DNA of 64,000 nt from Homoserinibacter sp. YIM 151385 (lineage in GTDB: Bacteria > Actinomycetota > Actinomycetes > Actinomycetales > Microbacteriaceae): assembly GCF_027912415.1 (NCBI RefSeq), contig NZ_CP115175.1, positions 2,108,001 to 2,172,000 on the forward strand, read 5' to 3'. The notes beneath the pieces are model-generated. The model made no database searches and was not told the DNA's origin. It saw only the letters and a program-made list of their open reading frames with translations. A program made the position numbers and the translations under genes. How positions within the stretch are numbered: position 1 is the stretch's first letter; the number at the start of each line of letters is the position of its first letter. Below are positions 1-64,000 of this stretch, one piece after another.

Positions 1-39
1 GGCTTCGGCTCGGGAGCGGATGTCCGCCGTACGTCGCGG

Positions 40-801
40 CTAGCGCTCCTCGCGCGGGCGACGGGGGTGGGGCGTGCGTCCGCCGCGCTCGTGCCACGGG
101 CCTCGCGGGTCCGCGCCCCGCTCGGGACGCTCGCCGTCGCGGCTCGGCTCGCCGCCATGGCCGCGATCCGCTTCGCTGTCGCTGTCGCTGTCGGGCTCCG
201 CCGCCGCGAGGTTCTCGGCGATGCGTTCGAGGGTCGCCATCGTCGTCGCCCAGTCGGCGTCGTCGATGCCCTCGCGCACCGAGGCGCGGAACTCGGAGAT
301 CCGGGCGTGCTGCGCATCGTGCGCGGCGAGGCCCTGCTCCGTGAGGTGGTAGCGGCCGTCGCTCGCATCGACCCAGCCTCGGGTCACGAGTCCGGCGAGC
401 AGGTCGCCGAGGCTGCGGTGGCGTCGCGGGCCGCCGTGCTGGTGCGCGGCGTCCGGGCCCATGCCGGGGTGACCGGGCACGACACCCGGGTGCCCGAATC
501 CGAGACCCGGGTGGTGCCCGAGGCCGTGCCCGCGCGCGGGGCGGTGCGCGAGCCCGAAGCGCTGCCTGCGGCCGATGCCGGAGCCGCGCGGATGCCGGCG
601 CTCGCCGCGGCCCGGCAGCGCCTCGCGGAGCTCGTCGAAGGTGGCGGGCCCGCGCTGCAGCGTGGTGAGGATGCGCCACTCGCGGCGGCGGATACCGGAC
701 GCGCGGAGCGCGCGCCCGGTGCCGGCGTGGAGGCGGGGGCCGATGGTCTCGATCCAGAAGCCGAGGGGTCGGCGGTCGGTGGGGATGGTGGTGTCGTTCA
801 T
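40..801 (-). CDS. MarR/PadR-like winged-helix regulator with a His/Gly-rich insert
   Basis: Probable transcription factor, 253 residues. The start at 801 is chosen because an AAGGAGGA ribosome site precedes it; a longer reading to 873 would run through the shared promoter. Residues 12-62 (LGFWIETIGPRL...EWRILTTLQRGPATFDELREAL) and 130-200 align by eye with the whole of the protein at 1540-1941, so the two are paralogues. Between these halves, about residues 64-130, lies a Gly/His/Arg/Pro-rich stretch (GHGLGHHPG, GHPG repeats) missing from the paralogue, and the C-terminus (203-253) is an acidic then Arg-rich tail. The insert falls where the recognition helix should be followed by the wing, so DNA binding may be altered, or the His residues may bind metal; both are inference. 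Divergent from the gene at 872. Confidence 0.7.
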   Translation of the reverse strand: MNDTTIPTDRRPLGFWIETIGPRLHAGTGRALRASGIRRREWRILTTLQRGPATFDELREALPGRGERRHPRGSGIGRRQRFGLAHRPARGHGLGHHPGLGFGHPGVVPGHPGMGPDAAHQHGGPRRHRSLGDLLAGLVTRGWVDASDGRYHLTEQGLAAHDAQHARISEFRASVREGIDDADWATTMATLERIAENLAAAEPDSDSDSEADRGHGGEPSRDGERPERGADPRGPWHERGGRTPHPRRPREER

Positions 802-871
802 GGGTCCTCCTTCGTCGAGCGGTCCGCTCGACATTGCATGTACTGTAACAAACAAATGTAAGATGACATAC
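802..871. promoter_or_regulatory. Divergent promoter/operator between two MarR-like genes
   Basis: AT-rich island in G+C-rich DNA. Plus strand: TAAGAT at 859-864 lies 7 bases before the ATG at 872, a leaderless arrangement. Minus strand: TACAGT (plus 842-847) is a possible -10 for the gene starting at 801. Palindromes: CGAGCGG-T-CCGCTCG at 816-830, inside the minus-gene leader, and CATGTA (837-842) mirrored by TACATG (869-874). These could be operators for one or both flanking regulators (inference). Confidence 0.5.
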
Positions 872-1519
872 ATGGCCCGGACGCGTCAAGACCCCGACCC
901 CTCGGACCCGATCGTCGCGATCGAGCAGGCGCTCATGCAGATGCGGCGCGACCAGCAGGCGAGGATGCTGCAGCGCGGTCGAGGCGGACCGGGCGGCTTC
1001 CCGGGCGGGCCCGGGTTCCGTGGCCGATCGGGGGGACGCCTCGGCCCCGACGGCCTCAGCCGGCGAGACGCGCACGCGGACAGCACCGACAGCGCGGGCA
1101 GCACCGGCAGCGCGGAGCAGCGCGATCACCTCGGCCACGGCGGGCACCACGGCCACCACGGGCACGGCCCCCGCGACCGCAGTCTCGGCGGGGCGGCCCG
1201 CTTCCGTCTCCTCGACGCGCTCGAGGCGGGGCCGAGCACGGTCTCCGATCTCGCGGCCCGCGTGGGCGTCGACCAGCCGCGCGCGAGCCGGCTCGTCGCG
1301 GAGGCCGTCGACCACGGCTTCGCCCGCCGAGGCGTCGACCCGGCGGATGCACGCCGCGCGGTGGTCGAGCTCACCGAAGCCGGGCGCTCGCGCCTCCACG
1401 CCGCTCACGAGACACGACGGGATGCGGTTGCAACCGCCGTCGAGGGTTTCAGCGACGCCGAGCGTGCCGCCTTCGCCGAGCTGCTCACGCGCTTCGTGGC
1501 CGCCTGGCCGCGAGCCTGA
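872..1519 (+). CDS. MarR-family winged-helix regulator with His-rich linker
   Basis: Probable transcription factor, 215 residues. The ATG at 872 (MARTRQD) is favoured because TAAGAT sits 7 bases upstream; an in-frame ATG at 863 would add three residues. Residues 1-35 look helical (IEQALMQMRRDQQARML). Residues 36-104 are low-complexity, with a Gly/Pro-rich part, a Ser/Thr/Asp part and a poly-His block (GHGGHHGHHGHG at 89-99). Residues 105-210 form a MarR-type domain: RFRLLDALEAGPSTVSDLAARVGVDQPRASRL... followed by ARRGVDPADARRAVVELTEAG, where D-x-R-R is the usual MarR wing. It is transcribed away from the His-rich regulator at 40-801 and shares its promoter region, so mutual or autoregulation is likely. 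Ligand unknown; the poly-His block suggests metal (inference). Confidence 0.75.
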   Translation: MARTRQDPDPSDPIVAIEQALMQMRRDQQARMLQRGRGGPGGFPGGPGFRGRSGGRLGPDGLSRRDAHADSTDSAGSTGSAEQRDHLGHGGHHGHHGHGPRDRSLGGAARFRLLDALEAGPSTVSDLAARVGVDQPRASRLVAEAVDHGFARRGVDPADARRAVVELTEAGRSRLHAAHETRRDAVATAVEGFSDAERAAFAELLTRFVAAWPRA

Positions 1520-1539
1520 GCTGCGCCCGCGGCGACGCG

Positions 1540-1941
1540 TCAGGCGGGGGGCTGCTCCGCCCAGCCGAGCTCGCGCGCGGCGGCTTCCAGGGTGCGCGCC
1601 ACGGCATCCGCATCCTCGGGGGCGACGACCCGCTCCAGCAGGGAGCCGATCGACTCCAGCACCTCGGCGAGCGCATCGGTGGCGGTGCGGCCGCGGTCGG
1701 TGAGCGTCACGATCTCGCCGTGGAGGATCCAGCCGCTCTCGATGAGCTCGCCGAGATCGTCGGAGTCGTCTGCCGCATCCTGCACCTGCTGCGCGTCGGC
1801 GGGCCCGCGGCGCAGCAGCGCGAGCACCTGCCACTGCGCGTGCGTCACGCCGTGCTCCTCGAGCGCGGTCTCGAGCCGCTCGTCGAGCATCCGGCCGACG
1901 AGCGCGACCCAGAATCCGAGGGGATGCGACGGCTCCGTCAT
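1540..1941 (-). CDS. Small MarR/PadR-like winged-helix protein
   Basis: 133 residues: LGFWVALVGRMLDERLETALEEHGVTHAQWQVLALLRRGPAD, then a second helical half ending AARELGWAEQPPA. This is the compact paralogue of the protein at 40-801 without the His/Gly insert. Residues 50-65 (AQQVQDAADDSDDLGELI) replace the expected recognition-helix region with acidic residues, so it may not bind DNA in the usual way and could act as a partner (inference). It lies 9 bases after the ABM gene at 1951-2268 on the same strand, but also has its own TAGCGT box 6 bases before the ATG, overlapping the end of that gene. Confidence 0.6.
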   Translation of the reverse strand: MTEPSHPLGFWVALVGRMLDERLETALEEHGVTHAQWQVLALLRRGPADAQQVQDAADDSDDLGELIESGWILHGEIVTLTDRGRTATDALAEVLESIGSLLERVVAPEDADAVARTLEAAARELGWAEQPPA

Positions 1942-1947
1942 GCCCCG

Positions 1948-1953
1948 ACGCTA
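1948..1953 (-). promoter_or_regulatory. Leaderless -10 box (TAGCGT) for the gene starting at 1941
   Basis: Read on the minus strand, TAGCGT is followed by 6 bases and then ATG at 1941. It fits the TAnnnT pattern seen before many start codons in this window. Confidence 0.5.
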
Positions 1954-2268
1954 CTGCGGGATGCCGCCTCCGTCGAGAGGCGTGCCCGCGACCTCGAAGC
2001 GCAGCCCCGACATCTCGCCCGAGAGCAGCGGCCGCGCCTCCGCGATCGCGGTCCGCACGGACGCCAGCTCGAGCGAGGCCCGGTGGTGATCGGCCGACTC
2101 CCACAGCTCGCTCACGAAGACCGCATCCGGCTCGTCGTCGGAGATGCCGACGTCGTAGCGCAGGCACCCCGCCGCGCGCAGCTCGACGGAGGGGCGGGTG
2201 AGGAGGGCGACGAGCTCATCCCGGCGGCCGGGCAGCGTGCCGAGGGTTCCGACGTTCACGAAGGTCAT
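1951..2268 (-). CDS. ABM-domain (antibiotic biosynthesis monooxygenase-like) protein
   Basis: 105 residues, the usual size of a dimeric alpha-beta ABM/YgiN-type protein. MTFVNVGTLGTLPGRRDELVALL at the start and the FVSELWESADHHRASLE segment, where the central strand precedes a helix, are typical. Members act as cofactor-free monooxygenases on aromatic or quinone substrates or as heme-binding proteins; which applies here cannot be told. A GAGGAT ribosome site precedes the ATG at 2268. It probably shares a transcript with the winged-helix gene 9 bases downstream. Confidence 0.7.
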   Translation of the reverse strand: MTFVNVGTLGTLPGRRDELVALLTRPSVELRAAGCLRYDVGISDDEPDAVFVSELWESADHHRASLELASVRTAIAEARPLLSGEMSGLRFEVAGTPLDGGGIPQ

Positions 2269-2302
2269 GCCGAGATCCTCAGGGGAGCCGCCGACATCCC
2301 GA

Positions 2303-3598
2303 TCAGCCGGCGCCCTCCGGCAGCTTGACGAGTGCGGTGAGCACGAGCCCGACGAGCAGGATGAGCAGGACGCCGAGGATGCCCCAGGCCTGCGACCCGC
2401 CGATCGCGATGAGGGCTCCCCAGAGCACCGGCGAGAAGAAGCTCGTCGCCCGCCCGGTCGTCGCGTAGAGGCCGAAGATCTCGCCCTGGCGGTCGGCGGG
2501 CGCGAGCCGCGCGAGGAGCGAGCGGCTCGCGGTCTGCGCGGGGCCGACGAAGGCGGCGAGGGTGAGCCCGCCCACCCAGAACACGGCGGGGCCGAGGTCG
2601 CGGAGCAGGAAGACGAGGAGGCCGACGATGACGAGCCCGGTGAGGGAGCCGAGGATGACGCGTCGCGGCCCGATCCGGTCGTCGAGGCGCCCCGCGAGGA
2701 TGGTGACGACGCCCGCGACGATGTTCGCGACGACGCCGAAGACGACGACGCCGAAGAAGTCGAAGCCGAAGGTGATGGCGGCGATCGAGCCCGCGAAGGT
2801 GAAGACGCCGGCGAGCCCGTCGCGGTACACCGCGCTCGAGAGGAGGAACCAGAAGGTGCTGCGCGACTCGCGCCAGAGGCGGCGGATGTCCTGCGCGAGC
2901 ACGACGTAGGAGCGGAGGAAGCCGACCCGCTCGCGCCCGGCGGCGGGCGCCGCCGACGGCACGTCGCGGAAGAGCGGGATGCAGAACAGCAGCGTCCAGA
3001 GCGCGCAGCCGACCGCGACGAGCCGCAGCCCCGTCTCCTGCGGGAGGCCGAACCAGCCGGCGAGCTGCACCGCGATCACGAGCGCGAGCATGATGATGCC
3101 GCCGAGGTAGCCGAAGCCCCAGCCGAGCCCGCTGACGCGCCCGATGGTCGAGGGTGTCGAGACCTGCGCGAGCATCGCGTAGTAGTTGACGTTCGCGAAC
3201 TCGCTGATGATGTTCGCGACCGCGACGAGGATCGCGCCGAGCAGGAAATACGAGGGCAGCGGCTCGACGAGGACGAGGGCCGCGGTCGCGGCGATGAGGA
3301 GGCCGGTCCAGACGCCGAGCCAGAGCTTGCCGCGGCCGGAGGCGTCGGTGCGCTGGCCGAGGACGGGCGCGAGGACCGCGATGACGAAGCCGCCGATCCC
3401 GATGATGAGGCCCATCTGGCCGGAGAGGTCGTCCTCCGTCTGGCCCGGCGCGAGGAACAGCTCCGACTGCAGGTAGAGCGGCGCGAAGACGAAGCTGAGG
3501 ATGACGGTGTTGTACGGCTGGGCGGCCCAGTCCCAGAGGGCCCAGGAGAGCACCTGCCTCCGCGTGACCGCTGCGGGCGCGCTCGTCGTGTCGCTCAT
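2303..3598 (-). CDS. MFS transporter, UMF1/Atg22-like family
   Basis: 431-residue integral membrane protein with about twelve hydrophobic segments. The N-terminal WALWDWAAQPYNTVILSFVFAP motif (in two halves) is characteristic of the UMF1 branch (Atg22-like) of the major facilitator superfamily, and an RVSGLGWGFGYLGG motif sits near the middle (about residues 150-163), also typical of this branch. Homologues are mostly uncharacterised effluxers; the substrate is unknown. The ATG at 3598 is preceded by TAGTCT with 6 bases between, so translation is probably leaderless. Divergent from dnaK; the HAIR operators lie in the shared 242-base gap but closer to dnaK. Confidence 0.8.
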   Translation of the reverse strand: MSDTTSAPAAVTRRQVLSWALWDWAAQPYNTVILSFVFAPLYLQSELFLAPGQTEDDLSGQMGLIIGIGGFVIAVLAPVLGQRTDASGRGKLWLGVWTGLLIAATAALVLVEPLPSYFLLGAILVAVANIISEFANVNYYAMLAQVSTPSTIGRVSGLGWGFGYLGGIIMLALVIAVQLAGWFGLPQETGLRLVAVGCALWTLLFCIPLFRDVPSAAPAAGRERVGFLRSYVVLAQDIRRLWRESRSTFWFLLSSAVYRDGLAGVFTFAGSIAAITFGFDFFGVVVFGVVANIVAGVVTILAGRLDDRIGPRRVILGSLTGLVIVGLLVFLLRDLGPAVFWVGGLTLAAFVGPAQTASRSLLARLAPADRQGEIFGLYATTGRATSFFSPVLWGALIAIGGSQAWGILGVLLILLVGLVLTALVKLPEGAG

Positions 3599-3604
3599 GC
3601 TCGC

Positions 3605-3610
3605 AGACTA
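3605..3610 (-). promoter_or_regulatory. Leaderless -10 box (TAGTCT) for the MFS gene
   Basis: Minus strand TAGTCT, 6 bases, then ATG at 3598. Fits the TAnnnT-N6/7-start pattern. Confidence 0.5.
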
Positions 3611-3688
3611 GCCGCGGGGGGAACGGGCGGGCGACGACGAGGTGAACGTCGCGGCGCCGCACCCCTCCGCACGGCCGCGAAGCTGTGA

Positions 3689-3709
3689 GTTGAGTCAATC
3701 GGACTCAAC
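3689..3709. promoter_or_regulatory. HAIR operator 1 (HspR-binding inverted repeat)
   Basis: GTTGAGT-N7-ACTCAAC, one base per arm away from the actinobacterial HAIR consensus CTTGAGT-N7-ACTCAAG. It lies about 130-150 bases upstream of dnaK. HspR is encoded in the same operon, so autoregulation follows from known biology of this system. Confidence 0.85.
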
Positions 3710-3724
3710 TTCGACGGTCTCGGC

Positions 3725-3753
3725 TTGACACGGCCGCGGGGCCGCCGCAGACT
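3725..3753 (+). promoter_or_regulatory. Probable dnaK promoter
   Basis: TTGACA (3725-3730), 17-base spacer, CAGACT (3748-3753). A second TTGACA at 3753-3758 with GAGTCT 16 bases on is an alternative. Either way HAIR 2 overlaps the core promoter, as expected for HspR repression. Confidence 0.5.
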
Positions 3754-3772
3754 TGACATCGCTCGACTCAAG
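3752..3772. promoter_or_regulatory. HAIR operator 2
   Basis: CTTGACA-N7-ACTCAAG; the right arm is a perfect consensus half-site and the left differs at one or two bases. Outer bases A and T extend the palindrome. It overlaps the promoter region of dnaK, so HspR bound here should block initiation directly. Confidence 0.88.
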
Positions 3773-3840
3773 TCGAGTCTCAGGATCAGCCGGGGGACGC
3801 AGCTCGCCCGGATCGGCAAGCACAGGAGAACACCCACACC

Positions 3841-5709
3841 ATGGCTCGTGCAGTAGGGATCGACCTCGGAACCACCAACTCGGTGGTGGCCGTGCTCGAG
3901 GGCGGAGAGCCCACCGTCATCGCGAACGCCGAGGGCTTCCGGACGACGCCCTCCGTCGTCGCCTTCACGAAGGACGGGGAGGTGCTCGTCGGCGAGACCG
4001 CGAAGCGCCAGGCCGTCACGAACGTCGACCGCACCATCGCCTCCGTCAAGCGCCACATGGGCACGACGTGGAAGCAGGAGATCGACGGCAAGCAGTACAC
4101 CGCGCAGGAGATCTCGGCCCGCACGCTCGCGAAGCTCAAGCGCGACGCCGAGCAGTACCTCGGCGAGGACGTGACCGACGCCGTCATCACCGTGCCCGCC
4201 TACTTCAACGACGCCGAGCGCCAGGCCACGAAGGAGGCCGGCGAGATCTCCGGCCTCAACGTGCTCCGCATCATCAACGAGCCCACCGCGGCCGCGCTCG
4301 CCTACGGCCTCGACCGCGGCAAGGAGGACGAGCTCATCCTCGTCTTCGACCTCGGCGGCGGCACCTTCGACGTCTCGCTCCTCGAGGTCGGCAAGGACGA
4401 GGACTTCTCCACCATCCAGGTGCGCTCGACCTCCGGCGACAATCGCCTCGGCGGTGACGACTGGGATCAGCGCATCGTCGACCACCTCGTCAAGCGCTTC
4501 AAGGAGTCGACGGGCGTCGACGTCTCGAACGACAAGATCGCGAAGCAGCGCCTCAAGGAGGCCGCGGAGCAGGCGAAGAAGGAGCTCAGCTCCTCGACGT
4601 CCACCAACATCCAGCTGCCGTACCTCTCGCTCACCGAGAACGGCCCCGCGAACCTCGACGAGACGCTCACCCGCGCCCAGTTCGAGCAGATGACGAGCGA
4701 CCTGCTCGACCGCACCAAGAAGCCCTTCGAGGACGTCATCCGCGAGGCTGGCATCCAGGTCGGCGACATCGCCCACGTCGTGCTCGTCGGCGGCTCGACC
4801 CGCATGCCCGCGGTCACCGAGCTCGTCAAGCGCCTCACGGGCGGCAAGGAGCCCAACAAGGGCGTCAACCCGGACGAGGTCGTCGCGGTCGGCGCGGCCC
4901 TCCAGGCCGGCGTCCTCAAGGGCGAGCGCAAGGACGTCCTGCTCATCGACGTCACCCCCCTCAGCCTCGGCATCGAGACGAAGGGCGGGATCATGACGAA
5001 GCTCATCGAGCGCAACACGGCCATCCCGACGAAGCGCTCGGAGACCTTCACGACGGCGGACGACAACCAGCCCTCGGTCGCGATCCAGATCTTCCAGGGC
5101 GAGCGCGAGTTCACCCGCGACAACAAGAACCTCGGCACCTTCGAGCTGACCGGCATCGCCCCCGCCCCGCGCGGCGTGCCCCAGATCGAGGTCACCTTCG
5201 ACATCGACGCGAATGGCATCGTCCACGTCTCGGCGAAGGACAAGGGCACCGGCGCCGAGCAGTCGATGAAGATCACGGGCGGCTCCTCGCTGCCCAAGGA
5301 GGACATCGAGCGCATGGTCCGGGAGGCCGAGGAGCACGCCGCCGAGGACAAGGCGCGTCGCGAGTCCGCCGAGACCCGCAACAACGGCGAGCAGCTCGTC
5401 TACTCGGTCGAGAAGCTCCTCCAGGAGAACGCCGAGAAGATCCCCGAGGACGTCAAGACGAGCGTCCAGACGGACGTCGACGCGCTCAAGACGGCGCTCT
5501 CGGGCGACGACGACGAGGCCGTGAGCACCGCCTTCGCGAACCTCTCGACGAGCCAGACCAAGATCGGCGAGGCCATCTACCAGTCCGGTCAGGACGCCCA
5601 GGCGGCGCAGGACAGCGCCGCCGGCGGCCCCCGCCCGGCCGACGAGAAAGCCGACGACGAGGACATCGTCGACGCCGAGATCGTGGACGACGAGGAGCCG
5701 AAGAAGTAG
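3841..5709 (+). CDS. dnaK: Chaperone DnaK (Hsp70)
   Basis: ATP-dependent Hsp70 chaperone, 622 residues, full length for actinobacteria. The ATPase domain holds [13 protein letters not shown] near the N-terminus, the phosphate-2 loop [15 protein letters not shown] (about 170-184) and the [12 protein letters not shown] adenosine motif (about 315-326). The substrate-binding domain starts near [14 protein letters not shown] (about 370), and the acidic C-terminus ends EEPKK. An AGGAGA ribosome site lies at 3824-3829. First gene of dnaK-grpE-dnaJ-hspR and downstream genes; two HAIR sites upstream imply derepression on heat shock when HspR is titrated or inactivated. Confidence 0.98.
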
Positions 5710-5711
5710 CG

Positions 5712-6368
5712 ATGGCCGACCAGCAGAACCACGACGAGACGGACCCGAAGGGCGAGTCGAAGTTCAGCGACAAGCGTCGCATCGATCCGGAGACGGGCGA
5801 GGTTCGCGGATCGGCCGGCGGCGAGAAGGCGGAGGCCGAGGAGGCCTCCGCCGACTCGGCCGGCCCGGCCGCCTCGCCGGAGGACCGGCCCGGCACGCCC
5901 GACGCGACGGACGAGGAGCTCGTCGAGCTGCTCGCCGAGGCCGAGCGCGACCTGGTGGCGGAGTACCGCGACCGCGCCGCGCGCGCCGAGGCGGAGCTCA
6001 AGAACTTCCGCACCCGCGTCGAGCGCGACCGGCAGGCGAACCGCGAGGCCGTCATCGCCGAGGTCATCCGCTCGCTCCTCCCCGTGATCGACGACCTCGA
6101 TCGCGCCGAGAAGCACGGCGACCTCACCGAGGGCACCCCGCTCGCGCTCATCGCCCAGAAGCTCCGCGGCGGCTTCGACCGCCACGGGATGCACCGGGTC
6201 GGCGAGCTGGGCGAGGTCTTCGACCCGAAGCTCCACGAGGCGATCGTCCAGATCCCCAGCGCCGACGTCGAGGTCAACACGATCGCCGACGTCATCGAGC
6301 CGGGCTACGCGCTCGGCGACCGCCTCATCCGCGCCGCCAAGGTCGCGGTGCACACCCCTCAGCAGTAA
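5712..6368 (+). CDS. grpE: Nucleotide exchange factor GrpE
   Basis: 218 residues, starting two bases after the dnaK stop. The disordered, acidic N-terminal 70 residues are followed by the long dimerising helix (ELVELLAEAERDLVAEYRDRAARAEAELKNFRTRVERDRQ, in pieces, about 72-115). The C-terminal beta domain contains GEVFDPKLHEAIVQ (about 173-186) and ends with the family pattern GYALGDRLIRAAKVAV. It drives ADP release from DnaK. The tight spacing implies co-transcription and probable translational coupling. Confidence 0.96.
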   Translation: MADQQNHDETDPKGESKFSDKRRIDPETGEVRGSAGGEKAEAEEASADSAGPAASPEDRPGTPDATDEELVELLAEAERDLVAEYRDRAARAEAELKNFRTRVERDRQANREAVIAEVIRSLLPVIDDLDRAEKHGDLTEGTPLALIAQKLRGGFDRHGMHRVGELGEVFDPKLHEAIVQIPSADVEVNTIADVIEPGYALGDRLIRAAKVAVHTPQQ

Positions 6369-6377
6369 GGAGTCCGC

Positions 6378-7373
6378 ATGGCCAGTCAGGACTGGTTCGA
6401 CAAGGACTTCTACGCCGTGCTCGGCGTCAAGAAGGATGTGTCCGACGCCGAGCTCAAGAAGACGTACCGGAAGCTCGCGCGGCGGTACCACCCGGACTCC
6501 AACCCGGGCGATGCCGCCGCCGAGGCCCGCTTCAAGGAGATCAGCGAGGCCAACTCGGTCCTCTCCGATCCGAGCTCGCGCGCCGAGTACGACCAGATGC
6601 GCGCCATGGGCTCCGGTGCCCGCTTCACCGCGGGCGGCGCCGGCGGTCAGGGCGGATTCGAGGACGTCTTCGGCGGGATGTTCGGCCCCGGCGGTCGCGG
6701 CGGGCGCGCCCAGTACCAGTACTCGGGTGGGCAGGGCGGCTTCGACGACGTGCTCGGCGGGCTGTTCGGCAACGGCGGCTTCGGTCAGTCGAGCGGCGGC
6801 TTCCGCGGCTACGGCGGGCCCACCCCCGGGCGCGACATCGGCGCTTCCGCCGCGCTCGACTTCCTCACCGCGATCCAGGGCGACACCGTCCAGCTCACGA
6901 CCGGCGACGGCACGAGCGTCAAGGTGAAGATCCCGGCCGGGGTCTCCGACGGGCAGAAGATCCGCGTCCGCGGGAAGGGCGCCCCGAGCCCCGACGGCGG
7001 CGAGGCGGGCGACCTCGTGCTCCAGGTGAGCGTGCGACCGCATCCCGTCTTCCACCGCGACGGGCTCAACCTGCGTCTCGACGTGCCGGTCACCTTCGCG
7101 GAGGCCGCGCTCGGCGCGACCATCGAGGTGCCGACGCTCGGAGGCGACCCCGTCAAGCTCAAGGTCGCGGCCGGCACCCCGAGCGGGCGCGTGCTGCGGC
7201 TGAAGGGCCGCGGGGTCTCGACCTCGAAGGGCACCGGCGACCTGCTCGCGACCGTCATGGTCGCGGTGCCGAGCCACCTCCCGGGCGACGCCCGGGAGAA
7301 GCTGGAGGCCTTCGCGGCGTCGATGCCGGAGGAGAACCCCCGCGAGGAGCTGCTCGACCGGGCACGCGACTAG
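6378..7373 (+). CDS. dnaJ: DnaJ/CbpA-type J-domain co-chaperone without zinc finger
   Basis: 331 residues; AAGGAGT precedes the ATG. The J domain (about 8-75) contains the essential HPD in YHPDSNPG. A long Gly/Phe-rich linker follows (about 82-155) with FEDVFGGMF and FDDVLGGLF repeats. The C-terminal substrate-binding domains (about 158-310) follow directly: no CxxCxGxG zinc-finger repeats are present and the protein has no cysteine cluster. It stimulates DnaK ATPase. The DnaJ encoded beside dnaK in many actinobacteria also lacks the finger, and a zinc-finger DnaJ is usually elsewhere with hrcA, so this is a family trait, not a deletion (established knowledge). Confidence 0.93.
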   Translation: MASQDWFDKDFYAVLGVKKDVSDAELKKTYRKLARRYHPDSNPGDAAAEARFKEISEANSVLSDPSSRAEYDQMRAMGSGARFTAGGAGGQGGFEDVFGGMFGPGGRGGRAQYQYSGGQGGFDDVLGGLFGNGGFGQSSGGFRGYGGPTPGRDIGASAALDFLTAIQGDTVQLTTGDGTSVKVKIPAGVSDGQKIRVRGKGAPSPDGGEAGDLVLQVSVRPHPVFHRDGLNLRLDVPVTFAEAALGATIEVPTLGGDPVKLKVAAGTPSGRVLRLKGRGVSTSKGTGDLLATVMVAVPSHLPGDAREKLEAFAASMPEENPREELLDRARD

Positions 7374-7439
7374 CGCGGGACCGGGCACGGCGGCGAGCCG
7401 TGGCGAGCGGCGATCGACACGGCGAGGAGAGGAGGAGCG

Positions 7440-7868
7440 ATGGACGAGCAGACCCCGGTGTTCGCGATCGCGATGGCGGCCGAGCTCGCCGGCATGCACC
7501 CGCAGACGCTCCGCCAGTACGACCGCCTCGGCCTCGTGAGCCCCAGCCGCACCGCCGGGAAGTCGCGGCGCTACTCGATGCGCGACATCGCGAAGCTGCG
7601 CGAGATCGGGCAGCTCAGCCAGGAGGGGCTCAACCTCGAGGGCATCCGCCGGATCCTCCAGCTCGACGACGAGGTCGTCGCGCTGCGCCGCCGGGTGCGC
7701 GAGCTCGAGACGGCACTCGCCGACGAGCTGCTCGCCCGCCCCGGCCGCCGGGTCTTCGCCGCCGGCGAGTCCGGAGACGTCATCTCGCTGCGCGCCGGGG
7801 AGCGCGCGCAGCGGTCCAACCAGCTGGTCGTATGGCGGCCGATGCTGCTGAGAGGGGAACGATCATGA
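7440..7868 (+). CDS. hspR: Heat-shock repressor HspR (MerR family)
   Basis: 142 residues. The winged-helix MerR domain (about 7-76) reads FAIAMAAELAGMHPQTLRQYDRLGL with the arginine pair and SRRYSMRDI wing, then a coiled-coil region (LDDEVVALRRRVRELE, about 75-90). A purine-rich GGAGAGGAGG site precedes the ATG at 7440. HspR represses the dnaK operon through HAIR sites with DnaK as co-repressor; two HAIR sites lie upstream of dnaK here. The stop overlaps the next gene's start (ATGA at 7865-7868), so the membrane gene downstream is translationally coupled to it. Confidence 0.95.
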   Translation: MDEQTPVFAIAMAAELAGMHPQTLRQYDRLGLVSPSRTAGKSRRYSMRDIAKLREIGQLSQEGLNLEGIRRILQLDDEVVALRRRVRELETALADELLARPGRRVFAAGESGDVISLRAGERAQRSNQLVVWRPMLLRGERS

Positions 7869-8566
7869 CCGCGAGCATTCCCGGGCCGGACGCCTCCGCT
7901 CCGACCGGCTACCTGCCGCCGCGCCCGCCGCGGCCGGCCCTCGAGGCGCGCCTGGCGCGGTCCTCGCGCGTCGCCGGCGGCCTCGGCTTCACCCTCATGA
8001 GCCTCGGCTGGGCGCTCCTCGCGGCCGCCGCCGGCCTCCTCGCCTTCGGCGCGTTCTTCGGCTTCCTCTTCTCGATGATCGCCCGCTCCGGGCAGGACGC
8101 CGAGGATGTCGCGCGGCTCGAGCGGATGCTCGCCGGCATCGACGTCGCCGCGATCGCCGGGCTGCTCGTGGTCGCGATCGTCGTCGGCGCCGGGATCTGG
8201 ACGCTCGGCCTGCTCGCGAGCGCCGGCATCCTCAAGCGCAGCGGGCACCCGCGACCCTGGGGCGTCACCTGGGCCGCGACCGGCATCGCGGTCGTCGCCT
8301 CCTGGGTGCTGCAGTCGATCCTCTCGGTCATCCTCCAGACGGTCGCCACCATCGGCCAGATCGGCGCGGTCGGCACCTCCGACGGCGGCGTCGAGTCGAC
8401 CGTCGTCGCCGCGCTCGCGCCCTGGGCCCTCACGATCGTCGTCGGCGGCCTCGTCTCCCTCGCGCTGACGGTCGCCGTCGGCGTCCTCAGCTGGTGGTGG
8501 ATGGCGCACGCCATGCGCCCCGCCGCACACCCCCTCCCCGATCCGAACGGAGCTCCCCGTGTCTGA
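7865..8566 (+). CDS. Integral membrane protein in the heat-shock operon
   Basis: 233 residues, no recognised family. A Pro-rich cytosolic N-terminus (about 1-40) is followed by four or five hydrophobic segments: around FTLMSLGWALLAAAAGLLAFGAFFGF (in pieces), DVAAIAGLLVVAIVVGAGIW, VTWAATGIAVVASWVLQ and APWALTIVVGGLVSLALTVAVG, ending WWWMAHAM. The ATG overlaps the hspR stop and the stop overlaps the next start, so it is embedded in the operon. The linkage to hspR and clpB suggests a role in membrane or envelope stress, but this is context only. Confidence 0.7.
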   Translation: MTASIPGPDASAPTGYLPPRPPRPALEARLARSSRVAGGLGFTLMSLGWALLAAAAGLLAFGAFFGFLFSMIARSGQDAEDVARLERMLAGIDVAAIAGLLVVAIVVGAGIWTLGLLASAGILKRSGHPRPWGVTWAATGIAVVASWVLQSILSVILQTVATIGQIGAVGTSDGGVESTVVAALAPWALTIVVGGLVSLALTVAVGVLSWWWMAHAMRPAAHPLPDPNGAPRV

Positions 8567-9308
8567 CCCGCAGTCGATCCCCGCAGGCTGGTACCCCGAC
8601 CCGGAGGTGCCCGGCGGCACGCGCTGGTGGAACGGGATCGCGTGGACGGAGCAGCGCGGCGTCGCGGCCCCGGCGGCGCCCGCGGCCCCGGTCGCGCCGC
8701 AGCAGGGGTACGGGACCCAGCAGGGCTACGGGCAGCAGCAGCCGTACGGCCAGGGCGCCCCGGCCCAGCAGCAGCCCTACGGCATGGTGCCGGGCCGCTC
8801 GCCCTTCGACGCCCCCGCCCCCGCCCCCGCCGGCACGAGCAGCTCGACCTGGAGCATCTGGCTCATCGTGCTCCTGCCGCTCCTCGCGCTCATCCCGCTC
8901 GCGCTGCAGGACTGGGACGCCCTCATCCAGGGAGCCGTCGCCGCCTCCGATCCGTACGACCCCCTGTTCGGCGAGACGACGGCCTTCACCGCCGCCGACC
9001 TCCTCGGCTGGGTCCTCGGCTTCCTCATCTACGGCGCCACCGTCCTCCTCGCCTGGCTCGACTGGCGCACCCTCGCCGCCCGCGGCATCCAGAGCCCCTT
9101 CCACTGGGCCTTCGCATTCATCCCCGTGAGCCTCGTCTACGTCATCGGCCGGTGCGTCGTCGCGAAGCGCCGCGGTGCGCCGGGCTGGGCCCCCATGGCG
9201 GTCGCGATCGCGCGCATGGCGCTCGAGGTCGTCGTCCAGATCGTCATCTTCGCCATCGCCTTCTCGGTCGCGTTCGAGCAGACGATGCCGGGCGGCATCC
9301 CCAGCTGA
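8559..9308 (+). CDS. DUF2510-type membrane protein in the heat-shock operon
   Basis: 249 residues, GTG start overlapping the previous gene by 8 bases. Residues 7-33 form a DUF2510 module: [19 protein letters not shown] and AWTEQ. A Gln/Gly/Tyr/Pro-rich linker (about 46-80, [11 protein letters not shown]) leads to four hydrophobic segments from about residue 93 to the C-terminus. DUF2510 modules are short extramembrane Trp-rich domains common in actinobacterial membrane proteins, function unknown. Shares the operon with hspR upstream and clpB 39 bases downstream. Confidence 0.75.
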
Positions 9309-9347
9309 CCCGGACGCACCACCATCACCGAACGGACCTCTTCGAAC

Positions 9348-11552
9348 ATGGCCAACATGCAAGGCGCGCCCTCCACGCAGGAGGAGCAGCAGACCGCCCT
9401 CGAGCAGTACGGCGTCAACCTCACGGAGATCGCGAAGAGCGGCAAGCTCGACCCGGTCATCGGCCGCGACGCCGAGATCCGGCGCATCAGCCAGGTGCTC
9501 ACGCGCCGCACCAAGAACAACCCGGTGCTGATCGGCGAGCCCGGCGTCGGCAAGACGGCCGTCGTCGAGGGCCTCGCGCAGCGCATCGTCGCGGGGGATG
9601 TCGCCGACTCCCTCAAGGACAAGCAGCTCGTCTCCCTCGACCTCGCCGCGCTCGTCGCCGGCGCGAAGTTCCGCGGCGAGTTCGAGGAGCGGCTCAAGGC
9701 CGTGCTCAAGGAGATCGACGAGTCCGACGGCCGCGTCATCACCTTCATCGACGAGCTCCACACCCTCATGGGCGCGGGCGGCGGCGAGGGCTCCGTCGCG
9801 GCCGCGAACATGCTGAAGCCCATGCTCGCGCGCGGCGAGCTGCGGCTCATCGGCGCCACCACGCTCAACGAGTACCGGGAGTACATCGAGAAGGACGCCG
9901 CGCTCGAGCGGCGGTTCCAGCAGGTCTACGTCGGCGAGCCGAGCGTCGAGGACACGGTCGCGATCCTCCGCGGCCTCAAGGAGCGTTACGAGGCGCACCA
10001 CAAGGTCGCGATCGCCGACAGCGCGCTCGTCGCCGCAGCCACCCTCTCGAACCGCTACATCTCGGCCCGTCAGCTGCCCGACAAGGCGATCGACCTCATC
10101 GACGAGGCCGCGAGCCGCCTCAAGATGGAGATCGACTCCTCCCCCGTCGAGCTCGACGAGCTCAAGCGCGCGGTCACCCGCCTCGAGATCGAGGAGCTCG
10201 CGCTCAAGAAGGAGAAGGACGAGCGCTCCCGCCAGCGGCTCGCGAAGGTCCGCGAGGAGCTCACCGCGAAGCGCCACCAGCGCGACCGGCTCGACAAGCA
10301 GTGGCAGGCCGAGAAGACCTCCCTGCACAGCGTCGGCGACCTCAAGAGCCGCCTCAACGACGCCCGCATCGAGCTCGACCGCGCGATGCGCGAGCAGGAC
10401 TACCAGAAGGCCTCGAAGCTCAACTACGAGGTCATCCCCTCGATCGAGCAGCGGCTCGCCGAGGCGGAGAAGGTCGAGCAGCTCGGGCCGCGCATGGTCA
10501 GCGAGCAGGTCACCGACGAGGACATCGCGGCCGTCGTCGCCGCGTGGACCGGCATCCCCGTCGACCGCCTCCGCCAGGGCGAGACCGAGAAGCTGCTGCA
10601 GCTCGAGGCCGAGCTCGGCAAGCGGCTCATCGGCCAGAAGGATGCCGTCCGCGCCGTCTCGGAGGCGGTGCGGCGCACGCGGGCCGGCATCAGCGACCCC
10701 GACCGGCCGACCGGCTCGTTCCTGTTCCTCGGCCCCACCGGCGTCGGCAAGACGGAGCTCGCGAAGGCGCTCGCCGAGCAGCTCTTCGACGACGAGAAGG
10801 CGCTGCTGCGCATCGACATGTCGGAGTACGGCGAGAAGTTCTCCGTCTCGCGGCTCGTCGGCGCCCCTCCCGGCTACATCGGCTACGAGCAGGGCGGTCA
10901 GCTCACGGAGGCCGTCCGGCGCCGACCGTACTCGGTCGTGCTCCTCGACGAGGTCGAGAAGGCGCACCCCGAGGTCTTCGACCTCCTCCTCCAGGTGCTC
11001 GACGACGGGCGGCTCACGGACGGGCAGGGGCGGACCGTCGACTTCCGGAACACGATCCTGATCCTCACCTCGAATCTCGGCTCGCAGTTCCTCACCGACC
11101 AGACGCTCGAGTGGGAGGCGAAGCAGGCGGCGGTGCACGAGCTCGTGCAGAAGTCCTTCAAGCCGGAGTTCGTGAACCGCCTCGACGACATCGTCGTCTT
11201 CTCGCCGCTCTCGGAGAACGACCTCGGGCAGATCGTGTCGCTCTACATCGACCGGCTGGAGCGCCGGCTCGTCGACCGGCGCCTGCAGCTCGCGGTCACG
11301 CCCGATGCGCGTGCCTGGCTCGCGGAGCGCGGCTACGACCCGATCTACGGCGCGCGGCCGCTGCGGCGGCTCATGCAGCACGAGATCGACGACCAGCTCG
11401 CGAAGTCGCTCCTCGGCGGCGCCATCCGCGACGGCGACACCGTCAAGGTGGATGTCGCGCTCGGCGTCGACGGCCTCACGGTCACGCGCTTCGACCTGGG
11501 CTCCGCCCCCGCGCCGGACCCGGACGCGGCCTCCCCCTCGAGCCCGGCCTAG
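9348..11552 (+). CDS. clpB: ClpB-type disaggregase lacking the N-terminal domain
   Basis: AAA+ disaggregase, 734 residues against about 860 for full ClpB. The first ATPase domain begins almost at once ([20 protein letters not shown] at 21-40) with Walker A GEPGVGKT at 63-70. The M-domain coiled coil (about 265-400) is present ([20 protein letters not shown]), which marks it as ClpB rather than ClpC. The second domain has Walker A GPTGVGKT at 462-469, [10 protein letters not shown] and an arginine-finger region near NRLDDIVVF. The missing part is the amino-terminal Clp-N repeat domain. No obvious ribosome site precedes the ATG, and no HAIR site lies in the 39-base gap, so it depends on the dnaK operon transcript. 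Works with DnaK/GrpE/DnaJ to dissolve aggregates. Confidence 0.93.
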
Positions 11553-11579
11553 GCGCGGGCGCGCTCGTGCCGGTCGGGC

Positions 11580-11585
11580 TACGCT
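11580..11585 (+). promoter_or_regulatory. Leaderless -10 box (TACGCT) for the UPF0303 gene
   Basis: TACGCT, then CGCGGC, then ATG at 11592. The same TACGCT-CGCGGC-ATG string occurs before the gene at 46058. Confidence 0.55.
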
Positions 11586-11591
11586 CGCGGC

Positions 11592-12074
11592 ATGGGCGAT
11601 GAGGCGCGGGAGCTGCTGGAGCGGATCGAGGCCGAGGAGCGCGAGCTCGTGCTGCCGCGGTTCGGACTCGACGAGGCGTGGGAGCTCGGCTCGCGGATGC
11701 GGGAGGCCGCGCTCGTCGCGGGGCATCCCGTCGCGATCGGGATCTCGCTCGGCGAGCAGCGCGCGTTCCATGCCGCGCTGCCCGGGTCGAGCGCCGACAA
11801 CGACGGCTGGCTCGAGCGCAAGACGCGCGTCGCACGCCGCTACGGGCGCTCGTCGTACGGGGTCGGCGCCTCCTTCCGAACCGCCGGCAAGCGCTTCGAC
11901 GAGGATGCGCGCCTCGACCCGGCGCACTATGCCGCGCACGGCGGGGTCGTCGCGATCGTCGTCGACGGCGTGGGGCCGGTCGGGACGGTCGGGATCTCGG
12001 GGCTGCCGCAGGCCGAGGATCACGCCTTCGTCGTCGAGCACCTGCGTGCGCTGAAGGCGCGGCTGGCGGGATAG
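11592..12074 (+). CDS. UPF0303 / GlcG-HbpS-fold protein
   Basis: 160 residues, full length for UPF0303 (yeast YBR137W group). Typical features: LVLPRFGLDEAWELGSRM near residue 20-37, PVAIGISLGEQRAFHAALPG (about 46-65), DNDGWLERKTRVARRYGRSSYGVG (in pieces, about 69-92) and a C-terminal GTVGISGLPQAEDHAFVVEHL. Proteins of this fold include heme-binding or heme-degrading members; activity here is not shown by sequence. The start follows a TACGCT box by 6 bases, so the mRNA is probably leaderless. Confidence 0.82.
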   Translation: MGDEARELLERIEAEERELVLPRFGLDEAWELGSRMREAALVAGHPVAIGISLGEQRAFHAALPGSSADNDGWLERKTRVARRYGRSSYGVGASFRTAGKRFDEDARLDPAHYAAHGGVVAIVVDGVGPVGTVGISGLPQAEDHAFVVEHLRALKARLAG

Positions 12075-12085
12075 GGCGGGCCGGC

Positions 12086-12970
12086 TCAGCGCAGGAGCGG
12101 CAGCACCTCGCGGCCGAGGAACTCGACGAGACCCTCGAGGTCGGGCTCGTCGCCCGTCGGCTGGAGCTGCACCGTCGTGACGCCCGCTGCGAGCAGTCCG
12201 CGGACGCCCGCCGCGATCCGCTCGGCCGAGCCGGCCGCCCACGTGGTCTCGTCGGCCTCCGGGTGCCACTTCGCCGCATCCCGAGCCGCGCGCTGCGCGG
12301 CATCGCCCGCGGCCGGGTCGTCCTTCGCGACGACGAGCGCCGCGACGACGGGCAGCTCGCCCCGCTCGGCCGGACGCGCCGACCTCGCGGTCGCGATCGC
12401 CTCCTCGATGACGCGGGTCGGCGCCGCGGCGCCGATCAGCAGGCCGTCGCCGAGCTCGCCGATGAGCGCGAGCGACTTCGGCCCGCCCGCTCCGATCCAC
12501 AGGGGGACCCGCTCGACCGGCGGCCATTCGAGCGCCACGTCGTCGAGCTTCACGTAGCGGCCGTCGGTCGTGACCCGCTCCCCGTCGAGCAGCGCCCGCA
12601 GCGCGGCCGCATGCTCGCGCAGCAGGGTGAGCGGCGAGGCGGCGCGGACGCCCACCTGCCCCATCCACTCCTGCACGCCGTGCCCGATCCCCGGGAGGAA
12701 GCGCCCGGGGAAGGCGCGTGCGAGTGTCGCGATCTCCATCGCGAGCAGCGGCGCCGTGCGCAGCGGCACCGGCAGCAGCGAGATGCCGACCGAGATCCGC
12801 GATGTCGAGGCGAGCGCGATCGCCGCCTGCGCGATGCCGGCCTCGGCGAAGCAGTCCTCCCACACCCAGAGGTCGTCGAAGCCGGCGGATTCGACGGCGC
12901 GGGCGAGCGAGGGAAGCCGCTCGGGCGGGGCGGCGGGGACGAAGGCGAACCCGAGTCGGGGGGAGCTCAT
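12086..12970 (-). CDS. LLM-class (luciferase-like) F420- or flavin-dependent oxidoreductase
   Basis: 294 residues forming a TIM-barrel bacterial-luciferase-like enzyme. Visible features: LGFAFVPAAPPERLPSLARAVESAGFDDLWVWED (in pieces, residues 6-38), the ISVGISLLPVPLRTAPLLAMEIATLA segment (about 60-85) with its non-prolyl cis-type turn, GRFLPGIGHGVQEWM (about 90-104) and PLWIGAGGPKSLALIGELGDG (about 155-175). Actinobacterial proteins of this type mostly use F420; substrate unknown. The ATG at 12970 is chosen because the MSSPRLGF start fits the family. Convergent with the UPF0303 gene, 11 bases apart. Confidence 0.85.
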   Translation of the reverse strand: MSSPRLGFAFVPAAPPERLPSLARAVESAGFDDLWVWEDCFAEAGIAQAAIALASTSRISVGISLLPVPLRTAPLLAMEIATLARAFPGRFLPGIGHGVQEWMGQVGVRAASPLTLLREHAAALRALLDGERVTTDGRYVKLDDVALEWPPVERVPLWIGAGGPKSLALIGELGDGLLIGAAAPTRVIEEAIATARSARPAERGELPVVAALVVAKDDPAAGDAAQRAARDAAKWHPEADETTWAAGSAERIAAGVRGLLAAGVTTVQLQPTGDEPDLEGLVEFLGREVLPLLR

Positions 12971-13081
12971 GGTCCCACGGTGGCACGAGCCGCGGACATC
13001 CGGGCGGGATGCGGCTGACGAAGCGCTCCGAGTCGCGGCCGCCGGGACGCCCGTGTCGTCGAGGCACGGGAGGATGGGCGG

Positions 13082-14341
13082 GTGAGCCTTCCTCCGCCCC
13101 CCGACCCCGGTGCCCGCATCCCCGAGCAGGCGGTCGCGCCGGTGCCCGTCGCGCCCGTGCCGGTCGCGCCGGCGCCGGTCGCGGTCCCGTCGGCCGCGGG
13201 CTACGCGCTCCACCGCCCCGGCGCCGAGAAGCCGCCCGCCGTCCCCGTCGTCGAGCGCGCGCACCACCACTTCCTCCGCACCCCGCGCGGGCGCTGGTGG
13301 AAGAGCCTGCTGCTGCTCCTCGCGGTCGGGGCGGCCTTCCTCGTCATCTCGGTCCTCGCCTCCTTCGCGCTCTTCCTCGACGTCGCGGTCGGGTGGGTCG
13401 ACGAGGCCGACATCACGCTCGACAGCGTCCCCGTGGGCCCGTGGCTGTTCCTCGCGAACAACCTCGCGCTCGCGGCCTTCATCCCCGCGTCGATGCTGCT
13501 GCAGTGGGCGATCACGGGGCAGCGGCCCGGCTGGCTGTCCTCGGTCACGGGACGCTTCCGCTGGGGGTGGCTCCTCCGGTGTCTTGCCGTCGTGGTGCCG
13601 CTCTGGCTGCTCGTCCTCGGGCTCGGCTTCCTGCTGGAGCCGCCAGGTGAGGCCCAGCTCGACGGTCGGGGGCTGTTCCTCTTGATCGCGGTGCTCCTCA
13701 CGACCCCGTTCCAGGCGGCCGGCGAGGAGTACGCGTTCCGCGGGCTCATCCCCCGCGTCGTCGGCTCGTGGATCCCGAACTCCGGCGTCGCCTTCATCGT
13801 CGGCGCGATCCCCGCGAACCTCGTGTTCATGCTCCTCCACGGGGCCGCCGACCTGTGGCTCAACATCTTCTACTTCTCCTTCGGCATGCTCCTCAGCGTC
13901 GTCGTCTGGCGCACCGGCGGGCTCGAGGCGTCCGTCGCCATCCACGTCGTCAACAACCTCGTCGCGCTCCTGCCGATCGCGTTCCTCGGCGGGCTCGAGG
14001 AGTCCTTCCAGCGCGAGGCGGGGGCGGCCGGCCCCGAGGTGCTCATCTCGCTCGCGGGTCTCCTCATCGCGGCCGGACTCATCGTGCTCTGGGCGCGCCT
14101 CGGCAAGGTGCGGCGCCTCGGTGCGCCCGCCGCGGGCTGGGTCCCGGAGGCCGCCCCGGCTCCGGCGGGCGTGTTCGGCTCGCCCGTGCCGATGCCCGCG
14201 TACGGGATGCCGCCCGCGCCCGTGCCGGCGTCCCCGACGGCGCAGCCGCAGCCGGCGATGCCCGCGCCGTCTGCGCCGGCGCCCGCACCGGAGCCCGCCG
14301 AGTCCGCGCCCCGCCACGGCGGCTTCGCGCCGCCGAGCTGA
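13082..14341 (+). CDS. CPBP-family intramembrane metalloprotease
   Basis: 419 residues, GTG start after a GGAGG site. A Pro/Val/Ala-rich cytosolic N-terminus (to about 75) is followed by about eight membrane segments. The catalytic EExxxR motif is AGEEYAFRG with E215-E216 and R220; the second motif FMLLHG (about residue 252) and the third, HVVNN (about 289), supply further zinc-binding residues. The C-terminal 80 residues are Pro/Ala-rich and cytosolic. CPBP (Rce1-type) proteases cleave within or near membranes and include bacteriocin-immunity proteins; the substrate is unknown. Confidence 0.88.
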   Translation: MSLPPPPDPGARIPEQAVAPVPVAPVPVAPAPVAVPSAAGYALHRPGAEKPPAVPVVERAHHHFLRTPRGRWWKSLLLLLAVGAAFLVISVLASFALFLDVAVGWVDEADITLDSVPVGPWLFLANNLALAAFIPASMLLQWAITGQRPGWLSSVTGRFRWGWLLRCLAVVVPLWLLVLGLGFLLEPPGEAQLDGRGLFLLIAVLLTTPFQAAGEEYAFRGLIPRVVGSWIPNSGVAFIVGAIPANLVFMLLHGAADLWLNIFYFSFGMLLSVVVWRTGGLEASVAIHVVNNLVALLPIAFLGGLEESFQREAGAAGPEVLISLAGLLIAAGLIVLWARLGKVRRLGAPAAGWVPEAAPAPAGVFGSPVPMPAYGMPPAPVPASPTAQPQPAMPAPSAPAPAPEPAESAPRHGGFAPPS

Positions 14342-14376
14342 GCCGAGCCGCGCAGCCGCGCAGCCGCGTACGCGCG

Positions 14377-14874
14377 CTACCCGCCGAGCAGGTCCGCGCG
14401 CATCCGCGGCAGGAACTCGAGCGGGATCACGAGCCCGCCCTCGTCGTGCGCCTCGACCTGCAGCATCCGCACGCCCGACTGCGCGAAGGAGGCCGCCCAC
14501 TCGGCGGCCGCGGGCATCGGCACCGCGAGCAGCAGCGACGACTCCTCCTCGGAGAGCCCGGCCGCGCGCGCGGTGTGCACCGCATCCTCGGGCCGGCTGA
14601 AGGCGAGCATGGTCGGCGTCTGCCCGTCCGGGCCCGCGTAGACGACGAGCGGGGCGGGGCTGTCGCTCTCGCCGCGCGCCACGAAGATCCAGTGCGGGAG
14701 GCGGAACACGGCCTCCCAGAACGCCCGGCGATGCTCCGGGGCGGCGCCTTCGTCGCGTGCCGCGGCGAGCAGCGGCGGCAGGACCGCGGCGGCGGCCTCC
14801 TGCTCGGCGACCGAGGCCTCCGCCTCCGCCCGCTGCGCCGGGTCGAGTCCCTCGGACGAGACCTCGCCGCTCAC
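14377..14874 (-). CDS. SseB-like protein coupled to the acyl-CoA ligase
   Basis: 165 residues. GTG start at 14874 overlaps the ligase stop (GTGA), so translational coupling is likely. The central part HWIFVARGESDSPAPLVVYAGPDGQTPTMLAFSRPEDA (in pieces, about 60-97) and GGLVIPLEFLPRMRADLL at the C-terminus resemble SseB-domain proteins, which are widespread in actinobacteria and lack a settled function. The N-terminal 40 residues are Ala/Glu-rich and probably helical. Assignment to SseB is by pattern only. Confidence 0.55.
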   Translation of the reverse strand: MSGEVSSEGLDPAQRAEAEASVAEQEAAAAVLPPLLAAARDEGAAPEHRRAFWEAVFRLPHWIFVARGESDSPAPLVVYAGPDGQTPTMLAFSRPEDAVHTARAAGLSEEESSLLLAVPMPAAAEWAASFAQSGVRMLQVEAHDEGGLVIPLEFLPRMRADLLGG

Positions 14875-16562
14875 GAGACGCCGTCCGCGATGAGCTGCTC
14901 GCGCACCTTCTTGCGCAGCACCTTGCCGATCATCGACTTCGGCAGCTCCTCGACGATCACGACCCGCTTCGGCACCTTGTAGGCGGCGAGCGCGTCGCGC
15001 GCATGGGCGCGCAGCGAGTCCTCGTCGACGCTCGCGCCCGCCGCCGGCACGACCGCCGCGACGACGTGCTCGCCGTCGCGCTCGCTCGGGAGGCCGACCA
15101 CCGCGACGTCGGCGACGCCCGGGAAGCCGCGGAGCGCATCCTCGACCTCGCTCGGCGAGACGTTGAAGCCGCCCGTGATGATGAGCTCCTTGATGCGGTC
15201 GGTGATGCGGATGAAGCCGTCCTCGTCGATCGACACGATGTCGCCCGTGCGGAACCAGCCGTCGACGAACACGGCCGCGGTCTCCTCGGGCTTGCGCCAG
15301 TAGCCCGACATGACCTGGGGTCCGCGCACGACGAGCTCGCCCGACTCGCCGGGCGCCACATCCTTCGTCGGGTCGTCCTGCGACACGACCCGCACCTCGG
15401 TGCTCGGCAGCGGCAGCCCGATGGTGCCCGCACGGCGGTTCTCGTGCACGGGGTTGGCCATGAGCACGGGGCTCGTCTCGCTGAGGCCGTAGCCCTCCAC
15501 GAGGTAGCCGCCGGTCGCCTCCTCCCAGGGCGCGACGACCTTCTCGCTGAGCGGCATGGCGCCCGAGATGGCGATGCGGATGCCGTCGAGCGAGACGCCC
15601 TTCTGCTCCGCCGCCGCCGTGAGGCGCTCGTAGATCGGCGGCACCGCGGGCAGGAAGGTCGGCGGCCGCTTCTTGATGACGGGGAGCACGAGGTCCGGGT
15701 CGAAGCGCGGGAAGAGCACGAGGCGTGCGCCCATGCTCATCGCGAAGGTGAGGCAGAGGGTGAGCCCGTAGGCGTGGAAGAGGGGGAGCACGGCGTACAC
15801 GGTGCAGTCGCCGCGCGTGATCTCCGGCACCCAGGCGCGGGCCTGGGCGGCGTTCGCGACCAGGTTGCGGTGGGTCAGGGTGGCGCCCTTCGGGGAGCCG
15901 GTCGTGCCCGAGGTGTACTGGATGAGGGCGACATCGTCGACGGTGGGGGCGGGGACCGACTTCTTGATCCGCCGGCCGGCGACCGCATCCTCCCAGGGCA
16001 TCGTGTTCCGCACGCGGGTCGTGAGCGCCGCCCGGGATTCGCGGGCGCGCTTCACGGGGAGGCGGAGGGCGAAGCGGGTGCGGGCGGGCATGGCGCGCGT
16101 CATGTCGACCGAGACGATGTGGTCGACGGCGACATCGGCGGGGAAGGCCTGGATCGTCTCGACCGTCTTGTCCCAGGCGATGACGACCTTCGCGCCGTGC
16201 TCCTCGAACTGGTGGCGGAGCTCGCGCGGCGTGTAGAGCGGGTTGTGCTCGATGACGATCGCGCCGAGGCGCAGCACCGCGTAGAAGGCGACGACGTGCT
16301 GCGGGCAGTTCGGCAGGACGATCGCGACGGGGTCGCCCTTGCGGACCCCGAGCTTGCGGAGCGTCTCGGCGGCGCGCTCGATCTGCCCGCCGAGCTCCGC
16401 GTAGGTGGTGGTCGCGCCGAAGAACTCGAGGGCGACGCGCGACCCGAACTCGCGGACCGAGCCGCGGATGAGATCGCCGAGGGTGTCGACGACCTCCTCG
16501 ATCTCCTCCGGGACACCGGGAGCGTAGGAGCGAAGCCAGGGACGGGGCGTCTCGATGGTCAC
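14871..16562 (-). CDS. fadD: Long-chain fatty-acid-CoA ligase
   Basis: 563-residue adenylate-forming enzyme activating fatty acids to acyl-CoA. The P-loop-like motif QYTSGTTGSPKGATLTHRN (about 215-233), GYGLSETSP (about 363-371), GWFRTGDIVSIDEDGF (about 441-456) and the C-terminal catalytic lysine in PKSMIGKVLRKK are all present. GTG start; TAGGCT stands 6 bases upstream, so the mRNA is probably leaderless. Length and motifs fit FadD rather than acetyl-CoA synthetase, which is encoded separately at 19459-21459. Confidence 0.92.
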   Translation of the reverse strand: MTIETPRPWLRSYAPGVPEEIEEVVDTLGDLIRGSVREFGSRVALEFFGATTTYAELGGQIERAAETLRKLGVRKGDPVAIVLPNCPQHVVAFYAVLRLGAIVIEHNPLYTPRELRHQFEEHGAKVVIAWDKTVETIQAFPADVAVDHIVSVDMTRAMPARTRFALRLPVKRARESRAALTTRVRNTMPWEDAVAGRRIKKSVPAPTVDDVALIQYTSGTTGSPKGATLTHRNLVANAAQARAWVPEITRGDCTVYAVLPLFHAYGLTLCLTFAMSMGARLVLFPRFDPDLVLPVIKKRPPTFLPAVPPIYERLTAAAEQKGVSLDGIRIAISGAMPLSEKVVAPWEEATGGYLVEGYGLSETSPVLMANPVHENRRAGTIGLPLPSTEVRVVSQDDPTKDVAPGESGELVVRGPQVMSGYWRKPEETAAVFVDGWFRTGDIVSIDEDGFIRITDRIKELIITGGFNVSPSEVEDALRGFPGVADVAVVGLPSERDGEHVVAAVVPAAGASVDEDSLRAHARDALAAYKVPKRVVIVEELPKSMIGKVLRKKVREQLIADGVS

Positions 16563-16568
16563 GCGGCC

Positions 16569-16574
16569 AGCCTA
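16569..16574 (-). promoter_or_regulatory. Leaderless -10 box (TAGGCT) for fadD
   Basis: Minus strand TAGGCT, 6 bases, then GTG at 16562. Confidence 0.5.
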
Positions 16575-16691
16575 CGGGGCGGAGGCGAGGAGGCATCGGG
16601 ATTCGGGGTCGTGCGGCTCGTCCGTCTGCACCGCTCCGGGGATGGATCGTCGGAGACGCCTTCTCGGATGCGAGGACTTGTCGCGTGCTGC

Positions 16692-16697
16692 TATGCT
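16692..16697 (+). promoter_or_regulatory. Possible -10 box (TATGCT) for the fibronectin-III gene
   Basis: TATGCT about 52 bases before the GTG at 16749, which has a GAGAGGA ribosome site. No good -35 is seen at 17 bases. Confidence 0.35.
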
Positions 16698-16748
16698 CCC
16701 GGCCGCCCAGGCCGACCACGTGCACGAAAACGACCGAGAGGACCAGCC

Positions 16749-19406
16749 GTGAACCTCAGACTCCTCCCCCGCCGGGTCGCGGCGGTGGCCGCGACCGCCG
16801 CGATCGTCGCCGGGGCGCTGCTCGTCCCCGCGACGGCGGCGCATGCCGCGCGGACGCTCGACGCGTCGAACGAGCGCCCGGTCGCGGCGCAGAGGACGTT
16901 CATGTCCCGGTGGGCGCAGACGTTCACGGCACAGCGGAGCGGGTCCCTCACGAGCCTCGAGGTCCGCAACAACGGCGGGGGATCGATCGCGGTGGTCGCC
17001 GTCTCGGGGGGCCAGCCGTCCGGCTTCCCTGCGAACGCCCAGTACGCGGGAGCCAACGGCGACGGGTTCTTCCGCTACATCTACAACGACTCCCCGGTCC
17101 AGGTCATCGCCGGGCAGCAGTACGCCATCCTGGGCACCGGCAGCATCTCCGTGAGCGACCCGGAGGTGAGCGACTACCCCGGCGGCGCGCTTCTCGACGA
17201 GGACGGGGGAGGCTGGACGGATGTCGGTGCGGATCTGATCTTCCGCGTCTACCTCGACGATGATCGGCCCACGATCGCGGCGGCGAGCTTCGAGCTCCGC
17301 CGCGGCGAGCCCGCGAGCGGCGCCCGGCTGCAGGCGACCCCCGATTCGGCGAACCTCACGGTCGCCCCGAACTCGAAGCTCCCCGCGGGGCTCTCGCTGC
17401 AGCGCCTCGAGGACGGCTGGTACGTCACCGGCACGCCGACGGCGAACGGCTCCTTCACCACCCGACTCCGCGCCCTGACACCCACGGGCTTCTCCACCGA
17501 GCGCACGGTCGGCTTCGAGGTCCGCTCGGTGCCCGGCGCTCCGACGCAGCTCGCAGCCTCGGGGCTCGACGGCGGGATCCGCGTGACGTGGTCCGCGCCG
17601 ACGGACTCCGGCAACGCCGGGACACTGCGCTACCGCGTCCGCGCAATCGACACGACCACCTCCTCGCTCGCCGTGGACGAGGAGACCACGGCGAACGCGA
17701 TCACGCTCGCGGGGCTCGACAACGCGCACGACTACCGCCTGGAGGTGACGGCCGTGAACGACCTCGGCGCGGGTGGCGCGAGCGCCATCGCGGCCTCGCC
17801 GCCCGCGGCGCCGAGCGCGCCGCGCTCGATGGCCGTCGAGGAGCACGACGGCTACATCGTCGTCACGTGGGAGCCACCGGTCTCCGACGGCGGTTCGCCC
17901 ATCCTCCGCTACGAGGCAGCTTGGCCCGGGGAGCCGACACGCACCGTGACGTCGCCGTACCGCGTGGAGGGCGCCAACGGCGTGGGCATCTCGACGCGCA
18001 TCTACGCGGTCAACCGCTCGCGGTCGGGTGCGCACGTCATCGCCCGGGGCATCCCCCGCACGGTGCCCGACGCGCCCGCCGTGTCGACGCTCTCGCCCAG
18101 CGCGGGGCGGGTAGAGCTCGCCTGGACGGCGCCGAGCTGGAACGGCGGTGCGGCGATCACGGCCTACACGGTGGAGCACCGGAGGCTCGGCGCGGCCGTG
18201 TGGCAGAGCTCGGAGTCGCTGGCGGCCGCGGCGCGCTCCCTCGTGGTCTCCGGCCTCGAGGACGGCGCGGGCTACGAGTTCCGCATCCGCGCACACAATG
18301 CGGCGGGAGCGAGCGCCCCCTCCTCGGCACGGCAGGAGACCCCGTTCCGCGCGCCCGACGCGCCGGGGCTGCAGCTCCGCGGGCAGGGCGACGGCACGAT
18401 CGAGCTCGGCTGGACTGCACCCGCCTTCGACGGCGGGCGGGCGATCGAGGGCTGGATCCTCGAGCATCGGGCAGCCGGCGGCTCCGGCCAGTGGCAGCAG
18501 TCGGCGACCCTTCCCGTCGGGACGAGGTCGACGACGTTCGAGGATCTCGAGCCCGGCACGCTGTACGAGTTCAGGGTCCGCGCCGAGAACCCGGCCGGGC
18601 GGGGCGAGCCGTCGCAGCTCGTCGAGGCGCGGTTCGCGGTCGCCGCCGGGGAGCCGCGCTCGGTGACGGCGCTCGCCGGCGACGGCGAGGTCGCCCTGAG
18701 CTGGCTGCCGCCGACATCGACCGGCGGCTCCGAGCCGACCCGCTACGAGGTCCGCTGGGGGACGCCCGGCACGCCGAGCGGCGGCACGCAGATCGTGATC
18801 GGCACGAGCACCCGCATCCGCGGGCTCGGCAACGGCGCACCGGTCGTCTTCGATGTGCGCGCGGTGACCGCCGCCGGCCCCGGAGCCGCGGCCGCCGCGA
18901 CCGCGAGCCCCTTCGCCTTCGCGCCCACCGTCCACGACCTGGCGGGCGCGCAGATCCGGGAGACGCGCCGCGGCGAGCGGATCGTGCTCCGCGCCGCGGG
19001 CCTGCCGGAGGGCGCGACCGTCGAGGCCGAGTTCCACTCGAACCCGAGCCCGCTCGGCGAGGCGGTCATCGGGCCGAACGGCCTGCTCGTGCTCGAGGGC
19101 GTGATCCCCGACGACGCCGAGCTCGCCGGCCACCGCATCGTCCTGACGCTCGTGGCCGAGGGCTCGCTGCCGCGCAACGCCGAGCTGCCGATCCGGGTCA
19201 TCGGCCCGGGCGGATCGGACACGTCCCCTTCGGACCAGCCCGCAGGTTCCGGCGTCGATCCGGCGGCGCCGGCAGCCGGAGCCGACGCGGGCGCGGAGCG
19301 GCTCGCCAGCACGGGCGGCGACGCGGCGCCGCTCGGCCTCGCGGCGCTGCTCCTCGGCCTCGGCGTCCTCCTCGTGCGGAGGGCGCGGCGCCGGGCGGCC
19401 GCCTGA
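16749..19406 (+). CDS. Wall-anchored fibronectin type III protein with LASTG sorting signal
   Basis: 885 residues. Signal peptide: RLLPRRVAAVAATAAIVAG and then ATAAHA, cleavage near residue 35. About 36-175 is a lectin-like or choice-of-anchor beta domain; about 178-260 is an Ig-like putative domain (LPAGLSLQRLEDGWYVTGTP). Five fibronectin III domains follow, each opening with APxAP or a variant and carrying the W..P..GG..I..Y pattern. A low-complexity Pro/Ala spacer leads to LASTG (852-856), a hydrophobic helix and RRARRR, the signal expected for a class E-type (LAxTG) sortase of high-G+C actinobacteria. No sortase lies in the window. Likely role in adhesion or binding wall or extracellular glycans (inference). 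Confidence 0.88.
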   Translation: MNLRLLPRRVAAVAATAAIVAGALLVPATAAHAARTLDASNERPVAAQRTFMSRWAQTFTAQRSGSLTSLEVRNNGGGSIAVVAVSGGQPSGFPANAQYAGANGDGFFRYIYNDSPVQVIAGQQYAILGTGSISVSDPEVSDYPGGALLDEDGGGWTDVGADLIFRVYLDDDRPTIAAASFELRRGEPASGARLQATPDSANLTVAPNSKLPAGLSLQRLEDGWYVTGTPTANGSFTTRLRALTPTGFSTERTVGFEVRSVPGAPTQLAASGLDGGIRVTWSAPTDSGNAGTLRYRVRAIDTTTSSLAVDEETTANAITLAGLDNAHDYRLEVTAVNDLGAGGASAIAASPPAAPSAPRSMAVEEHDGYIVVTWEPPVSDGGSPILRYEAAWPGEPTRTVTSPYRVEGANGVGISTRIYAVNRSRSGAHVIARGIPRTVPDAPAVSTLSPSAGRVELAWTAPSWNGGAAITAYTVEHRRLGAAVWQSSESLAAAARSLVVSGLEDGAGYEFRIRAHNAAGASAPSSARQETPFRAPDAPGLQLRGQGDGTIELGWTAPAFDGGRAIEGWILEHRAAGGSGQWQQSATLPVGTRSTTFEDLEPGTLYEFRVRAENPAGRGEPSQLVEARFAVAAGEPRSVTALAGDGEVALSWLPPTSTGGSEPTRYEVRWGTPGTPSGGTQIVIGTSTRIRGLGNGAPVVFDVRAVTAAGPGAAAAATASPFAFAPTVHDLAGAQIRETRRGERIVLRAAGLPEGATVEAEFHSNPSPLGEAVIGPNGLLVLEGVIPDDAELAGHRIVLTLVAEGSLPRNAELPIRVIGPGGSDTSPSDQPAGSGVDPAAPAAGADAGAERLASTGGDAAPLGLAALLLGLGVLLVRRARRRAAA

Positions 19407-19413
19407 CGGCTGA

Positions 19414-19429
19414 CGGCGGCGGACCGCCG
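19414..19429. terminator. Short hairpin between convergent genes
   Basis: CGGCGG-CGGA-CCGCCG in the 52-base gap between the fibronectin-III gene and acs. No T-tract follows, so termination is only suggested. Confidence 0.3.
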
Positions 19430-19458
19430 GCGGCACGACCGCCCGGGGCCGGCCCGGA

Positions 19459-21459
19459 TCAGCCGCGCAGCCGCGCCGCGATGCGGGCCGGGCCCTCGGG
19501 CTCCTGCAGGGAGGTCGTGTCGCCGAGGGGGCGGCCGTCGACGATGTCGCGGAGGAGCCGCCGCATGATCTTCCCCGAGCGGGTCTTCGGGAGCTCTGGC
19601 GTGAGGTGGATGGCGCGCGGCTTCGCGATGGGGCCGATCACCTGCGCGACGTGGGCGCGCAGCTCGGCCGCGACCGCATCCTCGTCGAGCCCCTCGCGTG
19701 CCGGGATCACGAAGGCGACGACCGCCTCCCCCGTGGTCGGATCGTCGGCGCCGGTCACGCCGGCCTCCCCGACGAGCGGGTGCGCGACGAGCGCCGACTC
19801 GATCTCGATCGTCGAGAGGCGGTGCCCGGAGACGTTGATGACGTCGTCGACGCGGCCCAGCAGCCAGATGTCGCCGTCGGCATCCGCCTTCGCGCCGTCG
19901 CCGGAGAAGAAGTAGCCCTGCTCGGCGAAGCGCGCCCAGTAGGAGTCGAGGTAGCGCTGCGGGTTCCCCCAGACGGTGCGCGCCATCGACGGCCAGGTGC
20001 CGGCGACGACGAGGTAGCCGCCGGCGCCGGGCGGCACCTCGCGGCCCGCATCGTCGACGACGAGCGTGCGGAGCCCGGGAAGGGCCTTCGTCGCAGAACC
20101 CGGCTTGAGCGTCGACAGCCCCGGGATCGGCGCCATGACGGCGGCCCCCGTCTCCGACTGCCACCAGGTGTCGACGATCGGCGTCTCGCCGCGCCCGAGC
20201 TGCTCGCGGAACCACATCCACGCCTCGGGGTTGATCGACTCCCCCACCGAGCCGAGGAGGCGGATGCTGGAGAGGTCGTGGCCGTCGGGCACGCCGTCCG
20301 GGAACCAGGTCATGAGCGTCCGGACGAGCGTCGGCGCCGTGTAGTAGACGGTCACGCCGTAGCGCTCGATGATGCGCAGGTGCCGCTCGCGGTCGGCGGC
20401 CCCGGCCTCCCCCGCATCCGGCGTGCCCTCGTAGATGACCTGCGTCGTGCCGTTCGCAAGCGGGCCGTAGAGCTCGTAGGTGTGCGCCGTCACCCAGGCG
20501 AGGTCGGCCGTGCACCAGTGCACGTCGTCGGGCTTCGCGTCGAAGGCGGCCCAGTGGGTCCAGCTCGCGCCCGTCAGGTAGCCGCCGCTCGTGTGCACGA
20601 GGCCCTTCGGCTTCCCCGTCGTGCCGCTCGTGTAGATGATGAAGAGCGGGTTCTCGGCGTCGAAGGCCTCCGCCTCGTGCACCTCCGGCTGGCGGTCGAC
20701 GAGCTCGTGCCACCACACGTCGCGGCCGTCCGTCCAGGCGAGGTCGGGGGTCTCCTCCCCGGTACGCCGCACGACGAGCACGTGCTCGAGGTGCTCGAGC
20801 CCGGCGGCCGCGGCATCCGCGTTCGCCTTCACGGGAACCGCCTTGCCGCGCCGGAACTGCCCGTCGCTCGTGACGAGCAGCTTCGCCGCCGTGTCCTCGA
20901 CGCGGAAGCGCAGCGCCTCCGCCGAGAAGCCGCCGAAGACGAGCGAGTGGATGGCGCCCACGCGCGCGACCGCGAGCGCGATGATGACCGTCTCGGGGAT
21001 GACGGGGAGGTAGACGACGACGCGGTCGCCCTGCCCGATCCCCAGCTCGGTCAGCGCGTGGGCCGCCTTCGACACCTCGCGCCGCAGCTCGGCGAAGGTG
21101 AGCACCCGGCGGTCGCCGCGCTCGCCCTCGAAGTAGTAGGCGACCTTCTCGCCGAGGCCCGCCTCCACGTGGCGGTCGACGCAGTTGACGGCAACGTTGA
21201 GCCGGCCGCCCGCGAACCACTCGGCCTCCGGCGGCGCGAGCGTGCCGTCGGCCTGCAGCGCGGGGCTCCAGCGGTGCGCGGTCGTCCACGGCTCGGCCCA
21301 GTCGAGGCGGCGGGCCGCCTCCTCCCAGAACGCGACCGGGTCGGCCGCGGCGCGATCCCAGGCGCCGGCGTCGACGTTGCTCGTCGCGGCGAGCTCGGCG
21401 GGCGGCGGGAAGGACCGCGTCTCGGGCAGGAGCTCGCGGAAGGGCGCGTCGGTCGTCAT
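19459..21459 (-). CDS. acs: Acetyl-CoA synthetase (AMP-forming)
   Basis: 666 residues from the ATG at 21459 (MTTDAPFREL); an in-frame GTG at 21468 is less likely because it would lie in the promoter spacer. Makes acetyl-CoA from acetate, ATP and CoA through acetyl-AMP. Motifs: VFGGFSAEALRFRVED (about 179), IYTSGTTGKPKGLVHTSGGY (about 273-292), the WWQSETGA active-site motif (about 429) and the regulatory lysine in TRSGKIMRR (K630), the usual acetylation site. A TAGCGT box lies 7 bases before the ATG. The TerC gene is 108 bases upstream on the same strand. Confidence 0.96.
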   Translation of the reverse strand: MTTDAPFRELLPETRSFPPPAELAATSNVDAGAWDRAAADPVAFWEEAARRLDWAEPWTTAHRWSPALQADGTLAPPEAEWFAGGRLNVAVNCVDRHVEAGLGEKVAYYFEGERGDRRVLTFAELRREVSKAAHALTELGIGQGDRVVVYLPVIPETVIIALAVARVGAIHSLVFGGFSAEALRFRVEDTAAKLLVTSDGQFRRGKAVPVKANADAAAAGLEHLEHVLVVRRTGEETPDLAWTDGRDVWWHELVDRQPEVHEAEAFDAENPLFIIYTSGTTGKPKGLVHTSGGYLTGASWTHWAAFDAKPDDVHWCTADLAWVTAHTYELYGPLANGTTQVIYEGTPDAGEAGAADRERHLRIIERYGVTVYYTAPTLVRTLMTWFPDGVPDGHDLSSIRLLGSVGESINPEAWMWFREQLGRGETPIVDTWWQSETGAAVMAPIPGLSTLKPGSATKALPGLRTLVVDDAGREVPPGAGGYLVVAGTWPSMARTVWGNPQRYLDSYWARFAEQGYFFSGDGAKADADGDIWLLGRVDDVINVSGHRLSTIEIESALVAHPLVGEAGVTGADDPTTGEAVVAFVIPAREGLDEDAVAAELRAHVAQVIGPIAKPRAIHLTPELPKTRSGKIMRRLLRDIVDGRPLGDTTSLQEPEGPARIAARLRG

Positions 21460-21466
21460 CGCTCCC

Positions 21467-21472
21467 ACGCTA
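21467..21472 (-). promoter_or_regulatory. Leaderless -10 box (TAGCGT) for acs
   Basis: Minus strand TAGCGT, GGGAGCG, ATG at 21459. The 7-base spacer also resembles a weak ribosome site, so a short leader from a further promoter cannot be excluded. Confidence 0.45.
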
Positions 21473-21567
21473 GGGCGGCGGCGCGGGGGCCGTGGGCGGG
21501 GGCGTCATGGGGCGTCACGTCGAGCCGCCGCCGTACCGCACGCCGGCTCAGACGGCGAGCCGCGGCG

Positions 21568-22473
21568 TCAGGCGTCGCGGTCGGCCGCCTGAGCCGATCC
21601 GCCGTCCGTGCCACGCGTGCCGGCCGAGCTGATCGGCTTCCGCGAGAGCTCGACCCGGCCCTCGCCGAGGTGGAGGGCGGCGGCGGTCGCGTCGGCGTCG
21701 TCCGCGCGCGAGGTGGACTGCCGGAGCGCGACCGGCGCATCCGCCTCCCCGTGCGCCTTCCGCTGGCGTGCGCGGTACGCGAGGTTGAGGCCCTCGACGA
21801 CGACCGCGAAGGCCATCGGGCCGTAGATGAAGCCCTTGTCGACGTGCACGTCGAAGCCCTCCGCGATGAGGAAGGCGCCGATGAGCACGAGGAAGGCGAG
21901 CGCGAGGATCTTCACCGAGGGGTGCTTGTTCACGAAGCCGAAGATGACCTTCGCCGAGAGCATCATGATGCCGAAGCTGAGGACGACGGCCGCGATGATG
22001 ACCGCCATCTCGTCGACCATGCCGACCGCGGTGATGACGGAGTCGAAGGAGAAGACGATGTCGAGCAGCACGATCTGCAGGATGATCGCCGCGAAGCTCA
22101 CCGAGCCGGCCTTCGGGCCGTGGCCGGACTCCGTGCCCTCCAGCTTCTCGTGGATCTCCTTCACCGCCTTGTAGACGAGGAAGAGGCCGCCCGCGATGAG
22201 GATCAGGTCGCGGCCCGAGAAGCCCATGCCGAACACGGCGAAGAGGTCGTCGGTGAGGCCGATGATCCAGGAGGCCGCGAAGAGGAGGCCGATGCGCGTC
22301 ACGAGCGCGAGCAGGAGGCCCAGGTTCCGCGCCTTCGCCTGCTGCTCCACGGGGAGCTTGGAGGCGAGGATGGAGATGAAGATGACGTTGTCGACGCCGA
22401 GCACGATCTCGAGGATGAAGAGCGTGAGGAAGGCGACGACGAGGTCGGGGGTCAGCTCGAATGCGAGGTCCAC
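21568..22473 (-). CDS. TerC-family membrane protein
   Basis: 301 residues, GTG start. Seven or more membrane segments with the TerC signature: an N-terminal FILEIVLGVDNVIFISILA (residues 19-37) and a second DIVFSFDSVITAVGM (about 138-152); the acidic residues in these repeats are thought to bind metal. Family members have been linked to tellurite resistance, manganese export and metalation of secreted proteins. The C-terminal 60 residues are soluble and poorly conserved. No yybP-type riboswitch was recognised upstream, but an 18-base inverted repeat covers the start codon. Confidence 0.9.
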   Translation of the reverse strand: MDLAFELTPDLVVAFLTLFILEIVLGVDNVIFISILASKLPVEQQAKARNLGLLLALVTRIGLLFAASWIIGLTDDLFAVFGMGFSGRDLILIAGGLFLVYKAVKEIHEKLEGTESGHGPKAGSVSFAAIILQIVLLDIVFSFDSVITAVGMVDEMAVIIAAVVLSFGIMMLSAKVIFGFVNKHPSVKILALAFLVLIGAFLIAEGFDVHVDKGFIYGPMAFAVVVEGLNLAYRARQRKAHGEADAPVALRQSTSRADDADATAAALHLGEGRVELSRKPISSAGTRGTDGGSAQAADRDA

Positions 22474-22488
22474 CAGGCGATCCTGGTG
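22471..22488. promoter_or_regulatory. Inverted repeat over the terC start codon
   Basis: CACCAGG-CGAT-CCTGGTG, perfect 7-base arms with a 4-base loop. The left arm contains the GTG start (minus strand), so the RNA hairpin could hide the start, or the DNA palindrome could be an operator. Confidence 0.4.
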
Positions 22489-22534
22489 AGGCCGGCTGGG
22501 GGAACGCCCGGATCGTGCAGTGGGTGCAGGTTCG

Positions 22535-23602
22535 CTAGCGCGCGAGCTCCTCGCGGATGACGGCGACGAAGGCGTCGATGTCGGCCTCCGTCGTGTCCCA
22601 CGAGGTCATCCAGCGCACCTCGCCGGCCGCGCGATCCCAGTCGTAGAAGCGCACGCGCTCGCGGATGCGGTCCGCGACCGCGTTGTCGAGCACCGCGAAC
22701 ACGGCGTTCGCCTCGGTCGCCTGGCTGAAGCCGAGCCCGCTGATCGTGCCGTCGGCGAGGCCCGCCTCGAGCGCGCCGCGCAGGCGCGCGGCCATCGCGT
22801 TCGCGTGGGCGGCCGAGCGGAGCCCGAGCCCGTCGTCGAAGAGCGAGAGCAGCTGCGCGCTCATGAACCGCATCTTGGAGCCGAGCTGCATGCCGAGCTT
22901 GCGGAGGTAGACGAGCCCGGGCGCGCGGGAGGGGTCGAGGGCGACGATCGCCTCGACGCCGAGCAGGCCGTTCTTGGTGCCGCCGAGGCTCAGGATGTCG
23001 ACCCCGGCCTCCGTGGTGAACTCCCGGAACGGCACGTCGAGCGCCGCGGCCGCGTTCCAGATGCGGGCGCCGTCCATGTGGAGGGCCATGCCCTTCGCGT
23101 GGGCGAGCTCGGCGATCGCCCGCACCTCGTCGACGGTGTAGCGGGTGCCGAGCTCGGTGGTCTGGGTGATGCTCACGGCGAGCGGCTGGGCGCGGTGCTC
23201 GTCGCCCCAGCCCCAGGCCTCCGTCTCGATGAGCTCGGGCGTGAGCTTGCCGTCGGGGGTCGGCACGGTGAGGAGCTTCAGGCCGTGCACCCGCTCGGGC
23301 GCGCCCGCCTCGTCGGTGTGGATGTGGGCGGTGCCGGTCGCGATGACGGCGCCCCAGCGCGGCATGAGGGCGGTGAGGGCGGTGACGTTCGCGCCGGTGC
23401 CGTTGAACACCGGGAAGGTCTCGGCGGCGTCGCCGAAGTGCTCGCGCACCACCTCGGACAGGCGGGCCGTGTAATGGTCCTCGCCGTAGGCGATCTGGTG
23501 GCCGCCGTTCGCGGCGGCGATCGCCTCGAGGGTCTCGGGGTGGATGCCCGCGTAGTTGTCGCTCGCGAAGCCGCGGGTCTCGGTGTCGTGCAGTCGCTGC
23601 AT
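22535..23602 (-). CDS. Low-specificity L-threonine aldolase / beta-eliminating lyase family
   Basis: 355-residue PLP enzyme (fold type I). FASDNYAGIHPETLEAI (12-28) and GEDHYTARLSEVVREHF (40-56) are typical substrate-end motifs; HMDGARIWNAA carries D177, which holds the PLP ring nitrogen, and SLGGTKNG carries the Schiff-base lysine K210. Expected reaction: threonine or allo-threonine to glycine plus acetaldehyde. The ATG at 23602 is chosen for the GAGAGGA site upstream. Lies between the SDR gene (59 bases upstream) and terC (61 bases downstream), all on the minus strand, so a shared transcript is possible. Confidence 0.88.
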   Translation of the reverse strand: MQRLHDTETRGFASDNYAGIHPETLEAIAAANGGHQIAYGEDHYTARLSEVVREHFGDAAETFPVFNGTGANVTALTALMPRWGAVIATGTAHIHTDEAGAPERVHGLKLLTVPTPDGKLTPELIETEAWGWGDEHRAQPLAVSITQTTELGTRYTVDEVRAIAELAHAKGMALHMDGARIWNAAAALDVPFREFTTEAGVDILSLGGTKNGLLGVEAIVALDPSRAPGLVYLRKLGMQLGSKMRFMSAQLLSLFDDGLGLRSAAHANAMAARLRGALEAGLADGTISGLGFSQATEANAVFAVLDNAVADRIRERVRFYDWDRAAGEVRWMTSWDTTEADIDAFVAVIREELAR

Positions 23603-23661
23603 CCCGCCATCCTCTCGTGTCTGGTGCGGCGTCGCGCACGGCGCCGCGGGCGGCGGCCGGC

Positions 23662-24285
23662 TCAGAGCCGGATGCGCGCCCCGGCGATGGAGGCGAGCGG
23701 CGCCTCCCACAGGTCGACCGCCGCTGCCGCGACGACCGCGGGTGCGGTGTCCTGCTCGCCGTCGCCGAGCGAGCGCACCACCCAGGTCACGGCGGCGGCC
23801 GGCGTCTCCCGCCAGCGCGTGGCGAGCTGCCCGACCCACGACTCGGCGGCGAGCTTCGCCGCCGCATAGGCGGAGGCGGGCGGGCCGTCGTGCGTGACCG
23901 CCGTGGAGGAGACGATCGCGAGACGCCCGGCGTCCGAGGCGAGCAGCGCCGGCTCGAACGCCGCGGAGGCGTGCAGCAGGCTCGTCACGAGGCGGGCGTT
24001 CAGCCAGTCCGCGGTCTCGTCGCTCCAGCCCGGCTTCCAGCCGCCGATGAGGTGGACGAGCCCGTCGACCCGGCCGTGGCGCTCGAGGACGCGCTCGGCG
24101 AGGCGGGCCGCCTGCTCCGCATCCACGAGGTCGGCGACCTCCCGGGAGGCGGCCGGCACGGTCGCGAGGCGCTCCGCATCCGTCCCGACCGCGACGACCT
24201 CGTGACCGGCATCCCGCAGCGCCGCGGCCACGGCGCGCCCGGTCGTGCCGGTCGCCCCCGGGAGGACGACGACGCGCGCGCTCAC
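23662..24285 (-). CDS. Short-chain dehydrogenase/reductase
   Basis: 207 residues, shorter than the usual 250. The nucleotide-binding motif GATGTTGRAVAAAL lies at about residues 10-23; a Ser-Tyr-Lys triad is seen as SSTAV then SAYAAAKLA. The NNAG-like strand motif is LIGGWKP. The ATG at 24285 overlaps the stop of the DUF6421-like gene (ATGA), so it is translationally coupled to that protein. Substrate unknown. Confidence 0.8.
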   Translation of the reverse strand: MSARVVVLPGATGTTGRAVAAALRDAGHEVVAVGTDAERLATVPAASREVADLVDAEQAARLAERVLERHGRVDGLVHLIGGWKPGWSDETADWLNARLVTSLLHASAAFEPALLASDAGRLAIVSSTAVTHDGPPASAYAAAKLAAESWVGQLATRWRETPAAAVTWVVRSLGDGEQDTAPAVVAAAAVDLWEAPLASIAGARIRL

Positions 24286-25694
24286 GCGGCCGCGGGCGCG
24301 TCGGCGTCGCGGGCGGTGATGCCGCGCGTCGACTCGATGACCTCGGTCATCTTCTTCGACAGCGCCTCGTAGAACATCGACAGCGGGAACTCGTCATCCA
24401 GGACGGCGTCGGTGAAGCCCTTCGGCGGTCCGCTCAGCACCTCGTCCGGCAGCCCGCGCGCCCAGCGGGATGCGGGGTGCGGCGCGACCGTCGCCCGCAC
24501 GAGCTCGTAGGCGGCGAGCCAGTGGGCCGTCTTCGGGCGGTCGATGGAGCGCCAGTAGAGCTCGTTGATGGCGTCGCTCAGCTCGACGACCACGTCCGGC
24601 ACGGCGTCCCAGTCGAAGGCGAGCTGCGTGTCCGTCCAGTGCAGGACGCCCCGCTGGTGCAGCCACGCGAACAGCAGCTGGCCGCCGAGACCGTCGTAGT
24701 TGCGGACGCGCGTGCCCGTCAGCGGGAAGCGGAAGAGCCGGTCGAAGAGGATCGCGAGCTGCGCGAGCGCGGCGCGGTCGCGGGTGAGCTCGTCGGTCGC
24801 CTCGTCGCGCACGAGGCGCACGCACTCGCGGAAGGCGGTGAGGTCGCAGCGCAGCTCCTCGAGCGAGTAGAGGAAGAACGGCATCCGCTGCTTGATCATG
24901 AAGGGGTCGAAGGGGAGGTCGCCGCGCATGTGGGTGCGGTCGTGGATGATGTCCCACAGCACGAAGGTCTCCTCCGCGAGCCGCTGGTCGCCGATGAGTC
25001 GCTCGGCGTCGGGCGTGAGCTCGAGCTTCGTGATGTCGGCGGCGGCGCGGGTGACGCGGCGGAACCGTGCGGCCTCGCGGTCCTGGAAGATCGCGCCCCA
25101 GGTGAAGGCGGGGAGCTGCCGCATCGCGACCGTCTCGGGGAACAGCACGGCCGAGTTCGTGTCGTAGCCGGGCGTGAAGTCGACGAGCTTCAGCGAGACG
25201 AAGAGCTTGTTGCCGTACTCCCCCGCCTCCAGCTCGGCGATGAACTCGGGCCAGATGACCTCGACGATGAGCGCCTCGACGAGCCGGTCGGGGCTGCCGT
25301 TCTGGGTCGTCATCGGGAACAGGACGAGGTGGCGGAGGCCGTCCTCGCGGTGCAGCTCGGGACGGAAGGCGACGAGCGCGTCGTGGAAGTCGGGCACGCC
25401 GAATCCCTCGCCCGCCCAGCGCTCGAGGTCGGCGACGGTCTGCGCGAGGTACTCGGCGTCGTGCGGGAAGGCGGGCGCGAGCGCGCGGATGCCGGCGACG
25501 ATCGCGGCGACGTGCTCGCGCGCGGCGACGTGGTCGCCCGGCTCCGGGATGCTGCCGTCCTTGATCTGGAGCAGCTGGATCGCGGTCGCGGCGGCCTTGA
25601 GCTGCTGCCAGGCGGCGCTGTGCTCGGCGGCGGAGGCGTCCTCGACGACCTCCGGCTGGCCGACGACGGACGGGGTCTGGGCGATGGATGTCAT
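24282..25694 (-). CDS. DUF6421-like large soluble protein of unknown function
   Basis: 470 residues. The ATG at 25694 is set by a strong GGAAGGAGG site; the reading frame is open further upstream but without a start signal. No membrane segment or signal peptide. Striking conserved-looking blocks: DIIHDRTHMRGDLPFDPFMIKQRMPFF (in pieces, about 258-284), a His/Asp-rich run that could be a metal site, and YEFGNK-like EYGNKLFVSLKLVDFTPGYDTN (about 165-186). From memory it matches an actinobacterial family named DUF6421; no function is known. Coupling with the SDR suggests the two act on one metabolite (inference). Confidence 0.65.
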   Translation of the reverse strand: MTSIAQTPSVVGQPEVVEDASAAEHSAAWQQLKAAATAIQLLQIKDGSIPEPGDHVAAREHVAAIVAGIRALAPAFPHDAEYLAQTVADLERWAGEGFGVPDFHDALVAFRPELHREDGLRHLVLFPMTTQNGSPDRLVEALIVEVIWPEFIAELEAGEYGNKLFVSLKLVDFTPGYDTNSAVLFPETVAMRQLPAFTWGAIFQDREAARFRRVTRAAADITKLELTPDAERLIGDQRLAEETFVLWDIIHDRTHMRGDLPFDPFMIKQRMPFFLYSLEELRCDLTAFRECVRLVRDEATDELTRDRAALAQLAILFDRLFRFPLTGTRVRNYDGLGGQLLFAWLHQRGVLHWTDTQLAFDWDAVPDVVVELSDAINELYWRSIDRPKTAHWLAAYELVRATVAPHPASRWARGLPDEVLSGPPKGFTDAVLDDEFPLSMFYEALSKKMTEVIESTRGITARDADAPAAA

Positions 25695-25820
25695 GAAGCG
25701 CCTCCTTCCGCCATCGAGCCTATGGACGGAGGCCGCGACGAGGGTTGCGTTCGACGCACGCTTCGTGCGTCGACGCACGATCTGCGCGCGTCCCGTGCGC
25801 CGATCGCACGGATCGCGCGA

Positions 25821-26645
25821 TCAGTCCGCGTCCGGCGCCCCCAGCGCGCCCCAGAGCGGCTCGAGCGCGTCGACGACGCGGACGGCCGCCATGGCGTCCT
25901 CCCCCGGCTCCGCCTCCAGCTCGGCGATCTCGACGCCGATGACGCGAGCGGCGGCCAGTGCCGCGGCGCAGGCGCGCAGTTCCTCGAGCCGCATGCCGCC
26001 GTCGACGCGGTACTCGGTGGGCACGAGGCCCGGCTCCAGCACGTCGCAGTCGAGGTGCACGTACACTGGGCGGCCCGCGACGAGCGCGCCGAGGCGCTCC
26101 GCCATCCCGTCGCCGACCGGGACGAGCTGGATGCCGCCGACGGCGGTCAGCTCGAGCTCGGCCGGGTCGAGATCCCGGGCGCCGACCAGGATCGCCTGGT
26201 GCCGCGAGAGCCCCGAGCCGAGGCCGGACTCCCACATCCCGAGCGCGGCCGAGAGCGCCAGCCCGCCGAGGTAGCCGGTCGGGGTCGACGTCGGGATGTT
26301 GAGGTCGGCGTGCGCGTCGAACCAGACGACGACGGCATCCGGCTCCGCCTGCGCGACGGCGGGGAGCGTCGCGATCGCGGCCGCGCACCGGCCGAGCGCC
26401 GTGACCGGGCGCTCGCCGCGCCGCAGGACCTCCCGCATCCGCGCCGAGACCTCACGCAGCAGCGGTGCCGCCGCGTCGAGCTCGACGCGCCAGTCGGCGG
26501 CGAGCGCGGGCTCGGGGCGCCCGACGGTCGTCGGCGCGGTCGCGAGACGCCGGCCCAGCGCTTCGGCGAGGAGCGCGGAGGCGGTCATGGCGCGGCCGTT
26601 GCGGTCGCCGATCCGGCCGGCGATGCGGGTGAGGGCGAGCATCAT
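25821..26645 (-). CDS. Arginase/agmatinase-fold protein with an altered metal site
   Basis: 274 residues; ATG at 26645 after an AAGGA site. The ureohydrolase fold is shown by WFDAHADLN (D110, H112, D114) and HLDCDVLEPG (D199, D201), which supply five of the six manganese ligands. The first ligand loop, normally GGDHS, reads LGRCAAA with C87 where histidine is usual; many actinobacterial relatives have GGDCS, but here the Asp and Ser are lost too. It may therefore bind one metal or act on a different substrate. Divergent from an Lrp/AsnC regulator, which suggests control by an amino acid. Confidence 0.8.
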   Translation of the reverse strand: MMLALTRIAGRIGDRNGRAMTASALLAEALGRRLATAPTTVGRPEPALAADWRVELDAAAPLLREVSARMREVLRRGERPVTALGRCAAAIATLPAVAQAEPDAVVVWFDAHADLNIPTSTPTGYLGGLALSAALGMWESGLGSGLSRHQAILVGARDLDPAELELTAVGGIQLVPVGDGMAERLGALVAGRPVYVHLDCDVLEPGLVPTEYRVDGGMRLEELRACAAALAAARVIGVEIAELEAEPGEDAMAAVRVVDALEPLWGALGAPDAD

Positions 26646-26672
26646 GGCGATCCTTCCGTCGAGCGGGGTTCG

Positions 26673-26678
26673 AGCGTA
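26673..26678 (-). promoter_or_regulatory. Probable -10 box (TACGCT) for the arginase-like gene
   Basis: Minus strand TACGCT, about 27 bases before the ATG at 26645; the leader would include the AAGGA site. Confidence 0.4.
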
Positions 26679-26734
26679 CGAGTCGGCGATATGGAGGATC
26701 AATCGGCGTGGAGCCGACATCCGGGCGAGTGATA

Positions 26735-26747
26735 CAGCATTCTGCTG
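26735..26747. promoter_or_regulatory. Candidate Lrp/AsnC operator
   Basis: CAGCA-TTC-TGCTG between the divergent arginase-like and Lrp-type genes, just upstream of the Lrp -10 box, in the place expected for an autoregulatory site. Confidence 0.4.
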
Positions 26748-26755
26748 CTCGCACG

Positions 26756-26761
26756 TACGCT
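26756..26761 (+). promoter_or_regulatory. Leaderless -10 box (TACGCT) for the Lrp-type gene
   Basis: TACGCT, 6 bases, ATG at 26768. Confidence 0.5.
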
Positions 26762-26767
26762 TTCTGC

Positions 26768-27196
26768 ATGCTCGACGACCTCGACCGCCGCCTCGTCTCC
26801 CTGCTCCGCGCCGACGCCCGGATGCCGATCGCCGCGCTCGCGCGCGAGCTGCAGGTCAACCGCGCGACCGTCACCTCGCGCATCGAGCGGCTGGTCGCCT
26901 CGGGGGCGATCGAGGCGTTCACCGTCCGGCTCGCGAACGAGGTGGACCGCGATGCCGTCCGCGGGGTGACGATGGTGCGGAGCGAGCCGAGCGCCGGGCA
27001 GGACATCGTGCGCGCGGCGCGCGGCCTGCCCGAGGTCGAGCACATCCACTCGACGCTCGGCCGCTGGGATCTCGTGATCCAGCTGCGCACCGCCACCATG
27101 ACGGAGTTCGACGTCGCGCTCGAGCGCATCCGCACGATCCCGGGCGTCCGGGACACCGAGACGAGCCTCCTCTTCACCTCGCTCACCGGGCGCTGA
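26768..27196 (+). CDS. Lrp/AsnC-family transcriptional regulator
   Basis: 142 residues. The N-terminal helix-turn-helix (about 2-48: LDDLDRRLVSLLRADARMP, ALARELQVNRATVTSRIERL) is followed by the ligand-binding RAM domain (about 65-140) with the WDLVIQLRT and IRTIPGVRDTETSLLF segments. The start is set by the TACGCT box 6 bases upstream; it fits the family N-terminus. Probably senses an amino acid and controls the divergent arginase-like gene and itself. Confidence 0.9.
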   Translation: MLDDLDRRLVSLLRADARMPIAALARELQVNRATVTSRIERLVASGAIEAFTVRLANEVDRDAVRGVTMVRSEPSAGQDIVRAARGLPEVEHIHSTLGRWDLVIQLRTATMTEFDVALERIRTIPGVRDTETSLLFTSLTGR

Positions 27197-27202
27197 GCGA
27201 GC

Positions 27203-27559
27203 TCAGGGCCGGCGCTGGTCCCTCGGCGGGGCCACCGTCCTCGAGCCGATGCCAGGGTCGCGGAAGGCGTTCGGGTGGCGTGCGAGGAGCCGGGCGCGTT
27301 CGAGGTACGACAGCGGCGCCGCGGCAGGTGCCCCGGACCACGCGAGCGCGGCCGCGAGCGGTCGGACCACGATCGCGGTGAGCGGCGCGATGAAGCCCAG
27401 CACCGGGTCGCCGGGGAACAGGGACACGAAGCCGAGGATGCCGAGGCCGAGGGCGGCGCCCACGACGAGCAGGATCGGCCAGCGGGGGCGGAGCGGCTCG
27501 GTCAGTCCCAGCAGCGCCCCGAGGAGGGCGCCGATGGCGAGGGCGATGGCGACGGTCAC
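27203..27559 (-). CDS. Small integral membrane protein
   Basis: 118 residues from the GTG at 27559, chosen for the GAGGAGG site upstream; an in-frame start at 27607 would add 16 unlike residues. Three hydrophobic segments: VAIALAIGALLGALLG, WPILLVVGAALGLGILGFVS and FIAPLTAIVVRPLAAALAW, then a soluble Arg/Pro-rich tail with YLERARLLARHPNAFRDP. No family recognised. Convergent with the Lrp-type gene, six bases apart. Confidence 0.6.
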   Translation of the reverse strand: MTVAIALAIGALLGALLGLTEPLRPRWPILLVVGAALGLGILGFVSLFPGDPVLGFIAPLTAIVVRPLAAALAWSGAPAAAPLSYLERARLLARHPNAFRDPGIGSRTVAPPRDQRRP

Positions 27560-27680
27560 GGTCGGCGCCTCCTCGGCAGCTCGGACGGATGCTGGGGTGG
27601 GGCGCACCAGAGCAACCCCACCTATATCGGTACGACACGATAGCCCGACCGGGCGGCATGAGCGCGAGCGAGGCGGATCC

Positions 27681-27689
27681 TGTGGACAA
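27681..27689. promoter_or_regulatory. Perfect DnaA box (TGTGGACAA)
   Basis: Exact complement of TTGTCCACA, in the gap upstream of the iron-box promoter. A second exact copy is at 46867-46875. Single boxes, not an origin; could be chance or DnaA-linked regulation. Confidence 0.3.
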
Positions 27690-27725
27690 CCGCACGCGGA
27701 CCATGCGGCGGGGCGACCCGTTTAC

Positions 27726-27744
27726 TTAGGGCAGGCTAAGCTGA
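27726..27744. promoter_or_regulatory. DtxR/IdeR-type iron box
   Basis: TTAGGGCAGGCTAAGCTGA matches 15 of 19 positions of the consensus TTAGGTTAGGCTAACCTAA. It lies 40 bases before the GTG of the first ABC gene, the right place for iron-dependent repression of the two-gene operon. Confidence 0.82.
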
Positions 27745-27783
27745 TCCTTCGGCGGCGCACCCCGGCCGCCTGATCGGAGACCC

Positions 27784-29433
27784 GTGCCACCCCGCCTCGC
27801 GGCGAGCCCGCGCCGCCTCGTCGCCTCGACCGTCTGGTCCTCGCGCCGCCGCATCCTCCCCGGCACCCTCTTCACCACGGGGCACCAGGTGTGCGAGGTG
27901 CTCGTCCCGGTCGTCGCGGCCGCCGTCGTCGACCTCGGCATCCGCACGGGGGAGCCGGCCCGCATCGCGCTCTGGCTCGGCATCCTCGTGGTCCTCTTCC
28001 TCGCCCTCGCGACCTTCGGCCGCCTCGGCGCGCGCTTCGCGGTCTCGGCCACGGAGCGCACGCAGCACGACGTCCGCATGCGGCTCGTCGACCGCATCCT
28101 CGACCCCGTCGGATTCCGCGACGGGGCGCGTTCGACGGGCGAGCTGCTCACCGTCACCGGCTCCGACGCCGGCAACCTCGGCCGGAGCGCCCTGCTCGGG
28201 ATGTGGCCCGTCGGCCAGAGCGCGGCGGTCGTCGTCGGGGCGGTCATCCTGCTCGGCATCTCGCTCCCGCTCGGCCTCGCCGTGCTCGTGGCGGGCCCGC
28301 TGCTCCTCATCGCCATGGACCGCGTCTCGCGCACGCTGCGCCGCCGCACCGAGCGCGCGCAGGAGGCCGTCGCCGGCACCGCGACGATCGCCGCCGACGC
28401 GGTGCAGGGCCACCGGACGCTCCGCGCGCTGGGCGCGCGCGGCGTCATGATCGGCCGCTACCGCGCCTCGAGCCGGGCGGCGCTCGCCGCGACGCTCTCG
28501 GTGCGCCGGGCGGAGGCCGTCTTCGAGGCCGTCGCGCGATCCGCGGGCGGGCTGTTCTCGGTCGGCATCGCGATCGCCGCCGGCGCCGAGGCGCTCCAGG
28601 GCCGGCTCACGCCGGGCGAGGTGATCGCCGTCGTCGGGATCGTGCAGGTCATCATGGGGCCGCTCGAGGCGCTCGCCGTGGATGTGGGGGAGCTCTGGTC
28701 GGTCGCGGTCGCCTCCGCCCGCCGCTCGCTCGAGGTCCTGCGGGCGCCGGGGGCGCATCCCCGCGACGGCGACGGCGCCCGCACCGACGCGGCCGGGGCC
28801 GCGGCGCCCGGCGACCCCGCCCTCGCGATCCGCTCGCTCGCAGGCGAGGCGCTCCGCGGGCTGGACCTCGAGGTGCGTCGCGGCGAGCTCGTCGCCGTCC
28901 TCGCCGGGGTCGAGGCCGGGAGCGAGCTCGCCGGCATCCTCGCGGGCCGGGTCCAGCCCGGCGCGGGCGCCGTCGAGCTCGGCGCCGAGCCGCTCGCCGG
29001 CATCCCGGCGGGGGAGCGGCACGAGCGCATCGTCGTCGCGCCGAGCCGCGCCCACGACGCCGAGGGGGTCCTGCCGGTCGACCTGCCGGCCGCCGCGCTC
29101 GAGGCGGCCGCGCTCGAGGGCGCCGGCCGCGACCCGATCCGCTCCGGCGGCGAGCGGCAACGACTCGCGCTCGCCCGCGCACTCGCGAGCGGCGACGGGG
29201 TCCTCGTGCTCCGCGATCCGACGACGGCGGTCGACCCCGTGACGGAGGCGAGGATCGCCGGGCGGCTCCGGCACGCCGTGCGCGACCGCGCCGTCCTCCT
29301 CATCGCGGCGGCGCCCGCGCTCCTCGCGGTCGCCGATCGCGTGCTCTGGGTGCGGGACGGCCGCATCGAGCACGTCGGCGCGCACGCCGAGCTCCTCGCC
29401 GCCCACGCCGAGTACCGTGGGGCCCTCTCGTGA
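27784..29433 (+). CDS. ABC exporter half with degenerate ATPase site (iron-regulated)
   Basis: 549 residues; GTG after GGAGA. Transmembrane part about 1-320 with roughly six helices, then a nucleotide-binding domain. This domain is damaged: the Walker A position reads AGVEAGSELAG without the GxxGxGK(S/T) lysine, Walker B reads VLVLRDPTTAVD instead of LDEPT, and the H-loop histidine is missing (LLIAAAPALLA). The signature motif is good: SGGERQRLALARAL. It overlaps the next ABC gene by GTGA. Together they form a heterodimeric type IV exporter with one working site. The iron box implies a role with siderophore or iron traffic, like IrtAB-type pairs (inference). Confidence 0.85.
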   Translation: MPPRLAASPRRLVASTVWSSRRRILPGTLFTTGHQVCEVLVPVVAAAVVDLGIRTGEPARIALWLGILVVLFLALATFGRLGARFAVSATERTQHDVRMRLVDRILDPVGFRDGARSTGELLTVTGSDAGNLGRSALLGMWPVGQSAAVVVGAVILLGISLPLGLAVLVAGPLLLIAMDRVSRTLRRRTERAQEAVAGTATIAADAVQGHRTLRALGARGVMIGRYRASSRAALAATLSVRRAEAVFEAVARSAGGLFSVGIAIAAGAEALQGRLTPGEVIAVVGIVQVIMGPLEALAVDVGELWSVAVASARRSLEVLRAPGAHPRDGDGARTDAAGAAAPGDPALAIRSLAGEALRGLDLEVRRGELVAVLAGVEAGSELAGILAGRVQPGAGAVELGAEPLAGIPAGERHERIVVAPSRAHDAEGVLPVDLPAAALEAAALEGAGRDPIRSGGERQRLALARALASGDGVLVLRDPTTAVDPVTEARIAGRLRHAVRDRAVLLIAAAPALLAVADRVLWVRDGRIEHVGAHAELLAAHAEYRGALS

Positions 29434-31187
29434 GCGCCCTCGGGATCGCCACCGCCCGCGAGTCGCGCCGCCGCCTCGGCCTCGCCGCACGCGGCCGCCG
29501 CCGGATCCTGCCGCTCGCCGCCGCGCTCTTCGCCGCCGCGGCCGTCGCGAACCTGCTCGTGCCGATGGCCTTCGGCCGGATCGTGGATGCCGTGGTCGGC
29601 GGGGGCGGGACGCCCGAGCTGCTCGGCGCCGCCGCCCTCGCGGTGGCGGGCGTCGTGCTCGGCGCCGTGCTCGGCTCGCTCGGCATCTGGGCGGCCGCCC
29701 GCCTCATCGACCCGGTGCTCGCGCGACTCCGCGAGGACTTCGTCGCGGCCGCGCTGCAGCGCGAGGGCGACGCCGACCGCGAGCTCGTCTCGAGGGCGAC
29801 CGACGACATCGAGGCGCTCGAGCGCGCCGGCGCGGGCGCGATCCCGGCGGTCGCCGCCTCCGCCGCGGCCGTGCTGGCGACGATCGGCGGCATGCTCGCG
29901 CTGCACCCGCTCTTCGCGGTCGCGATGCTGTGCGCGGTGCCGATCCACATCCTCGCCCTGCGGGTGCATCTCGTGCGCTCGCCGCGGATCTACGCGGCGG
30001 AGCGGGCCGCGATCGCCCGGCGCACGCGGATCGTGCTCGACGCGGTCCGGGTGCGGGATGCGGTGCTCGCCTTCGGGCTGAGCGGCCGGACCTCGGGCCG
30101 CATCGAGGGCCGCTCGCTGGGGGCGCTGCGCTGGGCGGTGCGGGCCCGGGTCGAGCTCGGTCGCCTGTTCTTCCGCATGAACCTCGCCGAGCTCGTCGCG
30201 ATGCTCGGGGTGCTGCTCGTCGGCGCGCTCCTCGTGCCCGCGGGCCAGGCGACCCTGGGCGAGGCGGCGACGGCGGCGCTCCTCGTGCTCGCGCTCTTCG
30301 CGCCGATCGGCGCGCTCCTGTTCTTCGCCGACGAGCTGCAGTCGGCGCTCGCCTCGCTGCGGCGGGTGACGGCGCTCGAGCCGCCGCGCGGGGACGCGGG
30401 GGAGGGGGATGCGGGGGAGTCCCCGGCGGGCGGGCCGGCCGTGCAGGCGAGCGCACCCGCCGTGCGGCTCGCCGCCGCCTCCGCCGCCTATCCGGACGGC
30501 CCGCAGGTCGTCGCCCCCGTGGACCTGGAGATCCCGGCCGGCCAGCTCGTCGCCGTCGTCGGCGCCTCCGGCTCCGGCAAGACGACGATCGCCCGGCTCG
30601 TCGCGGGCATGCTCGCGCCCGAGGGCGGCGTCGTCGAGGTGCACGGCGCCCGCATCGCCGAGCTCGAGGAGCGGCAGCGCGCCGGCCTCGTCGCGATGCT
30701 CGACCAGGACGTGCACGTCTTCGCGGGCACCCTCCGCGACAACGCCGCGCTCGCGGCGCCGGAGGCCGATGACGCGCGCATCGCGGCGGTCCTCCGCGTG
30801 ACGGGCCTCGACCCCGCCGACCGCGAGCACCTCCCCGCGGGCCTCGACACCGTCCTCGGCGACGCCGGGCTCGCCCTGCCGGCCGCCGACCAGCATCGGC
30901 TCGCGCTCGCGCGGGCGGCGCTCGGCCGGGCGCGCGTCGTCGTGCTCGATGAGGCGACCGCGGATGCCGGCAGCCGCGAGGCGGGCGAGCTCGAGTCCGC
31001 CGCGCGCGCGGCCCTCGCGGGGCGCACCGTCATCTCGATCGCCCACCGGCTCTCGCAGGCGGCGGCCGCCGACCGCATCCTCGTCGTGGAGGCCGGCCGC
31101 GTGATCGAGGACGGCGCGCACGCCGAGCTCGTCGCCGCGGACGGCGCCTACGCGCGCCTCTGGTCGGCCTGGAGCGCCGGCCGCTAG
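29430..31187 (+). CDS. ABC exporter half with intact Walker motifs (iron-regulated)
   Basis: 585 residues, GTG start overlapping the upstream stop. Transmembrane region about 20-300, nucleotide-binding domain about 345-585. Walker A VGASGSGKTT, Walker B VVVLDEATAD with the catalytic glutamate, and H-loop AHRLS are intact. The signature, normally LSGGQ, reads LPAADQHRLALARA and is degenerate. It thus complements the upstream half: its Walker site plus the partner's good signature make one canonical ATP site. Followed by a complex hairpin region before the AEC gene. Confidence 0.87.
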   Translation: MSALGIATARESRRRLGLAARGRRRILPLAAALFAAAAVANLLVPMAFGRIVDAVVGGGGTPELLGAAALAVAGVVLGAVLGSLGIWAAARLIDPVLARLREDFVAAALQREGDADRELVSRATDDIEALERAGAGAIPAVAASAAAVLATIGGMLALHPLFAVAMLCAVPIHILALRVHLVRSPRIYAAERAAIARRTRIVLDAVRVRDAVLAFGLSGRTSGRIEGRSLGALRWAVRARVELGRLFFRMNLAELVAMLGVLLVGALLVPAGQATLGEAATAALLVLALFAPIGALLFFADELQSALASLRRVTALEPPRGDAGEGDAGESPAGGPAVQASAPAVRLAAASAAYPDGPQVVAPVDLEIPAGQLVAVVGASGSGKTTIARLVAGMLAPEGGVVEVHGARIAELEERQRAGLVAMLDQDVHVFAGTLRDNAALAAPEADDARIAAVLRVTGLDPADREHLPAGLDTVLGDAGLALPAADQHRLALARAALGRARVVVLDEATADAGSREAGELESAARAALAGRTVISIAHRLSQAAAADRILVVEAGRVIEDGAHAELVAADGAYARLWSAWSAGR

Positions 31188-31202
31188 CCCCGTCCACCCC
31201 TT

Positions 31203-31298
31203 CGGGAGGGTTTCTGCGCGACGCGCCGGCCGACCGGGCGCGACACGCCGCCCGCCGGCTGAAACCCCTCCCGGAGAGATGCGGGAGGGGCGGGTTTC
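31203..31298. repeat. Intergenic inverted repeats with alternative pairing
   Basis: Three segments: A, CGGGAGGGTTTC (31203-31214); B, GAAACCCCTCCCG (31261-31273); C, CGGGAGGGGCGGGTTTC (31282-31298). B can pair with A (one bulge, 46-base loop) or with C (7+6 pairs, 4-base bulge, 8-base loop), but not both. The region lies after the ABC operon and 14 bases before the ribosome site of the AEC gene, so it may be a terminator or an attenuator. Confidence 0.6.
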
Positions 31299-31326
31299 CG
31301 TCGCCCGTCGGGGAGGAGGATGATGG

Positions 31327-32262
31327 GTGGCGATGATCGGGGTGCTGACGGGGTTCGCGATCATCGCGGTCGTGATCGGGGCGGGCTACCTGATCGCCCG
31401 GATCCGGATCGTGCCCGAGGATGCGGGCATCGCGCTCAACCGCACCGCGTTCTTCGTCGCCAGCCCCGCGCTGCTGTTCACGATCCTCGCCGAGGCCGAC
31501 CTCCGCGAGGTGTTCTCAGGCTTCCTCCTCGTGGCGGCGCTCACGGCGGTCGCGGCGGCGATCCTCTACGTCGCCCTCTCCCGCATCCTGTTCCGGATGC
31601 CGATGCCGGAGACCGTCGTCGGCGCGACCGCCTCCGGCTACGTCAACGCGAACAACATCGGCCTGCCGGTCGCCGTGTACGTCGTGGGCGACGTGCAGTA
31701 CGTCGTGCCCGTCATGCTGTTCCAGCTCATCGTGGTCGCGCCCGTCGTGCTCGGCCTGCTCGACGTGTCGGCGCTCGGCAACGCCTCGCCCGGCAAGATC
31801 CTCACGCAGCCGCTGCGGAACCCGATCATCGTCGGCTCGGCGCTCGGGGTGCTCGTCGCGATCCTCGGGCTCGAGGTGCCGGAGCCGATCATGGCGCCGC
31901 TCGAGATCCTCGGCGGCGCGGCGGTGCCGCTCATGCTCCTCGCTTTCGGGATGTCGCTGCGCGGCCAGCGGCCCCTCGCGCCGGGATCGCGGCGTCGCGC
32001 GATCGTGGCGGCGACGGTCATCAAGTCGGTCGTCGCGCCCGCGGTCGCGTACCTGCTCGCGCAGTTCGCGTTCCACCTGCCGGCCGAGCAGGTCGTCGCG
32101 GCGACGATCATGGCGGCGCTCCCGGCGGCGCAGAACGTCAACAACTACGCGGTCCGCTACGGCCGCGGCGTGATCCTCGCGCGGGATGCGGTGCTGCTCT
32201 CGACGGCCGCCGCGGTCCCGGTGATCTTCATCCTCGCGGCGCTGTTCCATCTCGGCGCCTGA
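31327..32262 (+). CDS. AEC-family (auxin efflux carrier-like) transporter
   Basis: 311 residues, GTG after GGAGGAGGA (31312-31320); an ATG two codons on has poorer spacing. About ten membrane segments with the family's halves: an N-terminal GYLIARIRIVPEDAGIALNR (19-38), the central NANNIGLPVAVYVVG (about 105-119) and the C-terminal ALPAAQNVNNYAVRYG (about 268-283). AEC proteins export or import organic acids, malate among them; substrate here unknown. Expression may be set by the hairpins in the leader. Confidence 0.86.
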   Translation: MAMIGVLTGFAIIAVVIGAGYLIARIRIVPEDAGIALNRTAFFVASPALLFTILAEADLREVFSGFLLVAALTAVAAAILYVALSRILFRMPMPETVVGATASGYVNANNIGLPVAVYVVGDVQYVVPVMLFQLIVVAPVVLGLLDVSALGNASPGKILTQPLRNPIIVGSALGVLVAILGLEVPEPIMAPLEILGGAAVPLMLLAFGMSLRGQRPLAPGSRRRAIVAATVIKSVVAPAVAYLLAQFAFHLPAEQVVAATIMAALPAAQNVNNYAVRYGRGVILARDAVLLSTAAAVPVIFILAALFHLGA

Positions 32263-32318
32263 CCCCTTCGTCGCCGCGCCGTACCTGGGGATGGGCTGGC
32301 AATACGCGACCGCGTGCC

Positions 32319-32332
32319 CTGAACCGGTTTAG
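32319..32332. promoter_or_regulatory. LacI-type operator O1
   Basis: CTGAACCGGTTTAG, one mismatch from the perfect palindrome at 32345. Centre-to-centre distance 26 bases. It overlaps TAGCGT (32330-32335), a likely -10 box. Confidence 0.75.
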
Positions 32333-32344
32333 CGTGCAAGGCAC

Positions 32345-32358
32345 CTGAACCGGTTCAG
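32345..32358. promoter_or_regulatory. LacI-type operator O2
   Basis: CTGAACCGGTTCAG, a perfect 14-base palindrome with central CG, 12 bases before the regulator's ATG. Typical autoregulatory site for the adjoining LacI-family protein. Confidence 0.82.
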
Positions 32359-32370
32359 AGAGGATCCGGG

Positions 32371-33393
32371 ATGCCGAGCAGCCGCCCCACCATCAACGAC
32401 GTCGCCCAGCGCGCCGGCGTGAGCAAGGGCCTCGTCTCGCTCGCCCTCAACGACCGGCCCGGCGTCTCCGCCGCGAGCCGCGGCCGCATCCTCGACGTCG
32501 CCGCCGAGCTCGGCTGGACGCCGAGCCTCCGAGCCCGCTCGCTCAGCGTCGACCGCTCCTTCTCGCTGGGTCTCGTCGTCGCGCGCGACCCGGGCGTGCT
32601 CGCCGCCGACCCCTTCTTCCCGGCCTTCATCGCGGGGGTCGAGGAGGAGCTCCAGGCGCGCGGGCTCGTCCTCACCCTCGCGATGGTGCCGAGCGAGGAG
32701 CGCGAGCTGCAGACCTACCGCCAGCTCGCCGGGGACCGCCGCGTCGACGGCGTCTTCATCACCGACCTCCGCCGGGGCGACCCCCGCATCCAGCTCGCGC
32801 TCGAGCTCGGCCTCCCCGCCGTGACGCTCGGCCGGCCCGAGACCGCGAGCCCGCACAGCTCGGTCGCGATCGACGACGGCCCCGGCATCCGCGACGCCGT
32901 CGAGCATCTCGCGGGCCTCGGGCACCGCCGGATCGCCCACGTCGCGGGCCCCGACGCGCTGCTCCACGGCGCGCGCCGCCGACGCTGCTTCGAGGAGGCG
33001 ATCGCGGCCGCGGGCCTCCCGGGAGAGCTCGTCGAGCCGACCGACTTCTCGGCCGCCGCCGGCGCCCGCGCCACCGAGCGGCTCCTCGCCGCAGCCGAGC
33101 CGCCCACCGCGATCGTCTACGCGAACGACCCGATGGCGATCGCCGGCATCGGGATCGCGCAGTCGCGGGGGATGCGCGTCCCCGAGCAGCTGAGCGTCAC
33201 CGGCTTCGACGGCAGCGACCTCGGCCAGTACCTCTACCCGCCCCTCACCTCGGTCTCGACCGACGTCACCACCTGGGGGATCGCCGCGACGCGCGCGCTC
33301 CTCCGGCGCGTCGACGGCGGCGAGCCCGAGGAGCTCGAGCTCGAGCCCGCCCGCCTCATCGTCCGCGGCTCGACCGCCGCCCCATCCCGCTGA
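32371..33393 (+). CDS. LacI-family regulator of the sugar operon
   Basis: 340 residues. The DNA-binding headpiece is PTINDVAQRAGVSKGLVSLALN (residues 6-27 in pieces) with the hinge region ELGWTPSLRARSLS. The periplasmic-binding-like sensor domain spans about 62-335, with HLAGLGHRRIAHVAGP and the dimer-side SVTGFDGSDLGQYLYPPLTSV motifs. A GAGAGGAT site precedes the ATG. It is followed by binding protein, permeases and glycosidase on the same strand, and preceded by two operators, so it most likely represses this operon until an oligosaccharide or its product is present. Confidence 0.93.
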   Translation: MPSSRPTINDVAQRAGVSKGLVSLALNDRPGVSAASRGRILDVAAELGWTPSLRARSLSVDRSFSLGLVVARDPGVLAADPFFPAFIAGVEEELQARGLVLTLAMVPSEERELQTYRQLAGDRRVDGVFITDLRRGDPRIQLALELGLPAVTLGRPETASPHSSVAIDDGPGIRDAVEHLAGLGHRRIAHVAGPDALLHGARRRRCFEEAIAAAGLPGELVEPTDFSAAAGARATERLLAAAEPPTAIVYANDPMAIAGIGIAQSRGMRVPEQLSVTGFDGSDLGQYLYPPLTSVSTDVTTWGIAATRALLRRVDGGEPEELELEPARLIVRGSTAAPSR

Positions 33394-33423
33394 CCCACCG
33401 CACCACGACGAAGGAGTCGCACC

Positions 33424-34725
33424 ATGAGATCCCCCGCACGACGCAGCCTCCCCCTCCTCGCGCTCGCCGCGACCTCCGCCCTCGCGCTCAGCGCGTGCGG
33501 CGGCGGTGGCGGCGGCACGCCCGGCGCCGCGAACGACAGCCGCGGCGACATCACCATCTGGTACTCGAACAACGAGTCGGAGGTCGCCTGGGGCGAGCAG
33601 ATGGTGGAGGCCTGGAACGCCGACCACCCCGACGAGCAGATCACCGCACAGGAGATCCCCGCCGGCAAGAGCAGCGAGGAGGTCATCGGCGCCGCCATCA
33701 CCGCCGGCAACGCGCCCTGCCTCATCTACAACACCGCCCCGAGCGCGGTCGGCCAGTTCGAGAAGCAGGGCGGCCTCGTCGACCTGTCGAGCTTCGAGGA
33801 CGGCGCCTCCTACATCGAGGAGCGCTCCGGCGACACCGCCACGCAGTACCAGAACGCCGAGGGCGCCTACTTCCAGATGCCGTGGAAGTCGAACCCGGTC
33901 GTGATCTTCTACAACAAGGACCTGTTCGAGCAGGCCGGCCTCGACGCCGAGAACCCGGCCCTGTCGACCTACGACGAGTTCCTCGAGACCTCGAAGACGC
34001 TCGTGGATGCCGGGGTCGCGCCGAACGCGATCCTCCCGGCCCCGACGAGCGAGTTCTTCCAGACCCAGTTCGACTTCTACCCGCTCTACGCGGCGGAGTC
34101 GGGGGGCGCGCAGCTCGTCGAAGACGGCAAGGCCACCTTCGCGGACGACGCCGGCTACGCGGCCGCCGACTTCTGGGCCCAGCTCTACGCCGACGGCCTC
34201 GCCGGCCAGGAGCAGTACCAGGGCGACGCCTTCGCCGACGGCCAGGCGGCGATGTCGATCGTCGGCCCCTGGGCGATCTCGGTCTACGGCGACAGCGTGA
34301 ACTGGGGCGCGGTCCCGGTCCCGACGAGCGCCGGCACGGCACCTGAGGAGACCTACACCTTCAGCGACGCGAAGAACATCGGCCTCTACTCGGCCTGCGA
34401 CAACCAGGCGACCGCGTGGGACGTCCTGAAGTTCTCCACCAGCGAGGAGCAGGACGGCCAGCTCCTCGAGATGACCGGCCAGATGCCGCTCCGCCAGGAC
34501 CTCCCGACCGTCTACGCCGACTACTTCGAGGCGAACCCCGCCTACGCGGCCTTCGGCGACCAGGCCTCCCGCACCGTCGAGGTGCCGGCCGGGCCGAACA
34601 CCGTGCAGATGCTGCAGACCCTCCGCGACGCCTGGTCGAAGAGCGTGATCTTCGGCGAGGGCGACGTGCACGCCGCGCTCGACGACGCGGCGGCGAAGGT
34701 CGACGAGCTCGCGGCGCAGCCGTAG
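33424..34725 (+). CDS. Sugar ABC transporter binding lipoprotein
   Basis: 433 residues, family 1 extracellular solute-binding protein. Signal peptide with lipobox LSAC, lipid-modified C25, followed by a Gly-rich linker. DITIWYSNNESEVAWGEQMVEAWN (in pieces, about 40-63) and GQAAMSIVGPWAISVYG (about 275-291) are typical of oligosaccharide-binding members. AAGGAG ribosome site. Delivers the sugar to the permeases encoded just downstream. No ATPase is encoded in the operon, so a shared MsiK-like ATPase elsewhere is expected (established for actinobacteria). Confidence 0.93.
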   Translation: MRSPARRSLPLLALAATSALALSACGGGGGGTPGAANDSRGDITIWYSNNESEVAWGEQMVEAWNADHPDEQITAQEIPAGKSSEEVIGAAITAGNAPCLIYNTAPSAVGQFEKQGGLVDLSSFEDGASYIEERSGDTATQYQNAEGAYFQMPWKSNPVVIFYNKDLFEQAGLDAENPALSTYDEFLETSKTLVDAGVAPNAILPAPTSEFFQTQFDFYPLYAAESGGAQLVEDGKATFADDAGYAAADFWAQLYADGLAGQEQYQGDAFADGQAAMSIVGPWAISVYGDSVNWGAVPVPTSAGTAPEETYTFSDAKNIGLYSACDNQATAWDVLKFSTSEEQDGQLLEMTGQMPLRQDLPTVYADYFEANPAYAAFGDQASRTVEVPAGPNTVQMLQTLRDAWSKSVIFGEGDVHAALDDAAAKVDELAAQP

Positions 34726-34732
34726 GCCGACC

Positions 34733-35671
34733 GTGACCGCGACCACGGCCCAGCGCTCCTCCGGCGGGTCCGCCCGCCGGAGGGAGCCGCTGGTGCGCCG
34801 CATCCTCGGGCGGAACCCGCTGGGGCTGCTGTTCAGCGCGCCGTACCTCGTCTTCGTCCTCGCGATCTTCGCGTGGCCGATGATCTACAGCGTCTGGATC
34901 GCGTTCCACGACTTCTTCTTCGCGGCGCCCGGCGCCCAGGTCGAGCGGCCGTTCGTGGGGTTCGAGAACTTCCAGGTCGCGATCGCCGACCCGGCGGTCG
35001 CGCGCTCCTTCCTCAACGTCGGCGTCTTCCTGCTCATCAACGTGCCGCTCACGGTCGCGCTCTCGCTGCTCCTCGCGACGGCGCTCGACAAGGTGGTGCG
35101 CGCGCGGACCTTCCTCCGGGTGAGCTACTACGTGCCCTACGTCACCGCGAGCGTCGCGGTGGTCGCGGTGTGGCTCTTCCTGTTCAACGGGAACGGCCTC
35201 GTCAACCAGCTCCTCGGCCCGCTCGCGCCGGACCCCTCGTGGCTCATCAACGAGCACCTCGCGATGCCGACGATCGCGATCTTCGTGACCTGGAAGCAGC
35301 TCGGCTTCTACATCCTGCTGTACCTCGCCGCCCTCCAGGCGGTGCCGAGGGAGCTCTACGAGTCGGCGTCGACGGACGGCGCGGGGGCGATCCGGAAGTT
35401 CTGGTCGGTGACCGTCCCGGGCGTGCGCCCGGCGACCGTGCTGGTGCTGCTCGTCTCGACCGTCACGGGCGCCAACCTCTTCACCGAGCCGTACCTGCTC
35501 ACGGGCGGCGGCGGGCCCAACGGGGCCTCCGCATCCCCCGTCCTGATCATGTACCAGCGCGGGCTGCAGCAGGGGCAGCCGGATGTCGCGGCCGCGATCG
35601 GCGTGCTGCTCGTGATCGCGGTGCTCATCATCGCCTGGCTGCAGAACCGTTTCGTCGGGAGGGAGAGCTGA
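34733..35671 (+). CDS. Sugar ABC transporter permease (MalF-like)
   Basis: 312 residues, GTG start 7 bases after the lipoprotein stop. Six membrane segments; the EAA loop reads ESASTDGAGAIRKFWSVTVPGVRP in pieces (about 205-228), contacting the ATPase. The N-terminal RRILGRNPLGLLFSAPYLVF is typical of the MalF-type subunit. The stop shares one base with the next start (TGATG), so coupling is tight. Confidence 0.93.
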   Translation: MTATTAQRSSGGSARRREPLVRRILGRNPLGLLFSAPYLVFVLAIFAWPMIYSVWIAFHDFFFAAPGAQVERPFVGFENFQVAIADPAVARSFLNVGVFLLINVPLTVALSLLLATALDKVVRARTFLRVSYYVPYVTASVAVVAVWLFLFNGNGLVNQLLGPLAPDPSWLINEHLAMPTIAIFVTWKQLGFYILLYLAALQAVPRELYESASTDGAGAIRKFWSVTVPGVRPATVLVLLVSTVTGANLFTEPYLLTGGGGPNGASASPVLIMYQRGLQQGQPDVAAAIGVLLVIAVLIIAWLQNRFVGRES

Positions 35672-36567
35672 TGGATGCCGAGACCGGACCCGGGCGCGCG
35701 CCGCGGCGCCGCACCCGCTCGGGTGCACCCGACATGTCGCGCGGGGCGGGCATCCTCCGCGGTGTCGTGCTCGCGCTCGGCGCGATCGCCTTCCTCTTCC
35801 CGTTCTATTACATGGTCATCGGCTCGCTGCAGGCGAAGCCCGACCCGACGCTCGCGGGCGCGTTCCCGGCGCCGTCGAATCTCACCCTCGACAACTACGC
35901 GAACATCAACGACCGGATCGGGCTCGTCCAGGGCCTCGTGAACTCCGGGATCTTCACGGGAGGCGTGCTGCTCGGCACGATCGTGTTCGGCCTCCTCGCC
36001 GGCTACGCGCTCGCGCAGCTGCAGTGGCGCGGCCGCGGCTTCACCTTCGGCCTCGCGCTCCTCGTGCAGGTGGTGCCGTTCCAGCTGCTCATGATCCCGC
36101 TCTACGTGCTCATCGCGCGCGACTACGGGCTCGCCGACTCGCACCTCGGGATGATCCTGCCGTTCTTCATCAACTCGGCGGCGGTCATCATCTTCCGGCA
36201 GTACTTCCTGCAGCTGCCGAAGGAGCTCTTCGAGGCGGCGCGGATCGACGGCGCGAGCGAGCTGAAGCTGCTCACGAGCATCGCGGTGCCGCTCGTGCGG
36301 CCGGCGCTCATCACCGTGATCCTGCTCACCTTCATCGGCCCGTGGAACGAGTTCCTCTGGCCCTTCCTCGTGACGAAGGACGCCGCACTGCAGCCGCTCG
36401 CGGTCTCCCTCGCCAACTACATCTCGAACGTCGCCGCCTCGACGGCGAACCCGTTCGGGGCGACCCTGGCGGGCGCGGTCGTGCTCGCCGCCCCCGTCGT
36501 CGTGCTGTTCATCGTGTTCCAGCGGTACTTCACGTCGACGGACATCGGATCCGGAGTGAAAGGCTGA
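35671..36567 (+). CDS. Sugar ABC transporter permease (MalG-like)
   Basis: 298 residues. Six membrane segments with AFLFPFYYMVIGSLQ near the N-terminus (typical MalG) and the EAA loop EAARIDGASELKLLTSIAVP (about 190-209). LTFIGPWNEFLWP follows the loop, as in oligosaccharide transporters. Overlaps the MalF-like gene by one base and precedes the GH130 gene by two bases. Confidence 0.94.
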   Translation: MDAETGPGRAPRRRTRSGAPDMSRGAGILRGVVLALGAIAFLFPFYYMVIGSLQAKPDPTLAGAFPAPSNLTLDNYANINDRIGLVQGLVNSGIFTGGVLLGTIVFGLLAGYALAQLQWRGRGFTFGLALLVQVVPFQLLMIPLYVLIARDYGLADSHLGMILPFFINSAAVIIFRQYFLQLPKELFEAARIDGASELKLLTSIAVPLVRPALITVILLTFIGPWNEFLWPFLVTKDAALQPLAVSLANYISNVAASTANPFGATLAGAVVLAAPVVVLFIVFQRYFTSTDIGSGVKG

Positions 36568-36569
36568 CC

Positions 36570-37631
36570 ATGCCCCAGACCACCTTCCCGTACTCGCTGA
36601 CCCGCGCGGGCGTCGTCATGACGCCGGCGCCCGGCGACGAGCTCGAGGCGGAGGGCGTCCTCAACCCGGCGAGCGGGCGCGGTCCCGACGGCGAGCTCTA
36701 CCTGCTGCCGCGTCTCGTCTCCGCCGGCAACGTCTCCCGCGTGGGCCTCGCGCGCGTGGTCGTCGAGGACGGCGTGCCCGTCTCGGTCGAGCGGGAGGGC
36801 GTGGTCCTCGAGCCCGAGACCGGCTTCGAGCGCGGCGCCTCGAACGCCGGCACGGAGGATCCGCGGGTCACCTGGATCGAGGCCCTCGGCCTCCACGTCA
36901 TGACCTACGTCGCGTACGGCCCGCTCGGGCCGCGCACCGCGATCGCCGTCTCGGAGGACCTCCGCACGTGGCGCCGCCTCGGCCCCGTGACCTTCGCCTG
37001 GTCGCCGGAGGTCGACACCGATCTCAACCTCTTCCACAACAAGGACACCGTGTTCCTGCCGGAGCCCGTGACGGCCCCCGACGGCACGCGCTCGCTCGCC
37101 GTGCTGCACCGGCCGATGTGGGATCTCGGCGAGATCCGGGCGGGGGAGGGGATCCACCTCCCGGCGGGGATCGAGGACGAGCGCCAGAGCATCTGGATCG
37201 CGTTCGTGCCGCTCGCCGACGTCGAGGAGGACGTGTCGGCGCTCACCCACTGGCGCGGCAGCCGCTTCGTCGCCGGCCCCGAGCACCCCTTCGAGGCGCT
37301 CAAGATCGGCGGCGGCCCCGCACCGCTCCGCGTCCCCGAGGGCTGGCTGCTCCTCCACCACGGCGTGACCGGCAAGCTCGCCCGCGTCATGGAGCAGCAG
37401 CAGCACGTCAACTACGCCGCCGGCGCCATGATCCTGGATGCCGAGCGGCCCTGGGAGGTCGTGTCGCGCACGAGCGAGCCGCTCCTCCAGCCGGAGACGG
37501 ACGACGAGCGGAGCGGCATCGTGCCGAACGTCGTCTTCCCGACCGCGATCGAGGAGATCGACGGCACCCACTGGGTGTTCTACGGCATGGCCGACTCCAA
37601 GATCGGCGTCGCCCGCCTCGACCGCACCTGA
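36570..37631 (+). CDS. GH130-family mannoside phosphorylase or beta-mannosidase
   Basis: 353 residues, no signal peptide, so it acts on sugar after uptake. Five-bladed beta-propeller family: the GTEDPR motif (94-99) carries the proton-donor aspartate D97; FHNKD (155-159), LHRPMWD (179-185) and KIGGGPAP...LLLHHG (245-265) fit GH130. GH130 enzymes either phosphorolyse beta-1,4-mannosyl bonds or hydrolyse beta-1,2-mannosides; which one applies depends on phosphate-binding residues that cannot be settled by eye. Two bases after the permease stop, so certainly part of the operon. Confidence 0.88.
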   Translation: MPQTTFPYSLTRAGVVMTPAPGDELEAEGVLNPASGRGPDGELYLLPRLVSAGNVSRVGLARVVVEDGVPVSVEREGVVLEPETGFERGASNAGTEDPRVTWIEALGLHVMTYVAYGPLGPRTAIAVSEDLRTWRRLGPVTFAWSPEVDTDLNLFHNKDTVFLPEPVTAPDGTRSLAVLHRPMWDLGEIRAGEGIHLPAGIEDERQSIWIAFVPLADVEEDVSALTHWRGSRFVAGPEHPFEALKIGGGPAPLRVPEGWLLLHHGVTGKLARVMEQQQHVNYAAGAMILDAERPWEVVSRTSEPLLQPETDDERSGIVPNVVFPTAIEEIDGTHWVFYGMADSKIGVARLDRT

Positions 37632-37667
37632 CCCCCCCGCCCGATCCCACACGGAAGGACTTCGACG

Positions 37668-39710
37668 ATGAAGCCCACGACGCGGCGACCCCTCGCCGCC
37701 CTCGCCACGCTCGCCCTCGCCGCGGGCGCGCTCACGGTGGCCGCCCCCGCGGTGGCGACCCCCGCATCCCCCGCCCCCGCCGCGCCGCTCGCGAACCTCG
37801 ACCACCTCGACTGGCTGATGGACACCGCGAGCCCCGGCGAGGTGCCCGGTCACACCACCTATCGCCTCGCCGAGGAGCCCGAGCTGACGCTCCCGTGGAC
37901 CTACGCCGACGCCCGCGACGGCGGCACCTTCGAGCGCATCGGCGGCGGCCAGCGCGACCCGGAGACCGGCGACTGGACGCAGGGCGCGTACAACGCCGAC
38001 GACGTCTCGCGCGCCGCCGTCGTCTACCTGCGCCACTGGCAGCAGACCGGCGCCGACTCGAGTCGCGACGCCGCCTACGAGCTGCTCCGCGCGCTCGCCT
38101 ACTTCCAGACGGTCGAGGGACCGGATGCCGGCAACGTCGTGCTGTGGATGCAGCCCTCCGGCGAGCTCAACCCGAGCGCCGAGCCGGTCGAGCTGCCCGA
38201 TCCCTCCGACTCGGCCGAGAGCTACTGGCTCGCCCGCACGATCTGGGCCTACGGCGAGGGCTACGCGGCCTTCGCGGGCGGCTCGGCCGAGGATGCGCGC
38301 TTCGCCGCGTTCCTCCGCGAGCGCCTCGACCTCGCGGTCGAGGCGGTCGACCGGCAGGTCCTCGACGAGTACGGCACGTGGGAGCGCTCCGACGGCGTGA
38401 AGGTGCCCGCGTGGCTCATTGTCGACGGCGCCGACGCCTCCGCGGAGGCCGTGCTCGGGCTCGCCGCCTACGTCGACGCCGCCCCGCGCCGGGCCTCGGC
38501 GGACGCGCGCGATGCGCTCCGCAAGCTCTCCGAGGGCATCGCCGCGATGTCGGTCGGCGACGAGCGCGCCTGGCCGTACGGCGCGATCCGCCCCTGGACG
38601 CGCTCGACGAGCATGTGGCACGCCTGGTCCTCGCAAATGCCGGCGGCGCTCGCCGCGGCCTCCGAGGTGCTCGGCGACCGCCGGCTGCTCGCCCCGGCCG
38701 CGCGCGAGGCGAGCTCTTTCGGCCCGCTCCTGCTCGCCTCCGGCGGCCCCGACAACGCCTGGTACCCCTCGCCGATCGAGCGCGTGCAGATCGCCTACGG
38801 CGCCGACTCGCGCCTGCAGTCCTGGCTCGCGGTCGCCGACGCCCGCCGCTCCGCGGGCCTCGAGCAGCTCGCCGCGATCGAGGCAGCGTGGTACTTCGGC
38901 GCGAACCGGGCCGGGGAGGCCATGTACGTGCCCGAGACGGGCGTCACCTTCGACGGCCTCCAGGCCGACGGCTCCATCAACCGCAACAGCGGCGCCGAGT
39001 CGACGATCCACGGCCTGCTGTCGATGATCGCCCTCGACGCGCATCCCGAGGTCGCGGCGCGCGCCCAGGCGGTCGCGACCGAGCGCGTGCGCGACGGCCT
39101 CCAGGTCGTGGAGGCCGAGGATGCGACGGGCGACGGCGAGGCGGTCGTGCCGGAGTCGTCGTGGACGGGGGAGTCCGGCTACAGCGGCGGCGCCTACCGC
39201 GACCTCGCCCGCGGCGACCGGGCGCGCTTCGCGCTCGAGCCCTCGACGCAGCCGCGCTGGATCGAGCCGATCCTCTGGCTCGAGCCCGGTCGGACGGCGG
39301 GGGCGCTGTGGACGGACGGCCGCGGCCTCCGCGGGACCCTCGGGGCCACGGCGGCCCGGGGTCCCGCGCAGGGCGTCAGCGAGGTGCCGGGCGTGCTGCG
39401 CCCCGAGCTGCTGACGCGGCCGCTCGCGGCGGGCCGCGAGGTCGTCGAGGTGCGGGCGCTCACCGCGCTGCGGGTCGACGCGCTCCTCGTGCGGCCGCTC
39501 GTCGCCCGCGCCGAACTCGGAGGCGAGGGCGCGACGCAGCTGCTCGCCTCGAGCGCGCGGACGACGCAGCGCGTCGAGGTCGGCTGGCGCGGCGAGCGTG
39601 CGACCGTGCTCGTCGTGAAGGCGGACGGCTCGACGCGGAGCGAGCGCGGCATCCGCGGCGAGACGCGCATCGAGCTCCGCCCCGGGGAGTTCGCGATCGT
39701 CACGCGCTGA
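37668..39710 (+). CDS. Secreted carbohydrate-active-like protein (six-hairpin-type helices)
   Basis: 680 residues. Signal peptide RRPLAALATLALAAGALT with cleavage near VATPA. Residues about 45-475 are rich in paired helices with aromatic motifs (YNADDVSRAAVVYLRHWQ, SYWLARTIWAYGEGYAAFA, STSMWHAWSSQMPAALA, NAWYPSPIERVQIAYG) and look like an alpha/alpha six-hairpin glycosidase fold. About 480-680 is a beta-rich C-terminal domain. No wall anchor is seen. Family not recognised. Last gene of the LacI-GH130 operon, 36 bases after the GH130 gene with its own GGAAGGA site, so it may produce the oligosaccharide that the transporter imports (inference). Confidence 0.72.
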   Translation: MKPTTRRPLAALATLALAAGALTVAAPAVATPASPAPAAPLANLDHLDWLMDTASPGEVPGHTTYRLAEEPELTLPWTYADARDGGTFERIGGGQRDPETGDWTQGAYNADDVSRAAVVYLRHWQQTGADSSRDAAYELLRALAYFQTVEGPDAGNVVLWMQPSGELNPSAEPVELPDPSDSAESYWLARTIWAYGEGYAAFAGGSAEDARFAAFLRERLDLAVEAVDRQVLDEYGTWERSDGVKVPAWLIVDGADASAEAVLGLAAYVDAAPRRASADARDALRKLSEGIAAMSVGDERAWPYGAIRPWTRSTSMWHAWSSQMPAALAAASEVLGDRRLLAPAAREASSFGPLLLASGGPDNAWYPSPIERVQIAYGADSRLQSWLAVADARRSAGLEQLAAIEAAWYFGANRAGEAMYVPETGVTFDGLQADGSINRNSGAESTIHGLLSMIALDAHPEVAARAQAVATERVRDGLQVVEAEDATGDGEAVVPESSWTGESGYSGGAYRDLARGDRARFALEPSTQPRWIEPILWLEPGRTAGALWTDGRGLRGTLGATAARGPAQGVSEVPGVLRPELLTRPLAAGREVVEVRALTALRVDALLVRPLVARAELGGEGATQLLASSARTTQRVEVGWRGERATVLVVKADGSTRSERGIRGETRIELRPGEFAIVTR

Positions 39711-40121
39711 TCAGCGCCGGCGCCGGCCGAGCAGCATCCCGATCGCCCCGCCCGCGAGGAGGAGGGCTGCGACGCCGGCGATCGGCACGACGAGCATCCC
39801 CCACTCGCGGTCGGGCGGAAGCTCGCCCGAGGCGACCCCGAGCGCGATCCCCGCGCACGCGACCGCGCCGAGCACGAAGGCGAGGATCTCCAGCGGCCGA
39901 GCGGGGTCCCCCTCGGGCACGTGCTCGCCGCGTGCGCCGCGCCGCGCCCGCGACCGGGCGATCTCGTCGACCACGCCCATGAGCGCGCAGGCGCCGAAGA
40001 ACAGCGTCACGAGCCAGCCGATGGGATCTGCGGGATCGTGCTGCACGAGGAAGAGGCCCACCCCCGCGATGAGCCCGCCGAGGACGGCGAGCAGCCATCC
40101 CGGCATCCGCTCCCCGAGCAT
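39711..40121 (-). CDS. Small integral membrane protein
   Basis: 136 residues (ATG at 40121; ATG at 40106 possible). Four hydrophobic segments: WLLAVLGGLIAGVGLFLV, PIGWLVTLFFGACALMGVV, ILAFVLGAVACAGIALGVA and GMLVVPIAGVAALLLAGGAIGMLLG, then RRRR. The loop between the second and third is charged. No family recognised. Lies 17 bases downstream of the exonuclease III gene on the same strand, probably one transcript. Confidence 0.65.
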   Translation of the reverse strand: MLGERMPGWLLAVLGGLIAGVGLFLVQHDPADPIGWLVTLFFGACALMGVVDEIARSRARRGARGEHVPEGDPARPLEILAFVLGAVACAGIALGVASGELPPDREWGMLVVPIAGVAALLLAGGAIGMLLGRRRR

Positions 40122-40138
40122 CAGCGGCTCCGGCCGGC

Positions 40139-40978
40139 TCAGAAGATCATGGGCCGGTCGTCGTCGTCCTCGTCCTCCAGGTCGAGGTCGACGACGACGG
40201 GCACGTGGTCGCTGGGGGCGTCGCCCTTGCGCTCCTCGCGGTGGATGCTCGCGCCGGCCACCGCATCCTGCAGCGGCTTCGAGCCGAGGACGAAGTCGAT
40301 CCGCAGCCCCTCGTTCCGCGGGAAGCGGAGCTGCTTGTAGTCCCAGTAGGTGTAGCCCTCGGGGAGGAGCGGCCGCACGACGTCGGCGAGTCCGATCTGC
40401 TCGAAGGCGCGGAAGGCCTCGCGCTCGGCGGGGGAGACGTGGGTGGTGACGCCCTCGATGACGGTGGGGTCGCCGACGTCGCCGTCGAGGGGCGCGATGT
40501 TGAAGTCGCCGGTGAGCGCGAGCAGCTCCTCGGGGTGCGCGGCGAGCCGCTCGGCGGTGCTGGCGCGCAGGGCCTCGAGCCAGTCGAGCTTGTACGCGTA
40601 GTGCGGGTCCTGGAGGCCGCGGCCGTTGGGCACGTACAGGCTCCAGATGCGGATGCCGCCGGTGGTCGCGGCGATGGCGCGCGCCTCGAGCGGGAGGTCG
40701 GGCCCCTCGTGGCCCTTGAGGAAGCCGGGCATGCCGGCGAAGGTCGTCTCGATGTCCTCGAGCGGATGCCGGCTGGCGATCGCGACGCCGTTCCACTGGC
40801 TGAGCCCGTGGGTGACGACCTCGTAGCCGGCCTCCTCGAAGGCCTCGTGCGGGAACTGCTCGTCCTTGCACTTGATCTCCTGCATGGCCAGCACGTCGAC
40901 CTCCTCGCGACCGAGCCAGTCGACGATGCGCCCCACCCGGGCGCGCACGGAGTTGACGTTCCAGGTCGCGATGCGCAT
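40139..40978 (-). CDS. xth: Exodeoxyribonuclease III
   Basis: 279 residues, EEP-superfamily AP endonuclease and 3'-5' exonuclease for base-excision repair. Motifs: TWNVNSVRAR (5-14), QEIKCKDEQFP with metal ligand E34, YVPNGRG (115-121), LTGDFNIAP with D158 and N160, RIDFVLGS and the catalytic SDHVPV with D257-H258. A short very acidic C-terminal tail (DLEDEDDDD) is added. The ATG at 40978 follows TAGCGT by 7 bases, so the mRNA is probably leaderless. Confidence 0.95.
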   Translation of the reverse strand: MRIATWNVNSVRARVGRIVDWLGREEVDVLAMQEIKCKDEQFPHEAFEEAGYEVVTHGLSQWNGVAIASRHPLEDIETTFAGMPGFLKGHEGPDLPLEARAIAATTGGIRIWSLYVPNGRGLQDPHYAYKLDWLEALRASTAERLAAHPEELLALTGDFNIAPLDGDVGDPTVIEGVTTHVSPAEREAFRAFEQIGLADVVRPLLPEGYTYWDYKQLRFPRNEGLRIDFVLGSKPLQDAVAGASIHREERKGDAPSDHVPVVVDLDLEDEDDDDRPMIF

Positions 40979-40985
40979 GGCGTCC

Positions 40986-40991
40986 ACGCTA
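40986..40991 (-). promoter_or_regulatory. Leaderless -10 box (TAGCGT) for xth
   Basis: Minus strand TAGCGT, 7 bases, ATG at 40978. Confidence 0.5.
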
Positions 40992-41056
40992 TCGCCGCCC
41001 GCCGACGCGCCGCGGCGATCACCCGAGCCCCTCCCCACCCGCCCACCCACCCGCCC

Positions 41057-41145
41057 CTTCCGAAATGCAGGACGCGCGGAGCCTCCACCCCGGGATGACG
41101 GGGCTCGTGCGCGGCGCGGCGGGGTCTGATCCTGCATTTCGGAAG
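41057..41145. repeat. Long inverted repeat with 16-base perfect arms
   Basis: CTTCCGAAATGCAGGA (41057-41072) and its exact complement at 41130-41145, loop 57 bases. It fills the middle of the 304-base gap (40979-41282) between xth and the beta-helix gene; the rest of the gap holds the xth promoter and, on the right, the promoter and operator of the next gene. Could be a terminator or a member of an interspersed palindrome family. Confidence 0.75.
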
Positions 41146-41176
41146 AAGAGGCGGGGAGGGGGCGCGTACGGAAGCG

Positions 41177-41206
41177 TTGACGGCCCCCGTTCGGGGGACG
41201 TACGCT
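41177..41206 (+). promoter_or_regulatory. Sigma-70-type promoter of the beta-helix gene
   Basis: TTGACG (41177-41182), 18-base spacer, TACGCT (41201-41206). The spacer holds the palindrome CCCCCG-TT-CGGGGG (41184-41197), a possible activator or repressor site. Confidence 0.65.
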
Positions 41207-41220
41207 GAGCACGCGGGATG

Positions 41221-41236
41221 CCGTAAACGTTTCCGG
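41221..41236. promoter_or_regulatory. LacI-type operator (AAACGTTT core)
   Basis: CCGTAAACGTTTCCGG, a 16-base palindrome with one mismatched pair, about 10-25 bases after the expected transcription start. The core is typical of LacI-family sugar regulators but differs from the AACCGGTT core at 32319-32358, so a different regulator must act here. Confidence 0.65.
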
Positions 41237-41282
41237 ATCGACCCGGGACGCGGCAGGGTCCCCCGCGATCGAAGGAGATCAC

Positions 41283-43214
41283 GTGAGAACCCCAGAGCAC
41301 GCCCCGCCGCGGAGCGCCTTCCGCCGCCGCACCGGCCGCCTCCTCGGCGCCGGCATCGCCACGACCGCGCTCCTCGCGGGCGGCGGCCTCATCACCGCCG
41401 CCGGCGCCGCGAACGCCGCCGGCGACCCCGACTTCGGGCCGAACGTCACGATCATCGACCCCAGCTGGTCGACCGACCGCATCAACACCACCCTCGCGGG
41501 CCTCGCAGACGAGCCCGAGTTCAGCGAGAACCGCCACGCCGTGCTCTTCAAGCCCGGCAGCTACGGCAGCGCCGCCGGCCAGGACGACCCGCTGAACGCG
41601 ACCGACATCGTCAACGCCGATGTCGGCTACTACACGAGCATCGCGGGTCTCGGCGGCCAGCCGGGCGACGTCCACATCAACGGCTCGCTCCACGTCGAGC
41701 CCGTGCAGGGCAGCGCGACCGAGCCGTGGAACGCGAACGACCCCGGCTCGCTCACCCGCTTCTGGCGCTCGATGTCGAACCTGCAGATCAACCCGATCCA
41801 GCGTCCCATCGGCGCGGATGCGGCGCGCGCCCACCCGGAGGGCGTCGTCGAGCAGCCGCACGCCTTCCGCTGGGCCGTCTCGCAGGCCGCGCCCATGCGC
41901 CGCATGGACATCCAGGGCGGCATCACCCTGTTCGGCCGCTACGGCGCCTTCTCGAGCGGCGGCTACCTCGCGAACTCGAAGGTCGCGGGCACGGTGTACT
42001 CGGGCTCGCAGCAGCAGTACTTCACGCGCAACAGCGAGATCGGGAACTGGGAGGGCGGCGTCTGGAACATGGTCTTCTCGGGCGTCGAGGGCGCACCCGC
42101 CCCGACCTACCCCGGGCCGCGCGTCGAGGACCCGATGATCGTGCCGAACACGGTCGTCGAGCAGACGCCGCTGAGCCGCGAGGCCCCGTTCCTCACGGTC
42201 GACGAGCACGGCGCCTACTCGCTCTTCGCGCCGAACGCGAAGCGCGACAGCCGGGGTGTCGACTGGGGGACGAGCGAGGCCGACGGCCGCCGCATCCCCA
42301 TCGACCAGGTGCACATCGCGAAGCCCGGCGACTCGACCTCGTCGATCAACGACGCGCTCGCGGCGGGCAAGCACCTCGTGCTGACGCCCGGCATCTACGA
42401 GACGGCCGAGCCGCTGCGCATCACGGAGCCGGGGACGGTCGTGCTCGGCATGGGCATGGCCTCCGTCATCCCGACGGCCGGCAACCGGGCGATCGAGATC
42501 GCGGACGTCGCGGGCGTCCAGCTCTCGGGCATCACGATCGACGCGGGGCTGCAGGAGTCCGACAAGCTCATCGAGGTCGGGCCGACGGGGTCGTCCGCGG
42601 ACGCGGCCTCCGACCCGACGACGCTCACCGACGTCTTCGTGCGGATCGGCGGCCACCACGCCGGCAAGGCGGAGACCTCGATCGAGGTCAACAGCGACGA
42701 CGTGCTGCTCGACAACATCTGGGCCTGGCGCGGCGACCACGGCAACGGGATCGGCTGGGATTCGAACACGGGCGCGCACGGCGTCGTCGTCAACGGCGAC
42801 GACGTGACCGCGACCGGCCTCTTCGTCGAGCACTATCAGCAGGAGCAGACGATCTGGCGGGGCGAGCGCGGCCGCGTCGTGTTCTACCAGAACGAGATCC
42901 CCTACGACCCGCCCACACGCGAGGCGTGGACCGACGGCACCGGCAACGGCTATGAGGCCTACGCCGTCGACCCGGGCGTGCAGGAGCACCATGCGACCGG
43001 CATGGGCGTCTACTCCTACTTCATCCAGGACGGGCCGATCCTCGACGACGCGATCACGGCGCCCGAGCGGCCCGGGGTGCGCTTCGAGCGGATCGTGACC
43101 CGCTTCCTCAACGGCAACGGCGAGATCAGCCACACCATCAACGGGGTGGGGGATGTCGTGCACGGCGTGGCCGGCGAGGAGACGCACTGGCTCCCGGCCT
43201 ACCCGGTCGGCTGA
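41283..43214 (+). CDS. Secreted parallel beta-helix protein, probable glycan-active enzyme
   Basis: 643 residues, GTG after GAAGGAGATC. Signal peptide RLLGAGIATTALLAGGGLI with cleavage near AANA. The N-terminal half begins FGPNVTIIDPSW and contains VLFKPGSYG, VGYYTSIAGLG, FWRSMSNLQINP and SQQQYFTRNSEIGNWEGGVWN (in pieces), a pattern found in Streptomyces proteins often mislabelled adenylyl cyclase (recalled). The C-terminal half (about 340-600) is a right-handed beta-helix with LTPGIYETAEPLRI and VLGMGMASVIP turns as in GH55-like enzymes. Two pectate-lyase-like halves suggest an exo-acting glucanase, but this is inference. Single gene with its own LacI-type operator. Confidence 0.72.
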   Translation: MRTPEHAPPRSAFRRRTGRLLGAGIATTALLAGGGLITAAGAANAAGDPDFGPNVTIIDPSWSTDRINTTLAGLADEPEFSENRHAVLFKPGSYGSAAGQDDPLNATDIVNADVGYYTSIAGLGGQPGDVHINGSLHVEPVQGSATEPWNANDPGSLTRFWRSMSNLQINPIQRPIGADAARAHPEGVVEQPHAFRWAVSQAAPMRRMDIQGGITLFGRYGAFSSGGYLANSKVAGTVYSGSQQQYFTRNSEIGNWEGGVWNMVFSGVEGAPAPTYPGPRVEDPMIVPNTVVEQTPLSREAPFLTVDEHGAYSLFAPNAKRDSRGVDWGTSEADGRRIPIDQVHIAKPGDSTSSINDALAAGKHLVLTPGIYETAEPLRITEPGTVVLGMGMASVIPTAGNRAIEIADVAGVQLSGITIDAGLQESDKLIEVGPTGSSADAASDPTTLTDVFVRIGGHHAGKAETSIEVNSDDVLLDNIWAWRGDHGNGIGWDSNTGAHGVVVNGDDVTATGLFVEHYQQEQTIWRGERGRVVFYQNEIPYDPPTREAWTDGTGNGYEAYAVDPGVQEHHATGMGVYSYFIQDGPILDDAITAPERPGVRFERIVTRFLNGNGEISHTINGVGDVVHGVAGEETHWLPAYPVG

Positions 43215-43235
43215 GGGATCCCGCTCCTCCTCCAC

Positions 43236-43289
43236 AGGTGCCCGCTCCGGCCCGGTCCGCCATCCCGGACCGGGCGGGGGCGGGCACCT
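43236..43289. terminator. Strong hairpin between the beta-helix gene and pyrE
   Basis: AGGTGCCCGC (43236-43245) pairs with GCGGGCACCT (43280-43289), and GCCCGGTCCG (43250-43259) pairs with CGGACCGGGC (43266-43275), giving a nearly continuous stem of over 20 pairs with a 6-base loop. No T-tract, as usual in G+C-rich genomes. Confidence 0.7.
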
Positions 43290-43302
43290 GCCGTGCGCTC
43301 GG

Positions 43303-43308
43303 TAGGCT
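43303..43308 (+). promoter_or_regulatory. Leaderless -10 box (TAGGCT) for pyrE
   Basis: TAGGCT, 7 bases, GTG at 43316. Confidence 0.5.
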
Positions 43309-43315
43309 GTCGGGC

Positions 43316-43870
43316 GTGACCGACGACCGTCAGCAGCTCATCGCCCACATCTCGCGGGATGCCGTCTTCCACGGCGACTTCACCCTCACGAGCGGCAAGC
43401 GGGCCAGCTACTACGTCGATCTGCGCAAGGTGAGCCTCGACCACCGCGTCGCACCGCTCATCGGCCGCGTCATGGTCGAGCTCGTCGACACGATCGCCGA
43501 TGTGGACGCGGTGGGCGGCCTGACCATGGGCGCCGACCCGATCGCCTCCGCGGTGCTGCACCAGGGCGCCGCCCTCGGCCGTGACTACGACGCCTTCGTC
43601 GTGCGCAAGGAGCCGAAGGATCACGGCCGCGGCCGGCAGGTCGAGGGACCGGATCTCGAGGGCAAGCGGGTCGTCGTGCTCGAGGACACCTCCACGACGG
43701 GCGGCTCGCCGCTCGCCGCGATCGAGGCGCTCGAGAAGGTCGGCGCCGAGGTCGTCGGGGTCGCGGTCGTCGTGGACCGCGCGACGGGCGCGCGCGAGCG
43801 CATCGAGGCCGCGGGCTACCCGTACCTCGCGGCGATTGAGCTCGAGGACCTGGGGCTGGGGCCGTCATGA
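43316..43870 (+). CDS. pyrE: Orotate phosphoribosyltransferase
   Basis: 184 residues, GTG start set by the TAGGCT box. Makes orotidine 5'-phosphate from orotate and PRPP in pyrimidine synthesis. The PRPP-binding motif VVVLEDTSTTGGS is at 119-131; FTLTSGKRASYYVDLRKV (22-39 in pieces) and FVVRKEPKDHGRGRQVEG carry the substrate-loop residues. Overlaps the septum-formation gene by ATGA. Other pyr genes are not in the window. Confidence 0.94.
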   Translation: MTDDRQQLIAHISRDAVFHGDFTLTSGKRASYYVDLRKVSLDHRVAPLIGRVMVELVDTIADVDAVGGLTMGADPIASAVLHQGAALGRDYDAFVVRKEPKDHGRGRQVEGPDLEGKRVVVLEDTSTTGGSPLAAIEALEKVGAEVVGVAVVVDRATGARERIEAAGYPYLAAIELEDLGLGPS

Positions 43871-45111
43871 CGGATCGGCGGGAGCCGGGCGACGAGGACG
43901 ACGCCCGGGACTGGCTGAGCGCGCAGTTCGGCGAGGACGGGGATGCCGAGTCGGCGCCGGCGGATCCCGCGAGCCCGGCGCCCGCCGAGCCCGCCCCGCC
44001 GACGGAGGCCGTCGAGCCCCCCGCGCTCGTGGAGCCCGGACCCGTCGGCTCGGTGCCGGCGAGCGCGGTGCCGGGCAGCTCGGTGCCGGGGAGCCCCGAG
44101 TCGACCCAGCCCATGTCGCAGGTCGAGCCGGAACCCACCCAGCCGGCCGCGATCCAGCCGGGGGCGGCCTCGCCCGCATCCCCCGGTCCGGCGCTGCCGG
44201 CCGAGCCTGCGCTCTCCGAGCCGCCGCAGTCGGACCCGCTCTGGTTCTCGCGGCTCACGCCGAAGGACGAGGCCTTCCCGGAGGACGTGCCCGCCGAGCT
44301 CCCCGAGGAGCCGACCGCCCTCGACGAGCTCTTCGCGGAGGGCAACTTCGCCGACTACGAGGACGAGCCGGACATCGCCGCACCCGCGTCCGGTCGCCGC
44401 GCCGCCGGCCCCGCTGGTGCGGGTGCCGCCGGTGCCGCGGGTGCCGCCGCCGCGACCGCGGTCGCGCCGCCGAAGGCCCCCGCCGACCCGCTCAGCCGTC
44501 GGCAGCGGATCCTCATGTGGGTCGCGGGCGGCGCCATCGCCCTCCTCGCGCTCGTCATCATCTTCGTCCTCGGCCTGCGGAGCGGGCAGTCCGCGCCGCA
44601 GGCGGTCCCCGCGCCGACCCCCTCCGCCTCCGCCGAGCCGGAGGAGGCGCAGCCGGCGCTGCTGCCCGGGCCCGTCGAGCCGGGCGAGACCGCCTGGGCG
44701 GATCTGCGAGGCGGCGAGTGCCTCACCTCCGCCGACCCCTGGGCCTCCGTCGCGACGGTCGTCGACTGCGCCGAGCCGCACGCCGCCCAGCTCGTGATGC
44801 TGCAGACGCTGAAGGACGTCGACCCGGAGAGCGCCTACCCCGGCGTCGACTCGCTCGGGTCCACGCTGGCGAAGTCGTGCGCCGGCTCCGGCGTGCTCGA
44901 CATGGCCGTCGCCGGCGACTACGACGACGTGCAGCTCCAGCCCTTCTTCCCGGTCGAGTCGGAATGGGGCAGCGTGCCGCGCTACGCCGGGTGCGTCGCC
45001 TCGCGCGAGTCGGGCGAGCTGGAGGCCAGCATCATCGGCGGCCGCCAGGCCTCCCTCGTGGCGGCGGCCGAGAAGGCCTTCGCGCGGCAGCAGGAGTCCG
45101 AGGGCGAGTAG
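43867..45111 (+). CDS. Septum-formation-domain membrane protein
   Basis: 414 residues, ATG overlapping the pyrE stop. Residues 1-210 are a disordered Pro/Ala/Glu-rich cytosolic region. One membrane segment (about 215-238, ILMWVAGGAIALLALVIIFVLG) is followed by an extracellular domain (about 270-400) with paired cysteines: GGECLTS, VVDCAEPHAAQLV, KSCAGSG and YAGCVASRE. The DC-x-x-PH-x-x-Q pattern is typical of the septum formation family of actinobacterial membrane proteins. Coupling with pyrE is unexplained. Confidence 0.78.
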   Translation: MTDRREPGDEDDARDWLSAQFGEDGDAESAPADPASPAPAEPAPPTEAVEPPALVEPGPVGSVPASAVPGSSVPGSPESTQPMSQVEPEPTQPAAIQPGAASPASPGPALPAEPALSEPPQSDPLWFSRLTPKDEAFPEDVPAELPEEPTALDELFAEGNFADYEDEPDIAAPASGRRAAGPAGAGAAGAAGAAAATAVAPPKAPADPLSRRQRILMWVAGGAIALLALVIIFVLGLRSGQSAPQAVPAPTPSASAEPEEAQPALLPGPVEPGETAWADLRGGECLTSADPWASVATVVDCAEPHAAQLVMLQTLKDVDPESAYPGVDSLGSTLAKSCAGSGVLDMAVAGDYDDVQLQPFFPVESEWGSVPRYAGCVASRESGELEASIIGGRQASLVAAAEKAFARQQESEGE

Positions 45112-45912
45112 CTACAGCTCCGACTCGGTGGGGCCCGAGGCGACGAGCTCGTGCACGCCCTGGAGGATCTCGCCGGGGCGGAACGGGTAGCGCTCGATCT
45201 CGGCCCGGTCGCTGATGCCCGTCATGACGAGCACCGTGTGGAGGCCGGCCTCGATCCCGGCGACGATGTCGGTGTCCATGCGGTCCCCGATCATGCCGGT
45301 GTTCTCACTGTGCGCGCCGATCTTGTTCATCGCGCTGCGGAACATCATCGGGTTCGGCTTGCCGACCACGTAGGGCTCGCGGCCGGTGGCCTTCGTGATG
45401 AGCGCCGCGATCGCACCCGTCGCGGGGAGCACGCCCTCGGCGGAGGGGCCGGTCGCATCCGGATTGGTGACGATGAAGCGGGCGCCGTCGCGGATGAGGC
45501 GGATCGCCTTCGTGATCGCCTCGAAGCTGTAGTTGCGGGTCTCGCCGACGACGACGTAGTCCGGGTTCGTCTCCGTCATGATGAAGCCGGCCTCGTGGAG
45601 GGCCGTCGTGATGCCGGCCTCGCCGATCACGAAGGCGCTGCCGCCCGGCATCTGGGAGGCGCAGAAGTCGGCGGTCGCGAGCGCGCTCGTCCAGATCGAC
45701 TCCTCCGGGACGTCGAGTCCGGAGGCGCGGAGCCTGGCCGCGAGGTCGCGCGGCGTGAAGATCGAGTTGTTCGTGAGCACGAGGAACGGGGTGCCCGCGT
45801 CGCGCCACTGCTGGATCAGCTCGGCGGCCCCCGGGAGGGCGTGGTTCTCGTGGACGAGCACGCCGTCCATGTCGGTCAGCCAGCACTCGACCTCGTCGCG
45901 GTTCGTCGCCAT
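45112..45912 (-). CDS. HAD-superfamily phosphatase, NagD-like (IIA)
   Basis: 266 residues. Motif I LTDMDGVL (nucleophile D14, acid-base D16), motif II LTNNS, a IIA cap domain in the middle, motif III lysine in VVGKPNPMMF and motif IV IGDRMDTDI. Substrates of this class are sugar phosphates, nucleotides or pyridoxal phosphate; not determinable here. TACGAT lies 6 bases before the ATG at 45912. Its stop abuts that of the septum-formation gene (convergent). Confidence 0.88.
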   Translation of the reverse strand: MATNRDEVECWLTDMDGVLVHENHALPGAAELIQQWRDAGTPFLVLTNNSIFTPRDLAARLRASGLDVPEESIWTSALATADFCASQMPGGSAFVIGEAGITTALHEAGFIMTETNPDYVVVGETRNYSFEAITKAIRLIRDGARFIVTNPDATGPSAEGVLPATGAIAALITKATGREPYVVGKPNPMMFRSAMNKIGAHSENTGMIGDRMDTDIVAGIEAGLHTVLVMTGISDRAEIERYPFRPGEILQGVHELVASGPTESEL

Positions 45913-45918
45913 GCGTCG

Positions 45919-45924
45919 ATCGTA
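45919..45924 (-). promoter_or_regulatory. Leaderless -10 box (TACGAT) for the HAD gene
   Basis: Minus strand TACGAT, 6 bases, ATG at 45912. Confidence 0.5.
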
Positions 45925-45954
45925 TTGCCGCGGCGCCGGCGGGCGCGCGGGCGG

Positions 45955-46037
45955 GCGTGTGCGCGACGTCGGAGAATCCTGCCGATCGGCACCGGATCCG
46001 CCCCGGGAGCCCGGTTCCTCCGACCTCGCGCACATGC
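45955..46037. repeat. Intergenic inverted repeat, TCGGAG-core family
   Basis: Arms of 25 bases (45955-45979 and 46013-46037) match at 21 positions when one is complemented; loop 33 bases. The loop begins with the perfect palindrome TGCCGATCGGCA (45980-45991). The arm core GTCGGAGAATCC resembles ACTCGGAGATCC of the elements at 63544 and 63668, the first of which also has a 33-base loop. It sits between divergent HAD and nucleotidyltransferase promoters. Confidence 0.7.
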
Positions 46038-46045
46038 CGCGCGGC

Positions 46046-46051
46046 TACGCT
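46046..46051 (+). promoter_or_regulatory. Leaderless -10 box (TACGCT) for the nucleotidyltransferase gene
   Basis: TACGCT-CGCGGC-ATG at 46058, identical to the arrangement before 11592. Confidence 0.55.
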
Positions 46052-46057
46052 CGCGGC

Positions 46058-46834
46058 ATGGACGACGCCGCCTTCCTCGCCGAGCTCGCGGGCGAGCTCG
46101 CGGGCCTCGACGGCGTCGTCGCGGTGAGCCTCGGCGGCTCCCGCGCGCAGGGCGCCCACCGCCCCGACTCGGACTGGGATCTCGGCCTGCACTACCGTGC
46201 CGGCTTCGACCCGGCGAGCCTCCGCGCGCTCGGCCACCCGGGCGAGGTCTCGGAGCTCGGCGGCTGGGGCGGCGGCGTCTTCGACGGCGGCGCCTGGCTC
46301 CGCATCGGCGAGCGGGCGGTCGACGTCCACTACCGGGATGTCGCGGTGCTCGAGCGGGAACTCACCCGTGCCGAGGCGGGCGAGTTCGCGATCGAGCCGC
46401 TCATGTTCCATCTGGCCGGCATCCCCAGCTACCTGCTCGTCGCGGAGCTCGCGCTCGGGCGCGTGCTCCACGGCGCCCTGCCGGCCGCGCCCGAGTATCC
46501 GGCCGCGCTGCGGCACGCCGCCTTCGCGCGCTGGTGGGGCGACGCGCAGCTCACCCTCGCCTACGCCCGCACGGCTCATGCGCCCGCGGGGCGCGCGACC
46601 CAGACGCTCGCGATGCTGGGCGTCGCCGTCACGCAGACGGCGCACGCGGTGCTCGCGGCGCGCGGCGAGTGGATCGCGAACGAGAGGACGCTGCTCGATC
46701 GGGCCGGGCTCCGGGGCGTGGATGTCGTGCTCACCCGGGTCGAGGACGACGCCGCCGGCCTCAAGGCGGCATGCGTCGCGGTCGAGACCCTCGCGACGGA
46801 TGCCGCGATCGCGGCCCGCCGCCTGCTCGTCTGA
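46058..46834 (+). CDS. Nucleotidyltransferase-fold protein
   Basis: 258 residues. Pol-beta-type motif SLGGSRAQG (24-32) and DSDWDLGLHY with D39 and D41, then a third acidic residue in RAVDVHYRD; followed by a helical C-terminal region with FARWWGDAQLTLAYA. This resembles DUF4037/aminoglycoside-type nucleotidyltransferases, but no drug substrate can be claimed. An in-frame ATG at 46034 exists, but the TACGCT box 6 bases before 46058 decides the start. Confidence 0.82.
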   Translation: MDDAAFLAELAGELAGLDGVVAVSLGGSRAQGAHRPDSDWDLGLHYRAGFDPASLRALGHPGEVSELGGWGGGVFDGGAWLRIGERAVDVHYRDVAVLERELTRAEAGEFAIEPLMFHLAGIPSYLLVAELALGRVLHGALPAAPEYPAALRHAAFARWWGDAQLTLAYARTAHAPAGRATQTLAMLGVAVTQTAHAVLAARGEWIANERTLLDRAGLRGVDVVLTRVEDDAAGLKAACVAVETLATDAAIAARRLLV

Positions 46835-46866
46835 GGGGACGGTGCCACGGGTGAGCGCGTTGCCGC

Positions 46867-46875
46867 TGTGGACAA
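46867..46875. promoter_or_regulatory. Perfect DnaA box (TGTGGACAA)
   Basis: Second exact TTGTCCACA complement in the window, about 28 bases upstream of the TAGGGT box of the small ORF at 46915. Confidence 0.3.
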
Positions 46876-46902
46876 CCCGCGCGTCGCGCCTCGAGATGGA
46901 CG

Positions 46903-46908
46903 TAGGGT
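46903..46908 (+). promoter_or_regulatory. Leaderless -10 box (TAGGGT) for a small ORF
   Basis: TAGGGT, 6 bases, ATG at 46915. Confidence 0.45.
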
Positions 46909-46914
46909 GCGCGG

Positions 46915-46968
46915 ATGCGAACCGAGGTCACCGAGTTCCTCGACGTCCCATCGGCAGGGACACGATGA
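46915..46968 (+). CDS. Possible 17-residue leader peptide, leaderless and coupled
   Basis: ATG 6 bases after TAGGGT; encodes MRTEVTEFLDVPSAGTR and stops in an ATGA overlap with the next gene's ATG at 46965. Both the promoter position and the overlap match real coupled genes in this window. It could be a true leader peptide that delivers ribosomes to the next gene. The alternative is that the transcript simply begins here and the gene at 46965 uses its own AGGGA site. Confidence 0.45.
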   Translation: MRTEVTEFLDVPSAGTR

Positions 46969-47369
46969 GCGACGCGAAGCGGTTCGAGGCCGAGCTGCAC
47001 CGACTCCGGGCCTCGCCGACCGAGGTGCTCCATCCGCCGACGCTGCTGAAGACGGCGGTCAGGGGGCAGGTCGTCGTGATCGTCTACAAAGAGGAGGGCG
47101 CGGATTGGCTCAGCGGCATGCTCGTCGATCTGCCCGTGTTCTCCCGCGGCTTCAGGCCCCGGAGCCCTGAGTTCCTCGCCGACGTGATCATGGACGAGAT
47201 CCAGGAGCCGAGCGGCCGGGGTCGGCGGCTCGACGTCGACTGGGCGGAGGGGCTCGTCGACGAGCCTTCCGCGGTGCTCTGGCACGTCAACGCGGGAGAG
47301 GCCGCCGCCGTCCCGCCGCATCCGTCGCGAAGTGGGGGCGGCGGCGCGGAGCCGCGCATGGCAGAGTGA
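46965..47369 (+). CDS. Hypothetical protein
   Basis: 134 residues, no recognised family. No signal peptide or membrane segment. The middle is a plausible compact fold (LKTAVRGQVVVIVYKEEGADWLSGMLVDLP in pieces, then FLADVIMDEIQEP and LDVDWAEGLVDEPSAVLWHVN); the last 20 residues are Gly/Pro-rich and disordered. Its stop overlaps a GTG of the next gene. Part of a chain of coupled genes ending in the TrmH-family methyltransferase. Confidence 0.6.
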   Translation: MSDAKRFEAELHRLRASPTEVLHPPTLLKTAVRGQVVVIVYKEEGADWLSGMLVDLPVFSRGFRPRSPEFLADVIMDEIQEPSGRGRRLDVDWAEGLVDEPSAVLWHVNAGEAAAVPPHPSRSGGGGAEPRMAE

Positions 47370-47374
47370 CCGTC

Positions 47375-47833
47375 ATGTCGAGCGAGAACCCGAACCCCGC
47401 CCGAGCCGCCTTCCGCGTCACGCGCGTCGAGCTCGGACCGGACGACCTGCAGTCGCAGGTGCCGCTCACGGCCGAGCTGCACCGCTTCATGCCGGGCCCC
47501 GACCGCCCCGATTACGCGCTCGCGGTCGTGAAGGACCACCCCATCCGCTTCAAGACGACGCAGGCGGTGCTCGTGGGCGCTGGCGTGAACGTCGCCGCGG
47601 CGGACCCGCAGCTCTACACGCTCCACGAGGACGGCACCGTCGACCTGCAGGTGTGGGCGGTGGTCGTGACGCCCCGCGTCGCCGGCGAGCGGCTGTACCA
47701 GGGGATGAAGGACCTCGCGGTCGGGATCGCCTACGTCGTCGACAACACGCTCATGCGCGACGAGCGGCTCGACTTCTCGAAGGTGTTCTACGCGGCGGTC
47801 GCGGTCATCGAGGACGCGACACCGGGGGCATGA
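47375..47833 (+). CDS. Hypothetical protein
   Basis: 152 residues from the ATG at 47375; CAGAGT lies 7 bases before it, so it may have its own leaderless start, or the GTG at 47366 overlapping the previous stop may be used (adds three residues). No membrane segment. Sequence is smooth alpha/beta: FRVTRVELGPDDLQSQVPLTAELHRFMPG (in pieces), FKTTQAVLVGAGVNVAAADPQLYTL, LQVWAVVVTPRVAGERLYQGM. Family not recognised. ATGA overlap with the TrmH-family gene suggests linked roles. Confidence 0.6.
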   Translation: MSSENPNPARAAFRVTRVELGPDDLQSQVPLTAELHRFMPGPDRPDYALAVVKDHPIRFKTTQAVLVGAGVNVAAADPQLYTLHEDGTVDLQVWAVVVTPRVAGERLYQGMKDLAVGIAYVVDNTLMRDERLDFSKVFYAAVAVIEDATPGA

Positions 47834-48474
47834 GCGACGAGGTCGGCGTCGGCTCGTGGCCCGGGGGCCCCGCCGCCTGGCCCGACGACGAGCGCTACGA
47901 CCCCGAGCTCCTCGCCGAGGGCGACCGGCGCAACGTCGTCGACCGCTTCCGCTACTGGCGCGTGGAGGCGATCACCGCCGAGCTCGACCGGCACCGGCAT
48001 CCCTTCCACGTCGCGATCGAGAACTGGCAGCACGACCTCAACATCGGCTCGATCGTCCGCAGCGCGAACGCGTTCCTCGCGGAGGCGGTGCACATCGTGG
48101 GGCGGCGGCGCTGGAACCGGCGGGGTGCGATGGTGACGGAGCGCTACCAGCACGTCGTCCACCACGAGGACGTGGCGGCGCTCCTCGCCTGGTCGCGCGA
48201 GCGGGGCCTCCCGATCGTCGCCGTCGACAACGTCGAGGGCTCGATCCCGGTGGATGCCGCGGACCTCCCCGAGCGCTGCCTCCTGCTCTTCGGGCAGGAG
48301 GGCCCGGGCCTGAGCGCCGAGGCCCTCGCCGCGGCGGATCTCGTGGTCGAGATCCGGCAGTTCGGCTCGACGCGCTCCATCAACGCGGCGGCCGCGGCGG
48401 CGGTCGTCATGCACGAGTGGGTGCGCCGCAACGCCCGATCCGGGACGCCGGGCGACGCGGCCGGACCCGGCTGA
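47830..48474 (+). CDS. SpoU/TrmH-family RNA 2'-O-methyltransferase
   Basis: 214 residues; SPOUT knot enzyme. Motif 1 NIGSIVRSANAF (about 74-85) with the catalytic arginine, motif 2 LFGQEGPGLS (about 155-164) and motif 3 GSTRSINAAAAAAVVMHEW (about 179-197). Expected to methylate a ribose in tRNA or rRNA with S-adenosylmethionine; target unknown. ATG overlaps the previous stop. Confidence 0.9.
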   Translation: MSDEVGVGSWPGGPAAWPDDERYDPELLAEGDRRNVVDRFRYWRVEAITAELDRHRHPFHVAIENWQHDLNIGSIVRSANAFLAEAVHIVGRRRWNRRGAMVTERYQHVVHHEDVAALLAWSRERGLPIVAVDNVEGSIPVDAADLPERCLLLFGQEGPGLSAEALAAADLVVEIRQFGSTRSINAAAAAAVVMHEWVRRNARSGTPGDAAGPG

Positions 48475-48501
48475 GCCGCTTCCGCATCCCCCGCCCGACC
48501 G

Positions 48502-48525
48502 GGGGTCCCTCTGCGAGGGGCACCC
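48502..48525. terminator. Hairpin after the methyltransferase gene
   Basis: CCCTC-TGC-GAGGG at 48507-48519, extended outward by G/C pairs with one bulge to 48502-48525. About 30 bases after the stop; no T-tract. Confidence 0.45.
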
Positions 48526-48589
48526 GCTCTGGGGCTCGTCTCACCCGGTCCTCATACCCGAGCCTGTATCAATCCGGGGGAGCCTGACC

Positions 48590-48595
48590 TATCGT
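48590..48595 (+). promoter_or_regulatory. Possible -10 box (TATCGT) for the giant surface protein
   Basis: TATCGT about 119 bases before the GTG at 48714, giving a leader of about 110 bases. No clear -35. Confidence 0.3.
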
Positions 48596-48713
48596 GGGTT
48601 CCGGATCAAGGACTCTGCCGATGCGGGGCGAACCGGCGTCGCGGCCGGTTCCGAAGCACCGGGCGGAGCGCGATATCGGGCGTTCGGGCGCTCGGGCGTG
48701 GGGGGAAACAGCA

Positions 48714-51700
48714 GTGGGGACGGCAATCCGTCCGCGGGGTCGGGCCCGCGGACTGCGCAACGGGGTGCTCGCGAATCGACGCGAGTGGGGTGAGCCCGGC
48801 GCGTCGTATTTCACGCGCCTCGCGCGCGCGATCGCCATGGTGCTCGTGGTGGTCGTCGGCGGCTTCAGCCTCGCGCTCGTGCCCACGGGCGCCGCGAACG
48901 CCGTCGTCGTCCAGTGGGGCCAGAACGACGGCCAGGACCCGAGCTACGAGATCGACGTCAACGGCGACTTCCTGATGGCCGGCAACGGCGTCCTCGCCTG
49001 CGACTCGATCGGCAACCAGGCCGGCTACGGCACGTGCGCGCAGCTGCACTCCGCGAACAACCCGACCGGCAACCAGAACGCGAACGTCAACGACGCGTTC
49101 AAGATGGTCAACTCGAACACCGTCACCGGCTTCACCACGAACTCGTCGAGCGCGAACCTCACGATCCCGCAGGGCGCGACGGTCGTGAAGGCGTTCCTCA
49201 ACTGGTCGGCGAACACGGGCACCTACTCCGGCACGACCTCGGCCTTCTGCGGCGCGAGCGGGTTCGGCGCGGCCACCCTCCCCGCGGGCAGCGCGACCGG
49301 CTACCAGACGCGCGCGATCCAGTTCAAGGTGGGCGGCGGCTCGATCCAGTCGTACAGCCCGTACCAGGTGCTCGAGGATGCGACGACGCAGTCGCAGGCC
49401 CGGTACTACTCGGCGACGGCGGATGTCACGAGCGCCTTCCAGAACGCGACGACGGGCAGTGCGCTCACCCTGAGCGCCGGCAACATCTGGGCGCCGACCG
49501 GCACCGGATGCTACGCCGGCTGGTCGGCCACCGTCGTGTACGACTTCGGCACCTATGTGAACGGCAACGCCGCCTCGACCCCGCACAAGGTCGTCTACTA
49601 CGAGGGCCATGTCCGTCAGGGCGCTCAGGACACCCCGCTGACGGTCGACTTCAACGGCTTCACCGCGGTCGACACCGGCACGCGTGCGGGGTTCTCGCTC
49701 TACGAGGGCGACCGCGGCATCACCGGCGACACCGCCTCGTACCGGCGCGGCGCCGACACGGCGTACACCGAGATCCCGAACTCGGCGGGCGCGACCGGCA
49801 ACTTCGGCATCGGCCGCGCGGCGGGCTCGGTCCGCTACACGCAGACGCAGGACACGAGCACCTTCACGAACCAGAGCGTCGACGTCACGACGACGACGCT
49901 GTCGCGCGTCGTCGCGGGCGACTCGAACGTGCGGCTCCAGCTCGCGACGAGTGGCGACTCCTACCTGCTCACGAACTCGATCCTGTCGGTGCCGACGGCG
50001 GGCCTCAAGGTCGAGAAGACCTTCAACGGCACGGACGACATCCAGTACCGGACCGCCAACGAGCCGGCGACCTTCACGATCCGCCTCACGAACGTCGGGG
50101 CCGGCGTGCTCCGCAACATTCAGGTCGCCGACGATCAGGCGAGCTGCGCCCGGACGCTGCCGTCCGGGACGACGCTCGCGGCTCAGCAGTCGTACGAGTA
50201 CACCTGCACGGCGGCGGCCGGCTCGGCGACCGGGTACACCTCGACGGCGACGGCGACCGCGAGGACGGTCGTCGGCGACTATCTCGCGCAGGGCAGCGAC
50301 TCGACGCGCGTCGGCCTGACCGCCATCGGCCTGACGAAGACGAGCTCGCTCGCCGCGGGCGCGACCGGCAGGGTCGGCGAGACCGTCAACTACACCTTCG
50401 TCGTGACGAACCGGGGCGACGGGCCCCTCACGGGCGTCGCGATCACCGACCCCATGACCTCGAGCGGCATGTCCGCGATCCAGATCACCTGGCCCGGCGC
50501 CTCGGGGGCGCTCGCCGCCGGCCAGTCGGCGACGGGCACCGCGAGCTACGTGCTCAAGCAGTCGGATGTGAACAGCGGCTCCGTCGTGAACACCGCCTCC
50601 GCGACGGGCACCGACTCGGACGGCGGCACCAGGCCGACCGCGACCGCGAGCCGGACGCAGCCGATCACCTCGGCCCCCGGCCTCTCGATCGCGAAGACCG
50701 GCGCGCTCGCCTCGGGCGCGACGGGCGTCGTCGGCGACCGCATCAACTACGGCTTCACCGTCCAGAACACCGGCAACGTGACGCTCACGGGCGTCGCCGT
50801 CACCGACCGCCTCGCCGGCCTCCAGGGCCTCGCCTACGGCACCTGGCCGAGCGGCACCACGGGCACCCTGCAGCCCGGGCAGACCGTGACCGCCTCCGCG
50901 TTCTACCTGATCCAGCAGGCGGATGTCGACGCGGGCAGCGTGAAGAACCTCGCCTCGGTCTCCGGCCGCACCCCGACGAACACGACGACGACCGCGAGCT
51001 CGAGCGAGGTGACCGTCAACACGACGGCCGCGGCGCCCGCGCTCACGACGACGAAGACCGCGAGCCCGGCGACGGGCGCGGCCGTCGGCAGCACCGTCAC
51101 CTACACGATCACCGGCCGGAACTCGGGCAACGTGACGCTCACGAACGTCGCGGTCACGGATCCGATGACGGCGAACGGCCTCACCGTCACGAACACGCAG
51201 TGGCCCGCGAACCAGACGGCGGGCACCCTCGCGCCCGGCCAGCAGGTCGTCGTGACGGCGACCTACGTCGTGAAGCAGTCCGATGTCGACGCGGGCGCGA
51301 TCCGCAACACGGCGACGACGAGCGGGCGCACGCCGGCTGGCGCGACCATCACGGCCGGCTCCGGGCAGGTCGTGACGCCGACGGCGGCCGCCGCCCCCCG
51401 CATCCAGCTCACGAAGACGGGCACGCTCGCCGCGGGGGCGACGGGTCGCGCCGGCGACGCCGTGAGCTACAGCTTCCGCATCGAGAACACCGGCAACGTG
51501 ACCCTCACGGGCGTCGGCGCGAGCGACCCGATGAGCGGGCTCTCGGCGATCGCGTTCCCGACCGCCGCCTCCGGCTGGCAGTCGGGCACGGTCGGCACGC
51601 TCCGCCCCGGCGACGTCGTGACCGGCACGGCCTCCTACGCGCTCAAGCAGTCGGATGTGGATGCCGGCTCCGTCATCAACACCGCCACCGCGACCGGCAA

Positions 51701-54700
51701 GCCGCCGACGGGTGCCAACGTGACCGGGTCGGGCACGAGCACGCTGCCGATCGCGCCCACCGGCACGCTCACGGTGAAGAAGACCGGTGCCGTCGTCGGC
51801 TCGAACGCGGGCGTCGGCGGCACGGTCCGCTTCGACTTCGAGATCGAGAACACGGGCAACGTGACGCTCTCGCAGATCGCGCTCACGGACTCCCTCCCCG
51901 GCCTGTCGACCCCGAGCCTCACCTGGCAGGGCGGCACGGCGGGCACCCTCGCGCCCGGCGGGAAGGCGACCGGCTCCGCGACGTACACGATCCGCCAGAC
52001 GGATGTGGACCGCGGCACCGTCCTCAACACCGCGACGGTCGTCGGGCGCACCCCCGCGGGCGCCTCCACGCCGACCGCGACCTCCGGGCAGATCAGCGTG
52101 AGCACCGTCACGCGGGCACCCGACATGACGCTCGTGAAGACCGGCACGCGCGCCGGCGGCGCCGCGGGCAACGCGGGCGACGTCGTCAACTACACGTTCA
52201 CGATCGCGAACACCGGCAACACGACGCTCACGGGCGTCGGCGTCACCGACCCGATGACCGCGAACGGCCTCTCGACCCCGACCATCCCGGCCGCCTCCTG
52301 GGCCTCCGGCACGGTCGGCACGCTCCGCCCCGGCGACTCCGTCGTCGCGACCGCGAACTACACGATCAAGCAGAGCGACGTGAACGCGGGCTCGATCTCG
52401 AACACCGCGACGGCGACCTCGACGACCTCGTCGGGGGCGACCCTCACCCGCACCTCGACGGCGAACACCCCGACGGTCGCGCGCAGCGCCGTCATCGGCC
52501 TCACGCAGACCGGCGCCCTGCCCCAGGGCTCGACCGGCAAGGCGGGCGACGTCGTCACCTGGAGCTTCGTCGCGACGAACAACGGCACCACGACGCTCTC
52601 CGGCGTCGTCATCCAGCCGACGCTGCAGGGCATCTCGACGGTGAGCTACGGCACCTGGCCGAGCGGCACCGCCGGCACCCTCCAGCCCGGGCAGTCGGTG
52701 ACGGCGACCGCGACCTATGTCGTCACGCAGTCGGATGTCGACAGCGGCTCCGTCGTCGACCCGGCGACCGTGCGCGGCACGCCGCCGGCGGGCGTGACCC
52801 CGAGCCCGGCGACCGCCTCGGCGCCCGCGACCGTGCCCCTCACGCCCCGCGGCTCGCTCTCGATCGTGAAGTCGGGCGCGCTGCGCACCGCCGGACAGGG
52901 CGGCCTCGGCAATCCGGTCGACTACAGCTTCGTCGTGACGAACACGGGCAACCTGACGCTCACGGAGGTCGTGGTCGCCGATCCGAAGACCGCGAACGGG
53001 ATGACGGCGCCGACCGTCCCCGCGAACGGCTGGCCCTCGGGCACCGCCGGCACGCTCCGCCCCGGCGACAGCGTCACGGCCACCGCGAGCTACCCGATCC
53101 GCCAGGCCGACCTCGACGCCGGCGAGGTGCGCAACCAGGCCCGGGTCGAGGGCCGCACGCAGTCCGGCGCGACGATCCGCTCCGACTCCAACGAGGTCGT
53201 CACCGGCACGAACGCCGCCAATCCGCGCCTCACCACGACGAAGACGGCGAGCACGGCGGGGCCCGTCCAGCTCGGCCAGCAGATCACCTTCACGATCGTC
53301 GGCCGCAACACCGGCAACGTGACGCTCTCGAGCGTCGACGTCGTCGACTCCCTCGCCGGCCAGGGCTTCGCCGTCACGAGCACGACCTGGTCGGCCGGTC
53401 AGGCGAGTGCGGGCACGCTCGCCCCGGATGCGACGGTCACGGTGGTCGGCGCCTACACGGTCCGCCAGGCGGATGTCGATGCGGGCGCCGTGACGAACAC
53501 GGGCACGACGCGCGGCTCCTTCGGCACCGCGAACGTGCAGGGCGCCGCCACGATCGCCGTCCCGACCCAGCAGGCCGCGCCCTCGCTCGAGCTCGTCAAG
53601 ACGGGGACGCGCGTCCAGACCGGGACCCCCGCCGTCGGCGACCGGATCGACTACCGCTTCACGCTGCGCAACACCGGCAACGTGACGCTCACGACCGCGC
53701 AGATCGCCGACCCGATGACCGATCTCCAGGACTTCGCGTACGTCGGCGCCAACCGCACCCTCGCGCCGAACCAGACACTCGAGGCGACCGCGTTCTACAT
53801 CGTGAAGCAGAGCGACATCGACGCGGGCGCGGTCGTCAACACGGCGAGCGCCTCGGCGGCGCCCCCGACGGGCGCGCGCATCGCGACGTCGACGCCGCAG
53901 ACCGTGCCGCTCGCCTCGAACGGCGCGCTGGAGTTCGACAAGGCCTCGGCCTACCGGCCCGGCACCGGCACGGGGCCGGGCACGGTCGGCAGCGTCATCC
54001 GCTACACCTTCACCGCCACGAACACCGGCAACGTGACCCTGACGGGCGTCGGCGTCACCGATCCGCGCGCGGGCCTCGGCACGATCGCCTACAGCGGCTG
54101 GCAGACCCCCAACACGCTCCGGGTGGGCGAGACCGTGACCGGCGTCGCCGACTACACCGTGACGCAGGCGGACGTGAACGCCGGCGTCGTCGCGAACACG
54201 GCGACGGCCAGCGGGCGCACCCCGGGCGGCACGCCCGTCTCGGCGACCGACACCGAGCGCCGCGACACCGTGACGCCCGCCCCGGCCGTCACGACGACGA
54301 AGACGGCGGCCGTCTCCGGCGCGGGCGGCGTCGGCGACACCATCACCTACACGATCGTCGCCGAGAACACCGGGAACACGACGCTGACGGGCGTGACGGT
54401 CGCGGACCCGATGTTCACCGCATCCCAGCTCAGCTACGGCACCTGGCCGTCCGGCGTCGCCGGGACCCTGCAGCCCTCGCAGAGCGTGACGGCGACGGCG
54501 GTCAAGATCATCACGCAGGCGGACGTCGACGCGGGCACCGTGCAGAACACCGCCACGACGACCGCCCGGACCCCGTCCGGCGGCTCGACGGAGGGCTCCT
54601 CAGGGCCGATCACGACGGCCGTCCAGCCGGCGCGACCCTCGATCGACCTCGTGCAGACCGGCGCGCTCCCGAGCGGATCGCCGGGGCGCGCGGGCGAGAC

Positions 54701-57700
54701 GGTCACCTTCACGTTCACGCTGACGAACGACGGCAACGTGACGCTGTCGGGGACGCAGGAGGTGACGCGCTCGCTGCCCGGCATCTCGCCGATCGCCTAC
54801 GGCGCCTGGCCGTCCGGCACGGTCGGGCAGCTCCGACCGGGCGACACCGTCACCGGCACGGCGACCTACACCCTGACGCAGGCGGACGTCGACTCGGGCG
54901 CGATCCAGGACGTCGCCTCCGTCACCGGCACCTCGGCGCGCGGGAACGCGAGCGACACCGACACGGCGACCGTGCCGATCAACCGCGGTCCCGCGATCGT
55001 GCTCGAGAAGACCGGCCAGCTCACGGAGTCCGGCGAGGGCGGGGTCGGGAGCACGATCACCTACCGCTTCACGCTGACGAACACGGGCACCGTGACGCTC
55101 CGCGACGCCTTCGTCGCGGACCCGCTGCTCGCCGCCGCCGACGTCGCCGTGCAGTACGGCACCTGGGCGAGCGGCACCGCGGGCACGCTGCGCCCGGGGG
55201 ACGTCGTGACCGGCGCCGCCGTCTACACGATCACGCAGGACGACTTCGACCGCGGCCGCGTGACGAACACGGCGAGCGTCGACGCGAGCGGCCCCGCGGG
55301 CACGCCGAACGCGACCTCCACGACGCGCCCGGTCGTCGTCGCGACCGGCGACACCCGCCCCATGATCGAGATCGGCAAGACCGCGGTCGTCTCGGGCGCG
55401 CGCGGCGTCGGCGACACGATCACCTACACCTTCACGGTCGTCAACACGGGCAACGTGAACCTCACGGACGTCGAGGTCAGCGACATCGAGCTCGAGGGCC
55501 TCGGGCCCGTGACGTACAGCCCGAGCTGGCCCGGCGGCCCGGATGCGCCGCGCTCGCTCGGCCCGAACGGCGGCACCGGCACGGCCACCGCGACGTACAC
55601 GATCACCCAGGAGGACGTCGACCGCGGCATCGTGACGAACCGCGCCCTCGTCAGCGCGCAGACCGTCGGCGGCGAGGTCGTCGACGACGTCTCCCCGCAG
55701 GTCATCACGACCCTGCAGGCGAAGGACCCGGTCGTCTCGGTCCTGAAGCAGGGCGTCGTCCGAGGCGGCGGCACCGCGGCGCTGGGCTCGATCGTCGACT
55801 ACACGATCACCGTGTCGAACGGCGGGAACCAGACCCTCTCGAACGTGACGCTGAGCGACCCGCTGCTCGCGGACCTCTCACGCACGACCTTCGGCACCAT
55901 CCGTCCCGGTGACGCCCCCCTGACCGCGACCGGCACCTACCGGATCACGCAGGCGGATGTGGACGCCGGCTCCGTCCTCAACGTCGCGACCGCGCGCGCG
56001 GACACGCCGAACGGCGGCGCGCCCGTCACCGGCCAGGGCGCCGACACCCGTCCCGTGCCGTCGACCTCGAGCATCGGGCTCGTGAAGTCGGCGGACTTCG
56101 TCGAGGGCTCCGGCGGGGTCGGCTCGATCGTGCGCTACACCTTCGTCGCCGAGAACACCGGGACGACGACGCTCCGCGTCGTGCAGGTGCAGGACGAGCT
56201 GCCGTCGCTCTCCGAGCTCGAGTACGGCGCATGGCCGACCGGCACCGCCGGCGTCCTGCCGCCCGGCGAGACCGTCACCGCCACCGCCACCTACGAGGTC
56301 CGGCAGGCGGACGTCGACGCGGGCGCCATCGAGAACACGGCGCGCGTCGGCGCGACGACCCCCGGCGGCACGCGCCTCGACGAGCCGTCGAACACGCTCA
56401 CCACCGGGCTCGCGCCCGCCGACCCGGAGCTGACCGTCACGAAGACGGCGGACGCGCCCGAGCGACCCGCCCTGGGCGACGTCATCCGGTTCCGCATCTC
56501 GGTCGCGAACACCGGCAACATCACCGTCGACGGCGTCGAGCTCGCGGACCGCCTGCAGGGCCTGGGCGAGCTCAGCCTCACCTGGCCGGGCGCCGAGGGC
56601 GTCCTCGCGCCGGGCGAGGAGCTCGTCGCGACCGCCGAGTACGTCGTCACGCAGGCGGACATCGACGCGGGCTCCGTCTCGAACGACGCCGTCGCCACCG
56701 GCGTCGACCGCCGCGACGGCGACGAGGTGACGGGGGAGGGCTCCGTCCGCGTCGAGACCCAGACGCGCCGCGCGACCATCCAGGTCGTCGACAGCGGCGC
56801 GCTCGCGCCCGCCGCCACCGGCCGCGCCGGCGACGAGACCATCTGGACCTACGTCGTCGAGAACACCGGCAACGTCACGCTCGAGGGCGTCACGGTGACG
56901 GAGTCCGCGCTCGCGATCACGGGCGGCTACCGCTACGGCGCATGGCCCGACGCCGACCGGCCTGGCCGCCTCCTCCCCGGCCAGCGGGTGACGGTCCGCG
57001 CGACCCACCTGCTCACCCAGGCTGAGGCCGACGCCGGCGTCGTGCGCAGCACGGTCACGACGGCGGGCTCCCCCGCCTCGGGTCCCGACGCGACCGACGA
57101 CGACCGCGCCGAGCTCCCGATCGACATCGAGCCCGAGCTCACGGCCGTGAAGTCCGGCAGCTACATCAGCGGCGCCGGCGAGCTGGGATCGACCATCCGA
57201 TACCGGCTCGAGATCACGAACACCGGCAACGTCACGCTGTACCGCGGCACGCTCGTGGACCCGATGGAGGGTCTCCGCGACCTCGTCATCCAGTGGCCGG
57301 ACCCCGAGCGGGTCGGCTACGTCCCGGTCGGCGCGACCGTCGTCGGGACCGCGCTCTACGACCTCCAGCCGAAGGACCTCGACGAGGGCCGGATCGAGAA
57401 CACCGCCTCCGTGGGCGCCTTCACCTCGCCCACGCCGGGCGAGGGGGTCGAGACCGGGAGCGACTCGAACACGGTCGTCATCGTGACCGAGCAGGCGGCC
57501 TCCCGCATCCAGACGACCGTCCAGGGCGCCGCGCGCGGGGATGCCGGCCGGGGCGACATCATCGACTGGGAGATCCGTCTCGAGAACACGGGCAACGTGA
57601 CCGTGACGGATGCCGAGCTCGACTGGGGCGGGTTCCCGCTCGAGGACGTCCGCACCACCTGGCCGGGGACGCCCGGCAGCCTCGCGGCGGGAGCGGTCCT

Positions 57701-60700
57701 GATCGTCCGCGGCACCTCCCTCGTCACGCAGGCCGACGTCGACGCCGGCTCGGTCGTGCTCGCGGCGACCGGCACGGGCGCTGCCGTCCGCGGCACCGGC
57801 CCCGCGCCGTCGACCGCGGCCGGCACCGTGCCCACCGTCGGCTCCTCGCCGACCCTCGTGATCGAGAAGGTCGCGCGGGCGGACGGCGCGAGCGAGCAGG
57901 GCGACCTCGTCACCTGGGAGTACACGCTCACCAACGAGGGCAACGTGACGCTCACGGGCGTCACCCTCGCCGACCAGCTGCCCATGGTCGACGGCGTGGC
58001 CTACACCTGGCCGGCCGGGCAGCCGGCCGGGCAGCTCGCCCCGGGCGCGACCGTCACCGGCACGGCGCAGTACCGCCTGACGCAGGCCGATGTCGACCGC
58101 GGGAGCGTGCGCAGCGCGGTCGTCGGCCGCGGCACGCCGCCGCGCGGCGCGACCCTCGTGGTCCAGGACGCGGACGGCGTCACGATCGCGGCCCGTCCCG
58201 CGGCGACGGTCGTCAAGGAGGGCACGAGCGCCGGCAGCGGCGAGCTGGGCTCGCTCGTCGACTACGAGTTCGCGGTCGAGAACACCGGCAACGTGACGCT
58301 CACGCTCGTCGACCTCGAGGACCAGCTCGTCGGCGTCACGGCGCCCGACATGCAGTGGCCCGGCACCCCCGGCACCCTCGAGCCCGGCGCCCGCCTCACG
58401 GCGACCGCCGAGTACCGCGTGACGCAGGCCGACCTCGACCGCGGCTACATCGCGAACACCGCCGTCGCGCGGGGCAAGCCGCCGGTCGGCGACCTCATGG
58501 AGTGGTCGACGAGCGAGGTGCGCACGACCGTCGCCGCGGCGCGCCCCGCGATCGCCGTCTCGAAGGCCTCGACACCTGCCGGCGGCGCGACCCTCGGCCA
58601 GACGATCTCCTACCGGATCGCGGTGCAGAACACGGGCAACGTCACGGTCGGCGACATCGACGTGCGCGACGTCCTGCCCGGACGCACCGACCTCGTGACC
58701 ACCTGGCCCGACGGCGTGACCGACGAGACCCTGCGCCCCGGCCAGACGCTGTACGTCGACACCACCTACCGCGTCACGCAGGCGGACGTGGATGCCGGCG
58801 AGGTCGTGAACACGGTCGACGCGACCGCGGTGGGCGTCCGCGCGGCGCCCGGCGGCGACGCGACGGCGGAGGGCTCCGACACGGTCGTGACGAGCGTCGT
58901 CGGCCAGACGGCGTCCATCGCCGTCACCGACCGCGGCACCCTCGCGCCCGGTGCGACCGGGCGTGCGGGCGATGCCCTCGTCTGGACCTACATCGTCCGC
59001 AACACCGGCACGACGACCCTCACGGGTCTCGAGATCACCGAGCGGCTCCCGCTGTCGGGCGAGCTCGAGTACAGCGCCTGGCCCGACCCCGCGAGGCCGT
59101 TCCGCCTCGCGCCGGGCACCGAGGTGACGGTCACCGCGCGCACGATCCTCACGCAGGCGCAGGCCGATGCGGGCGAGGCGATCAGCGCGGTCGGCGTCGT
59201 CGGCACCCCGCCGCGCGGCGACGACGTCGACGACGAGGCGACCGCGCGCGTCGAGATCACGCCGCAGCGCGCGCTCGACGTCGTCAAGACCGGCGCCTAC
59301 GCCGCCGGCGGTCGGGGCCGCGTCGGCGACGAGGTCGACTACCGCCTCGAGGTGACGAACACCGGCAACGTGTCGCTCTACGGCGGCCGCCTCGTCGACC
59401 CCATGCCGCACCTCGGCCCGCTCACGGTCGTCTGGCCGGACCCGGCGCGCCCCGGCTACGTGCCGGTCGGCGGCGTCGTCGTCGGCACCGCGCAGTACAC
59501 GATCCAGCCCGAGGACATCGACGCGGGCCAGATCGAGAACAGGGCGCACGTCGCGGGGTACTCCTCGCCGGACCTCACCCCCGCGACCCGCGTCGACGCG
59601 TACTCGGATGAGATCGTCATCCCGACGGTCGAGCCCTCGACGCAGCTCGCCGCCGCCATCCGGGGCGTCCGCTCCGGCACGGGCATCGTCGGCGACACCG
59701 TCGAGTGGACGATCACGGTCCGCAACGACTCCAATGTGACCGTTAGCGCGATGGACGTGGATCGCGGCCTCGCCCTCACGGACGAGTCCGTCACCTGGCA
59801 GGGCGGCATCCCCGGCACCCTCGCGGCGGGCGCGACCGTCACCTACCGCGGCACGACGACCATCACCCAGGCGGACGTCGACCGCGGCAGCGTGCCCAAC
59901 CGCGTCGTCGCCACGGGCGTCCCCGCGCGCGGACCCGACTCGGTCACGAGCAACACGGCCGAGACGAGCGTCCCGACGCGCGCCGCCGCGCCCGCGATCT
60001 CGGTCCGCGCCTCCGGTGCCGTCACGAGCGGCGACGGCCGCGAGGGCTCGATCGTCACCTTCACCTACCTCGTGAAGAACGAGGGCAACGTGACCCTCGA
60101 CCCGACGACGGTCGAGGATGCGACGGCCGGCGTTGGCAGCCCGGTGTACCCGGGCGGCACGCCGCCGCGCCTCGCGCCGGGAGCCGAGGCGACCATCACC
60201 GCGACCTACACGGTCACGCAGGCCGACGTCGACGCCGGCTCCGTGTCGAGCCTCGTCACCGCGACCGGCACGCCCCCGGTGGGCGCCGACGCGACCGCGA
60301 GCGCCCCCGCCACGGTGCCGCTCGCCGGATCGAGTTCGCTCCGCGTCGAGAAGACGGGCGCGCTCCGCGTCGCCGGGGCGGACCGCGTCGGGGACACGAT
60401 CGACTACCGGATCGAGATGTTCAACGAGGGCACGCTCACGCTCCGCGAGGTCGAGCTCACGGACGCGCTCGACGGCCTCACCGTCCCGCGCATCACCTGG
60501 CCGGAGGGCGTCGAGGGCGTCATCCCGCCGGGCCGCTCCGCGGTCGCGACCGCCTCGTACCAGATCGCGCAGAAGGACGTCGACGCGGGCGAGGTGCTCA
60601 ACACCGCGACCGTCGCCGCGACGGACGCGCGCGGCGACGACCAGCTCGCCGTCTCGCCGCAGTCGCGGATCGCCACGGCCGCGGCGGCGCCCGCGTACAC

Positions 60701-62972
60701 GGTCGCGAAGTCCGGCTCGGTCGTCGCGCCCGGCACCGGCGTCGCCGGCGACCAGGTGCGCTGGACCTTCCGGATCGAGAACACCGGCAACGTGTCGCTC
60801 TCCGCGATCGACCTCACCGAGCAGCTGGCGGGCGCGAGCAAGCCGACCGTCGTCTACCCGGCCGGCGCCGCATCCCTCGCCCCGCGCGCGGTCGCGACCG
60901 CGACCGCGACGTACCGCCTCACGCAGACGGACGTGGACCGCGGCTCGGTCGTGAACTGGGTGAGCGCCACCGCGCGCACCCCGGGCGGCGCGACCGTGAC
61001 GCAGGAGTCGAACCGCTACCGGCTCGTGCCCGCCGCCGCGGCCCCCGCGATCGCGGTCTCGCAGAGGGCGACCACCGACCCGCTGTTCGCCGGCAAGCTC
61101 GGCGACCCGGTCGAGTTCGAGTTCGTGCTCCGCAACACCGGCAACGTGACGCTCACGGACCCGGCGTACCGCGCGAGCGTCGTCGGCCTCGAGGACCCGA
61201 CCCTCACCTGGTCGGGCGTCGAGGGCCAGCTCGACCCGAACGGCACGCTCACCGTGCGCGGCACCCACCGCGTCACGCAGGCCGAGGTGGATGCCGGACG
61301 CGTCGTCAACGAGCTGCGCGGCACCGGCCGCGCGCCGGGCGGCGGGCTCGTCACCGGCGGTCCCACGACCGAGACCGTGCCGCTCGACGCGCCCGTGAGC
61401 CGCATCGGCCTCACCAAGACGGCCGAGCCGGCGACGGGCGCGAAGGCGGGCGACCGCGTGACCTTCACGCTCACGCTCGCCAACACGGGCGAGGCGACCG
61501 TGCGGGATGCCCGCATGGCCGACACGATGGAGGACCTCGGCGCCCTCGAGATGGGCCGGTGGCCGACCGACGCCGAGGGCGTGCTCGCGCCCGGGCAGGA
61601 TGTGACGGCGACCGCGGTCTACCGGGTCACCCAGGCGGATATCGATCGCGGCAGCATCGCGAACTCGGCGACGGCGGACGCGAGCGGCTTCGGCGGCACG
61701 CCCGTGACGCAGGCCGCGGCCTCCATCACGGTCCCGCTCGCGACCCGGGCTCCGGCGATCACGCTGACGAAGACGCAGACGCTCCCGAGCGGCTCGACGG
61801 GCAAGGTGGGCGACCGCGTCAGCTACGCCTTCACGGTGAAGAACACCGGCACCGTCACGCTCGACGACGTCCGCGTCGCGGACGAGCAGCAGCGCCTGAG
61901 CGGCATCGTCGTCGACTGGGGCACGGGCGCCGAGGGCACCCTGGCCCCGGGCCGGGAGGTCCGCGGGACCGCGACGTACGTCCTCACGCAGGACGACCTC
62001 GACGCCGGCACCGTCGCCTCCGACGCGGTCGTCACCTCCACGGCACGCGGCGGCGGGGCCCCGCAGGATGCGGCGAGCGGCTCGGTCGACCTCGTCCAGC
62101 GTGCGGCCGTCGAGCTCGAGAAGACGCGGAGCCACACCGCGCCGGCACGCGAGGGCACGGTCATCGCCTACCGGCTCGTCGCCGAGAACACGGGCAACGT
62201 GACGCTCACGGGCGTCGAGCTGGCCGACCCGCTGCCCGGGCTCGACGGCCTCCAGGTCACCTGGCCGACCGCCGTCGCGGGCGTCCTCGCCCCGGGCGCT
62301 CGGGTCATCGGCACGGCGACCTACACGGTCACCGCCGCCGACGTCGACGCGGGCAGCATCGCCAACACGGCCTCCGTCACCGGGGCCCCGCCGGCCTCCG
62401 TCGGCGGCACCGTCGGCGACACCGACTCGGCGACCGTCGCGGTGCCGAACCGCCCCGCGATCGGCATCGTCATGTCGGTGAGGATCGCGGACGGCCGGGC
62501 CGGCTTCCCGGGCGACCGCCTCCAGTACACCTACGTCATCACCAACACCGGCGATCGGACGCTGACCGGCGTGCGCGTGGCCGACGACCACCCGCGGCTC
62601 GGGGCGTTCGAGTATCTCGACTGGCCGGGCGAGCTCGGCGTCCTCGCCCCCGGGCAGTCCGTCACGGCGGTCGCGTACTACGCGATCATCGCCGAGGACG
62701 CGGGGAGGATGGTGCCCGGGACCTCGCAGGCGATCGGCTTCGCCGACGGCGGCGCCACCACGGTGACCGACGAGGCGCAGGCGCCGATCGCGCTGCCCGC
62801 GATGCCCGTCGTGCCCGGCCCGGCCGACCCGACGACGCCCACCACGCCGGGCGGGCTCGCGAGCACCGGCACCGACGCCGCCCTCTCAGGGCTCTCGGCG
62901 CTGGCGCTCCTACTCTCTGGACTCGTGATCATCGTCGTCGGCACCCGCCGACGCCGGAAGGAGACTGCATGA
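48714..62972 (+). CDS. Giant wall-anchored surface protein with 35 repeats of about 119 residues
   Basis: 4752 residues. GTG at 48714 is chosen for the GGGGGAAA site before it; the frame is open earlier without signals. A long-type signal peptide ends near ANA (61-63). Residues 64 to about 430 are a non-repeated beta-rich head domain. A divergent repeat (about 430-537) precedes 35 near-canonical repeats (about 538-4690) with core pattern xVGDxVxYTFxVxNTGNVTL, TGVxVTDP, WPxGTAGTLxPGxxVTxTAxYxVTQADVDAGxVxNTA. These look like DUF11/DUF7507-type Ig-like repeats (recalled). The end carries LASTG (4715-4719), a hydrophobic helix and RRRRK: a LAxTG sortase signal. Likely a long fibrous stalk presenting the head domain; ligand unknown. 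Confidence 0.93.
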   Translation: MGTAIRPRGRARGLRNGVLANRREWGEPGASYFTRLARAIAMVLVVVVGGFSLALVPTGAANAVVVQWGQNDGQDPSYEIDVNGDFLMAGNGVLACDSIGNQAGYGTCAQLHSANNPTGNQNANVNDAFKMVNSNTVTGFTTNSSSANLTIPQGATVVKAFLNWSANTGTYSGTTSAFCGASGFGAATLPAGSATGYQTRAIQFKVGGGSIQSYSPYQVLEDATTQSQARYYSATADVTSAFQNATTGSALTLSAGNIWAPTGTGCYAGWSATVVYDFGTYVNGNAASTPHKVVYYEGHVRQGAQDTPLTVDFNGFTAVDTGTRAGFSLYEGDRGITGDTASYRRGADTAYTEIPNSAGATGNFGIGRAAGSVRYTQTQDTSTFTNQSVDVTTTTLSRVVAGDSNVRLQLATSGDSYLLTNSILSVPTAGLKVEKTFNGTDDIQYRTANEPATFTIRLTNVGAGVLRNIQVADDQASCARTLPSGTTLAAQQSYEYTCTAAAGSATGYTSTATATARTVVGDYLAQGSDSTRVGLTAIGLTKTSSLAAGATGRVGETVNYTFVVTNRGDGPLTGVAITDPMTSSGMSAIQITWPGASGALAAGQSATGTASYVLKQSDVNSGSVVNTASATGTDSDGGTRPTATASRTQPITSAPGLSIAKTGALASGATGVVGDRINYGFTVQNTGNVTLTGVAVTDRLAGLQGLAYGTWPSGTTGTLQPGQTVTASAFYLIQQADVDAGSVKNLASVSGRTPTNTTTTASSSEVTVNTTAAAPALTTTKTASPATGAAVGSTVTYTITGRNSGNVTLTNVAVTDPMTANGLTVTNTQWPANQTAGTLAPGQQVVVTATYVVKQSDVDAGAIRNTATTSGRTPAGATITAGSGQVVTPTAAAAPRIQLTKTGTLAAGATGRAGDAVSYSFRIENTGNVTLTGVGASDPMSGLSAIAFPTAASGWQSGTVGTLRPGDVVTGTASYALKQSDVDAGSVINTATATGKPPTGANVTGSGTSTLPIAPTGTLTVKKTGAVVGSNAGVGGTVRFDFEIENTGNVTLSQIALTDSLPGLSTPSLTWQGGTAGTLAPGGKATGSATYTIRQTDVDRGTVLNTATVVGRTPAGASTPTATSGQISVSTVTRAPDMTLVKTGTRAGGAAGNAGDVVNYTFTIANTGNTTLTGVGVTDPMTANGLSTPTIPAASWASGTVGTLRPGDSVVATANYTIKQSDVNAGSISNTATATSTTSSGATLTRTSTANTPTVARSAVIGLTQTGALPQGSTGKAGDVVTWSFVATNNGTTTLSGVVIQPTLQGISTVSYGTWPSGTAGTLQPGQSVTATATYVVTQSDVDSGSVVDPATVRGTPPAGVTPSPATASAPATVPLTPRGSLSIVKSGALRTAGQGGLGNPVDYSFVVTNTGNLTLTEVVVADPKTANGMTAPTVPANGWPSGTAGTLRPGDSVTATASYPIRQADLDAGEVRNQARVEGRTQSGATIRSDSNEVVTGTNAANPRLTTTKTASTAGPVQLGQQITFTIVGRNTGNVTLSSVDVVDSLAGQGFAVTSTTWSAGQASAGTLAPDATVTVVGAYTVRQADVDAGAVTNTGTTRGSFGTANVQGAATIAVPTQQAAPSLELVKTGTRVQTGTPAVGDRIDYRFTLRNTGNVTLTTAQIADPMTDLQDFAYVGANRTLAPNQTLEATAFYIVKQSDIDAGAVVNTASASAAPPTGARIATSTPQTVPLASNGALEFDKASAYRPGTGTGPGTVGSVIRYTFTATNTGNVTLTGVGVTDPRAGLGTIAYSGWQTPNTLRVGETVTGVADYTVTQADVNAGVVANTATASGRTPGGTPVSATDTERRDTVTPAPAVTTTKTAAVSGAGGVGDTITYTIVAENTGNTTLTGVTVADPMFTASQLSYGTWPSGVAGTLQPSQSVTATAVKIITQADVDAGTVQNTATTTARTPSGGSTEGSSGPITTAVQPARPSIDLVQTGALPSGSPGRAGETVTFTFTLTNDGNVTLSGTQEVTRSLPGISPIAYGAWPSGTVGQLRPGDTVTGTATYTLTQADVDSGAIQDVASVTGTSARGNASDTDTATVPINRGPAIVLEKTGQLTESGEGGVGSTITYRFTLTNTGTVTLRDAFVADPLLAAADVAVQYGTWASGTAGTLRPGDVVTGAAVYTITQDDFDRGRVTNTASVDASGPAGTPNATSTTRPVVVATGDTRPMIEIGKTAVVSGARGVGDTITYTFTVVNTGNVNLTDVEVSDIELEGLGPVTYSPSWPGGPDAPRSLGPNGGTGTATATYTITQEDVDRGIVTNRALVSAQTVGGEVVDDVSPQVITTLQAKDPVVSVLKQGVVRGGGTAALGSIVDYTITVSNGGNQTLSNVTLSDPLLADLSRTTFGTIRPGDAPLTATGTYRITQADVDAGSVLNVATARADTPNGGAPVTGQGADTRPVPSTSSIGLVKSADFVEGSGGVGSIVRYTFVAENTGTTTLRVVQVQDELPSLSELEYGAWPTGTAGVLPPGETVTATATYEVRQADVDAGAIENTARVGATTPGGTRLDEPSNTLTTGLAPADPELTVTKTADAPERPALGDVIRFRISVANTGNITVDGVELADRLQGLGELSLTWPGAEGVLAPGEELVATAEYVVTQADIDAGSVSNDAVATGVDRRDGDEVTGEGSVRVETQTRRATIQVVDSGALAPAATGRAGDETIWTYVVENTGNVTLEGVTVTESALAITGGYRYGAWPDADRPGRLLPGQRVTVRATHLLTQAEADAGVVRSTVTTAGSPASGPDATDDDRAELPIDIEPELTAVKSGSYISGAGELGSTIRYRLEITNTGNVTLYRGTLVDPMEGLRDLVIQWPDPERVGYVPVGATVVGTALYDLQPKDLDEGRIENTASVGAFTSPTPGEGVETGSDSNTVVIVTEQAASRIQTTVQGAARGDAGRGDIIDWEIRLENTGNVTVTDAELDWGGFPLEDVRTTWPGTPGSLAAGAVLIVRGTSLVTQADVDAGSVVLAATGTGAAVRGTGPAPSTAAGTVPTVGSSPTLVIEKVARADGASEQGDLVTWEYTLTNEGNVTLTGVTLADQLPMVDGVAYTWPAGQPAGQLAPGATVTGTAQYRLTQADVDRGSVRSAVVGRGTPPRGATLVVQDADGVTIAARPAATVVKEGTSAGSGELGSLVDYEFAVENTGNVTLTLVDLEDQLVGVTAPDMQWPGTPGTLEPGARLTATAEYRVTQADLDRGYIANTAVARGKPPVGDLMEWSTSEVRTTVAAARPAIAVSKASTPAGGATLGQTISYRIAVQNTGNVTVGDIDVRDVLPGRTDLVTTWPDGVTDETLRPGQTLYVDTTYRVTQADVDAGEVVNTVDATAVGVRAAPGGDATAEGSDTVVTSVVGQTASIAVTDRGTLAPGATGRAGDALVWTYIVRNTGTTTLTGLEITERLPLSGELEYSAWPDPARPFRLAPGTEVTVTARTILTQAQADAGEAISAVGVVGTPPRGDDVDDEATARVEITPQRALDVVKTGAYAAGGRGRVGDEVDYRLEVTNTGNVSLYGGRLVDPMPHLGPLTVVWPDPARPGYVPVGGVVVGTAQYTIQPEDIDAGQIENRAHVAGYSSPDLTPATRVDAYSDEIVIPTVEPSTQLAAAIRGVRSGTGIVGDTVEWTITVRNDSNVTVSAMDVDRGLALTDESVTWQGGIPGTLAAGATVTYRGTTTITQADVDRGSVPNRVVATGVPARGPDSVTSNTAETSVPTRAAAPAISVRASGAVTSGDGREGSIVTFTYLVKNEGNVTLDPTTVEDATAGVGSPVYPGGTPPRLAPGAEATITATYTVTQADVDAGSVSSLVTATGTPPVGADATASAPATVPLAGSSSLRVEKTGALRVAGADRVGDTIDYRIEMFNEGTLTLREVELTDALDGLTVPRITWPEGVEGVIPPGRSAVATASYQIAQKDVDAGEVLNTATVAATDARGDDQLAVSPQSRIATAAAAPAYTVAKSGSVVAPGTGVAGDQVRWTFRIENTGNVSLSAIDLTEQLAGASKPTVVYPAGAASLAPRAVATATATYRLTQTDVDRGSVVNWVSATARTPGGATVTQESNRYRLVPAAAAPAIAVSQRATTDPLFAGKLGDPVEFEFVLRNTGNVTLTDPAYRASVVGLEDPTLTWSGVEGQLDPNGTLTVRGTHRVTQAEVDAGRVVNELRGTGRAPGGGLVTGGPTTETVPLDAPVSRIGLTKTAEPATGAKAGDRVTFTLTLANTGEATVRDARMADTMEDLGALEMGRWPTDAEGVLAPGQDVTATAVYRVTQADIDRGSIANSATADASGFGGTPVTQAAASITVPLATRAPAITLTKTQTLPSGSTGKVGDRVSYAFTVKNTGTVTLDDVRVADEQQRLSGIVVDWGTGAEGTLAPGREVRGTATYVLTQDDLDAGTVASDAVVTSTARGGGAPQDAASGSVDLVQRAAVELEKTRSHTAPAREGTVIAYRLVAENTGNVTLTGVELADPLPGLDGLQVTWPTAVAGVLAPGARVIGTATYTVTAADVDAGSIANTASVTGAPPASVGGTVGDTDSATVAVPNRPAIGIVMSVRIADGRAGFPGDRLQYTYVITNTGDRTLTGVRVADDHPRLGAFEYLDWPGELGVLAPGQSVTAVAYYAIIAEDAGRMVPGTSQAIGFADGGATTVTDEAQAPIALPAMPVVPGPADPTTPTTPGGLASTGTDAALSGLSALALLLSGLVIIVVGTRRRRKETA
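50325..62780 (+). repeat. 35 tandem coding repeats with a six-repeat superperiod
   Basis: Repeats 1, 7, 13, 19, 25 and 31 begin at about 50325, 52494, 54642, 56778, 58917 and 61050; successive distances are 2169, 2148, 2136, 2139 and 2133 bases. Repeats six apart share features not shared by neighbours, such as QTGALPxGSxG in 7 and 13 and RPxRLxPG with LTQAxADAG in 19 and 25. This implies growth by copying blocks of six. Confidence 0.75.
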
Positions 62973-63454
62973 TCCCCCGCCGCACCCCGCTCCTCGCCTC
63001 CGCCGCGGCCGCCGGAGCGCTCGCCCTTTCGCTCGCGGGCTGCACCGGCTCCCCCGAGCCCGAGCCCACCCCGAGCGCCTCCGCCGACAAGCCCGCGGGG
63101 GTCACCGACATCGACGACGCGCCCGGCTCGGGGGAGGGCCTCGTGGGTGCGCTGGAGGACCTCGAGATCGCGACCTGCGAGCGTCAGGGCGACAAGTGGT
63201 CGCTCGGCGGCACCGTGACGAACTCGGCGACGAGCACCTCCGACTACCGGATCTACATCTCGCTCCTCGACGCCGCGGGCGACACCCGCGGCCTCACCCA
63301 GATCGACGTCGACGGCGTCGCGGCGGGCGCGAGCGACGACTGGTCCGAGTCGGTCGACATCGCGGAGGACGACCTCAGCTGCGTGCCGCGCGTCGAGCGC
63401 TACGAGGCCGGGGCCGGCGACGACGCCGGCAACGGCGACGGCTCGGACGGCTGA
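62969..63454 (+). CDS. Small lipoprotein coupled to the giant surface protein
   Basis: 161 residues, ATG overlapping the giant gene's stop (ATGA), with an AAGGAGA site inside the end of that gene. Signal peptide with lipobox LAGC (cysteine about residue 25), then a Pro/Glu linker and a small beta-type domain with LEIATCERQGDKWSLGGTVTNSATSTSDYRIYIS (in pieces), resembling FxLYD-like domains. Coupling suggests it is made with, and may assist display of, the surface protein (inference). Confidence 0.8.
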   Translation: MIPRRTPLLASAAAAGALALSLAGCTGSPEPEPTPSASADKPAGVTDIDDAPGSGEGLVGALEDLEIATCERQGDKWSLGGTVTNSATSTSDYRIYISLLDAAGDTRGLTQIDVDGVAAGASDDWSESVDIAEDDLSCVPRVERYEAGAGDDAGNGDGSDG

Positions 63455-63480
63455 GCCGCCGCACCGCACGCCGACCGCAC

Positions 63481-63519
63481 GACGAGCGCGCCGCATCCCC
63501 GACGGGCGGCGCGCTCGTC
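63481..63519. terminator. Strong hairpin after the lipoprotein gene
   Basis: GACGAGCGCGCCGC (63481-63494) and its exact complement (63506-63519), loop 11 bases, 27 bases after the stop. Probable end of the surface-protein transcript. Confidence 0.65.
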
Positions 63520-63543
63520 TGCGTGCGCAGGCACTCGTCCGTC

Positions 63544-63612
63544 CCGGGACTCGGAGATCCGGCCCCGTGCGGCCGCCGGAAGCGCCTCCGGGCGCGGATC
63601 TCCGAGTCCCGG
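63544..63612. repeat. Palindromic element, TCGGAG-core family, copy 1
   Basis: CCGGGACTCGGAGATCCG (63544-63561) and its exact complement (63595-63612), 18-base perfect arms with a 33-base loop that holds CCGGA-AGCGCC-TCCGG. With the terminator and copy 2 it accounts for most of the 310-base gap 63455-63764; the rest shows no other structure. Confidence 0.8.
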
Positions 63613-63667
63613 TCCACCGCGGCCGCAAGCCTGGGCGGTCGCGCCCCGCATCCACCCCGCGCCCGTC

Positions 63668-63738
63668 CCGGGACTCGGAGATCCGAGCCTGTGTGGCACC
63701 CGGAAGCGTCGCCGGACCGGGTCTCTCCGAGACGCGGC
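63668..63738. repeat. Palindromic element, TCGGAG-core family, copy 2 (right arm degenerate)
   Basis: The left 18-base arm is an exact direct copy of 63544-63561, 124 bases away, and the identity runs five bases further left. A loop with CCGGAAGCG follows as in copy 1. The right arm near 63717-63738 keeps only CTCTCCGAGAC and no longer pairs perfectly. Confidence 0.7.
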
Positions 63739-63764
63739 ACGGCGGGCCGCGCCGGGCCGGCGGC

Positions 63765-64000
63765 TCAGCCGCCGAGCGGCGAGGGCCGCAGCTCCCGGAG
63801 GAGCCGGGTGCGGCTCTGCCGCGCGGCGCCCGCCGCCGCGAGCGCGAGCCCCGCGACCAGCCAGCCCGCGATCGGGAGGATCGCGCCGGGCAGGGCCGCC
63901 GCATCCCCGCCGTAGACGAGGATGCGGAGCCCGTCCACCGCGTGCGCCATCGGCAGCACCTGGTGGAGGGCCGCGAGCGGCTCCGGCAGCGTCTGCCAGG
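63765..64000 (-). CDS. ABC-2 / YhgE-type membrane protein, C-terminal end (partial)
   Basis: The last 78 codons before the stop at 63765; the gene continues beyond the window. The visible end reads LPEPLAALHQVLPMAHAVDGLRIL (in pieces), then a membrane helix (ILPIAGWLVAGLALAAAGAA) and a basic tail. The LPM-x-x-x-VDGLR-x-L-x-x-GG pattern is typical of YhgE/Pip or ABC-2-type permease C-termini. Convergent with the surface-protein operon. Confidence 0.65.
   Translation of the reverse strand, partial: WQTLPEPLAALHQVLPMAHAVDGLRILVYGGDAAALPGAILPIAGWLVAGLALAAAGAARQSRTRLLRELRPSPLGG

Follow-up and report, generated by a model that had tools for sequence, protein, structure and literature searches.

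Architecture of the giant stalk gene

The window analyzed here is the whole 64,000-nucleotide stretch of the Homoserinibacter sp. YIM 151385 genome, which consists of a single contig of 2.88 Mb. Positions 48714–62972 of the forward strand translate as a single uninterrupted frame of 4752 residues followed by a stop codon, with no trace of the frameshift that the initial annotation had named as a possible flaw. The open frame extends 5′ to 48594, and we infer that translation starts at the GTG at 48714, which has a purine-rich run (GGGGGGAA) a few bases upstream. The features of the locus are as follows.

48714..48902, forward strand: signal-peptide region, residues 1–63, with the GTG start (translation; hydrophobic run to ANA, by eye)
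48903..50003, forward strand: head, residues 64–430 (367 residues), uncharacterised and all-β (39-row alignment, AlphaFold2)
49995..50312, forward strand: divergent repeat 1, of gamma type (K11/D48/Q50/S93) and containing two Cys
50322..52469, forward strand: repeats 2–7, each with a complete K-D-N triad
52476..52817, forward strand: repeat 8, triad lost (Q, P, D; W29)
52842..54608, forward strand: repeats 9–13, triad complete; probable six-domain loss 1 after repeat 11
54630..54974, forward strand: repeat 14, triad lost (Q, R, D)
54978..56732, forward strand: repeats 15–19, triad complete; probable six-domain loss 2 after repeat 19
56766..57110, forward strand: repeat 20, triad lost (D, E, S; W29, Y31)
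57129..62780, forward strand: repeats 21–36, wall-proximal; 22, 23, 26, 28, 29, 31, 32, 34, and 36 with a partial triad or none
within 57129..62780, forward strand: repeat 34, K-D-Q50-S93 (gamma)
62856..62969, forward strand: LASTG sorting signal, hydrophobic stretch, and RRRRKETA tail (sequence)
62969..63454, forward strand: lipoprotein gene with LAGC lipobox, FxLYD-like; its start overlaps the stalk stop (ATGA)

The stalk contains 36 stretches that match the Pfam family DUF7507, spaced by ~118 residues, 35 of which exceed the curated cut-off singly; repeat 1 falls below it (22.3 bits versus 27). All 36 DUF7507 matches of the genome sit in this gene. The LASTG motif begins at residue 4715 (62856–62870), ahead of a hydrophobic stretch and a basic tail. 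The coordinates, repeat count, and LAxTG anchor motif given in the initial annotation are therefore correct, and the architecture supports its description of a wall-anchored stalk with a distal head. Its statement that the repeats are diverged holds as well: no DNA word of more than 30 bases recurs exactly within the gene, and Tandem Repeats Finder detected no long tandem array in it.

An AlphaFold2 model of repeats 24–26 (mean pLDDT 94.3) is all-β, with one short helix per domain, in keeping with the compact β-sandwich expected of CLIPPER_2. Foldseek ranks tandem Ig-like domains, those of integrin among them, at the top; the DUF11 crystal structure 9ifr is absent among the 50 best rows. An Ig domain usually measures 4–4.5 nm, which would place the length of 36 repeats at roughly 150 nm. 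The YIM 151385 protein has the layout of a fibrillar adhesin, with a signal peptide (recognized by eye), a long repeat stalk, and a wall anchor. Since DUF7507 (CLIPPER_2) is a published stalk family, the class to which the protein belongs is already known; judged from its sequence, it is probably a giant fibrillar adhesin of that family, bearing new regularities that are described below.

A conserved head domain with no confident match to a known family

The head could be aligned in 39 rows with 35 invariant columns, and the AlphaFold2 model computed from this alignment (mean pLDDT 90.7, pTM 0.92) is all-β with two four-residue helices. Searches of Pfam, NCBIfam, and the PDB by sequence revealed no relative of the YIM 151385 head, in agreement with the initial annotation, which had not recognized its family with certainty. 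DUF3344 (PF11824) was considered and rejected, as it matches only 3 of the 39 head relatives weakly (best E-value 7.3e-5; likewise 3 of 21 in a smaller scan) and not the YIM 151385 head at E-values up to 1; six distant heads scanned separately gave nothing at E-values up to 0.1. Structural comparison yielded weak, mixed matches that were read as probable common arrangements and set aside, both in Foldseek (TM 0.15–0.27) and in VIA, where Kex2/furin, KduI, GH86, and carbohydrate-binding modules were among the matches listed (Z 4.3–6.0). The proposal that the head binds a ligand is plausible for a confidently predicted all-β domain, but no library family and no fold match above Z 6.0 backs it. 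Its position and conservation make the head the most likely site of ligand binding.

We found the head in 22 of 299 Microbacteriaceae genomes, YIM 151385 included; the genome collection yielded 42 loci, most of them from this family. Head-bearing genera include Schumannella, Microbacterium, Salinibacterium, Frigoribacterium, Curtobacterium, and Arenivirga, with distant heads in Brevibacterium, Micropruina, Actinokineospora, Pseudonocardia, and Actinosynnema; these genera are mostly environmental. One Actinokineospora locus (L111) encodes a giant protein of 6297 residues whose head is weakly related and whose stalk, in which only 15 repeats were recognised, is partly different.

Repeat number among relatives

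The comparison covered 20 relatives and 20 further loci. Repeat counts exclude genes cut by a contig end (L045, L048, L103), masked (L098), or split between frames (L042, L099, L112), and the gene of a fifth genome of the YIM 151385 genus (G222), which is split over contigs. Exactly 48 repeats, in the same register, are found in 13 complete relatives from several genera, and the three relatives of YIM 151385's own genus with a complete gene have 48 each. L036 has 47 repeats, and the branch formed by Curtobacterium and Frigoribacterium has 39 in five proteins and 38 in one (L102). YIM 151385 has 36 and L047 34, while 27, 26, 24, 19, 9, and 2–3 repeats were counted in more distant proteins. In a tree of the heads, the 48-repeat proteins, L036, YIM 151385, and three incomplete proteins form one clade (support 96/92), within which YIM 151385 groups with its own genus (support 98/96).

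A pair of loci from a distant branch, L105 and L110, has identical heads and 99.9% DNA identity over 7.2 kb at the head end. Their stalks hold 27 and 24 repeats and differ by an extra copy of a near-identical neighbor (97%) and by a diverged wall-side end. This difference resembles a single-repeat change; either this branch is capable of rapid changes in stalk length, or the member of the pair that was assembled from a metagenome is misassembled. Another stalk (L042 and L124) occupies two frames, which hold 34 and 41 repeats, and could represent a present or former stalk of ~75 repeats, the split being a draft error or a true frameshift. A genome of the same order (G465) is likewise rich in DUF7507 stalks: it has open frames of ~2800–4000 residues on several contigs, and its contigs C3, C9, C10, and C11 gave 184 first-look DUF7507 candidates, 15 of which were scored.

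A six-domain period and the loss of twelve repeats

Comparison of all repeats within the YIM 151385 stalk revealed raised identity between repeats six apart (0.413, z 5.4, reached in 0 of 1000 shuffles). The same offset is raised in six stalks of 48 or 47 repeats (L031, L033, L035, L036, L037, and L095; z 5.0–7.8, 0 of 1000 shuffles each), with L095 showing higher identity at offset 12 than at 6. The peak lies instead at offset 2 or 4 in the 39-repeat L041 and L043 and in the 34-repeat L047. Best single matches between stalks scatter, so that one-to-one orthology could not be assigned from them, and offset averages and block models are needed instead. In four cross-genus pairs of 48-repeat proteins, identity is highest between repeats at the same position, followed by those six and then three positions away. 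The period and the same-register matches together suggest that the 48 repeats are an old array, which looks like eight sixes (or sixteen threes), and that the YIM 151385 lineage lost twelve.

The twelve repeats were probably lost as two six-domain blocks, after repeats 11 and 19. Among models with one or two losses, 6+6 has the best profile score (−208); the next split reaches −278, and losing twelve repeats at once −306 (all profile scores are negative, and only their differences are meaningful). Identity scoring gives identical breakpoints, with 2.88 for 6+6, 2.70 for the next split, 2.67 for one loss of twelve, and at most 1.60 in shuffles. A three-loss model scored slightly better (−202.8 versus −208.2) at the cost of more free parameters and was not preferred. 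Stalks are not always edited by six, as L036 (47) and L102 (38) are each one repeat short of 48 and 39.

Coordinated loss of the Lys-Asp-Asn triad

The available text of a recent survey (Costa et al. 2025, PMC12617251) reports that DUF7507 (PF24346), renamed CLIPPER_2, is predicted to form a Lys-Asn bond beside an Asp, with Lys72-Asp112-Asn152 as the example, and speaks of both Lys-Asn and Lys-Asp bonds. In the sister family DUF11 (CLIPPER, PF01345), which often alternates with DUF7507, the bond was seen in a crystal structure and a variant without it lost stability; some DUF11 domains have no bond (PMC12617251). In a weak alignment (E-value 0.19), the Lys and Asp of our three-repeat profile fall on a Lys and an Asp of the DUF11 crystal chain 9ifr.

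We defined the triad by alignment columns 11 (K), 48 (D), and 93 (N). It is complete in 23 of the 36 YIM 151385 repeats and incomplete in 13 (repeats 1, 8, 14, 20, 22, 23, 26, 28, 29, 31, 32, 34, and 36). Across relatives, 973 of 1260 repeats are complete (1284 minus 24 from four remote proteins). The three residues tend to be kept or lost together: across 753 repeats from 21 proteins, the presence of K is associated with that of D (Fisher 1e-46) and that of N (Fisher 1e-31), related repeats being treated as independent in both tests. Repeats that have lost the Lys (n = 91) carry a different core, with Trp at column 29 in 51%, compared with 10% of complete repeats (n = 566), and Tyr at column 31 in 51%, compared with 0%.

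Some losses are fixed in position. Positions 1, 41, 44, 46, and 48 are incomplete in all 13 of the 48-repeat proteins, and losses fall mainly on the wall side in three proteins of YIM 151385's genus, L033, L036, and YIM 151385. Between positions 3 and 47, loss of both K and N in at least one of the 13 proteins occurs at 8 of 15 positions in phase 2 of 3 and at 2 of 30 others (p 0.0009); W29 (11/15 versus 4/30, p 0.0001) and Y31 (7/15 versus 2/30, p 0.003) favor the same phase. Loss of either K or N over the same positions has no significant phase (9/15 versus 11/30, p 0.12), and a union test of phase preference gave p 0.052. These position-level tests are preferred to a phase permutation (p 5e-5), which took shared ancestry as independent and was discarded. 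On the wall side, the losses lean to every third domain, a preference that hinges on how loss is defined, and shared descent or block duplication could produce such a phase without any function.

Patterned loss is not required for a 48-domain stalk, since six 48-repeat proteins of the Salinibacterium clade are nearly all triad-complete, with only 5, 5, 5, 5, 6, and 7 incomplete repeats. Within the head family, shorter stalks mostly retain the triad, with every repeat complete in L046 (9/9), L047 (34/34), L105 (27/27), and L110 (24/24). It is nearly complete in L045 (12/13), L048 (24/25), L109 (24/26), and L103 (33/36). A restriction of triad loss to the long-stalk clade was rejected because of L104 from Brevibacterium, which has only 11 of 19 repeats complete. 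In a sample of 120 DUF7507 repeats drawn from 32 loci outside the head family, K and N are both retained in 118; this sample comprises 29 of the 30 best-match loci (the thirtieth is YIM 151385 itself) and three lipoprotein-linked stalks, and picking by best match biases it toward canonical repeats.

Purifying selection acts on complete and incomplete repeats alike, being slightly weaker on the latter in three of the seven pairs of relatives compared. Four pairs have nearly equal dN/dS for complete and incomplete repeats (0.081/0.081, 0.078/0.074, 0.092/0.090, and 0.337/0.316), and in the other three it is higher for incomplete repeats (0.193/0.296, 0.120/0.147, and 0.269/0.325). The initial annotation had proposed that selection holds the stalk at its length. 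Evidence for this comes from the relatives, with 13 proteins at 48 repeats and dN/dS of 0.07–0.34, and not from this protein, which lost twelve; nor do all relatives agree in length. Across genera, the 48-repeat relatives are conserved at ~0.53–0.66 in positions 1–13 versus ~0.40–0.56 in positions 20–48.

Read at the level of predicted residues, triad loss is coordinated, partly conserved in position, and accompanied by another, putative W/Y-based core. The predicted locks would be missing from a patterned subset of domains, and the stalk may have stiff and soft parts.

Repeats with a core glutamine

A further type of repeat keeps the Lys and loses the Asn. Gln occupies column 50 in 102 of 140 such repeats and in 1 of 983 Lys-bearing repeats that keep the Asn (Fisher 2e-111, with related repeats treated as independent). 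Column 50 lies two residues after the Asp and holds Leu in 80% of complete repeats, so this position is probably buried. Between about repeat 13 and repeat 37 of the 39-repeat stalks, Lys-kept/Asn-lost and complete repeats largely alternate, with a few of the former lacking the Gln and a few of their partners being incomplete. The 120-repeat outside sample contains no Lys-kept/Asn-lost repeat with Gln, and one complete repeat in it has Gln50.

Gln50 is a candidate for a new Lys partner, i.e., a relocated crosslink, or else a merely hydrogen-bonded substitute. No self-formed Lys-Gln bond in an Ig-like domain was found in the mostly open-access literature searched. A mechanical and chemical code of three ordered domain types, namely Lys-Asn-locked domains, unlocked domains with a W/Y core, and domains with a Lys-Gln isopeptide bond that keep Lys and Asp and have lost Asn, would accommodate these observations, yet we regard it as improbable.

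A coupled lipoprotein and a class E sortase

The stalk gene is followed by a lipoprotein gene (62969–63454) of 161 residues, which starts within the stalk stop codon. The same four-base overlap is present in 15 of 22 clade loci examined, and two Cys beyond the lipobox are invariant in eight aligned lipoprotein relatives. A Pfam scan assigned the lipoprotein to no convincing family; the NCBIfam model FxLYD passed its cut-off in two of seven lipoproteins scanned, that of YIM 151385 not being one of them. Behind the lipoprotein gene (63545–63683), a 15-base word occurs three times, two of them inverted to form a long hairpin, and has no other exact copies in the genome.

The lipoprotein was detected at E-values below 1e-20 in 20 of the 299 genomes of the family, and more weakly in 39 others. 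In all 20 it is encoded directly behind a DUF7507 frame. The head is also present in 17 of these 20 genomes, lying on another contig in G136 and G222 (as a fragment in the latter), while the stalk has a different N-terminal domain in the remaining three; conversely, 5 of the 22 head genomes have no strong lipoprotein match, one of these being cut by a contig end. Because the lipoprotein follows DUF7507 stalks even when they carry other heads, it goes with the stalk and not with the head. The loci L126, L127, and L128 encode shorter DUF7507 stalks (10–14 recognised repeats) with an unrelated N-terminal domain and the same downstream lipoprotein.

One sortase was found in the genome, ~130 kb from the stalk gene, and belongs to class E (NF033747, 230.6 bits versus a cut-off of 160). 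Class E sortases prefer LAxTG. The genome thus combines such a sortase with an LAxTG-type signal, recognized by sight as LASTG, a hydrophobic stretch, and an RRRR tail; the stalk just misses the LPXTG-type model TIGR01167 (14.5 bits versus a cut-off of 15.9).

Comparison with known stalk systems

The YIM 151385 protein resembles the CLIPPER_2 stalks in the available text of the survey (PMC12617251) in repeat family, signal peptide, tandem stalk, and sorting motif, and 23 of its 36 repeats have the complete Lys-Asp-Asn triad. The Lys-to-Asn spacing is 80 residues both here and in the published DUF7507 example, whereas the Lys-to-Asp spacing is 35 here and 40 there. Relative to that text, the stalks described here add 36–48 repeats with a six-domain period, a coordinated and partly position-conserved loss of the triad, Lys-kept/Asn-lost repeats with a core Gln, and the coupled lipoprotein (PMC12617251).

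Periscope Proteins, as outlined in the available text of two reports (PMC8201768, PMC9704523), likewise use a repeat stalk to present a binding domain away from the wall. Length variation is the point of those proteins, whereas here the repeats are diverged and 13 relatives agree on 48. We rejected an assignment of the YIM 151385 protein to this class, as its repeats are ~34–41% identical, depending on offset, and not near-identical; L105 and L110, with 27 and 24 repeats, come nearer to Periscope behavior (PMC8201768, PMC9704523). The search of mostly open-access literature returned no report combining a giant adhesin with Microbacteriaceae, nor DUF11 and LPXTG with Curtobacterium.

A model for the stalk and its alternatives

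We favor, as rather likely, a sortase-anchored fibrillar adhesin built of mostly locked domains with a patterned unlocked minority, whose array was shortened by twelve. The class E sortase would join the C-terminal LASTG to the wall, and the 36 tandem Ig-like CLIPPER_2 domains would hold the head outward from the cell surface. Most domains would lock themselves by a Lys-Asn isopeptide bond aided by the Asp and become hard to extend, while the mostly wall-proximal minority, which appears to have lost the reacting residues together and to have adopted another core, would unfold under load. An array with a six-domain period would have been cut by twelve domains in the YIM 151385 lineage, probably as two blocks of six. 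The head would most likely bind the ligand, and the translationally coupled small lipoprotein would belong to the stalk module, perhaps serving assembly or the wall-proximal end. The crosslink pattern, the six-domain period, and the coupled lipoprotein gene go beyond what the initial annotation had observed.

The patterned losses might instead reflect relaxed constraint, whereby redundant crosslinks drifted away on the wall side and block duplication spread the losses periodically, with no mechanical design; we consider this a serious, if less likely, alternative. In its favor, the extent of loss varies by genus, with few cases in the Salinibacterium clade, the wall-side repeats are less conserved than the head-side ones, loss of K or N has no significant phase, and three of seven pairs have a somewhat higher dN/dS in incomplete repeats. 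Drift would also account for positions 46 (0.487) and 48 (0.469), whose conservation is below the mean of 0.510, but positions 41 (0.547) and 44 (0.526) exceed this mean and most of their neighbors, and all four are triad-incomplete in 13 of 13 proteins. The replacements, moreover, are specific (W29, Y31, Q50) and not random, and the incomplete repeats of the other four pairs have an equal or lower dN/dS.

Doubtful, in our assessment, is a protein that is no adhesin at all and acts as a spacer, a surface coat, or a cell-cell scaffold, with the head binding a neighboring envelope or an extracellular polymer. The mostly environmental genera and the lack of a known adhesive domain among the matches found would suit such a role, as would the mixed fold matches of the head, which may be mere common arrangements; against it, a conserved distal domain on a stalk predicted to be locked is the standard layout of a fibrillar adhesin. 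As for the missing twelve repeats, the 48 found in all three complete same-genus relatives could hint at an assembly artefact, and the initial annotation had pointed to collapse or expansion at the repeats. With a single-contig genome, no long tandem array, exact words of at most 30 bases, and repeats six apart only ~41% identical in protein, an error driven by the repeats is highly improbable, and a genuine shortening of the adhesin stalk is the preferred reading.

The family offers a natural experiment in the construction of a giant stalk that is probably locked covalently. Two questions can now be put to the test: do bacteria adjust the stiffness of a stalk one domain at a time, and can Gln take the place of Asn as the Lys partner in a self-formed bond? 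In addition, an unstudied head domain and a coupled lipoprotein become associated with the CLIPPER_2 class of stalks.
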